Below are positions 1-39,338 of a DNA stretch of 39,338 bases, one piece after another. The stretch is from Anaerolineae bacterium (GTDB lineage: Bacteria > Chloroflexota > Anaerolineae > Aggregatilineales > Aggregatilineaceae). The notes beneath the pieces are model-generated. The model was not told the origin of the DNA and did not search any database. It was given only the letters and a program-made list of their open reading frames with translations. Position 1 is the stretch's first letter, and the number at the start of each line of letters is the position of its first letter. The DNA lies in assembly GCA_023382715.1 (NCBI GenBank), contig JAHDWP010000032.1, positions 1 through 39,338 on the forward strand. Direction: 5' to 3'. A program made the translations under genes and the position numbers.

Positions 1-2
1 GC

Positions 3-98
3 GACCTCACCCCCAGCCGCGCTGCGCTTGGCTTGCCCCCTCTCCGCGTGTGGAGAGGGGGCGGCGAGGCGCGTCAGCGCCGCGCGGGGGTGAGGTCA
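3..98. repeat. MITE-like repeat with TGACCTCACCCCC termini (copy 1)
   Basis: A ~96-bp non-coding element bounded by GACCTCACCCCC (3-14) and its complement GGGGGTGAGGTCA (86-98). Its centre is a hairpin with CTCTCC/GGAGAG arms. It is the same element, in the opposite orientation, as 19132-19230, and a shortened copy lies at 38175-38226. No transposase is encoded. It lies just downstream of the ubiA-like gene, so it may also act as a transcript end, but there is no T-tract. Confidence 0.7.
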
Positions 99-102
99 AC
101 CA

Positions 103-125
103 GGGCGCAGCAGAACAGCACCCCT
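103..125 (-). repeat. Short hairpin repeat, GGGGYGCTGYTCTGCTGCGCCC type (copy 1)
   Basis: A 23-bp dispersed repeat that can fold as GGGYGC/GCGCCC with a small loop. Other copies are at 7641-7663, 10842-10866, 19105-19127 and 20314-20336. Here and at 19105 it sits next to the TGACCTCACCCCC element in the same relative orientation, so those two loci carry one composite repeat. No coding potential. Confidence 0.6.
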
Positions 126-144
126 ACCGCCCCCCGCCTGGGTA

Positions 145-1029
145 TCAGCCCCACACGTTCACCAGCAGCCAGGCGATCATCGCGGCGCAGGCGGCCAGCA
201 TCGCGCCAAGCTGCAAGCGCCCGCTCGCGTCAATAGCCGCCGTCCCGCGCATGTCCGTGCCCTGCCGCCACAAAAGCACCGGCACGGCCAGCGCCGCCAG
301 CACCGCGCCCAGCCACAACGGCCACAACCCCAGCAGAACCGTCAGCGCCAGCAGCAGCCCCGCCGCCCCCAGGCAGGCGTGCATGGCCATCCGCGCCCGC
401 GCCGCCCCCAGCAGAGCGGTCGTATTGCGCAGCCCGGCGGCGCGATCCTGGGCGTCGTCGCGCACCTGGTTGTAAAGCTGCCCGTAGGCGGAGATCAGCC
501 CGGCGGCGGCGACAACCCACCAGGCGCGCCCCGGCGCGGCATCGAAAGCCAGGTAGCCGGCCAGGACGAGCAGCGCGCTGAGCATCAGCAGGTGGGCGAT
601 CACGTCAAGGAGGGGACGCGCCTTCAGGCGCACCGGTCGCCACGAGTAGAGCAGGCCGAGCAGCAGCGTCGCGCCGCCAGTCAGGGCGGCGGGGGCGGGC
701 AGCGCCGCGTAGAGGGCCAGCGCCAGCCCCGCGACAATCCCGCTCGCCGCCCAGCCCGTCCGCGCGGCGAGCGCCCCGCTGGCGACCGCGTTGCGCGCGG
801 CGCGGGCCGGGTCGCGCGCGTCGTCCGGCGCGTCGGCGAGATCGTTGACCATGAAGGCGAAGGTCACGGCCAGGGCGTTGGCGGCGAGGGCCGTCAGGAC
901 GCGGCTATCGAGCGCCGCGCCCGCGTGGTGAGCGGCCATGTTCGCGCCGAGCAGCGTCGCCGCCAGCGTGAAAGGGACGTGCTCCGGCCAGCGCGTCAGG
1001 CGCAGCAGGGCGGCAGGGAGAGCGCTCAT
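145..1029 (-). CDS. UbiA-family prenyltransferase
   Basis: 294-aa polytopic membrane protein of the UbiA superfamily, which transfers a prenyl chain onto an aromatic or other acceptor at the membrane. The first Asp-rich motif is at residues 62-70 (NDLADAPDD, fitting NDxxDxxxD). The second is at about 186-199 (YNQVRDDAQDRAAG). These Asp clusters bind Mg-diphosphate in the family. Most of the rest is hydrophobic helices, about eight or nine. The ATG start overlaps the stop of the upstream ABC transporter as ATGA, indicating translational coupling. MenA (1,4-dihydroxy-2-naphthoate prenyltransferase) is possible, because ubiE/menG and ubiB homologues lie elsewhere in the window. The operon partners (ABC exporter, PqqD-like protein, esterase) instead suggest a dedicated lipid or natural-product role. 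The substrate cannot be read from the sequence. Confidence 0.85.
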   Translation of the reverse strand: MSALPAALLRLTRWPEHVPFTLAATLLGANMAAHHAGAALDSRVLTALAANALAVTFAFMVNDLADAPDDARDPARAARNAVASGALAARTGWAASGIVAGLALALYAALPAPAALTGGATLLLGLLYSWRPVRLKARPLLDVIAHLLMLSALLVLAGYLAFDAAPGRAWWVVAAAGLISAYGQLYNQVRDDAQDRAAGLRNTTALLGAARARMAMHACLGAAGLLLALTVLLGLWPLWLGAVLAALAVPVLLWRQGTDMRGTAAIDASGRLQLGAMLAACAAMIAWLLVNVWG

Positions 1030-2864
1030 GTGTACTGGCTGGCTTGCAGCGTGAACAGGTGCGCGTACTGCCCGCCCTGGCGCATCAGCGCCTCGTGCGG
1101 GCCGTGCTCGACGATGCGCCCGCCGTCGAGCACGACGATGCGGTCGGCAGTGCGCACTGTCGAGAAGCGGTGACTGATCATGATCGCCGTCTGACCCTCG
1201 GCCAGCGCGTGCAGCTTGCGGAAGACCTCGTATTCGGCGCGAGCGTCGAGCGCGCTGGTCGGCTCGTCGAGGATGATGATCTCGGTGTCGCGCAGGAAGG
1301 CGCGGGCCAGGGCGATCTTCTGCCATTCGCCGATGCTGAGCTGCTCGCCATCCTGGAACATCTTGCCCAGCACGGTCTCGTACTCGCGCGGCAGGCGGGC
1401 GATCACTTCGTGCGCCCCGGACTCGTGGGCCACGCGGGCGATATGCGCCCGGTCGGGCGGCGCGCTCACGTTGCCGAACCAGATGTTGTCCTCCACGGTC
1501 AGGTTGTACTGCACGTAGTCCTGCATGATCACGCTGATCGCCCGGCGCAGATCGGCCAGGGCCAGGTCGCGCAGGTCAATTCCGTCCAGGGTGATGCGCC
1601 CTTCCGTCGGGTCGTAGAGCCGGCACAGCAGCTTGATCAGCGTCGTCTTGCCCGACCCATTCTCGCCGACCAGGGCGATTTTCTCGCCGGGCCGGATGGT
1701 CAGGGTGATGTCGTGCAGCGCCTGGCGCTTGCCGCCAGGATAAGTGAAGGAGACGCCCTCGAAGGCGACGCCGCGCGTCAGCGGGCGCGGGAACGGCCTG
1801 GGATTCTGCGGAGTGACCGCGCGCGGCTCCAGGCTCAGGAACTCGTCCAGGTCGGCGATGAAGAGGTTATCTTCGTACAACCCGGCCAGGCTTTGCAGCG
1901 CGCTTTGCAAATAGCCCTGTCCGCGCTGGAACGCCTGAAAGGCCATCACCAGGTCGCCCAGGCTGATCGCGCCGGACAGCGCGCGGTGCGCGATGAACCC
2001 GTACGCGCCATAGATGGCGACGTTGGACGCCAACTGCGCCACGAAGCTGAAAAGCGCCTGCCGCCGGGCGAGCTGCAGGCGCTCGAAGCGCAGGCGCATG
2101 CGCAGATCGCGGAAGCGATCCATGAACAGATCGCCCAGCCCGAACAGGCGTATCTCTTTGGCGTGCTGCTCGCCGGTGAGCATCCACGTGTAGTACCACG
2201 TCTTGCGCTCGGTGGCCGTCCGTTTGCGCTGCCAGCGGTAGAGCGTGCCGGAATACCAGATACGCACGATGAAACCCGGCGCGACCGCCGCCAGCAGCAC
2301 GACGACGAAGACCCCGTTGAACGCCAGCAACAGGCCGGAAATTGCCAGCAACGACACGGCGTCGCGGCCCAGTTGCAACAGGCCCTGCAAGATGCGCATC
2401 GGGCGCATGGAGGCTTCGCCCTGGGCGCGGCGCAGCGTGTCGTAGAACTCGGCGCTTTCGTAGAATTCGAGGTCAATGGCTACCGACTTGGCGTGCACGA
2501 TGTCCTGCATGTAATCGGTGACGACCATGGCCTGCGTCTGCGAGACGATGCCGGCCACCAGGCCGACCACCGTGCTCAGCAGGGAGAAAGCCGCCATCAG
2601 CACCACGTAGAGCAGGACGCGGTTGAAGGCCGCGCCCTGGTCAGCCGCCCCCACGCTGGCCGTCACGCTGTCAACCAGCAGCTTGAGCAGGTACAGGCTG
2701 GCCAGCGGCAGCACGCCCTGCACCACCACCAGGGCGGCGCTGGCCACCGTCCAGCCGGGCGTGCTGCGCCAGATGAAGCGCAGCGCCAGGTCCAGGCGCA
2801 GCGTGCGCCAGAGCTTGGTGGTGAAGGTGTCGCGCGGGGGTTTGGAGTCGGTCATGGCCTGCAT
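1026..2864 (-). CDS. ABC transporter, fused permease and ATPase (exporter type)
   Basis: 612-aa half-transporter. An N-terminal membrane domain (residues about 30-330) carries roughly six helices, followed by a nucleotide-binding domain (about 365-612). Visible motifs: Walker A GENGSGKTT (400-408), Q-loop Gln448, ABC signature LSIGEWQ (509-515, in place of the usual LSGGQ), Walker B IIILDEP (529-535) and switch His565. Such type I exporters act as dimers and move lipids, drugs or peptides outward. The gene follows the PqqD-like gene by 42 bp and overlaps ubiA by 4 bp. Exporters beside PqqD-like proteins occur in RiPP clusters, but no precursor peptide or protease was found here. A start at 2855 (MTDSKPP) is also possible; neither start has a clear Shine-Dalgarno sequence. 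Confidence 0.92.
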   Translation of the reverse strand: MQAMTDSKPPRDTFTTKLWRTLRLDLALRFIWRSTPGWTVASAALVVVQGVLPLASLYLLKLLVDSVTASVGAADQGAAFNRVLLYVVLMAAFSLLSTVVGLVAGIVSQTQAMVVTDYMQDIVHAKSVAIDLEFYESAEFYDTLRRAQGEASMRPMRILQGLLQLGRDAVSLLAISGLLLAFNGVFVVVLLAAVAPGFIVRIWYSGTLYRWQRKRTATERKTWYYTWMLTGEQHAKEIRLFGLGDLFMDRFRDLRMRLRFERLQLARRQALFSFVAQLASNVAIYGAYGFIAHRALSGAISLGDLVMAFQAFQRGQGYLQSALQSLAGLYEDNLFIADLDEFLSLEPRAVTPQNPRPFPRPLTRGVAFEGVSFTYPGGKRQALHDITLTIRPGEKIALVGENGSGKTTLIKLLCRLYDPTEGRITLDGIDLRDLALADLRRAISVIMQDYVQYNLTVEDNIWFGNVSAPPDRAHIARVAHESGAHEVIARLPREYETVLGKMFQDGEQLSIGEWQKIALARAFLRDTEIIILDEPTSALDARAEYEVFRKLHALAEGQTAIMISHRFSTVRTADRIVVLDGGRIVEHGPHEALMRQGGQYAHLFTLQASQYT

Positions 2865-2906
2865 GGCCTATCGTCACGCGCACAGAGCAGCCGGGTCGGG
2901 GTCATC

Positions 2907-3200
2907 TCATACAGTCCGCACAGCGCCCAGCCGCTCAAGCTGGTCGAGAAAGGCGGCGACATCGCGCTCCGCCTCCTCAACGCTGACCTCGAACTCCGCC
3001 GCAACCGCCGCCGCGATCTCCTCGCCCGTGCGCACGCCGTCGAGCAGACTCCAGATATGCCCGCCCACTTCGTTGAGCACATAGGGGCCGGCGAAGCGCG
3101 TCGCGCCTGGCCCCAGCGCGACGAGGATCGTCTCGTCAATAACCCGCTCGGCGACCAGCGCCGGGTCGCGGGCGAAGCGCCTGTGGCGGAAAGTGTCCAT
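2907..3200 (-). CDS. PqqD-family peptide-binding protein (RiPP recognition element-like)
   Basis: 97-aa protein with the PqqD pattern: an N-terminal beta-rich half, the central GPYVLNEVGGHIWSLLDGVR stretch (fitting the family's LNxxGxxIWxLLDG) and a C-terminal winged-helix half ending in a predicted helix with FLDQLERLGAV. Family members bind leader peptides and present them to modifying enzymes, or occur fused to or beside such enzymes. The start is preceded by AGAGGAAC. It lies between the esterase gene (24 bp upstream) and the ABC exporter (42 bp downstream). No radical-SAM enzyme, cyclase or leader peptidase is visible nearby, so its partner is unknown. PqqD itself (PQQ synthesis) is unlikely because no other pqq gene is present. 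Confidence 0.8.
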   Translation of the reverse strand: MDTFRHRRFARDPALVAERVIDETILVALGPGATRFAGPYVLNEVGGHIWSLLDGVRTGEEIAAAVAAEFEVSVEEAERDVAAFLDQLERLGAVRTV

Positions 3201-3224
3201 AGTCGGGGGTTCCTCTGCCGCGCT

Positions 3225-4193
3225 CTAGCCCCACAGGGCGTGCAGAAAGCGGAGCTGCTCCAGCGCGTGGTGCGCGCCGCCGCCCTCGTGGTCGTTGAAC
3301 CGGTAGACGCGCATCTCTTTGGGCGCGGTGACGTGGTTGTAGGCGGCAAACACGGTCGAGGGCGGGCAGATCTCGTCCATCAGCGCCGTCGAGTAGAGCG
3401 CGCGCGCCCGCGAGCGCGCAGCGAAATTCATCCCGTCGAAGTAGGCCAGCGTGCGAAAGACCGTCTCCACCTTGTCGCGGTGCACGCTGAGATAGCGCAC
3501 GATCTCCTGGTAGGGATGGTCTGCGGTCAGGCCGATGGCTCGCCGGAAATGGCACAGGAACGGCACGTTGGGCATGGTCACGGCCAGGTCGGGCACCAGC
3601 CCGCTGACGGCGACGGCCAGCCCTCCGCCCTGGCTGGTGCCCGTCGCCGCGATGCGCGCCGGGTCCACGGCGGGATGACTGCGCACAGCCTCGATGGCGC
3701 GCACGGCGTCGCTGTACAGGCGGCGGTAGTAATAGGTGCGCGGGGTGAGGATGCCCTGCGTCATGAAGCCGGGCGTGTACGGGTTGCCGCCGTCGGGCAG
3801 ATCGGGCGTGTCGCCCTGTCGCCAGGTGCCACCCTGCCCGCGCGTGTCCATGACCAGGTAGGCGAAGCCGGCGGCGGGGAACTCCAGCCATTCGTGCGGG
3901 AAGCCGCGCCCGCCCCCATAGCCGATATATTCGACGACGCAGGGCAGCGGGCCGTGCGCGCCGCGCGGCAGCATGAACCAGCCCTTGATCGGCTGGCCGC
4001 CATAGCCCGCGAACGTGACGTCATAAGTGTCCACCAGGCGCAGCCCGAAGTCCACCGGCTCGAAGCGTACATCCAGCGGATGCTGGCGAACGGCGGCGAG
4101 CGTCTCCGCCCAGAAAGCGTCGAAATCGGGCGGCTCTTCGCGCGCTGGCCGGTAAGCGTGAAGCTCCTCAAGCGACAGATCGAAGAAGGCCAT
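3225..4193 (-). CDS. Acetyl esterase of the CE7 family (acetylxylan esterase / cephalosporin-C deacetylase)
   Basis: 322-aa alpha/beta hydrolase matching the usual CE7 length. The catalytic triad is visible: Ser187 in GTSQGG, Asp273 in LMDEICPPS and His302 in DHEGGG. The family RGQGG motif is near residue 118 and an oxyanion-region GYGGGRG near 91. CE7 enzymes remove acetyl groups from small acetylated sugars and xylo-oligosaccharides, and some act on cephalosporin C. There is no signal peptide, so it should be cytoplasmic. The ATG at 4193 has AGGGAGTG just upstream; an in-frame extension to 4262 adds no conserved sequence. It heads the operon with the PqqD-like, ABC and UbiA-like genes. That context could mean deacetylation of an exported or modified product, but this is inference. 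Confidence 0.88.
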
Positions 4194-4231
4194 AGAACAC
4201 TCCCTGCGCATCCTGCTGCCAAACCGCGACA

Positions 4232-4240
4232 ACTGTAGCA
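4232..4240 (-). promoter_or_regulatory. Candidate extended -10 promoter of the esterase/PqqD/ABC/ubiA operon
   Basis: On the minus strand the sequence reads TGCTACAGT, an extended -10 (TGn + TACAGT), about 40 bp before the esterase start. No good -35 is visible. The same TGCTACAAT form appears before the ubiE gene and the glycosyltransferase gene at 20863. Confidence 0.45.
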
Positions 4241-4334
4241 CATCCCCCCGGTTTGCGCCCACCGGGTGCGGATTGAAGTTGCGCGCCGAGGTTGTCAGCG
4301 ACTCGCCGGGCGCAGGGCAGGGACCTCAGAAGTC

Positions 4335-4462
4335 GTGCGCCTGCCTTTGCCCCCCATCCCCGGCCCTTCCCCCCTCGTGGGGGAAGGGAGAAGCGCGCCG
4401 GCCTTAAGCCCCTCCTTCCTTGTGGGGGAGGGATTTGGGGTGGGGGGAAACAGCTTCTCAAA
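4335..4462. repeat. Dispersed ~110-130-bp repeat with CCCCCCATCCCCGGCCC ends (copy 1)
   Basis: Non-coding element starting with GTGCGCCTGCCTTTG and CCCCCCATCCCCGGCCCTTC, and ending in GGGATTTGGGGTGGGGGG, so the termini are imperfect inverted repeats. Close copies are at 23012-23143 (same orientation) and 12688-12796 (opposite orientation). The rest of 4241-4587 has no supported gene; the open frames there are by-products of this repeat. Confidence 0.7.
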
Positions 4463-4587
4463 GGGTCCCTCACCCTGACCGGTTTTGCACCTGTCTGCGG
4501 GGGTCCACGCACAACCTGTCGCCAGGGGAGGAGGGCCTTCGCCAACTGCCTGACCACTCGTTCGTGGACCCCGTCTGCGGATTGGAG

Positions 4588-4617
4588 TTGCCGACCGCGC
4601 GCATAGTAGGTTATAAT
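4588..4617 (+). promoter_or_regulatory. Promoter of the TrmB-like regulator gene
   Basis: TTGCCG (4588-4593), an 18-bp spacer and a perfect TATAAT (4612-4617), about 29 bp before the first ATG. It is overlapped by the inverted repeat at 4600-4650, which suggests autoregulation. Confidence 0.7.
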
Positions 4618-4650
4618 AAAACTACTGGTTCGTTTCCGAACTACTATGCG
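4600..4650. promoter_or_regulatory. Inverted-repeat operator over the trmB-like promoter
   Basis: CGCATAGTAG (4600-4609) and its exact complement CTACTATGCG (4641-4650) flank the -10 box. A further CTACT half-site lies at 4622-4626, so AGTAG at 4605-4609 also pairs across 12 bp. The right arm contains the start codon at 4646. Binding of a dimeric regulator would cover the -10 box and the start codon. The natural candidate is the adjacent TrmB-like protein. Confidence 0.6.
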
Positions 4651-5458
4651 AGGCGCTATGGACATTCTCAGCAACCTGAGCGTGATTGGGTTCACCGAGT
4701 ACGAAGCCAAGGTGTACCTGGCCCTGCTCAAAGAGTATCCGGCGACCGGCTACCAGATCAGCAAGCAGGCGGGCATCCCGCGTTCAATGGTCTACGAGGC
4801 GCTGGGTCGGCTCGACGTGCGCGGCGCCGTGCTCAAGTCCGAAGCGCCGAAGGCCACGCTCTACCGGCCCCTGCCGCCCGACGTGCTGCTCAACCGGCTG
4901 ACCGCTTCCTATGCCCGCCTGCTGGATCATCTGCGCCGCGATCTCAACGCAGTCTACCTGGCACAGGACGAGGGCTATCTGTGGACGTTTGCCGGGGAGG
5001 AGCGCGTGCTGAGCTACGCCGAGCAGATGATCGCCCACGCGCAGCGCGAGGTGATGCTGGTGCTGACTGACGCGCATCTGCGCCGCCTGCGCGACGTGAT
5101 TGTCGCCGCCGACGCGCGCGAGGTGGCCATTGGCGTCCTGCTCACCGGCGAAGAGAGCTTCGACGTGGGGGACATCGCCTATCACCCGCCGCGCGAAAGC
5201 GAGCTGCACAAGCTGGCCGACAGCCTGGTCGTGGTGGTGGACGAGGGGGAAGTGCTCATCGCCAGCGAGCAGGGCCTCAACTACACGGCCACGGTGACCA
5301 CCAACACCAACATGGTGCAGATCGGGCGGCAGTTCGTGTGGATGGAGCTGTTCGCCCATCGCATCTTCTCGCAGTTGGAGCCGGAGGCGCTGCGGCACCT
5401 CTCGCCGGACGACCGCAGCGTGCTCGAATCGGTGACCGGGCGTCGTCCGGGGGAATGA
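4646..5458 (+). CDS. TrmB-family transcriptional regulator
   Basis: 270-aa protein (266 aa if it starts at the second ATG, 4658). The N-terminus has the TrmB winged helix: residues about 8-75 include GFTEYEAKVYLALLKEYPAT, the recognition region ISKQAGIPRSMVYEALGRL and a wing. A short helical segment (about 85-110) follows, then a C-terminal domain of the TrmB effector type. TrmB proteins in archaea respond to sugars; bacterial homologues have varied ligands, so the signal is unknown. The P-type metal ATPase begins 55 bp after its stop with no visible terminator, so the two probably share a transcript and the regulator may respond to metal or stress. The operator over its own promoter supports autoregulation. 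Confidence 0.85.
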   Translation: MRGAMDILSNLSVIGFTEYEAKVYLALLKEYPATGYQISKQAGIPRSMVYEALGRLDVRGAVLKSEAPKATLYRPLPPDVLLNRLTASYARLLDHLRRDLNAVYLAQDEGYLWTFAGEERVLSYAEQMIAHAQREVMLVLTDAHLRRLRDVIVAADAREVAIGVLLTGEESFDVGDIAYHPPRESELHKLADSLVVVVDEGEVLIASEQGLNYTATVTTNTNMVQIGRQFVWMELFAHRIFSQLEPEALRHLSPDDRSVLESVTGRRPGE

Positions 5459-5513
5459 GGACGGCGCGCCGCCTTCCCTGGGGATTTCGCACCAATCACT
5501 TGCCGAGGCGATC

Positions 5514-7472
5514 ATGACGGGAGCATCTGTTTCCAAGACGGCCAAGACCGGGCGGGCGCGCGCTGCGTGGACTGCGCCGCGCTGGCTGGAGCGGCGCGCC
5601 ATCGAGCCAGCGCTGGTAGCCATCACCCTGGTGGCGCTGGTGCTGAGCTTTGTCGTCGAGGCGGCAGGACGACAGCACGCAGACAGCGCCCTGACCGTCC
5701 TGGGCGTCATCGCCTACCTGGCCGGCGGCTTCTTCGGCTTCCTGGAAAGCCTGCGGAGCCTGCGCGCCCGCGAGCTGAATATTGACTTCCTGATGATCGC
5801 TGCCGCCATCGGCGCGGCCCTGGTCGGTGAGTGGCAGGACGGGGCGATCCTGCTCTTCCTGTTTTCGCTGAGCAACGTCCTGCAGGACTACGCCATCGGG
5901 CGCAGCCGCAAGGCGATCCGCTCGCTCTTCGCGCTCTACCCCGAAGAAGCGCGGGTGCACACGGCAGATGGCATCAGGACGGTGCCGATCAGCGAGATTC
6001 AGGTCGGGCAGACGGTGCTCATCCAGCCCGGCGAGCGCATCCCGGTGGACGGCGACGTGCTCGGCGGGCAGACCTCGGTGGACCAGGCGACGATCACCGG
6101 TGAATCCATGCCGGTGGACAAAGGGCCGGGCGATCGCGTCTTCGCCGGGACGCTGAACAAGAACGGGGCGATTGACGTGCGGGCGACGCAGGTGGCTTCG
6201 CACTCGACCCTGGCGCGGATCATCACCATGGTCGAGGAGGCGCAGGCGCGCAAAGCGCCCACGCAGCGTTTTCTGGACGAGTTCGAGCAGTACTACGCGC
6301 TGGTCGTCATTGGCGCGTCGCTGGCCGTGCTGCTGGTCACCTGGCTGCTGCTCGGCTGGAGCTTTCACGATGGGTTCTACCGGGCGATGGTGCTGCTGGT
6401 GGTGGCCTCGCCGTGCGCGCTGGTCATCTCCGTGCCGGCGGCGTTCCTCTCGGCGATTGCGGCGGGTGCGCGGCGCGGCGTGATCTTCAAGGGCGGGGCG
6501 CATCTGGAGCAGATGGGCACGATCAAGGTCGTCGCCTTCGACAAGACGGGCACGCTGACCAAGGGCCGCCCCGCGGTGACCGACGTGATCCCCTACAACG
6601 GGCACAGCGCAGAGGCGCTGCTGCGTGTCGCCGCCTCTGTCGAGGCGCGCTCGGAGCACCCGCTGGCGGCGGCGATCTGCGCGGCGGCGGCAGGGCGCGG
6701 CCTGGCTTTGGACGAAGTGGGCGAGTTCTACGCCGAGCCGGGGCAGGGCGTGGCCGGGACCATCGGCGAGACGCTGGTGCGCGTGGGGCGCGCGCAGTAC
6801 ATCACCGAGTGCGCCGGGCAGCCGCCCGCCGGCCTGCTGGCGGAGCACGACCGGCTGCGCGACCAGGGCAAGACCGTGCTGCTCGCCTGTTATGGTGGGG
6901 AGTGGATGGGCGCGCTGGCCGTGGCCGACCAACTGCGACCCCAGTCGGCGCAGATGGTGGCCGACCTGCACCGCGCGGGCGTTCAGCGCGTGGTCATGCT
7001 CACCGGCGACAACGCTGTCGTCGCCCGGCAGATCGCCCGGCAGGTGGGCGTGGACGATGTGCGCGCCGAGCTGATGCCCGATGACAAGGCGACGATCATG
7101 GCCGAGCTGGAGCGCGACCATGGCCCGGTGGCCATGGTCGGCGATGGCGTCAACGACGCGCCCGCCCTGGCGACAGCGACGGTGGGCATTGCCATGGGCG
7201 CCGCCGGTACCGATGTGGCACTGGAGACGGCAGACGTGGTGCTGATGGGCGATGCGCTGGAGGCTATCCCCTACACGATCCGCCTCAGCCGCAAGGCGCG
7301 CCGCGTCGTGTGGCAGAACATCATTTTCTCGCTGAGCGTGATCATCGTGCTGGTGATCGGCACCTTCGCCATCAGCCTGCCGCTGCCGCTGGGCGTGGTC
7401 GGGCACGAGGGCAGCACCGTGATCGTCGTGCTCAACGGGCTGCGCCTGTTGTTCGGGCGCGTCGGGGATTAG
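5514..7472 (+). CDS. P1B-4-type metal-transporting P-type ATPase
   Basis: 652-aa ion pump. Motifs in order: a hydrophobic pair of helices (about 32-80), a second pair (about 90-125), actuator TGES (195-198), SPC in the ion-path helix (299-301), phosphorylation motif DKTGTLT (Asp343), SEHPL (380-384), hinge GDGVND (543-548) and a last helix with HEGST (631-635). SPC together with HEGxT defines P1B-4, whose members export Fe(II), Co(II) or Zn(II); Cu pumps would carry CPC. There is no N-terminal heavy-metal-binding domain, which is usual for this group. It lies downstream of the TrmB-like gene and converges on the feoAB operon. Export of excess ferrous iron, as known for PfeT/FrvA, is therefore a reasonable guess, but cobalt or zinc cannot be excluded. 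Confidence 0.9.
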   Translation: MTGASVSKTAKTGRARAAWTAPRWLERRAIEPALVAITLVALVLSFVVEAAGRQHADSALTVLGVIAYLAGGFFGFLESLRSLRARELNIDFLMIAAAIGAALVGEWQDGAILLFLFSLSNVLQDYAIGRSRKAIRSLFALYPEEARVHTADGIRTVPISEIQVGQTVLIQPGERIPVDGDVLGGQTSVDQATITGESMPVDKGPGDRVFAGTLNKNGAIDVRATQVASHSTLARIITMVEEAQARKAPTQRFLDEFEQYYALVVIGASLAVLLVTWLLLGWSFHDGFYRAMVLLVVASPCALVISVPAAFLSAIAAGARRGVIFKGGAHLEQMGTIKVVAFDKTGTLTKGRPAVTDVIPYNGHSAEALLRVAASVEARSEHPLAAAICAAAAGRGLALDEVGEFYAEPGQGVAGTIGETLVRVGRAQYITECAGQPPAGLLAEHDRLRDQGKTVLLACYGGEWMGALAVADQLRPQSAQMVADLHRAGVQRVVMLTGDNAVVARQIARQVGVDDVRAELMPDDKATIMAELERDHGPVAMVGDGVNDAPALATATVGIAMGAAGTDVALETADVVLMGDALEAIPYTIRLSRKARRVVWQNIIFSLSVIIVLVIGTFAISLPLPLGVVGHEGSTVIVVLNGLRLLFGRVGD

Positions 7473-7668
7473 GGCGATTGGCGGCAGCCTGCCGGCAGTT
7501 GTTCGCTGCGCCCCCCGAATCCCCAAGCCCGCCGATCTCGCGCAGAGGCGCGAGAGAAGAGCATTGCGGATTGTGGATTGCGGATTGAAATCCAAGACCC
7601 CAAATTCGCAATTCGCAATCCCCCGAATCCCCATCCGCGTAGGGGCGCTGCTCTGCTGCGCCCGGCCC
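7473..7668. repeat. Convergent intergenic region with short repeats
   Basis: No gene is seen between the ATPase and feoB stop codons. It holds a GGCAGCCTGCCGGCAGTTGTTCGCTGC motif (relatives near 12666 and 32972), a near-tandem stretch GGATTGTGGATTGCGGATTG (about 7567-7587) facing ATTCGCAATTCGCAATC (about 7605-7620), and the hairpin repeat copy at 7641-7663. No T-tract terminator is obvious. Confidence 0.5.
7641..7663 (+). repeat. Short hairpin repeat (copy 2)
   Basis: AGGGGCGCTGCTCTGCTGCG followed by CCC. Same family as 103-125, 10842-10866, 19105-19127 and 20314-20336. It lies just past the feoB permease stop codon. Confidence 0.6.
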
Positions 7669-9093
7669 TCACGCCCAGCCGAGCAGGCGCGCGGCAGTCG
7701 CCAGGGTGAAGGTCACGGCGAAGCCCAGCAGCAGCGGCAGGGCCGTTGCCACCGCCGTCCACTTCAGGCTGCGCGTCTCGTGGTAGATGGTCAGGATGGT
7801 CGTGCTGCACGGGTTGTGAATCAGGCTGAAGAGCATCAGGTTGATCGCGGTCAGCGTCGTCCAGCCGCCCGCGTGCAGGATGTCGCGGATGGCATTGCCC
7901 GACTCCAGTTCGAACATGACCCCCGCGCCCTGCCCCACGCCGGACAGCCGCGCCGTCAGCACGGTCAGCATGAGGATGGTGGGGATGATGATCTCGTTGG
8001 CGGGGATGGCCACAATGTAGGCCAGCAGGATCACGCCGTTCAGCCCCAGCAGCCAGCCGAAACCGTCCAGCAGGCTCACCAGGTGCTCGGCGACGCTCTC
8101 CCCGCCGACGTGCACGTTGGAGATCGTCCAGATGACCACGCCCGCCGGGACCGCCATCGTCACCGCGCGCCACAGCACGATCAGCGTGCGGTCAATGACC
8201 GACGTGTAGAGCGTCTGCCAGATGCGCGGCGGGCGGTAGGGCGGCAGCTCCAGGCTGAAGACGGACGCCTGGCCCTTGAGCATCGTCCGCGAGAGGAACC
8301 ACGACACGGCGAAGGTCAGCAGCACGCCCAGCACGGCGACGCTCACCACCGCCGCCGCCGAGACCAGCCCGGCCAGCGCGGCGGGCACGGCGCTGCCGAT
8401 GAAGATGGTCGAGACCATGATCAGCGTTGGCCAGCGCCCGTTGCAGACGGCGAAGTTGTTGGTGAGGATGGCGATCAGGCGCTCGCGCGGGCTGTCAATG
8501 ACCCGCGTGGCGACCACGCCCGCCGCGTTGCAGCCGAAGCCCATCGTCATCGAGAGGGCCTGCTTGCCGTGCGCGCCCGCCCGGCTGAACAGGCGATCCA
8601 GGTTGAAGGCCACGCGCGGCAGATAGCCGAAATCTTCCAGCAGCGTGAACAGCGGAAAGAAGATGGCCATCGGCGGCAGCATGACGCTGACCACCCACGC
8701 CCCAGCCAGGTATGCCCCGTCCAGCAGCACGCCGCTCAGCCACCAGGGGACGCCCAGCGCGCTCGCCCCGTCCTTGAGGGCGGGGTGCACTTTGTCCAGC
8801 AGCAGCGTCGCCAGCAGGCTGGAAGGCACGTTCGCCCCCTGGATGGTGATCCAGAAGACGACCGTCAGCAGCAGGATCATGATCGGGAAGCCCCACGTCC
8901 GGCTGGTCACCAGGCGGTCAATGGCCCGGTCCAGATCGAAGCGGGGACGCTCGTCCGGGCGGGTGACGGCGCGGTCGGCCAGATGGGCGGCGTCGGTGTA
9001 AAGCGCCTCGGCAAGCTGGTCGTGCAATCCCGCGCCCACCTCTGCCCGCAGCGCGCGCGCCGTTTGCAGGAGGTCGGCGGCTGGGTCGCTCAT
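7669..9093 (-). CDS. feoB: Ferrous iron transporter, membrane (gate) half of a split FeoB
   Basis: 474-aa polytopic protein equivalent to the C-terminal permease part of FeoB, without the GTPase. After an N-terminal cytoplasmic segment (about 1-60) come the helices. The first gate motif is [20 protein letters not shown], followed by [13 protein letters not shown], which keeps the conserved Cys positions. The second gate repeat contains [14 protein letters not shown] and HNPCSTTI. The ATG overlaps the stop of the GTPase gene as ATGA (9090-9093), so the two halves should be made in equal amounts and assemble into one Fe(II) importer. A longer in-frame reading upstream is only a shadow of the GTPase gene. 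It ends the feoA-feoB operon. Confidence 0.88.
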
Positions 9094-9929
9094 GAGGCGA
9101 CTCCGGTCAGAGCCAGCCGCTCGGCGACGGGGGCCGTCTGCAACCCGCGCGACAGGTCGCCCAGGCTGCCATCGCGGATGGCGCTCTCGATCGAGGCGTC
9201 GTCGTCGAGCAGGCGCAGCGCCACCCAACGGGCGTTGGGCAATCCGGGGAAGGCCGCCTCAACGCGCGCCACAAGCTGGCTGAGCACGCGGTCGAGCGCC
9301 GCATCGCGGGTGGAGGCCAGGCGGTGCGGGCGCGGCCTGATCTCGCCGGTTGCCACGCCGTGCACCATCTGCAACAGCTCGCCCACGCCCTCACCGCGCC
9401 GGGCGCTCATGGGCACGACGGGCACGCCCAGGTCGCGCGCCAGCCGCCGCTCGTCCACCACCAGCCGGTGCCGCCGCGCTTCGTCCATCAGGTTGAGCGC
9501 CAGCACTGCCTTGTCGGTGATCTCCAGCACTTGCAGAGCCAGGTTGAGGTTGCGCTCCAGGCGCGTGGCGTCCACGACGATCACCGTCACGTCCGGCTGG
9601 CCGAAAAGGATGAAGTCGCGGGCGATCTCCTCGTCGGCGCTGGTGGCCAGCAGCGAATACGTGCCGGGCAGGTCTACGATCTTGTAACGCTTCTCGCCGT
9701 ACTCAAAGCCGCCTTCGGCCCGCGCCACAGTCTTGCCGGGCCAGTTGCCGGTGTGCTGGCGCAGGCCGGTCAGGGCGTTGAAGACGGTGCTCTTGCCGGT
9801 ATTGGGGTTGCCCGCCAGGGCCACCACGTAGTCCCAGGAGTCCATGCTGACGCCCAGGCGCGCCAGGTGGCGGTTCATGGGGCAGGTCGCGCAGGCCGAC
9901 CCAGGCAGAGTGTTAGTTGTCATCGTCAT
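9090..9929 (-). CDS. feoB: FeoB GTPase half (split FeoB)
   Basis: 279-aa soluble protein holding only the N-terminal G domain and the helical spacer of FeoB. G1 is GNPNTGKST (40-48), G2 TGNWPGKTV (about 60-68), G3 DLPG (86-89), G4 NLMD (146-149) and G5 SARRGEG (about 174). A CxxC pair (Cys13, Cys16) precedes the G domain and may bind metal. Usual FeoB is about 650-800 aa in one chain; here the coding sequence stops after the spacer and a new ATG starts the permease in another frame. The start at 9929 overlaps the feoA stop as ATGA. GTP binding and hydrolysis by this subunit would gate iron uptake by the partner permease. Confidence 0.9.
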
Positions 9930-10210
9930 GAGAGCATCTCCGGTGCAGGGCTGCGAATCTCAATCTGAACGGCCTGGCTCTGGCGCAGCGCGATCAGCGC
10001 GCCGCGCACCCGGTAGGCCACCGGGTCGCGGAGCGGGCTGCGCAGCTCGGCGATGATGCGCGTGCCGGGCACGATGCCCAGGTCCATCAGCCGGCGGCGC
10101 TCGGCGCCGTCGCTGTGCAGGGCGACGACCTCGGCGGTTTCGCCGGGCTGCAGGTCGGCCAGGGTGCGCTGGGCGGGCTGTTCATGGCCAGGATCGGGGT
10201 TCAGTGACAT
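9926..10210 (-). CDS. feoA: FeoA, ferrous iron transport accessory protein
   Basis: 94-aa protein with the FeoA SH3-like core: [15 protein letters not shown], then [15 protein letters not shown] and a C-terminal beta strand with [11 protein letters not shown]. FeoA is a small cytosolic partner needed for FeoB-dependent Fe(II) import. The first ~15 residues ([15 protein letters not shown]) are a non-conserved tail. It is the first gene of the feoA-feoB(GTPase)-feoB(permease) operon and is joined to the next gene by a 4-bp overlap. It is driven by the promoter at 10268-10296, which overlaps an iron-box-like palindrome. Confidence 0.88.
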
Positions 10211-10267
10211 GTGCCTGTCTTCACAAAGATTTCAACGGACGGAAACAGCAAATCCTTACCATGAGAG

Positions 10268-10296
10268 ATTGTATTTTAGGTGTGCCGAAATGTCAA
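10268..10296 (-). promoter_or_regulatory. feoA promoter with embedded DtxR-box-like palindrome
   Basis: On the minus strand: TTGACA (10296-10291), a 17-bp spacer and TACAAT (10273-10268), a near-consensus sigma-70 promoter about 60 bp before feoA. Within the spacer, plus-strand TTAGG-TGTG-CCGAA (10276-10289) is a near-palindrome resembling the half-site arrangement of DtxR/IdeR boxes (TTAGGTTAGCCTAA). A repressor bound there would block RNA polymerase. Confidence 0.65.
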
Positions 10297-10369
10297 GTCG
10301 TAAATGCGCGAAAAAACAGCGGCGGTCTGCCAGCGACACGCTCAGCCAGGCACCCCGCAGGCGAACCAA

Positions 10370-10398
10370 TTGACACGCCGCTGAATTCGTGCTATATC
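10370..10398 (+). promoter_or_regulatory. Promoter of the LysW-like gene
   Basis: TTGACA (10370-10375), a 17-bp spacer and TATATC (10393-10398). It is divergent from the feoA promoter, with 73 bp between the two -35 boxes. The first 13 bases (TTGACACGCCGCT) are identical to the -35 region of the prmC promoter at 20268. Confidence 0.65.
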
Positions 10399-10446
10399 GC
10401 TTCATAGTGCGTCTCATTCTCCTTTGCACACTGTTGAGCGGCAAGA

Positions 10447-10698
10447 ATGAAGAGCGATGCGTTTGACAGCAAGACCGGGGGCCAGCAGCGCAGCCCGAAG
10501 AGCAAGCTCCGCGCGCGTTGTCCGTCGTGTAATGCCTGGGTGCCACTGCGGGACAATGTGGAAGTGTGGGACCTGGTGGACTGTCCCGAATGCAACACGC
10601 AGTTGGAGGTTGTTGACCTGCGCCCGCCCACGCTGGAACATGCGGGGGCCGGGCTAGAGGAGGAAGAAGAGTGGGACGAGGAGGACTGGGAGGAGTGA
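10447..10698 (+). CDS. LysW-like small zinc-ribbon carrier protein
   Basis: 83-aa acidic protein. Residues about 22-60 form a zinc ribbon (CPSC, then 20 residues later CPEC) with the LysW-type sequence LVDCPECNTQLEVVDLRPPTLE. The tail is EEEEEWDEEDWEE. LysW, about 54 aa in Thermus, ends in EDWGE, and its C-terminal Glu is the attachment point for alpha-aminoadipate in lysine/arginine synthesis. Here the tail ends EDWEE, keeping a terminal Glu, and a ~20-residue basic N-terminal extension is added. No LysX/ArgX ligase or other lysine genes lie nearby, so it may serve genes elsewhere or another carrier role. It has its own promoter and terminator and is monocistronic. Its Shine-Dalgarno sequence is weak. 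Confidence 0.7.
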   Translation: MKSDAFDSKTGGQQRSPKSKLRARCPSCNAWVPLRDNVEVWDLVDCPECNTQLEVVDLRPPTLEHAGAGLEEEEEWDEEDWEE

Positions 10699-10765
10699 CA
10701 CGCCCGGCTCGCGCCAGATGAGTCGGCCCTGCGCCCTTCGCCATCATCACATAGCGCGCTGACAC

Positions 10766-10800
10766 ATCCCCACCCCTCGCCGGGCGGGGATTTTTCGTTT
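10766..10800 (+). terminator. Rho-independent terminator after the LysW-like gene
   Basis: ATCCCCACCC and GGGCGGGGAT form a 10-bp stem with one mismatch and a 6-nt loop, followed directly by TTTTT. It lies 68 bp past the stop codon at 10698. Confidence 0.75.
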
Positions 10801-11051
10801 GGCGAGATACTTTCGCAGGGCGTCTCGCCATACACCCTACCGGGGCCGCAGCAGAGCAGCGCCCCTGCGAAACCTGCGCGGGTTTGGCTCGCCAACGGTA
10901 TCGGATGACGCTGCCCGCAAAAACATGGCATAATAGGCAGAGTGCCGCGTAAAAAAGCGCAACGCAGCCCCGCCCGCTGCGTATACTCTGGTAGAACGCT
11001 GGCGGGCAGCCTGCGCCCCGGCTTTCCTGGGCCGGAAAAGGAGCCAGACCG
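10801..11051. other. Intergenic region before the DUF4013 gene
   Basis: It holds the small hairpin GGCGAGA/TCTCGCC (10801-10829), the dispersed hairpin repeat at 10842-10866, and weak promoter-like boxes: CATAAT at 10929-10934 with ATGACG 18 bp upstream, and TATACT at 10982-10987. AAGGAG at about 11040 is the Shine-Dalgarno sequence of the next gene. No coding sequence is seen. Confidence 0.4.
10842..10866 (-). repeat. Short hairpin repeat (copy 3)
   Basis: The complement reads AGGGGCGCTGCTCTGCTGCG followed by GCCCC. Same family as 103-125, 7641-7663, 19105-19127 and 20314-20336. Confidence 0.55.
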
Positions 11052-11678
11052 ATGGACTTTGGACGCGCCCTCAGCTTCCCCTTCGACGACGAAGAGTGGC
11101 CAGTGAAGGTCATCCTCGGCACACTGCTCTCGCTCGTGCCGTTCTTCGCCCAGGGCTACCAGGTGCGCGTGGCGCGCAGCGTCGTGCGTGGCGAGAAGCG
11201 CCCGCTGCCGTCCGCCGAGCGGCTGGGCGAGGTCTTCATAGATGGGGTGGTCATGGCCGCTGCCGCCTTCGTCTACTTCCTGCCGCTGGTGCTGATCGGC
11301 TGCGTGATCGCGCTGCCGGCCATCCTCACCAATGACGGGCTGCTGGCCGTCTGCGCGAGCTGCTGCGTCGTGCTGGCAGCACTGCTCTACGCCATCCCGG
11401 CGCTGATGCTCACCTACATGGGCATGATCCGCTACGCCGAAACAGGCAACTTCTCGGAATATTTCCGGCTCGGCGCGCTGATCCGCGATGCGCGCCAGAA
11501 CGCGAGCCTGCTGGCTGTGCTGGTGATGTATGTGTTCTTGTTCGGTCTGCTGGCCGCGGTGGTGACGCCGTTCGTGGCGGCATTCATCGTCGGCGTGCCG
11601 CTGGTCAACTTCTACTATCATGTGGCGACAGGACACCTGATCGGCCAGGCCGGGCGCATGATCCTGGTGGAGTTCTGA
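11052..11678 (+). CDS. DUF4013-family membrane protein
   Basis: 208-aa polytopic membrane protein. Residues 1-45 (MDFGRALSFPFDDEEWPVKV then GTLLSLVPFFAQGY) match the start typical of DUF4013 proteins. Membrane segments are seen at about 20-38, 70-92, 95-122 and 155-185. The family occurs in Chloroflexota, archaea and some other bacteria, and its function is not known. The start has AAGGAG at good spacing. It is followed at 130 bp by a second small membrane protein and then a Fur-like regulator on the same strand; an inverted repeat lies in the first gap. Confidence 0.8.
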   Translation: MDFGRALSFPFDDEEWPVKVILGTLLSLVPFFAQGYQVRVARSVVRGEKRPLPSAERLGEVFIDGVVMAAAAFVYFLPLVLIGCVIALPAILTNDGLLAVCASCCVVLAALLYAIPALMLTYMGMIRYAETGNFSEYFRLGALIRDARQNASLLAVLVMYVFLFGLLAAVVTPFVAAFIVGVPLVNFYYHVATGHLIGQAGRMILVEF

Positions 11679-11684
11679 GGGTGA

Positions 11685-11775
11685 ACGGCGGTTGGCTGTT
11701 GGTTAGTGGTGAGGGCGGCTCGGTCAGGGTACGTTCGACCATCAACCAACCACCACCAGTCAATAACCACCCTTC
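11685..11775. repeat. Imperfect inverted repeat of GGTTGGT/ACCAACC type
   Basis: GGTTGGCTGTTGGTTAGTGG (from about 11690) faces ACCATCAACCAACCACCACC (from about 11738), a low-complexity hairpin between two genes. Similar GGTTGGTGGTGAG or ACCAACCACC stretches occur at 18045-18095, 20108-20145, 23160-23185 and 24290-24320. Confidence 0.5.
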
Positions 11776-11808
11776 TCCTTCCGCGCGAGCACGATAAGGA
11801 GATAACGA

Positions 11809-12174
11809 ATGAACGACACAGGGCGAATTGTGGCGACGACGATCATCTGGGTCGGCCTGATGGCCCTGCTGGGCGGGCTGCTGACCACGTCGGTCGGGGC
11901 CATCGCCAACGCTAACAGCGCGACCGTCCTGGGCATCGTCATCGTGCTGAGTGTGATGGCAGTGATCATCACGGCTGTCGTGTGGCACGATGGGGCCTCG
12001 TCGCACCGCGCCGATAATCGCGCCCTGAGCGGCAAGCGCAAGCGCCTGCAAGGGGATCGCGTCGCCCGCCTGCTGGACGAACTCAGCGATGAGGAAGTGT
12101 ACGAGTTGGAGGCGCTGCTGCTGCACGAGGCCCGCGCCGAACGCGAGTCCGCCGCGCGCCGGGGCAGCGAGTGA
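11809..12174 (+). CDS. Small membrane protein of unknown function
   Basis: 121-aa protein with two hydrophobic helices (about 8-32 and 40-60) and a charged cytoplasmic tail of about 60 residues. The tail is rich in Arg and Glu and contains RVARLLDELSDEEVYELEALL, a predicted amphipathic helix that could pair with another protein. I do not recognise the family. AAGGAG lies upstream of the ATG. The fur-like gene starts 27 bp after its stop, so the two are probably co-transcribed; the tail may be an adaptor for that regulator, but this is a guess from proximity only. Confidence 0.7.
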   Translation: MNDTGRIVATTIIWVGLMALLGGLLTTSVGAIANANSATVLGIVIVLSVMAVIITAVVWHDGASSHRADNRALSGKRKRLQGDRVARLLDELSDEEVYELEALLLHEARAERESAARRGSE

Positions 12175-12201
12175 CCGGGGCAGCCAGGACAGCGAAGCCC
12201 T

Positions 12202-12657
12202 ATGCCGCACATCATTGACGAAGCTGAAGCGACTCTGCACCAGCGCGGATTCAAGGTCACGCCGCAGCGCACGCTGTTGCTGCAGGTGCTGGCCGCGCAG
12301 TCGTCGCACCTGGACGCCGAGGAGATCTACGCGCTGGCCCACGCCCAGGACGCCAGCATCAGCCTGGCGACGGTCTATCGAGCGCTCAACCTGTACACCG
12401 AGTTGGGGCTGGTGGATCGCCGCTATGTGGAGCCGGAGCATCGCCGCGAGGTATATCGCCTGGCCGACGGCCCGGAGCAGCACTACCTGACCTGCCTGCG
12501 CTGCGGGACGCGCGTGCTGATCGCCACCGACCTGCTCAACAGCATGGCCCGCGAGCTGGTGCGCCGCAAGGGGGTCAGCGTGACCAGCGCCTGCGCCTGC
12601 TTCACCGGCTACTGCCCCGACTGCACGGCTGCTCTCAAGCGCGAGGGGAAGCTCTAG
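12202..12657 (+). CDS. Fur-family transcriptional regulator with altered metal-sensing site
   Basis: 151-aa protein with the Fur DNA-binding domain (residues 10-85: LHQRGFKVTPQRTLLLQVL and ISLATVYRALNLYTELGLV). The structural zinc pairs CLRC (98-101) and CPDC (138-141) are kept. The usual HHHDH before the first pair is replaced by PEQHY, the following Glu-rich region reads CGTRVLIATD, and the conserved His before the last pair is replaced (SACACF, with two extra Cys at 131 and 133). It therefore probably lacks the canonical regulatory metal site, and sensing may be lost, weakened or moved to cysteines. It lies 2 kb from feoA, so a role in iron control is tempting but not shown. Confidence 0.85.
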   Translation: MPHIIDEAEATLHQRGFKVTPQRTLLLQVLAAQSSHLDAEEIYALAHAQDASISLATVYRALNLYTELGLVDRRYVEPEHRREVYRLADGPEQHYLTCLRCGTRVLIATDLLNSMARELVRRKGVSVTSACACFTGYCPDCTAALKREGKL

Positions 12658-12687
12658 TACAGGCTGGCGGAAGTCCGCCGGTAGTTG

Positions 12688-12796
12688 TTCGCTGCCCCCC
12701 ACCCCAAACCCCATCCCCCACAAGGAGGGAGAAGCTTAGCGGACGCGCTTTTCGCCCTTCCCCCCTTGTGGGGGAAGGGCCGGGGATGGGGGGTCA
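12688..12796. repeat. Dispersed ~110-bp repeat (copy 2, reverse orientation)
   Basis: CCCCCCACCCCAAACCCCATCCC at one end and GGGCCGGGGATGGGGGG at the other: the same element as 4335-4462 and 23012-23143, inverted. A GGCGGAAGTCCGCC hairpin and GTTGTTCGCTGC motif precede it at 12664-12690. It fills the gap between the fur-like gene and the convergent methyltransferase. Confidence 0.7.
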
Positions 12797-12851
12797 AAAG
12801 TGCATAACACGCTCCAGAGACGATGGTTATGTTGGGCTGCGCCCGCGCAGC

Positions 12852-13952
12852 CTACGTCGCGTGTTCGCCCGCCTGGCGAGCGATCTCCTGACGCAGCGAA
12901 TCTAGCAGCCTGAGCTGACCTGTCGCGCCGTCGCGAAAATACCAGTGCGTCCACCCGTTACAGGATGGGGCGTTTTTCAACCACGCGCTGACCTGGTGAA
13001 TTGAGCCGATGTGCCCGTTGGCCTGTAACCGCCCGTCCCCCAGGATGATGGCCCGGTGATCGGTCCGCTCCAGGTATAACTCCTGCCCGGCCCGAAGGTA
13101 TCCCCGCTCGAGGAGGGCTTTGAAGGGCACGCGCGCCGCGTTTTTGCGGGAGGGCGTGTCGAGGAGGGGGTCGGTTGGGCTGAGAGGCTTGACCGCCGCC
13201 ACACGCTTTTCCGCCGCCTGGAAATAAACCTCATCGCGTTCGATCCCCAGCCAGTGACGGTGCAGCAGCCTGGCGACCGCCGCCGTCGTGCCGGTGCCGC
13301 TGAAGGGATCGAGGACCAGGTCGCCTGGCAGGCTGCTGGCCAGGATGATGCGCTTGAGCAGCTCCTCTGGCTTCTGTGTCGAATGGAGCTTCCGGCCAGC
13401 TTCGTCCCGCAGGCGCTCCTCGCCGCCACAGACGTTGATCGGCCAGACACTGCCCAGTTGCTTGCCCTCGTTGAACTGCTTCATGGCGTGGTGGTTGAAG
13501 GTGTAGCGCGCGCCCTGGCTGTGCTGCGCCCAGATCACGAACTCAACGTCATTCTTCAGGCGCGTGCCGCGAAAGTTGGGCATGGCGTTCGGCTTGTACC
13601 AGGTGACGGTGTTCAGGATCCAGAAGTCGAGGTCTTGCAGGATGGCCCCCACGCGGAAGATGTTGTGGTAGGTGCCCGAAATCCAGATCGTCGCCGTCTC
13701 CTTCATGACCTCGCGGACGGCCAGCAGCCAGGCGCGGGTGAAGGCATCGTAGGCGTCGAAGCCGTCGAACTGATCCCAGGCGTCATCTACGGCGTCCACG
13801 CGGGTCAGGTTGGGCCGCCAGAGTTCCTGCTGCAATTGCAGGTTGTACGGCGGATCGGCGAAGACCAGGTCTGCGCTGCGCCGGGGCAGCGCCGGCAGGA
13901 TGTCCAGCGCATCGCCGAGCAGAATCGTGTCCAGGAAGAGGTTGTCGGCCAT
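12852..13952 (-). CDS. Adenine-N6 DNA methyltransferase, CcrM-like (probable GANTC)
   Basis: 366-aa beta-class methyltransferase. The catalytic DPPYN is at 33-37 and the later SAM motif DPFSGTGTT at 215-223, the order seen in CcrM/HinfI-type enzymes. The C-terminal domain (about 270-360) contains SIHQVSAW and CNGWTHWYF, which resembles the CcrM-specific C-terminal domain with its CNGWTFW signature. CcrM methylates GANTC. No endonuclease gene is adjacent, so it looks like an orphan, possibly epigenetic, enzyme. The ATG at 13952 has GGTGAG upstream; GTG starts at 13964 or 14012 are alternatives. Two GANTC sites lie close upstream (14006-14010 and 14029-14033), where methylation could feed back on expression. 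Confidence 0.85.
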   Translation of the reverse strand: MADNLFLDTILLGDALDILPALPRRSADLVFADPPYNLQLQQELWRPNLTRVDAVDDAWDQFDGFDAYDAFTRAWLLAVREVMKETATIWISGTYHNIFRVGAILQDLDFWILNTVTWYKPNAMPNFRGTRLKNDVEFVIWAQHSQGARYTFNHHAMKQFNEGKQLGSVWPINVCGGEERLRDEAGRKLHSTQKPEELLKRIILASSLPGDLVLDPFSGTGTTAAVARLLHRHWLGIERDEVYFQAAEKRVAAVKPLSPTDPLLDTPSRKNAARVPFKALLERGYLRAGQELYLERTDHRAIILGDGRLQANGHIGSIHQVSAWLKNAPSCNGWTHWYFRDGATGQLRLLDSLRQEIARQAGEHAT

Positions 13953-14263
13953 CGTATCGCTCACCGCGCCACCCTGGGCGCATAGTTCAGCGAAGCTCAA
14001 TGAGCGACTCACAGACTGCTTACGCTATGAGTCATATCTATTTTAAACTATTTGCACTCAGAAGGGAACCGCTTGCGCGGCAGGGGGCATTTTACGATAG
14101 GGGGAAAGTGCCTGAACCGCAGAGACGCAGAGGGCGCGGAGAACAGCAAAGAAACTCTTTAGCCTTTCTCTGCGCTCTCTGCGCCTCTGCGATGATGCTT
14201 TGCTCCACAATTCGCCCACGCCTACACCCCCCAACTCCGCCCTCAACAGGCCCCCGGCGCGTG
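13953..14263. other. Divergent intergenic region between the methyltransferase and prfA
   Basis: It holds two GANTC sites (14006-14010 and 14029-14033), an AT-rich patch at 14034-14050 that may carry the methyltransferase promoter (no clear box pair), the CGCAGAG hairpin repeat at 14115-14191, and the prfA promoter at its right end. No gene is supported. Confidence 0.5.
14115..14191. repeat. Palindromic CGCAGAGACGCAGAG repeat (copy 1)
   Basis: ACCGCAGAGACGCAGAGGGC on the left faces CTCTGCGCTCTCTGCGCCTC on the right, a ~77-bp imperfect hairpin made of GCAGAGA-like units. Copies occur at 26244-26321 and 27924-28010, all intergenic. Arms are conserved while the central loop differs. Confidence 0.7.
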
Positions 14264-14272
14264 TGGTATAAT
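14264..14272 (+). promoter_or_regulatory. prfA extended -10 promoter
   Basis: TGGTATAAT: a TG extension and perfect TATAAT (14267-14272), 65 bp before the prfA ATG. The -35 region (TCAACA, 14243-14248, 18-bp spacer) is weak. Confidence 0.65.
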
Positions 14273-14298
14273 CGCCGCACAGCAACAACGACGTTTCC

Positions 14299-14320
14299 AG
14301 GCCCCCGGTGGGGCCTTTGT
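14299..14320 (+). promoter_or_regulatory. Terminator-like hairpin in the prfA 5' leader
   Basis: AGGCCCC (14299-14305) and GGGGCCT (14310-14316) form a perfect 7-bp stem with a CGGT loop, followed by TTTGTGTG. It lies between the prfA promoter and its Shine-Dalgarno sequence, so it could attenuate transcription or stabilise the mRNA 5' end. Confidence 0.45.
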
Positions 14321-14336
14321 GTGAGGGATTGACTGC

Positions 14337-15413
14337 ATGGCCGACAGGACGCTGCTCGACAAGCTGGCCGGCATCGAGGCGCGTTACGACGAGCTGGAGC
14401 GCCTGATCGCGGACCCGGCCAACGTCAGCGACTACGAGAAGGTGGCCGAGTACGCGCAGGAGCGGGCCGAGCTGGCCGATCTCGTGGGCACGGCGCGCCA
14501 GTACCGCGCGGCGCTCGACAACCTGGAACAGGCCGAGGCGCTGCTGCACGACCCGGATATGGCCGACCTGGCCCGCGAGGAAGCCGATCGGCTGGCCGAG
14601 GAAGTGCCCGCGCTCGAAGACCGGCTGCGGCGGATGCTGCTGCCCAAAGACCCGCGCGACGCCAAGAACGTCATCGTCGAGATTCGCGCCGGGGCGGGCG
14701 GCGACGAGGCCGGCATCTTCGCCGCCAACCTGTTCCGCATGTACGCGCGCTACGCTGAAGATCACGGCTGGAAGGTCGGGGTGCTCAGCGCGCACGAGAC
14801 GGGCGTCGGTGGCTACAAGGAGATCATCTTCGAGGTGCGCGGGGCGGGGGCCTTCTCGCGGCTGAAGTACGAGAGCGGCGTGCACCGCGTGCAGCGCGTG
14901 CCGGTCACCGAGAGCCAGGGGCGCATTCACACCTCGACGGCCACCGTCGCCGTGCTGGCCGAGATGGACGAGGTGGACGTTGAGATCGATCCGCGCGATT
15001 TGCAGATTGACACGTATCGCTCGGCGGGCGCGGGCGGCCAGAATGTGCAGAAGAACGAGACGGCTATCCGCATCACCCACCTGCCAACCGGCCTCGTCGT
15101 CGCCTGCCAGGACGAGCGCAGCCAGCTTCAGAACAAGCTGCGCGCGATGGCCGTGCTGCGCGCCAAGCTCTACGACATAGAGCAGGAGCGGCTGCGCGAC
15201 GAGCAGGACGCCGCGCGGCGCAGCCAGGTCGGTTCTGGCGAGCGCAGCGAGAAGATTCGCACCTACAACTACCCGCAGAACCGCGTGACCGATCACCGCA
15301 TCAACGTGTCGAGCCACAACCTGCCCGCCGTGCTCGACGGGCGGCTCGACGAATTCATTGACGAGCTGGCCACCCGCGAAGAAGCCGAGCGGTTGCAGGC
15401 CATTGGCGAGTGA
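14337..15413 (+). CDS. prfA: Peptide chain release factor 1
   Basis: 358-aa class I release factor that ends translation at UAA and UAG. The N-terminal helical domain is about 1-105. The codon-reading tripeptide PVT is at 189-191 (RVPVTESQGR), which marks RF1 rather than RF2 (SPF). The peptidyl-tRNA hydrolysis motif GGQ is at 233-235 (SAGAGGQNVQKNE). Length and order match the family. The Gln of GGQ is the expected target of PrmC, encoded at 19256-20137. The ATG at 14337 is preceded by GAGGGAT. It is transcribed alone from the extended -10 promoter upstream and converges on mutS2. Confidence 0.97.
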   Translation: MADRTLLDKLAGIEARYDELERLIADPANVSDYEKVAEYAQERAELADLVGTARQYRAALDNLEQAEALLHDPDMADLAREEADRLAEEVPALEDRLRRMLLPKDPRDAKNVIVEIRAGAGGDEAGIFAANLFRMYARYAEDHGWKVGVLSAHETGVGGYKEIIFEVRGAGAFSRLKYESGVHRVQRVPVTESQGRIHTSTATVAVLAEMDEVDVEIDPRDLQIDTYRSAGAGGQNVQKNETAIRITHLPTGLVVACQDERSQLQNKLRAMAVLRAKLYDIEQERLRDEQDAARRSQVGSGERSEKIRTYNYPQNRVTDHRINVSSHNLPAVLDGRLDEFIDELATREEAERLQAIGE

Positions 15414-15477
15414 GGGGTTGCTGGTGATCGGCTGTCAGTGAGCAGAGAACAGCGGGCGTGCACGATCGTGGCCCCCT

Positions 15478-15501
15478 GCGATCAGGCTGGCGCCTGATCG
15501 C
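15478..15501. other. Perfect 9-bp hairpin downstream of prfA
   Basis: GCGATCAGG and CCTGATCGC flank a 6-nt loop. There is no T-tract. It is the first of two strong hairpins in the prfA-mutS2 convergent gap. Confidence 0.5.
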
Positions 15502-15582
15502 CCGGCACCCCCACTGCGCCACCTTGAGTCTCTCCAGCGGCGCAGGGCCACACGCCCCTGTGAACTCCCGCCGATCAAGACA

Positions 15583-15610
15583 CAGGGGAGAGGTCGCGAC
15601 CTCTCCCCTG
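15583..15610. terminator. Perfect 28-bp palindrome between convergent prfA and mutS2
   Basis: CAGGGGAGAGGTCG followed directly by its exact complement. As RNA from either strand it would form a very stable hairpin, and it ends 8 bp from the mutS2 stop. There is no T-tract, so it may be a bidirectional transcript end, an mRNA stabiliser or a protein site. Confidence 0.5.
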
Positions 15611-15617
15611 CGACACC

Positions 15618-18029
15618 CTACCCCTGTGGCACCAGGCTGACGACGGTCACGCCGTCGCCGCCCTCCTTCGGCTGGCCGGTCTGATAGCGCCCCACCAGCG
15701 GATGCCCGTGCAACCGGTCGCGGATGGCCACGCGCAGCGCGCCGGTGCCCTTGCCGTGAATGATACGCACGAAGGGCAGCCCGGCCATGTAGGCCGCGTC
15801 TAGGTAGTCTTCCAGCGCGGGGACGGCGTCCTCGATGCGCTGGCCGCGCAGGTCAAGCTCCAGGCCGGGCGAGGCGACTTTGGTCGTCACCTCAGCGGCA
15901 GAGGCGCTGGCCCCGCGCACGCGCGACACGGTACGCTTCTTCTTGTCGCGCTTGCTCTCGGTCTGCGAGCGGGCGGACAGATCGTCCAGCCTGGCCCGCA
16001 GCCGCAGTCGCCCGACCATCACCTCGGCCTCGTCCTCGCCGATCTCGGTGATCTGCCCCTCGGCGTTGATCGAGCTGACCCACACCAGGTCGCCCAGCCG
16101 GAAGCGCGGCGGCTCCTCGTCGTCGCGCAGGCTCTCCGCCGGCCCCGGTACGAAGGTTATCCCGTCCTCTAACTCCTTAACCTCGCCCTCCACCTGGCGG
16201 ATCACGTCGAGCGGCTGGGCAGCGGCGCTCAGCCGCTTGCGCAGCCGGCGCATCTCGGCGCGCAGCGCCTCCAATTCCTGCTGCGCCTCTTCGCGCGCCT
16301 GGGCCAGCACCGCCCGGCGCTCGTCCTCGATGGATTCCAGGCGACCGCGCAGCTCGGCGCGCAACTCTTCGACGGCGCTGAACGACCTGACGCTGGCTTC
16401 GGCGGCGCGGCGCGTCTCTTCGCGCTTCTTGTGCAGCTCGTCGAGCAGGTCGTCGGCGATCAGGTCGTCCTCGGTCAGCAGGCCGCGCGCCCCCTCGGTG
16501 ATACGCCGGGGCAGCCCCAGCCGCTCGGCGATGGCCAGCGCGTTGGAGCGGCCCGGCAGCCCTACAACCAGGCGATAAGTGGGGGCGAGCGTCTTCAGAT
16601 TGAACTCGACGCTGGCGTTCTGCACGCCCGGCGTCTCGTGGCTGTAGATTTTCAGTTCCGGGTGATGCGTCGTCACCAGGGTGGTGATACCCCGCCCCAC
16701 CAGGTCGTTGAGCAGCGCGCGGGCCAGGGCCGCACCCTCGGCGGGGTCAGTGCCCGCGCCCAATTCGTCGAGGATGACCAGCGACTCGTGGTCGGCCTCG
16801 TCCAGGATGCCGATGATGTTGGTCATGTGCGAAGAGAAGGTCGAAAGCGACTGCTCGATGCTCTGCTCGTCGCCGATGTCGGCGAAGATGTCGCGGAAGA
16901 CCGTCAGGCGCGACCCCGGCGCGGCGGGCAGATGCAGCCCGCACTGGGCCATCAGCGCCAGCAGCCCGACCGTCTTGAGGGCGACGGTCTTGCCGCCGGT
17001 GTTCGGCCCGGTGATGACCAGCACGTAGGTCTGCTCGTCCATCTCCACGTCAATAGCGACGACGGTTTTGGGGTCGAGCAGCGGGTGGCGGGCGCGCAGC
17101 AGGTGGATCGTGCTGCCGGGGTGCGGGTGCGGCGCGCCGCTGAAGCCGACCAGCTCTGGCGCGGCGGCCTCGATAGCCTCGGCGTACTTGGCTTTGGCGA
17201 AGGCCAGGTCGAGCAGGGCCAGCGTCTCGACGGTGCGGATGATGTAGCGCGCCTCGTGGCCGACCAGGTCGCTCAACTCGCGCAGGATGCGGCGAATCTC
17301 GTTCTCCTCCTCAAGCTGAAGCTCGCGCCAGGCGTTGTTCAGCTCGACAGTGGAGAGCGGCTCGATGAACAGCGTCGCGCCGCTGCTGCTCTGATCGTGG
17401 ACGATGCCGGGGATGCGCCCCTTGAACTCGGCCTTGAGCGGGATGACGTAGCGCCCGTGCCGCTGCGTGATCAGCTTCTCCTGCAGGTAGGTCGCGTTGT
17501 TGGTGTTGTTGATGATGTTGTGCAGCTTGTCCTGCAGCCGGTCGAAGGCGATGCGCATCTCGCGGCGCACGGTGGCCAGCTTGGGGCTGGCGGAATCCAG
17601 GATTTCGCCCGTCTCGTCGAGCACGCGCGCGATCTCGTGCTGCAGGGCGGTGCACTCTTCCAGCCGCTCGGCGATGTCCGCCAGGCGCGGGAACTGGCTC
17701 CCCAGCCGCCCGATGAAGCGGTGCAGGGTGGTTGCCTGGCGCAGCGTGGCGCGGATGTCGAGCAGAGTCTGCGGCTCCAGCAGCACACCGCGCTCGGCGG
17801 CCAGGACATCGGGCCGCACGTCGCGCGCCCCGCCGACGGTGATGTGGTCGTGGCTGGCCAGCAGCAGGCGGGCCTCGCTCGTCTCCTGCAGGCGCTCCTG
17901 GGCTTCGTCCAGATGGGGTGTCGGCGTCAGGGCGAGGGCCAGCTCGCGGCTGGCCGAGAAAGCCGTGTGGCGCGCCAGCCGCTCCAGAATCTTCGGCAGC
18001 TCAAGGGTTTGCGCCGATTTCTCGTTCAT
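15618..18029 (-). CDS. mutS2: MutS2 ATPase with C-terminal Smr nuclease domain
   Basis: 803-aa MutS2. The core and clamp-like domain spans about 1-310. The ABC-type ATPase has Walker A GPNTGGKT (341-348), Walker B LVILDE (417-422) and GAGTDP, then DNA-contact STFSSHM. A long charged coiled coil follows (about 530-605), then a KOW/SH3-like segment (about 640-680). The Smr domain (724-803) has LDLRG (725-729) and HGKGTG (758-763). MutS2 suppresses homologous recombination in some bacteria and senses collided ribosomes in Bacillus; the Smr domain can cleave nucleic acid. The ATG at 18029 fits the conserved MNEK start; an in-frame extension upstream is repeat sequence. A candidate RNA gene lies directly upstream. 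Confidence 0.95.
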   Translation of the reverse strand: MNEKSAQTLELPKILERLARHTAFSASRELALALTPTPHLDEAQERLQETSEARLLLASHDHITVGGARDVRPDVLAAERGVLLEPQTLLDIRATLRQATTLHRFIGRLGSQFPRLADIAERLEECTALQHEIARVLDETGEILDSASPKLATVRREMRIAFDRLQDKLHNIINNTNNATYLQEKLITQRHGRYVIPLKAEFKGRIPGIVHDQSSSGATLFIEPLSTVELNNAWRELQLEEENEIRRILRELSDLVGHEARYIIRTVETLALLDLAFAKAKYAEAIEAAAPELVGFSGAPHPHPGSTIHLLRARHPLLDPKTVVAIDVEMDEQTYVLVITGPNTGGKTVALKTVGLLALMAQCGLHLPAAPGSRLTVFRDIFADIGDEQSIEQSLSTFSSHMTNIIGILDEADHESLVILDELGAGTDPAEGAALARALLNDLVGRGITTLVTTHHPELKIYSHETPGVQNASVEFNLKTLAPTYRLVVGLPGRSNALAIAERLGLPRRITEGARGLLTEDDLIADDLLDELHKKREETRRAAEASVRSFSAVEELRAELRGRLESIEDERRAVLAQAREEAQQELEALRAEMRRLRKRLSAAAQPLDVIRQVEGEVKELEDGITFVPGPAESLRDDEEPPRFRLGDLVWVSSINAEGQITEIGEDEAEVMVGRLRLRARLDDLSARSQTESKRDKKKRTVSRVRGASASAAEVTTKVASPGLELDLRGQRIEDAVPALEDYLDAAYMAGLPFVRIIHGKGTGALRVAIRDRLHGHPLVGRYQTGQPKEGGDGVTVVSLVPQG

Positions 18030-18135
18030 TGTGTGTTCCAATCTGTATAGGTTGTTGGTTATTGGTGGTTGGTGGTGAGTGGTGAGCGGTGGGGTGTCTA
18101 TCGCTGACGGCCCTGCGCTCGCCACCACGCTGCCC

Positions 18136-18175
18136 AATAAAAACGCCGTGGTGCGTCTCTTCGACTCCCACGGCG
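18136..18175 (-). terminator. Rho-independent terminator of the candidate RNA
   Basis: On the minus strand CGCCGTGG and CCACGGCG form a perfect 8-bp stem with a 16-nt loop, followed by TTTTTATT. Confidence 0.8.
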
Positions 18176-18211
18176 ATCGGTCTCACAGGCCCGCCCGACG
18201 GCGCGGCGCGC

Positions 18212-18289
18212 TCAGCGGTCGCGCCCGGCGCCGAGACTGGCGGCGCGCTCGGAAGTCGAACTGGATGGGTTGGGACGACCTGCGTTCAC
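18212..18289 (-). CDS. Possible 25-codon leader peptide inside the candidate RNA
   Basis: GTG start (18289) 7 nt after a perfect AAAGGAGG, ending at TGA (18212-18214). The product starts MNAGRPNPSSSTSERA and is low in complexity; it matches nothing I know. The strong Shine-Dalgarno sequence is the only real support. It could be a regulatory leader peptide or chance. Confidence 0.3.
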   Translation of the reverse strand: MNAGRPNPSSSTSERAASLGAGRDR

Positions 18290-18338
18290 CGGGCGGCCTC
18301 CTTTCTACCAGACTCGTGCGCGGACGATACCAGGGAGA

Positions 18339-18368
18339 AGTATACGTGATGACGGCGGGAATTGTCAA
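18339..18368 (-). promoter_or_regulatory. Strong sigma-70 promoter of the candidate RNA
   Basis: On the minus strand TTGACA (18368-18363), an 18-bp spacer and TATACT (18344-18339). The predicted transcription start is near 18331. Confidence 0.75.
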
Positions 18369-18451
18369 CGGTCAGCGCGAGGCGCGTTCCCCCAGAGAAC
18401 GCCCGCCCCAAGCCCTTCGCTGACCGCTGACTGCCGACCGCTGGCGGCTGC

Positions 18452-19066
18452 TCACCCCAGCGCCGCGCGCAGCGCTTCTTCGCTGAGCGGGCCAGGGCGC
18501 AGGATGCGCAGTTCGTCCCCCTCAAAGGCGACGACCGTCGAGGGCACCCCGCCCAGGCACGTCCCGCCGTCCACATACAGCGCGACGGCCTCGCCCAGGT
18601 AGCGCATCGCCGCCTGGATGGTGCAGGCCGGCGGCTGGTCGGAGCGGTTGGCGCTGCTCACGGCCAGCGCGCCGCCTGCCGCCGCCAGGATCGCCCGCGT
18701 CTGGGGCAGGTTGGGCACGCGCACGCCCACTGTGGGCAGCAGCGAGAGGCTGGGGGGCAGGTCGTCGCGCCTGGGCAGGGCCAGCGTCAGCGGGCCGGGC
18801 CAGAACGCTTCGGCCAGCCGCCGCGCCGGGGCGGGGAATTCGCGGGCGACGCGCAGCACGTCGTCGAGGTCGGCCAGCAGCACGGGGATCGCGCGCTCTG
18901 CCGGGCGGCGCTTGGCGACGAACAGCCGCTCGATGGCCGCCTCGTCAATGCGCGCCCCGACGCCGTAGACGGTGTCGGTCGGCAGCACGATCAGGTCGCC
19001 GCGCGCGACGGTCGTCGCCGCGATCAGGGCTGTGTCCGCGTGATTGAGCGAGATAATGCGCGCCAT
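18452..19066 (-). CDS. tsaC: Threonylcarbamoyl-AMP synthase (Sua5/YrdC/TsaC family)
   Basis: 204-aa YrdC-domain protein that makes threonylcarbamoyl-AMP from threonine, bicarbonate and ATP, the first step of the tRNA t6A37 modification. The signature LPTDTVYGVG is at residues 28-37, followed by the KRRPAERAIPVLL loop, WPGPLTLAL, SSAN in the later motif and PSTVV near the end. It has the short YrdC form without the extra Sua5 domain. Start at 19066. Its pairing with prmC and prfA in one region is a known bacterial neighbourhood. Confidence 0.93.
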   Translation of the reverse strand: MARIISLNHADTALIAATTVARGDLIVLPTDTVYGVGARIDEAAIERLFVAKRRPAERAIPVLLADLDDVLRVAREFPAPARRLAEAFWPGPLTLALPRRDDLPPSLSLLPTVGVRVPNLPQTRAILAAAGGALAVSSANRSDQPPACTIQAAMRYLGEAVALYVDGGTCLGGVPSTVVAFEGDELRILRPGPLSEEALRAALG

Positions 19067-19104
19067 CTAGTCCCCCAGTCGGATGCGTGCAAAACCTGTC
19101 AGGG

Positions 19105-19127
19105 TGGGGCGCTGCTCTGCTGCGCCC
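19105..19127 (+). repeat. Short hairpin repeat (copy 4)
   Basis: TGGGGCGCTGCTCTGCTGCG followed by CCC, directly followed by CTGG and the TGACCTCACCCCC element, as at 103-125. Confidence 0.6.
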
Positions 19128-19131
19128 TGGT

Positions 19132-19230
19132 TGACCTCACCCCCGCTCGGCGCTGACGCGCCTTGCCGCCCCCTCTCCATTCGAATGGAGAGGGAGCAAG
19201 CCGAGCGTAGCGAGGCTGGGGGTGAGGTCA
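19132..19230. repeat. MITE-like repeat with perfect 13-bp terminal inverted repeats (copy 2)
   Basis: TGACCTCACCCCC (19132-19144) and GGGGGTGAGGTCA (19218-19230) are exact complements. The centre contains a perfect 24-bp palindrome, CCCTCTCCATTC plus its complement (19171-19194). In the copy at 3-98 the same hairpin arms are kept but the loop is different. It fills the gap between tsaC and prmC. Confidence 0.75.
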
Positions 19231-19255
19231 ATGCCCTGCGTCCAGCGAGTCGCTG

Positions 19256-20137
19256 TCAACCTTTGCACGCCCCCCATTCCGCGCTAATCACGCGGTCGAG
19301 ACCGGCGTAATCGGCATGCACCGTCACCCGCGCGCCGGGCAGCGCCGTCGCCGCCAGCGCTGCCGCGCGCTCCCCTTGCTCCGCCTCAATTTCTAGCAGC
19401 AGCAGCCCATCCGCCGCCAGGATACGCGGCACCTGGGCCAGCAGCCGCCGGATCACGGCCAGGCCATCCGGCCCGCCGTCGAGGGCCAGGCGCGGCTCGT
19501 GACGACTCACCGGAAGCGTCTCCAGCGCGCTCGTCGGCACATAGGGCAGATTGGCCGCGATCAGGTCGAACGCGCCGCGCGCGCCCAGCAGCGGCCCCAG
19601 CAAATCCGCCTGCACCAGATGCACACGCTCAGCCAGATCATAGCGCGCTGCGTTGCGGCGGGCTACGCCGAGCGCCGCCCGCGACACATCCAGCGCCCAG
19701 ACCCGCGCCCCTGGCAGGTGGCGGGCCAGGGTCACGGCGATGACCCCGCTGCCCGTCCCCACGTCAGCAATGCGGGGCGATCTCGCGCGCGCCCGCGCCC
19801 AGGCCAGCGCCCGCTCGACCAGGTGCTCCGTCTCCGGGCGGGGGATGAGCACGTCCGGCGTGACGATCAGCGTCAGGTCGAAGAAGGCGCGCTCACCAGT
19901 CAGATAGGCGAGGGGGACGCCGCTCGCACGGCGCTCCACCAGGGCGCAGAAAGTCGTGAATTGGGCGGGAGTCAGGGGGCGCTGCGGGTGCGCGAGCAGG
20001 GCGGTCCGCTCGCAGCCCAGGATGTGAGCCAGCAGCAGCGGCGCGTCGAGCGGCTCGGAGCCGGCGACCTCGTTCAGCACGGCGCGCGCCCAGGCCAGCG
20101 CTCCGGCGATGGTAGTTGGTGGATGGCGGTGGGTCAT
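19256..20137 (-). CDS. prmC: Release factor glutamine N5-methyltransferase
   Basis: 293-aa HemK/PrmC protein that methylates the Gln of the GGQ motif in release factors 1 and 2. The N-terminal helical domain is about 1-80. RPETE is at 100-104, the SAM-binding DVGTGSG at 125-131 and the substrate motif NLPY at 196-199. The usual form is NPPY; Leu at the second position is a mild change that leaves the Asn, the last Pro and the Tyr. The ATG at 20137 fits the domain start; an in-frame extension to 20170 is not conserved. It has a good promoter at 20240-20268. Its substrate RF1 is encoded about 4 kb away. Confidence 0.94.
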   Translation of the reverse strand: MTHRHPPTTIAGALAWARAVLNEVAGSEPLDAPLLLAHILGCERTALLAHPQRPLTPAQFTTFCALVERRASGVPLAYLTGERAFFDLTLIVTPDVLIPRPETEHLVERALAWARARARSPRIADVGTGSGVIAVTLARHLPGARVWALDVSRAALGVARRNAARYDLAERVHLVQADLLGPLLGARGAFDLIAANLPYVPTSALETLPVSRHEPRLALDGGPDGLAVIRRLLAQVPRILAADGLLLLEIEAEQGERAAALAATALPGARVTVHADYAGLDRVISAEWGACKG

Positions 20138-20239
20138 GGGTTGGTTTTTAAGGAGACACGGAAAGGACAAGGAAAATCGGATACCGATCAGATATCGAAA
20201 CCGAACAGGCTCCGAGGAACCAATGCCCTATCCACCCGA

Positions 20240-20268
20240 ATTGTCCCAATGGACGAGCGGCGTGTCAA
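20240..20268 (-). promoter_or_regulatory. prmC promoter
   Basis: On the minus strand TTGACA (20268-20263), a 17-bp spacer and GACAAT (20245-20240), about 100 nt upstream of prmC. The 13 bases from the -35 (TTGACACGCCGCT) match the LysW-like gene promoter exactly. The leader contains ATCGG-ATA-CCGAT (20176-20188). Confidence 0.55.
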
Positions 20269-20313
20269 CTAACTCACCGCGGCTGTGGTTGTGGGCCAGG
20301 TCGCCTGGCCCGT

Positions 20314-20336
20314 AGGGGTGCTGTTCTGCTGCGCCC
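20314..20336 (+). repeat. Short hairpin repeat (copy 5)
   Basis: AGGGGTGCTGTTCTGCTGCG followed by CCC. Same family as 103-125, 7641-7663, 10842-10866 and 19105-19127; here without the adjacent TGACCTCACCCCC element. Confidence 0.55.
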
Positions 20337-20395
20337 TGCCCGCCCGCACCGCCCGTTCCTCGCACTCGCACCGTAGACCGGGCGGGCAATTACGG

Positions 20396-20401
20396 TATAA
20401 T
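20396..20401 (+). promoter_or_regulatory. -10 box of the small zinc protein gene
   Basis: Perfect TATAAT, 39 bp before the ATG at 20441. The -35 region (TAGACC around 20374) is poor. Confidence 0.45.
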
Positions 20402-20440
20402 AGCGCCCCGTTGGGGTGGATCACAGAGTAAGGACGCGGG

Positions 20441-20689
20441 ATGCCCGTACCGTACTGCCATATGTGTGAACAGAACGAGCTGGAAAAGCGCCAGTACGGC
20501 GCTGCCTCGCTTGAGCAGGGCGACTACTGCCCGGTTTGCCACCGCCCAGTGTGCCGCTTTCATATGGGGCGGGTGCGCTGGCGTTGGAGAGCGACGGGCC
20601 AACTGGACAGCGCGCTGGTCTGTATGGAGTGCAAGAACGCCTATCGCCACCGCGATTGGGACGCCCACAACCGTGACTGGATCAGCTAA
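20441..20689 (+). CDS. Small cross-brace zinc-finger protein of unknown function
   Basis: 82-aa protein with eight regularly spaced ligands: Cys6-x2-Cys9, Cys30-x2-Cys33, Cys38-x2-His41 and Cys61-x2-Cys64. Four pairs in this order suggest two zinc ions in a RING/FYVE-like cross-brace, or two treble clefs. A basic, Trp-rich stretch (RVRWRWR, 44-50) lies between pairs three and four and could bind nucleic acid or membrane. I do not recognise the family. An AAGGA-type Shine-Dalgarno sequence and a TATAAT precede it. The glycosyltransferase gene follows about 170 bp later with its own promoter. Confidence 0.7.
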   Translation: MPVPYCHMCEQNELEKRQYGAASLEQGDYCPVCHRPVCRFHMGRVRWRWRATGQLDSALVCMECKNAYRHRDWDAHNRDWIS

Positions 20690-20760
20690 GGCGCGCCGTC
20701 TTCTCTGCCGCGTGAGTCCCTTTGCCTGTCCCAGGCAGACGTGAGCCAACCGGGCAAGCG

Positions 20761-20769
20761 TGCTACAAT
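20761..20769 (+). promoter_or_regulatory. Extended -10 promoter of the GT-C glycosyltransferase gene
   Basis: TGCTACAAT (20761-20769), with GTGAGC 17 bp upstream of the -10 hexamer as a weak -35. The form is the same as at 39066-39074 (minus) and nearly the same as at 4232-4240 (minus). Confidence 0.5.
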
Positions 20770-20862
20770 TCGCGCTGGCGGGCGATCTGAGGGGCACGCG
20801 CCGCTGGAACCGCTGGCAGGTGATGGGGACATGCTGGCTGGTCCCGGCCTTGAGGAGTGATC

Positions 20863-22947
20863 GTGAGCCGAAAAACTGAACTGGTGCTGGTGACGGCGCT
20901 GCTGCTGTTGGCAGCGCTGCTGCGCCTGTGGGACCTGTCCCACCTGCCGCCCGGCTTCAACCGTGACGAGCTGGCCCATATTCGCATCACCGAAGCGATG
21001 AAGGCGGGCGAGGTCTCGGTCTATTATCAGATCGGCGACCGCCTGACTCGTGCTGCGCTGTTCGGCGCGCTCAACACTGCCGCTTCTGATCTGGTGGGCA
21101 GCGGACTCCTCGGCTACCGGATGCTGCCGCTGTGGGGTGGGCTGGTCACGCTGGCGCTGCTCTACGCGCTGGGGCGGCGGCTGTTTGGCGCCCCGGTGGC
21201 GCTGATTGCGCTGGCGGCGATGAGCGTCAATCTGCGCGCGGTGCTGCTGGCGCGCACGGTGACCGCCGAGTCGCTCGTGCCGCTATTCACTCTGCTCATG
21301 TTGCTGTGTCTGGCGGTCGCCTTCAACCTGCGCCGTGAGGTCACGTTTCGCGTGCCCTACACGCTGCCCTTCGCGCTGCTGGCGGCCCTGGCCGGCCTGT
21401 CGGGTTACCTGCACTATTCGACGCTGTTCCTCGGCCCGCTGGGGCTGCTTTTCTTCCTGCATCTGTGGCGGACGGGCCAGCCGCTGGCGCGGCGTGCGTG
21501 GAGCATGTGGATCTTTGTCGCGGTGCTGGCAACCATCGTCGCGCTGCCCTACCTCGTCTCCACGCTGCGCGATCCTGAGCTGAGCGAGGCGTATATCCTG
21601 TGGCGCGAGCGCCCGACCACGATTGGGCAGGCTGCCGAGGGGCTGTTGAACGCGGCAGGTGGGTTGGTGTGGCAGGGGGATGAGCGCGTCACGGTCAACG
21701 CCGGAAGACACGCCCTGCTCGGCCCCATCCTGGCGCTGCTATTCATTGTGGGGGTGCTGGAAGCGATCCGGCGCTGGCGCGATCCTCGCCACACCCTGCT
21801 GCTGCTGAGTCTCGCTGCCGGGCTGCTGACCGATGCCTGGGTTAAGCCGGGCGTCACGTTCACAGCCCAACTGGTGGCTCTGCCCGCTGTCTTCTTGCTG
21901 GTGGGCACAGGAGGGCAGGTCGCCTGGCGCGAGCTGCACGGGCGCGGCGTCGCCAGGGCATGGCGTCCGCTGACCGCGCTGCTGCTGTTTGTCCTGGCGG
22001 TCAACAGTTGGGGCATGCGCGACCGCCTCTACCAGGACTGGAAGAACAGCCCGGCGGTGCGCGCCGCCTATCACAGCGATCTGGCTGCGCTGGCCGCCTA
22101 TCTTGACCACACGCCGGACAATCTGCCCGTGTCGCTGTGCATCACGGGCCTGAACGCGCCGGGCGATGCTGGTCTGTCGCCGCGCCAGATTCTCGGCCTG
22201 ATGCGTCACCGCACCAGCGAGCCAGTGCGCCATTCCGACTGCCGGGCCGGGCTGGTGCTGATCAACGCCGGGGCGCCGATGCGCTTTGTCTTCGCTGACC
22301 CTGCCGATCGGAAGACGATGCCGCCAGAGCTGGCCGACTGGCTGGTCGGGGCCGAGCCAATTGCTGCCCCAGGGCTGCCCGCCGGGTCTGTGCTGCGGCT
22401 GGACGTGGAACAGCGCCTGCGCGACGCGGGCGGGCGCTGGGGCCTGTTCGCGCCCGCCTACTTCATGCCGGAAGCCGACAGTCAGCCCGTTCAGGCCCGG
22501 CTGCCCGTACCGCTGGAGGAAGGCCTGACCTTTGCGGGCTACGATCCGAGCGCGCTCGACGGCGAGCGGCGGCCCGGCGGCGACCCGATTGTGCTGGTGA
22601 CTTATTGGCGTGTGGACGAGCCGTTGCCCGACGACCTGGGCATCTACGCGCACCTGCTCGGCTATACGCAGACCGAGCCACCCGTCCTACAGATCGAACC
22701 CTGGGCCGAGGCGAACTCGATTGATGTGAAGCCCGGCGAGTTGAAGCCGCGTGACTTCTTCATCCAGGTGTCGTATATCTGGCTGCGCGAGAATCTCCGG
22801 CCCGATCGCTACGCGCTGACGGTGGGCGCCTACCGCGACGAAGTGGCCGTGCTGGAGAATCACCTGGACGTGCTCGACGCAGCGCAGAACTACGCGCCGC
22901 ACGGCGACCGCTTGCTGCTGGGGCACATTACGGTCGTGGAGTCGTGA
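20863..22947 (+). CDS. GT-C membrane glycosyltransferase (ArnT/PMT-like)
   Basis: 694-aa protein with about ten to twelve hydrophobic helices in its first ~440 residues and a soluble C-terminal region. Near residues 25-35 the first loop reads PPGFNRDELAHIRITEAM; an acidic Asp-Glu in this loop is the catalytic site of ArnT/PMT-type GT-C enzymes. These use polyprenyl-phosphate sugars and glycosylate lipids or proteins on the outer face of the membrane. The C-terminal part (about 500-690) is beta-rich and may bind the acceptor. The GTG at 20863 is preceded by GAGGAG at 5 nt; a GTG two codons earlier overlaps that sequence and is less likely. Substrate unknown. Confidence 0.8.
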   Translation: MSRKTELVLVTALLLLAALLRLWDLSHLPPGFNRDELAHIRITEAMKAGEVSVYYQIGDRLTRAALFGALNTAASDLVGSGLLGYRMLPLWGGLVTLALLYALGRRLFGAPVALIALAAMSVNLRAVLLARTVTAESLVPLFTLLMLLCLAVAFNLRREVTFRVPYTLPFALLAALAGLSGYLHYSTLFLGPLGLLFFLHLWRTGQPLARRAWSMWIFVAVLATIVALPYLVSTLRDPELSEAYILWRERPTTIGQAAEGLLNAAGGLVWQGDERVTVNAGRHALLGPILALLFIVGVLEAIRRWRDPRHTLLLLSLAAGLLTDAWVKPGVTFTAQLVALPAVFLLVGTGGQVAWRELHGRGVARAWRPLTALLLFVLAVNSWGMRDRLYQDWKNSPAVRAAYHSDLAALAAYLDHTPDNLPVSLCITGLNAPGDAGLSPRQILGLMRHRTSEPVRHSDCRAGLVLINAGAPMRFVFADPADRKTMPPELADWLVGAEPIAAPGLPAGSVLRLDVEQRLRDAGGRWGLFAPAYFMPEADSQPVQARLPVPLEEGLTFAGYDPSALDGERRPGGDPIVLVTYWRVDEPLPDDLGIYAHLLGYTQTEPPVLQIEPWAEANSIDVKPGELKPRDFFIQVSYIWLRENLRPDRYALTVGAYRDEVAVLENHLDVLDAAQNYAPHGDRLLLGHITVVES

Positions 22948-23011
22948 GTGGGGAGTGGTCAGTTTTCAGCTTTCAGTGATCAGCCGTCAGCTTTAAGAGG
23001 TCGTTTGAGGA
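22948..23011. repeat. Degenerate CAGCTTTCAGTGATCAGC-type repeat
   Basis: Short stretch with repeated TCAGC/GTCAGC units (CAGTTTTCAGCTTTCAGTG). Similar CTGATCGCTGACTGCTGA-like runs lie at 15421-15450, 18417-18450, 24218-24285 and 38231-38275, always intergenic. Confidence 0.45.
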
Positions 23012-23143
23012 GTTGTGCGCCCGCTTTGCCCCCCATCCCCGGCCCTTCCCCCACGAGGAGGAAAGGGAGAAAAGCACGCCCGCCAAGCCCCTCTCTCCCT
23101 GTGGAGAAGGGTTTGGAGTGGGGGAATAACTTCTCAAGCGGCG
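23012..23143. repeat. Dispersed ~130-bp repeat (copy 3)
   Basis: Starts GTTGTGCGCCCGCTTTG with CCCCCCATCCCCGGCCCTTC and ends TTTGGAGTGGGGGAATAACTT. Same element and orientation as 4335-4462, with shared flanks; inverted copy at 12688-12796. Confidence 0.7.
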
Positions 23144-23190
23144 CCGATCGCTGACGATCAGCAACCAAGAACCAACCACCAGGAGCCGCC

Positions 23191-24210
23191 ATGTTGTACC
23201 TCGATGGGAGTCAGGGCGAAGGCGGCGGGCAGATCGTCCGCACAGCCCTGACGCTCAGCGCCATCAGCGGGACGCCGGTGCGCGTCGAGCGCATCCGCGC
23301 TGGCCGTCAGACGGCGGGGCTGCGCCCGCAGCACGTGGCGGCGGTGCGGGCGGCGGCGGACCTCTGCGCGGCGCAGGTCGAGGGCGCGGCGGTCGGATCG
23401 GAGACGCTCACTTTCGTCCCAGGCGGGCCAGTGCGCCCCGGTCGCTACGAGTGGGCGATCGGCACGGCGGGGTCGGCGGTGCTGGTGATGCAGACGGTGC
23501 TGCTGCCGCTGGCGCTGGCCGCCGGGCCGTCCGAAGTGCGCGTGCACGGCGGCACGCACGTCCCCTACAGCCCGTCGGGCCACTACCTGCGCGATGTGTA
23601 CGTGCCCTTCCTGCTCGGCCTCGGCGCAGACCTGGCGCTGTTTCTGGAAGCCTATGGGTGGATGCCGGAGGGCGGCGGGACCATCGTCGCCCAGGTGCAG
23701 GGCGGCGCGCAACTCAGCGGGGTGGACATGCGCCAGCGCGGGCAGATCGAGCGCGTTTTCGGGACGGCGGTGGGCTGCAATCTGCCGTCGCACATCCCAC
23801 AGCGCCTCGCCAACCGCGCCATCAACCTGCTGGGGCCGCTCGAAGTGGCGGCGGACGTGCGCCCGCTGCGAGCGCGGGGCATCAGCACCGGGGCGGGGAT
23901 CTTCCTGGCGGCGGAGTACGCCAACGGGCGCGGCGGCTTCGGCGTCCTGGGGCGCAAAGGGATGCCGTCCGAGGTTGTGGCCGAAAAGGCGGTCACGGCG
24001 CTGCTGACCTTTCACGCGGGCGGCGCTGCTGTGGACGCGCACCTGGCCGACCAGATCATCGTGCCGCTGGCGCTGGCGCAGGGAGCCAGCGCGTTTGTCA
24101 CGCCGAAGATCACGGCGCATCTGCTGACCAACATCGGCGTCGTGCGCGCCTTCGTAGAGCGCCCGATCGCGGTGGACGAGCGTTCGCGGGCGGTGGTGGT
24201 TGGTGACTGA
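23191..24210 (+). CDS. rtcA: RNA 3'-terminal phosphate cyclase
   Basis: 339-aa RtcA. It uses ATP to convert RNA 3'-phosphates into 2',3'-cyclic phosphates through a covalent enzyme-AMP. The start LDGSQGEGGGQIVRTAL is the family N-terminal signature, followed by RAGRQTAGLRPQHV, HGGTHVPYSP and DAHLADQIIVPLAL. The nucleophile His is His310 in ITAHLLTNIGVV. Length matches the family. No RtcB ligase or RtcR regulator is nearby, unlike the enterobacterial rtc operon. It precedes RNase Z by 125 bp on the same strand, suggesting an RNA 3'-end processing unit. The start lacks a strong Shine-Dalgarno sequence (CAGGAGCC is closest). Confidence 0.95.
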   Translation: MLYLDGSQGEGGGQIVRTALTLSAISGTPVRVERIRAGRQTAGLRPQHVAAVRAAADLCAAQVEGAAVGSETLTFVPGGPVRPGRYEWAIGTAGSAVLVMQTVLLPLALAAGPSEVRVHGGTHVPYSPSGHYLRDVYVPFLLGLGADLALFLEAYGWMPEGGGTIVAQVQGGAQLSGVDMRQRGQIERVFGTAVGCNLPSHIPQRLANRAINLLGPLEVAADVRPLRARGISTGAGIFLAAEYANGRGGFGVLGRKGMPSEVVAEKAVTALLTFHAGGAAVDAHLADQIIVPLALAQGASAFVTPKITAHLLTNIGVVRAFVERPIAVDERSRAVVVGD

Positions 24211-24335
24211 TGGTTGGTTATCAGTGAGCGATGATCAGTGACCGCGTTCTATAGCCGATTGCTGATAGCTGTTTGCTGATAGCTGATCACCAATAACCAA
24301 CAACCAGCCCACAACCAACAATCAGCGAGACTGTC
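24211..24335. repeat. Low-complexity gap between rtcA and rnz
   Basis: Contains repeats of GCTGATAGCTG (about 24251-24285) and an ACCAATAACCAACAACC tail that mirrors GGTTGGTTATCAG on its left side. No promoter box is clear. The arrangement would allow co-transcription. Confidence 0.5.
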
Positions 24336-25307
24336 ATGTTCGAAATCGTCTTCCTCGGCACTTCAGCGAGCGCCCCTTCGGTGCACCGCGGGCTTTCGGC
24401 CCAGGTGGTCATCGTCAAGAACCGCCGTTTTCTGATTGACTGTGGCGAGGGCACGCAGCGCCAGCTTCTCAAGAGCGGAATCGGCTTCAAGCGGCTGAGC
24501 CGCGTGCTGATCACGCACGGGCACCTCGACCACATCCTGGGGCTGGGTGGGCTGATGTCCACCTTCATGCGCTGGGAGAGCATTGACGAGCTGGAGATTT
24601 GGGGCGGCAAGTGGGCCCTCGACCGCGTGCAGGACCTGCTCTACGGCGTGGTGCTGCGCGGCGCACAGCCGCCCATGCCGCTGCACCTGATTGATGTCAA
24701 GCCCGGCGTGCTGATCGAGGAGGCCGATTTCTCGGTCTCTGCTTTTCCGGTGAGCCATCGCGGGCGCGACTGTTTCGGCTACATCTTCCAGGAGAAGGCG
24801 CGGCGCCCCTTCCTGGCCGAGCGAGCGGAAGCGCTGGGCGTCCCCGCCGGGCCGGAACGGGCGCGGCTGGTGCGCGGCGAGGCGGTCACCCTGGCCGATG
24901 GGCGCGTCGTCCGGCCCGATGACGTGCTGGGCGAGGACACCCCCGGCGCGCGGCTGGTCGTCACCGGCGATGTGGCTTCGCTCGACGGCCTGGAGAGCGT
25001 CGCGGCGGGAGCGCACGCCCTGGTCACCGAGGCGACATACCTGGACGAAGACGCGGAGATGGCCGCCAGTTTTGGGCACCTGACGGCGGGCCAGGCGGCG
25101 CGCTTCGCCCGCGAGGCCGGCGTGCAGACGCTGCTGCTGACGCATATCTCGCGCCGCTACCGCGAGCGCGACGTGGTGCGCGAGGCGCAGCAGCACTTCG
25201 CCAACAGCTACGTCGTGCGCGACTTCGACCGGTATTCGGTGACGAAGGGACGCCCTGCTCACAAGGTGCTGCCGGGCGAAGAGCCGGACGAGCCAGAGCA
25301 AGTCTGA
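24336..25307 (+). CDS. rnz: Ribonuclease Z
   Basis: 323-aa metallo-beta-lactamase-fold endonuclease that removes the 3' trailer of tRNA precursors. The N-terminus MFEIVFLGTSASAPSVHRG is typical, and DCGEGTQRQLLKSG and the zinc motif THGHLDH (His61, His63, Asp65, His66) follow. Further ligand motifs are PVSHRGRDCFGY, the GDV segment (about 213) and LTHISRRY (about 268), with FGHLTAGQAA before it. Leu replaces the common Gly or Ala between the second His and Asp, a small change. The length is normal. The C-terminal ~20 residues are acidic and not conserved. It probably shares a transcript with rtcA. Confidence 0.93.
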   Translation: MFEIVFLGTSASAPSVHRGLSAQVVIVKNRRFLIDCGEGTQRQLLKSGIGFKRLSRVLITHGHLDHILGLGGLMSTFMRWESIDELEIWGGKWALDRVQDLLYGVVLRGAQPPMPLHLIDVKPGVLIEEADFSVSAFPVSHRGRDCFGYIFQEKARRPFLAERAEALGVPAGPERARLVRGEAVTLADGRVVRPDDVLGEDTPGARLVVTGDVASLDGLESVAAGAHALVTEATYLDEDAEMAASFGHLTAGQAARFAREAGVQTLLLTHISRRYRERDVVREAQQHFANSYVVRDFDRYSVTKGRPAHKVLPGEEPDEPEQV

Positions 25308-25331
25308 TCGCCCCCCCCCGACGATCCGCTC

Positions 25332-26174
25332 TCACGGCAGCACGAAGCCGCCCCACGTCCCCGTCAGCGCGTAGCGCAGCGCGTCTATCGCGCCGGTCAC
25401 CAGCAGCGCGAAAGCGAGTCCGGCCAGCGCGAGGGGGATCAGGTCGCGCCAGCGGGCAGCGCGGTTCTCGCGGCGCGCAATCCCCAGGATCAGCGTGCAG
25501 CCGACGATGCCGAACATCAGCAGCACGCCCGCCGCGCTGATTGCGCCCAGGGCCGCGCGCAGCGGCGGCCAGCCGCGCAGCACCAGCGCCCCGGCCCCCA
25601 TCGCCAGCGCGTAGAGCGCGATCAGCTCGCCCCACGAGCGGACGGGCGCGGCGTCCTGCGGCGCGCGCCAGAGCAGGCTGTTGAACACCGGCCAGACGAT
25701 GGTGATCAGCGCCAGGCCGAAGGTCGTCCCGGTCAGCAGGCGCAGGGTGTTGTGCGGCTCATAGGGCGGCGTGTAGCGCGCGAAGATGCTCAGGTAGCTG
25801 TTCAAGCCGTCCAGCCCGTACATGCCGACGCCCAGCAGCATGGCCGCCAGCAGGCGGGCGCGCGGCAAGCGGGCGGCGCGCAGCCGCCCGCGCGCGGCGA
25901 AGACGCCCAGCCCCGTCCACACGCCCAGGTAGATGCCTGTGCAGCGCGCGCACAGCGGCAGCGGGCGTTCGTGGACGTGAAACGAGCGCTCAACGATGCG
26001 GTGGCAGACCGCGTAGCCGAGCGCGTCCGCTTTGCCCAGGATGCCCGGCGGGGTCAGCCACAGCCAGATCGCGGTGATAGCGGCAGCAGCCAGCACCAGC
26101 AGCGCCACCGCCCGCCGCCCGAAAAGGGGCGCGGGCTGGGCAGCGGAAGCTGAGGGCTGTGCGGGCATGGTCAT
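25332..26174 (-). CDS. DUF2085-family membrane protein
   Basis: 280-aa membrane protein with about seven helices. The DUF2085 signature is visible: YAVCHRIVERSF, then LCARCTGIYLG (residues about 55-85). The Cys/His arrangement resembles a metal or redox site at the membrane face, but the family has no assigned function. GAGGAG lies 5 nt before the ATG at 26174. It converges with rnz, whose stop is 25 bp away, and has no same-strand partner. Confidence 0.8.
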   Translation of the reverse strand: MTMPAQPSASAAQPAPLFGRRAVALLVLAAAAITAIWLWLTPPGILGKADALGYAVCHRIVERSFHVHERPLPLCARCTGIYLGVWTGLGVFAARGRLRAARLPRARLLAAMLLGVGMYGLDGLNSYLSIFARYTPPYEPHNTLRLLTGTTFGLALITIVWPVFNSLLWRAPQDAAPVRSWGELIALYALAMGAGALVLRGWPPLRAALGAISAAGVLLMFGIVGCTLILGIARRENRAARWRDLIPLALAGLAFALLVTGAIDALRYALTGTWGGFVLP

Positions 26175-26569
26175 GCGGACTCCTCGGCGCGAGTCTAAGC
26201 GCGATCGGGGGCGGCGGCAAGTTGCCGGGCGCTAGAACGAAGGCTCACCGCAGAGGCGCAGAGAACGCAGAGGAAAGTAAAAAAATACGTTCTTTTCTGT
26301 GTCCTCTGCGTCTCTGCGGTTCCAGGAGTCTGCACCCCAGGCCGAGTCCCCGCCCAGCGGGGGTGAAGCCAGCCGGGGCTGACGGCTTACCTCCGCCGGG
26401 GCCACGCGCTTTGGACTTCGGGGCGCTGCCGTGTTACCCTTGCGCGTGGTGCTCATGCCCCCCTGCTTTTGTCGCCCCGACCTGTTTTGGCCCTGTTGTC
26501 GGATCAGATGACAGGGCGCTGCCGAACGGCGTCCCTGTGGAGCTGCGCACAAGGAGCACACCAGAACCC
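26175..26569. other. Divergent region with CGCAGAG repeat and GC-rich hairpins
   Basis: Holds the palindromic repeat at 26244-26321, then hairpins CCCCGC/GCGGGG (about 26350) and AAGCC/GGCTT (about 26366-26387). AAGGAG at 26551 is 13 nt before the GTG at 26570. An open frame runs through the whole region but looks non-coding. Confidence 0.45.
26244..26321. repeat. Palindromic CGCAGAGACGCAGAG repeat (copy 2)
   Basis: CACCGCAGAGGCGCAGAGAA faces TCCTCTGCGTCTCTGCGG with an A-rich loop between. Same family as 14115-14191 and 27924-28010. Confidence 0.7.
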
Positions 26570-27880
26570 GTGACCGACGCACACTCCTCTTCGCCTCGCC
26601 GCAGCCGTGGGCTGCGCGCGGCGCTGACCATTGCGCTGATGATCGCGCTCGCCGGCGGCGCGGTGAGCGCTGGCCTGTTGCTGAGCAATGCGGGCGAGTC
26701 TCGCCCGCCCAGCCCGACCGCCACCCGGCCAATCCCCAGCGATCTGGCTCCGGACGCTGTGAGCGAGCGCGCCTTTCCCTCGCTGACCTACGGCATCCAC
26801 GCTTTTCTGTGGTGGAACGAGACAATGCGCACCATTGACCTGGACAACATCCGCCTGATGAAGTTCACGCACGTCAAGCAGCGTTTCTCGTGGAGCACGA
26901 TGGAGCCTGTGCGCGGCGAGTGGCACTGGGATAAGGCTGACGGCGTGGTGGGCGAGGTCAACTATCGCGGGCTGGAGGTGGTGGCCCGGCTGGACGGCCC
27001 GCCGGACTGGGCGATTGCTGCGCCCGGCGCACCCAGCGATCCGCCGCTTGACCTGGCGGCCTGGACGGAGTTCTGCGGGACATTGGCCGCCCGCTACCGG
27101 GGGCAGATCGCCGCTTACCAGGTGTGGAACGAGCCGAACCTCACCCGCGAGTGGGCCGGCCACCCGCCGAGCGCGGCGGCTTACGTCACCTTGCTGGCGG
27201 CCTGCGCCGAAGCCATCCGCGCCGCTGACCCTGGCGCGATCATCATCTCCGCCGGCCTGGCCCCCACCGGCACCGGCCTGCCGGAAGCGATCCCCGACAT
27301 GGACTACCTGCGCCAGATGTACGCGGCGGGTGCGGCCCCTTATTTTGACGTGCTGGGCCTCAACGCGCCCGGCTATGGCAATCCGCCAGAGATGTCGCCC
27401 GCCGAGGCAGAGGCCGCTGGCTTCTTGCGCTGGATGTGCTTCCGCCACGTCGAGGACATGCGCGCCATCATGGTCGAGGCGGGCGACGCGCACAAGCAGG
27501 TCGCCATCCTCGAGCTGGGCTGGACGACGGATCGCATCCATCCCGACTACGCCTGGCACGCGGTGGACGAGGAGACGCAGGCCGCCTACCTGGTCGGCGC
27601 CTATCGCTATGCGGCGCAGCACTGGCGGCCCTGGGCGGGGCTGATCACCGCCATCTACATCGCCGACATCAGTTGGACGCCGGACAATGAGGAATACTGG
27701 TGGGCGGTCAACATCGCTGGCTACGACAACGGCTGGCAGGGCCGCCCAGCCTACTACCAGCTTTCGTGGATGGAGCGTTATGTGGATGACACCTTCATCC
27801 CCGCCCGCGACCCGTCTGACCCCGACGCGGTGATCGTTGACCCGCTGCCCCCGCGCGAAGAGTCGGACGGCGAGCCGTAG
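26570..27880 (+). CDS. Membrane-anchored clan GH-A glycoside hydrolase-like protein
   Basis: 436-aa protein. Residues 1-14 are polar, 15-38 form an uncleaved signal anchor, and a Pro/Thr-rich stretch follows (45-60). The catalytic barrel is about 70-405. Two clan GH-A glutamates are visible: acid/base Glu188 in QVWNEPN (184-190) and nucleophile Glu315 in ILELGW. It resembles GH39/GH5-type enzymes, and the substrate is unknown. It is related to the C-terminal domains encoded at 36245-37888 and 33012-36131. The start is uncertain: GTG 26570 is preceded by AAGGAG at 13 nt, and the anchor follows at the right distance. Confidence 0.75.
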   Translation: MTDAHSSSPRRSRGLRAALTIALMIALAGGAVSAGLLLSNAGESRPPSPTATRPIPSDLAPDAVSERAFPSLTYGIHAFLWWNETMRTIDLDNIRLMKFTHVKQRFSWSTMEPVRGEWHWDKADGVVGEVNYRGLEVVARLDGPPDWAIAAPGAPSDPPLDLAAWTEFCGTLAARYRGQIAAYQVWNEPNLTREWAGHPPSAAAYVTLLAACAEAIRAADPGAIIISAGLAPTGTGLPEAIPDMDYLRQMYAAGAAPYFDVLGLNAPGYGNPPEMSPAEAEAAGFLRWMCFRHVEDMRAIMVEAGDAHKQVAILELGWTTDRIHPDYAWHAVDEETQAAYLVGAYRYAAQHWRPWAGLITAIYIADISWTPDNEEYWWAVNIAGYDNGWQGRPAYYQLSWMERYVDDTFIPARDPSDPDAVIVDPLPPREESDGEP

Positions 27881-27923
27881 GGGTGAATCGCCTGCGAGGG
27901 CATTTTGTGGCCGGGGCAAAGGA

Positions 27924-28010
27924 TCACCGCTGAGACGCGGAGAGCGCAGAGAAAAGAGAGTATCGAGACGGTTCTGGCTCTTCTCCGCGTCTTCTGCGCC
28001 TCTGCGGTTC
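27924..28010. repeat. Palindromic CGCAGAGACGCAGAG repeat (copy 3)
   Basis: CACCGCTGAGACGCGGAGAG faces CTCCGCGTCTTCTGCGCCTC, then TGCGGTT. Same family as 14115-14191 and 26244-26321, more diverged. The remaining gap to arsA (28011-28209) holds only a weak TAAAAT at 28074-28079. Confidence 0.65.
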
Positions 28011-28209
28011 AGGCGTTTCGCCCTTGTGAGGAGATACCCCCCCGCATCTCACGTCATCCCCGCGTTGTCAGTGTAAAATCTGGGTAAGAAAGCGCCCCGA
28101 TCATGCACCGTTTGCGCGGGCCGGGCGTATTGATCCGTAGGGCGCAACCAGACTGCGCCTGACAAGAGCGCGATCTCACCAGGGCTATTCACCGGAAGGG
28201 ACACACACG

Positions 28210-29412
28210 ATGCGCATCATCGTTCACACCGGCAAGGGCGGCGTCGGCAAGACGAGCATCTCCGCTGCCACTGCGCTGCGCTGCGCCGAGCTGGGCCTGC
28301 GCACCATCGTTATCTCGACGGACACCGCCCACTCGCTGGCCGACTCGCTGGAAATGAGCATCGGGCCGGAGCCGGTGCGCATCACCGACAATCTGTGGGC
28401 GCAGGAAGTGGACGCCCGCTACTCGATGGACAAGTACTGGGGGCGCATCCAGCACTGGATGCTGAGCGTTCTCAGCGAGCGCCACATCAACGACATTGTC
28501 GCCGAGGAAGTGACGATCCTGCCCGGCCTGGAAGAGGGCGCGCACCTGCTGTGGATCAACAAGTACCTCGAAGACGGCAACTTCGACGTGCTGATCGTAG
28601 ACGCCGCGCCCACCGCCGAGACGCTGCGCCTGCTCAGCCTGCCCGATACGACGCGCTGGTGGTTCCAGCGCATCACCTCGCTGCTGCGCGGGGCCAGCGG
28701 GCGCCTGCTGCGCCCGGTCGCCAGGCCGCTCCTCGGCGCCGATCTGCCCGACGCCGAGACGCTGGACAGCATCAATGGCCTCTTCGACACGCTGGACAGC
28801 GTGCGCGAGATTCTGACCGATCCGCAGCGCAGCAGCCTGCGCCTGGTCGTCAACCCGGAGCACATGGTCATCAAGGAGACGCAGCGCACCTATACCTACC
28901 TGAACCTGTACGGCTATGCAGTGGATGCCGTGCTGTGCAACCGCGTCATCCCCGACGCTGTGACCGACCCCTACTTCAAGCTGTGGAAGGAGCACCAGGC
29001 CGAGAACATCGCCTATATCGGCGAGGCGTTCGGCGAGCTGCCCCTGCTGCAAGCGCCCATGTTCGATGACGAGGTGGGCGGGCTGGAGGCGCTGCGCCGC
29101 CTGGCCACCGCGCTTTACGGCGAGCGCAACCCGGCCCAGGTGTTGGCCCGCGAGCAGACGCACCGCATCGAGCCGGACGGGAACGGCGGTTACTACCTGA
29201 TTGTGCCGCTGCCCTTTGCCGAAAAGCGCGATCTCGATCTCTATCGCGCAGCGGACGAGCTGACGCTGCGCGTCGGCCCCTACCGGCGCAACATCGTGCT
29301 GCCCTACGCGCTGTGGAATCTGAAGACGGCGGGCGCGCGCTTCGAGCAATCGCGCCTGCGCATTCACTTCGTCAAGGCGGAGTCGCCGGAAGGCCAGCAC
29401 AGCCCCATCTGA
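28210..29412 (+). CDS. ArsA/GET3-family ATPase with HSP20-like C-terminal domain
   Basis: 400-aa P-loop ATPase. The deviant Walker A is GKGGVGKTS (8-16), switch I STDTAHSLADSL (36-47) and switch II VDAAPTAETLRLL (130-142). Unlike plasmid ArsA, it has a single ATPase half. Residues about 320-388 form a beta-rich domain (GGYYLIVPLPFAEK to SRLRIHF) of the ArsA-HSP20 type. Such chromosomal proteins are common in Chloroflexota and cyanobacteria. No arsB or arsR is nearby, so arsenite export is unlikely; a GET3-like chaperone or membrane-protein role is plausible. GGAAGGGA precedes the ATG. Confidence 0.88.
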   Translation: MRIIVHTGKGGVGKTSISAATALRCAELGLRTIVISTDTAHSLADSLEMSIGPEPVRITDNLWAQEVDARYSMDKYWGRIQHWMLSVLSERHINDIVAEEVTILPGLEEGAHLLWINKYLEDGNFDVLIVDAAPTAETLRLLSLPDTTRWWFQRITSLLRGASGRLLRPVARPLLGADLPDAETLDSINGLFDTLDSVREILTDPQRSSLRLVVNPEHMVIKETQRTYTYLNLYGYAVDAVLCNRVIPDAVTDPYFKLWKEHQAENIAYIGEAFGELPLLQAPMFDDEVGGLEALRRLATALYGERNPAQVLAREQTHRIEPDGNGGYYLIVPLPFAEKRDLDLYRAADELTLRVGPYRRNIVLPYALWNLKTAGARFEQSRLRIHFVKAESPEGQHSPI

Positions 29413-29429
29413 CACAGGTTCGCGCGGCA

Positions 29430-29510
29430 CGGGCAGAACGCCCCTCCCCCTGGCCCCCTTCCTGGCCAAGCCAGGGAGGGAGATTTGGGAGGAGGGGCGG
29501 CTTGGCTTAA
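29430..29510. repeat. GC-rich hairpin in the arsA/secreted-protein convergent gap
   Basis: CCTGGC-CAA-GCCAGG (about 29460-29474), flanked by CCCTCCCCCTGGCCCCC and GGGAGGAGGGGCGG, a distant look-alike of the CCCCCCATCCCCGGCCC repeat. It lacks a T-tract and may still serve as a transcript end for both genes. Confidence 0.45.
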
Positions 29511-29557
29511 GGCCTATGGGGTTGCAAACCCGCCCCCGCCATGCCCCTGCTGCCCAG

Positions 29558-30733
29558 TCACGGCTGCATGCCGAGCCAACGCCAGCGGCCAGCGGCCAGG
29601 TCGAGGCCGATGACAGACCCGTCGGGGACGGAGATGGATGCCGGGACGTTGTTCTCCAGGCGAGCGGTGGCCAGGTACCCTTGTTCGGGGCGGGTCGCCC
29701 AGCCGAGAGCTTCGCGCACAGCAGGCGTGTTGCCCCACACCTGCCCGAACCCGAACTCCGGGCGGACACGCCCCAGCGGAACCGCCTGATAGGGGTTGGG
29801 CGGCAGGCTGCTGTAGGCGCTGTGCGGGAACACGCTGACCCGCCCGCCGCCCGTTCCCAGCCTGCCGAAGTCCAGGAATACGTAGATGTCAAGCGTGTCG
29901 GCCCGCCAGATCATGAAGCCGCGCTCGAAGCTCTGGAAGGTCGCGCCGGGCGAGTTCTCGACGATCGCCGGCTCGACGATCTCCACAGCGATGGTCTTCT
30001 CCTCAACGGTGTCGTAGAGAGTGCCGGCGCTGGTGAATGTGATCTTCACCGCCGACAGCGTGATGTTGAGAGTCCGGGGGGTCATGCCCACCGGCACGGT
30101 GATGGTCTGGCTGCCGGTCAGCGGCAGAAAGGGCAGCTTTCCGATCAGGCTGGCCGCCGCCGGATCGATCACCTCAATCTGGACGGCGTCCACGCCGTGC
30201 GCCGCCCAACTGACGGTGACTGCGCCGCCGGTGCTGATCTGCTGGCTGTCTGACGTGAGCGAGATGATGTGCGGGCCAGGCTCTGCCGGCTGTTCCGCGT
30301 AGACCCAGGTGTTGTCGGGGTTGATCTGGTAGACGACGCCGTTGGACTGAGTGAGGTACAGCGTGTCGCCGACTGTGCGGATGCGCATGAAGAAGCCGAT
30401 TTCCTGATAGATCGCCGGGCCGATCAGGTCGCGCACCTGCGCGAAGTTGCTCCACACCTTGCCGAAGCCGAGGATCGGACGATTGCCGATGACGCCGCTC
30501 AGGGGTGGGTTGTCCGGCAGGCTGCTGTACGATGACGCCGGGAAGCTGAGCACCTGGCCGCTGTGGGCAATGACCCAGATGTGGCCGGTATCGGAGCGCC
30601 AGAGCATGACGCCGTTCTGGAAGTACTGGCCTGTCGAATAGACCACCTGGTCGGTCTGGGCGGCGGCGGGCCAGGCCAGGGTCAGCGCCGCAACCACGGC
30701 CAATAACAGAAGACTGCACCGCAAGAGTTTCAT
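29558..30733 (-). CDS. Secreted protein with a duplicated ~80-residue domain
   Basis: 391-aa protein with a signal peptide (1-25, cleavage after AAA). Two copies of the same domain are visible at 37-114 and 266-353. Each has FxxGxMxWRxDT, then IWVIAHSG or IYVFLDFG, then YSSLPxNP, then GFGxVW and a final Arg-Glu/Asp-Leu-Gly region. Between them (about 152-253) is an Ig-like beta-sandwich (ISTGGAVTVSWAAHG). I know no name for the repeated domain, although similar GFGKVW sequences seem frequent in secreted Chloroflexota proteins. It is likely an envelope or cell-surface protein. AAAGGAGG precedes the ATG at 30733. Confidence 0.75.
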   Translation of the reverse strand: MKLLRCSLLLLAVVAALTLAWPAAAQTDQVVYSTGQYFQNGVMLWRSDTGHIWVIAHSGQVLSFPASSYSSLPDNPPLSGVIGNRPILGFGKVWSNFAQVRDLIGPAIYQEIGFFMRIRTVGDTLYLTQSNGVVYQINPDNTWVYAEQPAEPGPHIISLTSDSQQISTGGAVTVSWAAHGVDAVQIEVIDPAAASLIGKLPFLPLTGSQTITVPVGMTPRTLNITLSAVKITFTSAGTLYDTVEEKTIAVEIVEPAIVENSPGATFQSFERGFMIWRADTLDIYVFLDFGRLGTGGGRVSVFPHSAYSSLPPNPYQAVPLGRVRPEFGFGQVWGNTPAVREALGWATRPEQGYLATARLENNVPASISVPDGSVIGLDLAAGRWRWLGMQP

Positions 30734-30920
30734 TCCCCCCTCCTTTCGGGCAGGGGCAGGTCTGTGACCTGTCCAGCGGGTGATGAACCCGCGCTACAGA
30801 GGCGTGCGACCTGTTGTGACGAGCTGTCTTCATAGTAGTCCAGATCGCCCAGCGGACAAGCGCCGCCCAGCGCGGCGATTTGCTGGCGGTCAGCGGGTGG
30901 AGCGTGCAGAGAGGCGCTCT
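30734..30920. other. Divergent gap with two small hairpins
   Basis: CAGGTC-TGT-GACCTG (30757-30771) and GCGGGT-GATGA-ACCCGC (about 30777-30793) lie in the leader of the secreted-protein gene. No clear minus-strand promoter was found, and no gene. Confidence 0.4.
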
Positions 30921-30951
30921 TTGCCATCCCAGGAGGATCAAGAGGTATACT
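30921..30951 (+). promoter_or_regulatory. Promoter of the UbiB-like gene
   Basis: TTGCCA (30921-30926), a 19-bp spacer and TATACT (30946-30951), about 37 bp before the ATG. Confidence 0.55.
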
Positions 30952-30987
30952 GCCGGGCAGTGAGCGAATGGAGATTGCGAGCGCCCT

Positions 30988-32868
30988 ATGTCTGAAAATC
31001 GCGCGCCTGGCGACGCTGCTCGCGCGCCTGACGAGCGCCCGTTGAGCAGCGCGCGCGCTTCTGCCGGCGGCCTGCCAGAGGAGCTTGCCAGGCATGGCAT
31101 CGAATGGCGGCGCTACCGGCGCACGCTGCGCTTTGCTGCGTGGCTGTTCGCCCGTATCCTGGGCTGGGAGCTGGTGCTGCGCCGCGTCATCGGGCGCGAG
31201 CGCGTGGCGCGCGGACGCCCGGCCCGCCTGAGGCGCTGGGCGGGCGAGTTTCGCGCCCTGGCCGCCGACATGGGCGGGGTGATGATCAAGCTCGGCCAGT
31301 TCATCTCCAGCCGCCTGGACGTGCTGCCCCCCGAAGTGATCGCCGAGCTGGCTACGCTGCAGGACGAGGTGCCCAGCGTGCCCTTCGCCCAGATTCGCCG
31401 CGTGCTGGTTGAGGAGCTTGGCCCGCCCGAAGAGCGCTTCGCCGCGTTCGACGCCACGCCCGTCGCCGCTGCCTCGCTCGGCCAGGCGCACCGCGCTCGC
31501 CTGCCGGACGGCACCCGCGTGGTGGTCAAGGTGCAGCGGCCCGGCATCGGGCGGCTGGTGGCGACCGATCTCAAAGCGTTGGGCGTGGTGGCGCGCTGGG
31601 CCATGCGCCTGCCCTTCGTGGCCCGCCGCGCCGACGTCCCCGCCCTGCTCGACGAGTTCAGCGCCGTGCTGGTCGAGGAGCTGGACTATCTCCACGAGGC
31701 GGACAACGCCGAAGTCTTCGCGCGCATGTTCGCCGCCGACAAGGGCATCTACATCCCCCGCGTTTACCGCGAGCGCTCCACACGCCGCGTGCTGACGCTG
31801 GAAGACGTGACCGCGATCAAGATCACCGACTACGAGCGCCTTGAGGCGGCGGGCATTGACCGGCGCGACGTGGCCCGCCGCCTGATCAATACCTACCTGT
31901 GGATGGTCTTCATCCAGCGCTTCTACCACGCCGATCCACACCCCGGCAACCTATTCGTCTACCCGCTCGCCCCGGACGCGCCGTCGGGCAGCGGGACGCA
32001 CGCCGATGGCGCGCCGCTGCGCGGGCGGCCCTTCTATCTGATCTTCGTGGATTTCGGCATGGCCGGGCGGCTGACGCCGGAGATCGAGGCCGGGCTGCGC
32101 GAGACGCTCTACGCCCTCACCGCGCGCGATGCGCACCGGCTGGTGCAGTCCTACCAACGGCTGGGCGTGCTGCTGCCCGGCGCGGATCTGGGGCGCATCG
32201 AGCAGGCGTCGCGCGCGGTGTTCGACCGCGTGTGGGGCATGAGCATGTCCGAGATCAGCGCCATGCAGTTCCAGGAGATGACTGCGCTGGGGCGCGAGTT
32301 CCGCGACCTGCTCTTCGCGCTGCCCTTCCAGGTGCCACAGGACTTCCTCTACCTGACGCGCTGCGTGGGCATCCTCAGCGGGCTGGCGACGGGGCTGGAC
32401 CCGTCGTTCGACCCCTGGCGGGAGATCGCCCCCTTCGCCCGCGATCTGCTGGCCGAGCGCGAAGACCTGCCACCTGTCCCTCTGCCGCTCAAGCTGACCC
32501 TGCGCGATCTGCTTGACCCTGGCACCGTGCGCGCCCTGCTCAGCGGCGAGCGCGTCGCCCCGTTGCTGGACAGCAGCTTTGACGCGCTGCGCCGCGCGGT
32601 GCAGCTTCCCGCGCTGGCCGAGGACATGCTGCGCCGCGCCGAGCGAGGCGAGCTGACCGTGCGCGCCGCGCTCACCCCCGACGCCGAGCGCCAGGTCGCG
32701 CGGCTGGAGCGCGGGCTGGCGCGTCTGGCAACGGCGATGGTTTTCGCCGGGACGGGCATCAGCGGGGCGGTGCTCTATGCGGCGGGCGAGCAGGCGCTCG
32801 GCGCGATCGGGTTCGGGCTGGCGGGGCTGGCGCTGCTGCGCACCCTGGTCGGCTGGCGCGCGCGCTGA
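30988..32868 (+). CDS. ABC1/UbiB-family (AarF) atypical kinase
   Basis: 626-aa protein of the UbiB atypical kinase family, which supports quinone synthesis or lipid handling at the membrane. Family marks: KLGQFISSRLDVLP with KxGQ at 101-104, the Ala-rich nucleotide loop AAASLGQ (160-166) in place of a Gly loop, the Lys in VVVKVQRP (Lys181), the catalytic region YHADPHPGNLF (about 313-323) and the metal-binding DFG (about 355). Two hydrophobic helices close the C-terminus (about 575-622), as is usual. An insertion rich in Gly/Ala separates the DPHPGN and DFG strands. Its kinase target is unknown. The ubiA- and ubiE-like genes elsewhere in the window make a quinone role plausible. Confidence 0.9.
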   Translation: MSENRAPGDAARAPDERPLSSARASAGGLPEELARHGIEWRRYRRTLRFAAWLFARILGWELVLRRVIGRERVARGRPARLRRWAGEFRALAADMGGVMIKLGQFISSRLDVLPPEVIAELATLQDEVPSVPFAQIRRVLVEELGPPEERFAAFDATPVAAASLGQAHRARLPDGTRVVVKVQRPGIGRLVATDLKALGVVARWAMRLPFVARRADVPALLDEFSAVLVEELDYLHEADNAEVFARMFAADKGIYIPRVYRERSTRRVLTLEDVTAIKITDYERLEAAGIDRRDVARRLINTYLWMVFIQRFYHADPHPGNLFVYPLAPDAPSGSGTHADGAPLRGRPFYLIFVDFGMAGRLTPEIEAGLRETLYALTARDAHRLVQSYQRLGVLLPGADLGRIEQASRAVFDRVWGMSMSEISAMQFQEMTALGREFRDLLFALPFQVPQDFLYLTRCVGILSGLATGLDPSFDPWREIAPFARDLLAEREDLPPVPLPLKLTLRDLLDPGTVRALLSGERVAPLLDSSFDALRRAVQLPALAEDMLRRAERGELTVRAALTPDAERQVARLERGLARLATAMVFAGTGISGAVLYAAGEQALGAIGFGLAGLALLRTLVGWRAR

Positions 32869-32900
32869 GCGGTGGCGCGGAGAGGCGCCGCGCCAGGGGG

Positions 32901-32931
32901 GACTTCCGAAGTTTCAAAAACTTCGGAAGTC
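32901..32931. terminator. 14-bp perfect hairpin between convergent genes
   Basis: GACTTCCGAAGTTT, CAA, AAACTTCGGAAGTC. The arms are exact complements and end in T/A runs at the loop, so either strand gives a strong hairpin. It lies between the ubiB-like and the large envelope-protein stop codons and may end both transcripts. The GTTCGCTGC repeat motif follows at 32972-32999. Confidence 0.55.
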
Positions 32932-33011
32932 TGGCAGAGGGTACAGCCGCGCAGCGCCCCGCAGGGATGTGGAATCCACCGCTAGCTGTTCGCTGCGGCC
33001 CCTGCGAAGTC

Positions 33012-36000
33012 TCACTCCTCTTTGAGCAGCGGGGCCAGCGTCTCGCAGGACGGACAGGACTCGTCGGGCCGGACAAGCGCGTAGCCCGCTTCGGGGCTGC
33101 CCTCGGCGAAGGCGCTGGCGTCCAGGCTGAACAGGATGAGCAGGCGCACCCGCGCATCGGTCATCGCCCAGCCTACGGCGTCCATCAGCCAGCGGGCCTG
33201 CTGGGCGAGCGTGGTGTTCTGCGCCCAGGCGTAGTCGGGCGGGAAGGGCGGGAGTCCCTCCGGTGACAGATAGCCGAAGCGCGTGAAGCACAGCGGCCTG
33301 GCTTCGCCGAAAGGAGCGGCGGCGCGCTCCGTGACGTCCGGCAGATAGTAAAGCGGGCTGTCGCCGCGCGGATCGCCGGTCGTGCTCACCGGCGACACAG
33401 CCCCCAGCGTGTACTGCACCCCGATGCAGTCGGCCCAGCCTGCCGCGCCGAGCGCGGCCAACTGCTCCGCGTAGGCCGCGTCGCTTGCGCCGGGGGCGGC
33501 GGGATCGTCGTCGAGGGGGCGCAGCGCGCCGCTGATCACCAGCGTGTTCGGGTTGGCGGTCTTGATCGCATTGTACGACAGCGCCAGCACGCGCAGGTAG
33601 TCTTCCGCGGTCATCAGCGCGTTCGGCTCGCGCCAGACCTCAACCGCGTCCGGGCCGTAGGAGGCCAGCCCGCCCATGTACGCCGTGAGCAGGGCCAGGT
33701 ACTCGGCCCGGTTGAGGGCGGCGAACTCTTCTGGATCGCCGCTGACGCTCAGCAGCACCTTGAAGCCGTTGCCCTGCGCCTGAGAGATGATCTCTCCCTG
33801 CGCGCCGGGCATCGCCCCCACGCGGAAGCGCACGTCCAGCGCGAGCCACTTCATGTGCATCCGCCCTGCCTGGAGCAGCGTGCGGCTGAGCGCGCCGGTA
33901 TGCACCCCGACGGCGAATTCGGTGCCCAGGTCGGCAGCGGCCAGGACCGCCGGGTCCACGGTGGGCAGCGCGGCCAGGTCGGGCAGCGCAGCGGTGGGCC
34001 TGGGCGTGGACGGGGGCATGGTGGGCGGCAGAAGCGCGGCCTCGGTTGCGACCTCGGTCGCGGTCTCAGTCGTGGTCGCGGCCTCGGTCGCGGGCGGCGT
34101 GGGCGTCGCGGGGGGCGGCGTGCTGCTGGGCGTGGGCGTGGGGGCCTCGGTCGCTGTCGCTGTTGGCTCTGGGGCGGTGACGGTGATCATGCCGGCATCC
34201 ATCAGGGTCTCGCCGAGCCACGCTTCGACGGTCAGCGATCCCGGCTGTTCCCAGGCGGTGAAGGTGAATGGCTGGCCGGGCTGTCCTGCGCCGCGCGCGA
34301 CGACTGTTTCGCCGGAGAGGACGCGCCATTCAAGCGCCAGCGACTCGGCCTCCAGCGGGCGGCCCAGCCGGTAAGCCAGCACAACCGCGTCCAGGCCGGG
34401 CGCAGCACCGTCGTCCAGCAGATCGCTGACGATCACCCCGCCGAGGTCGTGCTCGACGGCGCGGGCCAGGCGCGCGGCCAGCGCCCCGGCGTCGGTGATC
34501 CACATCGTGCGCAGCAGAGCGCCCTGAGCGTCGCGATAGACGAGGGACGGGGTCTGCGCCGCCTCGTCGAAGCGCCATTCCGCCGCGATCCCGGCGGGGT
34601 GGGCCAGGCGCGCGATGATAGTCTGGCCGGGCACGGCCTCGCCCGCTGGCTCCAGGGTCACGCTGCCCAGGTAGGCCAGGGCCGCGTCGAAGTCCAGCGG
34701 AGCCAGCGCCCCGCCCGCCGTCTGTTCGACGCTGAGCGCGCTCAGGCCGAGCCGCAGCCGGCTGCGGCTGACCTGGGTCAGCGCCCAGTCCAGCGCCTGG
34801 TCCACGTCTGCGCCAGGCGCGTAGGCGGCGGGGTCGGGCGGTCCCAGCAGGGTCAGCGCATCGGCGATGCTCCCCAGGGCGGCCAGGTTATAGCCGCCGC
34901 TGTCCCAGGTGTCTACGCTCAGCGGCACGGGCATGGGCACGATGAGCATCAGTGTCCGTCCGGCGCTGTGCAGCGTCGCGGCCAGCTCGCGGACGAAGGC
35001 GGTGTAGGCGTCGCGCAGGTCGGGCGCGATGGCGCGATAATCCACCACAGCACCGGCATACCCGGCGTCGGCCAGCACAAAGGCGGCGATCTGCCGGACG
35101 TGCTCGGTGCGCAGCGCGGGGTTTTCCAGGATGGCGCGCACAGTCGCGGTGTCAATCACGGCGGGATCAACGAAGTTCTGCACGTAGGGCAGCACCGCAT
35201 AGCCCTGCCCGGTCGCGTAACCGGGGGCCAGCACGACATCGAGCGCGCCGGAGAGCATGGGACGCAGCCGCCCCGGCAGAACAGCCGGGTTGGCGGCCAG
35301 CACGTCCGCATCCAGCGCGTCCTGCAAGCCCAGCACCAGCCCGACGCGCCGCTCGTCGCCCGTCTCGCGCAGCAGCGCCACGCAGCGCGGCAGATAGGGC
35401 AGCTCTACGCTCACCGCGCCGGACTCGTCCGCCCCACCCGCCAGATAGTCCCATGCGCCAGCCGCCGCGTTCCAGGCGTAGAGCGCCAGCCGCTCTGGAG
35501 AGGCGATCCCCGGCAGCGCCGTCACGCTGACGGTCAGGCTGGCGGGCGGCTTTCCCCGCTGGCTCAGGCTGTAGATCGGGCTGGCCAGCGCGCGCTGCGG
35601 CGGAAGATCGGCGGGGCAATGCCAGCCGCGCGCCGGAAAGCGCCCGGCCAGGTAATCGGCGGGCGTCAGGGCGTTGATCTGCACCCCGAACGACGCGCTC
35701 AGCGCACCTGGCGCGGCGGCGACGGCCAGCCCTTCGCGCTCGATACGCGGCGAGTCTGCTGTCAGCGTGAGCTGGCCGGGGGCGGACGGCGTCCCCGCTG
35801 GCGCGCTGCCCTCGCTCCCCAGCACGCTGTCCGCGATCTCCGCCGCATCGAGCAGCGAGAAGGGCGGCAGCAGCAGCGCCACCAGGAACAGCGGGAGCGC
35901 CAGCGCCAGGCCGATCAGCGCGGCGCGCGCGTAGCCTTGCCGCTGCCTGCGGCGGCGAGAGGGTCGCCCTGGGCGGGACGGGGCGGGCGGCGGGGCTTCC

Positions 36001-36131
36001 TGCTCTCCGGAGAACTGCGGCGTCACCGTCGTGACCGGCAGATGGCGCGAGGGCCGCTTGCGACGCTCTGACGCTGGCAGGCGCGATGGCTCAGCGGGGG
36101 TGGGGCGGTCTTCGGGTGGGTTGCCGCTCAT
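33012..36131 (-). CDS. Large envelope protein with two glycosidase-like domains, both lacking catalytic residues
   Basis: 1039-aa protein. Residues 1-69 are cytoplasmic, basic and Pro-rich, and 70-92 form a membrane anchor. A beta-rich part covers about 115-260. Residues about 290-600 resemble a GH18/YaaH barrel, but the strand expected to read DxxDxE is GAVVDYR (361-366 region), with Arg366 at the Glu position. A Thr/Pro/Ala linker spans about 652-715. Residues 725-1039 are a GH-A barrel like that of the gene at 36245. There the acid/base motif is VWREPN (Glu835 kept, Asn changed to Arg) and the nucleophile position is Arg951 (CFTRFGYLSPEG, against CFTELGYLSPEG in the neighbour). It is probably a non-catalytic binding or scaffold protein. 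Start ATG 36131. Confidence 0.78.
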   Translation of the reverse strand: MSGNPPEDRPTPAEPSRLPASERRKRPSRHLPVTTVTPQFSGEQEAPPPAPSRPGRPSRRRRQRQGYARAALIGLALALPLFLVALLLPPFSLLDAAEIADSVLGSEGSAPAGTPSAPGQLTLTADSPRIEREGLAVAAAPGALSASFGVQINALTPADYLAGRFPARGWHCPADLPPQRALASPIYSLSQRGKPPASLTVSVTALPGIASPERLALYAWNAAAGAWDYLAGGADESGAVSVELPYLPRCVALLRETGDERRVGLVLGLQDALDADVLAANPAVLPGRLRPMLSGALDVVLAPGYATGQGYAVLPYVQNFVDPAVIDTATVRAILENPALRTEHVRQIAAFVLADAGYAGAVVDYRAIAPDLRDAYTAFVRELAATLHSAGRTLMLIVPMPVPLSVDTWDSGGYNLAALGSIADALTLLGPPDPAAYAPGADVDQALDWALTQVSRSRLRLGLSALSVEQTAGGALAPLDFDAALAYLGSVTLEPAGEAVPGQTIIARLAHPAGIAAEWRFDEAAQTPSLVYRDAQGALLRTMWITDAGALAARLARAVEHDLGGVIVSDLLDDGAAPGLDAVVLAYRLGRPLEAESLALEWRVLSGETVVARGAGQPGQPFTFTAWEQPGSLTVEAWLGETLMDAGMITVTAPEPTATATEAPTPTPSSTPPPATPTPPATEAATTTETATEVATEAALLPPTMPPSTPRPTAALPDLAALPTVDPAVLAAADLGTEFAVGVHTGALSRTLLQAGRMHMKWLALDVRFRVGAMPGAQGEIISQAQGNGFKVLLSVSGDPEEFAALNRAEYLALLTAYMGGLASYGPDAVEVWREPNALMTAEDYLRVLALSYNAIKTANPNTLVISGALRPLDDDPAAPGASDAAYAEQLAALGAAGWADCIGVQYTLGAVSPVSTTGDPRGDSPLYYLPDVTERAAAPFGEARPLCFTRFGYLSPEGLPPFPPDYAWAQNTTLAQQARWLMDAVGWAMTDARVRLLILFSLDASAFAEGSPEAGYALVRPDESCPSCETLAPLLKEE

Positions 36132-36244
36132 GCGCACAGTCTCTCTGCTGGTGAGTGCCGGGGCAAAAGGCCAGGGCACGTGCAAAACTTGTCAGGGCGA
36201 CCTCTGCACACGCCCAAAACGCCGCACCCCTTTGCGCTTTCCGC

Positions 36245-37888
36245 TCAACGCCCGGCCAGAGCGTCGCAGGCCGGACAGCCGCCGCCGGGCCGGATCATGG
36301 CGTACCCGGCCATCGGGTCGTCGCCGTAGTTGGAGAAATCCATGTTCCAGATGATCACCAGCCGGACACGCCCGCTGCTGCGAGCCAGACTCACCGCATC
36401 GGCCAGCCAGCGCGCCTGCTCGGCTACGGTGGTATCTGCGCCCCAGGCATAGTGACCAGGCAGCGGCCCATAGCCCTCTGGCGACAGATAGCCCAGCTCG
36501 GTAAAGCACACCGGGCGCGCCCCGCCGAAGGCGTTGTAGTAGGTATTGACCATGCCCCAGAAGAAGCGCGTGTAGTAGTCACCGCGCGGGTCGCCGGAGC
36601 TTTGACCGGGGCTGACAATGCCCTCGTTGTAGTGCGCGCCGATGCAGTCCATATAGCGAGCAGCCCCGGCAGCAGCCATGCCGCGCACGTAGCGGTCGTC
36701 GTTCCACACTGCTGCCGTGCCATAGTGACCCTCTGCGCCGGTGGGCGCGGGCGCGCCGCTGATCACGGCGACGTTGGGGTTGGCGCTCTTGATCGCGTTA
36801 TAGGCCAGGGCGAGAAGCTGCGTGTAGCTGGCCGGGTCAATGTGGCCGTTGGCCCATTCGCGGTCAATGTTCTGCTCGTTCCACACTTCGATGGCGTCCG
36901 GGCCAAGCGCGGCCACCTCGCCGACGAAGCGCGCATAGTCCTCGAAGTAGCCCGGCTGGATCACGTCACCGGCGCTGCCAACGATGCCCAGCAGCACCTT
37001 GAAACCGTTGGCGTGCGCCTGGTCAATCGCCCCCGCGGCCACACCGCCCGGCGTGCCGCGCGTGAAGCGGATCTGCCGCTTGACCCAGGTCATGCCCGCG
37101 TAGCGCATCAGGTCGGGGCGGGCGAAGCTGTCCACGTGGCCGCCATAGCCGAAGCCGGCCAACCCTGCGCCCCTGGTCACCGGGATGGGCACCCCGCCAG
37201 GGATCGCCGCCGCTTCGCCGGTGAGCGGCGTGGCGATCTCGTTGACGAGGGTCGTCACCAGCGGCAGCGCGGTCACATCGCCGGACAGCAGGTGCAGGTA
37301 GCCGGCATAGGCCCAGCCATCCTGCCCGCTCACATTCAGGAAGACCCATTCCAGCGATCCATCGCGGCCTTTGGCCAGCCCCGCCGCGCCCGCCGCCAGC
37401 GTGGTGATCACGCGGTAGCCCGTGCCAGGGCCAACGCGCAGGTTCACCTCGGCGGCTGTCTGGGCGGGGATGCCCGTGCCCTCTGGGAAGCCTGCGGCGG
37501 GCGGGGCTTCCGGCGCGGGCGCGTCCGGCGCGGCAGGCTCGCCCTCGGCGGGGCGAACCGGCAGGGCGTCCAGATTCAAGTCCGGGCGAATCTCCAGATA
37601 GTCCGACAGCAGCCAGCCCTCGGTGCCGTCTGCGGTACGGCTGTAGAGCCACAGCCCGTTGGCGGGCACGTCATCACGGGCCAGCAGCGTCAGCGCCGTC
37701 CCGCGCAGCAGCGTGGCGACGACGGCGTGCCCGGTGCCGGGGCCGGAGCGCATATAGAGCTGATCGGGGAAGGTGGTTGCATCCGGGCCAGCCTGCGCGC
37801 GCGCCGGGCTAAGTCCGGCTGTGCCGGCGAGCAAGACGAGCGCGATCAGCGCCAACAGCCACATGAGCGCCAGGGAACGGGGGGGCAT
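36245..37888 (-). CDS. Secreted SH3b/GH-A glycoside hydrolase-like protein
   Basis: 547-aa protein with a signal peptide (1-32). It has two bacterial SH3 domains (about 43-98, LYMRSGPGTGHAVVATLLRG; and 147-199, NLRVGPGTGYRVITTL), a Pro/Ala-rich linker between them, and a C-terminal clan GH-A barrel (about 240-540). The acid/base candidate is Glu338 in VWNEQN and the nucleophile Glu464 in CFTELGYLSPEG, so it appears catalytically complete. SH3b domains often bind cell-wall peptides, so it may act on envelope glycans. It lies 113 bp upstream of the degenerate paralogue on the same strand. The start at 37888 (GGAGAG upstream) gives a good signal peptide; an in-frame extension upstream does not. 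Confidence 0.83.
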   Translation of the reverse strand: MPPRSLALMWLLALIALVLLAGTAGLSPARAQAGPDATTFPDQLYMRSGPGTGHAVVATLLRGTALTLLARDDVPANGLWLYSRTADGTEGWLLSDYLEIRPDLNLDALPVRPAEGEPAAPDAPAPEAPPAAGFPEGTGIPAQTAAEVNLRVGPGTGYRVITTLAAGAAGLAKGRDGSLEWVFLNVSGQDGWAYAGYLHLLSGDVTALPLVTTLVNEIATPLTGEAAAIPGGVPIPVTRGAGLAGFGYGGHVDSFARPDLMRYAGMTWVKRQIRFTRGTPGGVAAGAIDQAHANGFKVLLGIVGSAGDVIQPGYFEDYARFVGEVAALGPDAIEVWNEQNIDREWANGHIDPASYTQLLALAYNAIKSANPNVAVISGAPAPTGAEGHYGTAAVWNDDRYVRGMAAAGAARYMDCIGAHYNEGIVSPGQSSGDPRGDYYTRFFWGMVNTYYNAFGGARPVCFTELGYLSPEGYGPLPGHYAWGADTTVAEQARWLADAVSLARSSGRVRLVIIWNMDFSNYGDDPMAGYAMIRPGGGCPACDALAGR

Positions 37889-38272
37889 GGTGTCTCTCCG
37901 CGTGATGGGAACCGGGCGTACGTGCAGGTGAACGCGCGGGCAGCCTGTATAGAAGATGGCGGAAGTGTAACATGCGCGATCGGGCTGTGCAAGGCAGGGG
38001 AAGGAGCGCCAGAGAGCGGTGCTCGTCATGCGGTGGCCGGGATGCGCGACGCCTGTCAGGGAGGGGCGCGGCGCTTGCCCCGCCCGACGCAGGGGTAGGC
38101 TACGGAATCCGGCCATAAGGGGTTTACCATTTGTCGGTGGTGACACGAGCAACCGTGTCGCGCCAGAAGCCGGTTGACCTCACCCCCCAGTCCCCACTCC
38201 GGCTTTGTCGGAGAGAGGGAAGGTCACCGACAATCACTCACTGATCGCTGACTGCTGACCGCTGATCGCTGC
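37889..38272. other. Intergenic region with repeats and weak promoter
   Basis: Contains TATACA-like sequence near 37948 (minus), hairpin GACACG-AGCAAC-CGTGTC (about 38142-38159), the shortened MITE copy (38175-38226) and a tandem-like CTGATCGCTGACTGCTGACC run (38240-38270). No gene is seen. Confidence 0.45.
38175..38226. repeat. Shortened MITE-like repeat (copy 3)
   Basis: Begins TGACCTCACCCCCC and ends GGGAAGGTCA, with inner hairpin arms CTCCG/CGGAG. At 52 bp it is an internally deleted or diverged form of the elements at 3-98 and 19132-19230. Confidence 0.55.
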
Positions 38273-39010
38273 CTACTGCCCCGCGCCCGGCCTGGTGCCC
38301 CAGTGAACGGCCATCGTGCCCAGCATGAAGCGACGCCAGCCCACGTCCTCCAGGCCCGCCGCGCGCATCAGGGCGGCCAGCTCTTCGGCAGACTTGAAGC
38401 CGAGCGTGCTCTCTGGCAGGTAGCGGTAAGCGTCGGCCTGCCCGGTGATCCAGCGCCCCAGCAGCGGGATAATCCACCGCAGATAGAGCCGGATCAGCGG
38501 GCGCAGCGGGCCGCGCGGCGGCGTCGTGTCGAGCGTGACCAGCCGCCCGCCCGGCCTGAGCACGCGCACCTGCTCGGCCAGCGCCCCGCTGATGTCCGTC
38601 ACGTTGCGGAACAGGTAGCCGCTTGTCACCGCGTCGAAGGTATGGGCGGCATAGGGCAGATGCAGCGTATCGGCGGCCTGCCACGAGAGGGGGCGCCGCC
38701 CGTCAGCGGCGGTCAAGCGCTCGCGGCGCTGTCCGATGCGCATCATCGGCAGGGTGAAATCTGCCGCGACGATGTGCAGGTCACCGACCTGCCGCTGCGC
38801 CTCGAAGGCGATGTCGCCGGTGCCGGTGGCGATGTCGAGCAGCCACGCGCCGGGGCGCAGCGCCGCCCGCTCGACCACGTAGCGTCGCCAGCGCCGATCC
38901 TGCCCGAAGGTCATCAGCCGGTTCATCAGGTCATAGCGCCGCGCGATGCGCCCGAACATATTGCGCACATAGGCGGCGTGGTCAGCTTGTGAGGTGGTGT
39001 GCGTGTCCAT
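38273..39010 (-). CDS. ubiE: UbiE/MenG-type quinone C-methyltransferase
   Basis: 245-aa SAM-dependent methyltransferase. The UbiE start pattern YVRNMFGRIARRYDLMNRLMTFG (residues 14-36) with WRRYVV is clear. The SAM motif is LLDIATGTGDIA (57-68), then AADFTLPMM and the family motif GYLFRNVTD, and PGGRLVTLD. The enzyme methylates demethylmenaquinone or 2-polyprenylbenzoquinols. In a Chloroflexota-like genome, menaquinone is the more likely product (MenG). The ATG at 39010 has no clear Shine-Dalgarno sequence. The gene is divergent from the secreted-protein gene at 39192, with an extended -10 promoter at 39066-39074. Confidence 0.88.
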   Translation of the reverse strand: MDTHTTSQADHAAYVRNMFGRIARRYDLMNRLMTFGQDRRWRRYVVERAALRPGAWLLDIATGTGDIAFEAQRQVGDLHIVAADFTLPMMRIGQRRERLTAADGRRPLSWQAADTLHLPYAAHTFDAVTSGYLFRNVTDISGALAEQVRVLRPGGRLVTLDTTPPRGPLRPLIRLYLRWIIPLLGRWITGQADAYRYLPESTLGFKSAEELAALMRAAGLEDVGWRRFMLGTMAVHWGTRPGAGQ

Positions 39011-39065
39011 AGGAGCGTGAGACCATCCTGAGCCGCGCCGGGCGCGCGGCTGCCTGTATGCTGCG

Positions 39066-39074
39066 ATTGTAGCA
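39066..39074 (-). promoter_or_regulatory. Extended -10 promoter of ubiE
   Basis: Minus-strand TGCTACAAT, about 55 bp before the ATG. The -35 region is weak (AGGACG). Same form as at 20761-20769. Confidence 0.5.
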
Positions 39075-39103
39075 GACTTGGCGATGCGCGTCCTGCGGCC
39101 TTT

Positions 39104-39132
39104 TTCACATTTTAGCCAAGATCCGCTATACT
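39104..39132 (+). promoter_or_regulatory. Promoter of the secreted-protein gene at 39192
   Basis: TTCACA (39104-39109), a 17-bp spacer and TATACT (39127-39132), near consensus. It lies back to back with the ubiE promoter. Confidence 0.7.
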
Positions 39133-39191
39133 CATAGATGGGTCTGCGGACCTTAGAATCGTGCATAGAATGCTTCAAGGAGATTAAGGAT

Positions 39192-39338
39192 ATGAAGCGG
39201 CTGTTGACATCGTTACTCGTGTTGATGCTCGTGCTCATGGCGGCACAGGCTGTCGTCGCCCAGGAGGGAGAAGAGGAATTTACGGTCAAAGACCTCATCG
39301 CCTGCGAGGACTACGATCTGAGCGATCTGACGATCGGT
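39192..39338 (+). CDS. Secreted protein, 3' part beyond the window
   Basis: First 49 codons of a gene cut by the window edge. AAGGAG lies 9 nt before the ATG. Residues 1-23 are a signal peptide (MKRLLTSLLVLMLVLMAAQA, cleavage near AVVA-Q). The mature start is acidic (QEGEEEFTVKDLIACEDYD). Too little is present to assign a family; an exported or solute-binding protein is likely. Confidence 0.75.
   Translation, partial: MKRLLTSLLVLMLVLMAAQAVVAQEGEEEFTVKDLIACEDYDLSDLTIG

Follow-up and report, generated by a model that had tools for sequence, protein, structure and literature searches.

A candidate translation-dependent attenuator upstream of mutS2 in one family of Anaerolineae

What sets MutS2 levels in bacterial cells is, to our knowledge, an open question. 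It is raised by a stretch of 39,338 nucleotides from an Anaerolineae bacterium (contig JAHDWP010000032.1, hereafter the window), in which mutS2 is preceded on the minus strand by a short unit with a promoter and a terminator of its own. The earlier note on this DNA left three roles for the unit: a free small RNA, a micro-protein mRNA or a ribosome-responsive leader of mutS2. Comparison within the bacterial family of the window supports the last of these, the unit being found at 14/14 loci with an antiterminator segment inside its upstream open reading frame (uORF). We propose, with a probability of about 0.62, that the unit is a transcription attenuator of mutS2 that depends on this uORF, and that impaired translation would switch mutS2 on.

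The unit is ordered on the minus strand as promoter, Shine-Dalgarno sequence (SD), uORF, terminator and mutS2 (Table 1). Its promoter, TTGACA-N18-TATACT, fits the consensus at 11 of 12 bases and is the sole promoter-like site listed within 17000-19500, where shuffles of the region give 0.2. Transcription of the leader would start near 18332. The SD is complementary over 10 nt to the 16S 3' end of the same-family genome G011 (CACCTCCTTTCT), which alone was used for this comparison; the 16S 3' end was looked for in the window's own assembly and not found. A CCCCCTTTCT match in G006, apparently fitting the GGGGG SD of that genome, was discarded because it is not 16S. Five copies of AGAAAGGAGG are present across the 3.88 Mb genome of the window. 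By eye, this rare SD is also seen upstream of a ribosomal protein L10-like frame at L198 (G000:C12). The terminator scanner listed none in 17000-19500; its loop limit is 8 and the loop of this hairpin is 16. Promoter, SD, GTG frame of 25 codons and terminator had all been read correctly in the earlier note.

Table 1. Coordinates of the mutS2 leader, its pairing segments and mutS2 in the window
Feature	Position	Strand	Basis
-35 box TTGACA	18363..18368	-	promoter scan; TTG[AT]CA script match in 14/14 family loci
-10 box TATACT	18339..18344	-	promoter scan; TATACT in 14/14 family loci
uORF SD AGAAAGGAGG	18297..18306	-	complementary to CCTCCTTTCT at a 16S 3' end
AAAGGAGG, inside SD AGAAAGGAGG	18304-18297	-	sequence
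Segment A, SD + start codon arm, pairs with C	18287..18302	-	family alignment, all-against-all scan
uORF, GTG start, 25 codons, TGA stop	18212..18289	-	open frame in 14/14 family loci
Segment B, antiterminator arm inside uORF	18250..18260	-	pairs 11/11 with 18170-18160
Segment C, uORF end overlapping stop codon, pairs with A	18213..18230	-	family alignment, all-against-all scan
Terminator hairpin CGCCGUGG/CCACGGCG, then UUUUU	18175-18139	-	sequence
Segment D, 5' arm and inner part of terminator, partner E or B	18160..18175	-	alignment and scans
Segment E, terminator 3' arm	18144..18151	-	alignment
U-tract of terminator	18139..18143	-	sequence; T-run 3' of hairpin in 14/14 family loci
mutS2, proposed regulated gene; MutS_V, MSSS, Smr domains	15618..18029	-	ATG at 18029

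A Sua5/YrdC gene lies upstream of the mutS2 leader. On the other side of the terminator, TATACA is found at 18049-18044, 14 nt 5' of the mutS2 ATG, where the promoter scan listed no site; genomes with a long spacer between terminator and mutS2 may have a second mutS2 start site. The distance from the end of the U-tract to the mutS2 match is 12-108 nt in the 12 loci measured, ~90 nt in L022 and ~160 nt in L020. In the window this spacer (18050-18130, minus strand) is rich in CACCACTCACCACCAACCACCAATAACCAA, and similar tracts in L015 and L022 suggest a simple repeat that is spreading. Downstream of mutS2, the second long frame (12852-14012, minus strand) codes for a DNA methylase (N6_N4_Mtase) that carries a RAMA domain at its C terminus.

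The unit matches no Rfam family, in line with the earlier note, which recognized no RNA class in it: a search of the whole window against Rfam 15 gave no family at the gathering threshold, and in E-value mode only three matches (E 0.28-4.9) far below the gathering scores of their families. Eight leader loci, three of them from the window's family, likewise gave no Rfam 15 family at threshold. The description of the stretch as strongly foldable was not borne out. The folding energy of the window's leader has a z-score of -0.31 against dinucleotide shuffles, 76/200 of which fold as well, and the z-score was dropped as proof of structure.

The anatomy of the unit was compared among 18 genomes of the family. 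At all 14 readable loci the same parts in the same order precede mutS2: promoter, leader, intrinsic terminator and gene on one strand, as in an attenuator, and by sequence the leader carries a short ORF with a ribosome-binding site in every case. The promoter spacer is 16-19 in all 14 loci (script match), the uORF starts 6-10 nt 3' of the SD core and the terminator arm follows its stop codon by 31-48 nt. The uORF has 23-26 codons, or 39 in L019. Its stop codon occupies a fixed alignment column in 12/13 sequences, with TAA, TAG and TGA interchanged, the exception being L011. A covariance model built from 13 family loci finds the same 14 loci as strong matches among the 18 genomes, all upstream of mutS2, including G015, which was outside the model (E 4e-12). 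The next-best family matches, L190 and L191, are weak (E 2e-4 and 9.5e-4) and resemble simple terminators. No strong match was found in G004, G010, G014 and G016, none of which gave an intact mutS2 start: in G010 mutS2 is cut at a contig end, and the other three have at most a weaker MutS-like match.

Beyond the family the unit was not seen by eye in the 400 nt 5' of the mutS2 match at 29 loci from seven sister families of the same order, obtained from 30 genomes searched. Among 396 genomes of the class, the sole strong model match is the window's own genome, the other family members being outside that sample. A strict promoter-SD pattern matched four times in 151 genomes of the order, always at loci of the known unit; its fixed gap, being too tight, left the remaining loci of the family unmatched. 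A loose terminator scan of 300-nt windows, which for the family end 60 nt inside the mutS2 match, was positive for 14/14 family loci, 8/29 sister-family loci and 14/65 loci of a second set, from which 15 of 80 had been left out (11 of the window's family and four with hardly any sequence 5' of the gene). The earlier note had named a lack of conservation 5' of mutS2 homologues as grounds for refutation; conservation is found inside the family and was not seen outside it. As far as these genomes tell, the leader unit is limited to one family, known mostly from MAGs.

Three helices can be drawn in the leader, A:C, B:D and D:E. The pairing of A with C and of D with E leaves 90.8% of alignment cells paired, against 38-54% when the segments are slid, with the lowest value (82.1%) in the outer part of A:C, that of the SD. 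The number of pair types in these two helices is unremarkable, being reached by 281/500 column shuffles. The earlier note had proposed a different long-range pairing, of AGGCCGCCCG with CGGGCGGGCCU. Such a pairing can be drawn if a single G is bulged; in the helix that the family conserves, however, the partner of this SD and start codon arm is the end of the uORF. Single-sequence folds of L008, L010, L013 and L022 nearly lack A:C.

The idea of B:D came from prefix folds and was tested on an alignment made beforehand. When leader windows were placed against D windows, the B:D diagonal was the top (0.897) of 873 placements, the best off-diagonal placement reaching 0.655 (mean 0.42, sd 0.09). 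In an unbiased all-against-all scan of the whole alignment (6374 placements) B:D scored 0.948, making it the strongest helix after the terminator itself (D:E, 0.971) and ahead of A:C (0.897). A placement at 0.933, which sets D against E plus the U-tract in a register that is shifted and rich in G-U pairs, was not counted as evidence. Further placements were SD with U-tract (0.893), the C region with E and U-tract (0.826) and a partial A:D (0.748). The pairings involving the U-tract (0.933, 0.893 and 0.826) are taken as incidental.

B:D cells are paired in 89.5% of cases, against 37-54% when slid, and their covariation is 0.470, against 0.106-0.154. Either score is reached by 1/500 column shuffles, and the number of cells changed on both sides by 4/500. 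Two other measures are unremarkable: pairs changed on both sides (143/500 shuffles) and further pair types (255/500). The changes between sequences include U-A to A-U and C-G to U-A. Cognate B and D beat mixed ones, pairing at 108/121 positions over 11 lineages, a total reached by 144/20000 permutations. The stricter null is tree-based: among 2000 simulations with 13 sequences the observed value was reached 59 times for B:D, 37 for its core, 25 for D:E and 105 for A:C. Taken together with the slid and shuffled controls, this leaves the complementarity of B and D clear and the excess of joint changes modest. The match is not equally good everywhere. L015 pairs at 9/11 positions with two mismatches in the core, and in only 3/14 loci does the full leader pair with D at an energy clearly better than that of shuffled leaders (fraction <=0.03), L015 and L018 showing no advantage at all.

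B:D and D:E are mutually exclusive because both use D, so that B could act as an antiterminator; by sequence the leader thus has the antiterminator that excludes the terminator in an attenuator, with the modest standing under the tree-based null given above. A:C and B:D together would make a pseudoknot because B sits in the loop of A:C. The comparison of loci establishes the anatomy, the three predicted helices, the use of D by both B:D and D:E and the fixed position upstream of mutS2. The stop column, the SD and the three helices, conserved over 13-14 loci, stand against the idea that nothing is regulated here and that a constitutive promoter is followed by a spurious ORF and a leaky terminator. 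The unremarkable folding energy of the window unit and the frequency with which short ORFs arise by chance would fit that idea, which we find hardly credible.

The terminator core GCCGUGRGUGUYG is strongly conserved in the family, as would be expected if MutS2 or another protein bound the terminator stem or the leader, the uORF being incidental. The core must also pair with B and E, which can explain its conservation, and the uORF anatomy is kept in 14/14 loci. Such autogenous control is very unlikely.

What is conserved in the uORF is not its product. The leader peptides of the 14 family loci are unconserved; even L016 and L017, the closest pair of the mutS2 tree besides the window and L022, differ at three of 23 residues. 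The RLR stall motif is found in 1/14 peptides (L015). Segment B lies in frame 2 relative to the uORF start in eleven loci, in frame 1 in L012 and L014 and in frame 0 in L019, and the uORF is open to its stop in all 14. Segment B is conserved as RNA. The varying frame of B, the unconserved peptides and the missing stall motif point to the act of translation, rather than the peptide, as the object of selection. A conserved stall peptide, as in arrest-peptide or macrolide-type leaders, was rejected on the single RLR and the three frames of B. A leader of the amino-acid biosynthesis type was also set aside: by eye the 14 peptides share no run of a single amino acid, and only single SSS, LLL and AAA were noted.

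These results bear on the two other roles left by the earlier note. With its own promoter and terminator the unit would yield an RNA of ~195 nt, which might act in trans or code for a micro-protein, its adjacency to mutS2 being a coincidence. Yet all 14 strong matches in the 18 family genomes lie upstream of mutS2, with 12-108 nt between terminator and mutS2 match at the 12 loci measured, the peptide is unconserved, its conserved RNA segment stands in differing frames, and B can undo the terminator. We consider this explanation highly improbable; the main role of the unit would not be that of a free small RNA or a micro-protein mRNA, even if the terminated product is still an RNA of that size.

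In the attenuator that we favour, the polymerase would start at the strong promoter and make first the leader with its very strong ribosome-binding site and short ORF. A:C would hide the ribosome-binding site and the start codon, D:E would terminate and B:D would antiterminate. The uORF is presumably translated, and mutS2 would be transcribed mainly through the leader terminator. When translation of the uORF is normal, ribosomes over B would block B:D, the terminator would form and the short RNA would be released. Should an inhibitor or a shortage of working ribosomes keep ribosomes at or near the beginning of the uORF, B would be free, B:D would form and the polymerase would read through into mutS2. 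Counted from the first base of the start codon, B begins 23 nt or more downstream in all 14 loci, and 29 nt or more separate its end from the stop codon. Given the generally known size of the ribosome footprint, B should be covered by a ribosome at about codons 5-19 and exposed when the ribosome is at the start codon, hence the favoured polarity, most likely that mutS2 is on when translation is impaired. Predicted accessibility of B gives no separation between ribosome states.

The same geometry admits the opposite polarity, in which translation of the uORF opens A:C and frees B, so that mutS2 follows active translation. A ribosome at the stop codon, of the same generally known footprint, would cover C and leave B exposed. 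A ribosome or a queue in mid-uORF would nevertheless cover B, and similar leaders, described below, precede resistance-type genes, whose leaders in other bacteria respond to inhibited translation according to three studies (PMC6310831, PMC4191407, PMC9226507). This polarity is unlikely.

More weight is due to a variant that overlaps with the favoured attenuator, in which the leader senses free 30S subunits rather than stalls. If no 30S binds the SD before C is made, A:C would close, B:D would complete the pseudoknot and read-through would follow; the pseudoknot would exclude ribosomes for as long as the antiterminator holds. If 30S are plentiful, the uORF would be loaded and the terminator would form, so that MutS2, by freeing ribosomes, would shut its own gene. 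A near-maximal SD opposed by a conserved SD-hiding helix fits this variant, as do the unconserved peptide, with no specific stall site evident, and segments sufficiently far apart. It is weakened by the poor support of A:C beyond the tree (105/2000) and by the near absence of this helix from single-sequence folds of the four loci named above. We regard it as possible, at clearly less than even odds.

Loss of MutS2, which splits collided ribosomes, makes B. subtilis sensitive to chloramphenicol, tetracycline and erythromycin (PMC10897456). If the attenuator reading is true, the MutS2 of the family, a predicted rescue factor, would respond directly to the fault that it repairs. The leader is also compact and testable. 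Proteins with an NFACT_N domain (PF05833), which we take to be of the RqcH type, are found in 15/18 family genomes, 14 of them above the cut-off and the window's own included, so that the family probably possesses the pathway into which MutS2 splitting feeds in B. subtilis.

Leaders of trp/his-type biosynthesis operons combine a leader ORF, a terminator and an alternative antiterminator. The mutS2 leader differs from them in lacking a shared amino-acid run and in having a target that is not biosynthetic. Closer likenesses are found among leaders of resistance genes. In Listeria the ribosome-splitting factor gene hflXr (lmo0762), with the RNA rli80, lies behind a terminator, a short ORF and alternative structures; its 14-codon ORF lies in the region covering the anti-antiterminator and carries RLR (PMC6310831). 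The mutS2 leader, in contrast, has the antiterminator arm inside the ORF, an unconserved peptide (RLR in 1/14) and another gene, mutS2. In the bmrB leader of bmrCD from Bacillus subtilis the antiterminator overlaps the translated leader ORF, and its authors propose that efficient translation prevents the antiterminator while slowed translation allows it; the terminator lies inside the 53-codon ORF and the gene codes for a drug exporter (PMC4191407). The terminator of the mutS2 leader is instead 31-48 nt past the stop codon, and the SD-hiding helix is conserved. The vmlR leader of B. subtilis has a uORF, an anti-antiterminator, an antiterminator and a terminator before a resistance gene acting at the ribosome, but its uORF is in the anti-antiterminator hairpin and its target is an ABC-F gene (PMC9226507). 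Its layout is closer to the drug-type Anaerolineae leaders presented below than to the mutS2 leader. A literature search, with most subscription papers out of reach, found no report of mutS2 attenuation or a mutS2 uORF, nor of attenuation in Chloroflexi or Anaerolineae. The putative mutS2 attenuator would be a new form of ribosome-mediated attenuation.

Leaders of related layout are found elsewhere in the class. Outside the family, the mutS2 model has its six best matches at E 5e-4 to 0.0021, with ~0.8 expected in 396 genomes (E-values being rough). L044, L046, L047 and L048 are leaders with SD, short ORF and terminator upstream of other genes; L043 and L045 are not. The four leaders have the box GTAGTGCGCC in common. 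A search of the 396 class genomes for GTAGTGCGCC-N15-45-CCGTGGG gave 30 places in 29 genomes, and its backwards control 16 among the matches listed. By eye 24 of the 30 places were kept (L205, L209, L210 and L212-L232), admitting uORFs that read through the box, although the excess over the backwards control is only 14; L203, L204, L206, L207, L208 and L211 were dropped for want of a terminator. An automatic check, asking for a terminator pattern and an in-frame TAG uORF with SD, passed 9/30. The kept loci L210, L215, L217 and L225 fail the script's terminator pattern; L215 has a hairpin and six T, the others a weaker T-run.

The longest downstream frames at 20/24 of these drug-type loci, compared with Pfam, comprise 12 ABC-transporter parts (that of L210 being a short partial match), two ABC-F-like proteins (two ABC_tran stretches with ABC_tran_Xtn), two MFS and three GNAT proteins and one frame without match. 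The search pattern fixed the box and CCGTGGG and left the loop free. The box pairs with the terminator 5' arm and loop at a mean of -21.3 kcal/mol, versus -13.2 kcal/mol for shuffled loops (24 loci), and in 18/24 loci at most 5% of shuffles reach the observed pairing. Five drug-type leader loci gave no match in Rfam 15. These leaders are possibly antibiotic-responsive, and they suggest that attenuation of the antibiotic type is spread over the Anaerolineae. Some of their uORFs stop in the box (e.g. MLRQFIGGLKGKVSLP in L227); in others the frame seems to continue across it, coding for RSAP.

The mutS2 leader lacks the GTAGTGCGCC box and shares layout and terminator core with the drug-type leaders. 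Their antiterminator is at the end of the uORF, while that of the mutS2 leader is inside it. Since TAGTGCGCC-N15-45-CCGTGGG is found in 0/18 genomes of the window's family, the mutS2 leader would either have branched from the drug-type class, its antiterminator being displaced, or have arisen in parallel. A broader view, which we put forward tentatively and at somewhat under even odds, is that a class of Anaerolineae leaders, marked by a uORF with a strong SD, a helix that hides this SD and a terminator of the CCGUGGG type, senses ribosome trouble. One branch would act on exporter, ABC-F-like and acetyltransferase genes. The family branch, with its antiterminator in the uORF and possibly a pseudoknot, would put mutS2 under feedback from free or moving ribosomes. 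In L044, L046, L047, L048 and L056 a second hairpin and T-run of the same type is seen by eye after the first terminator, most weakly in L048.
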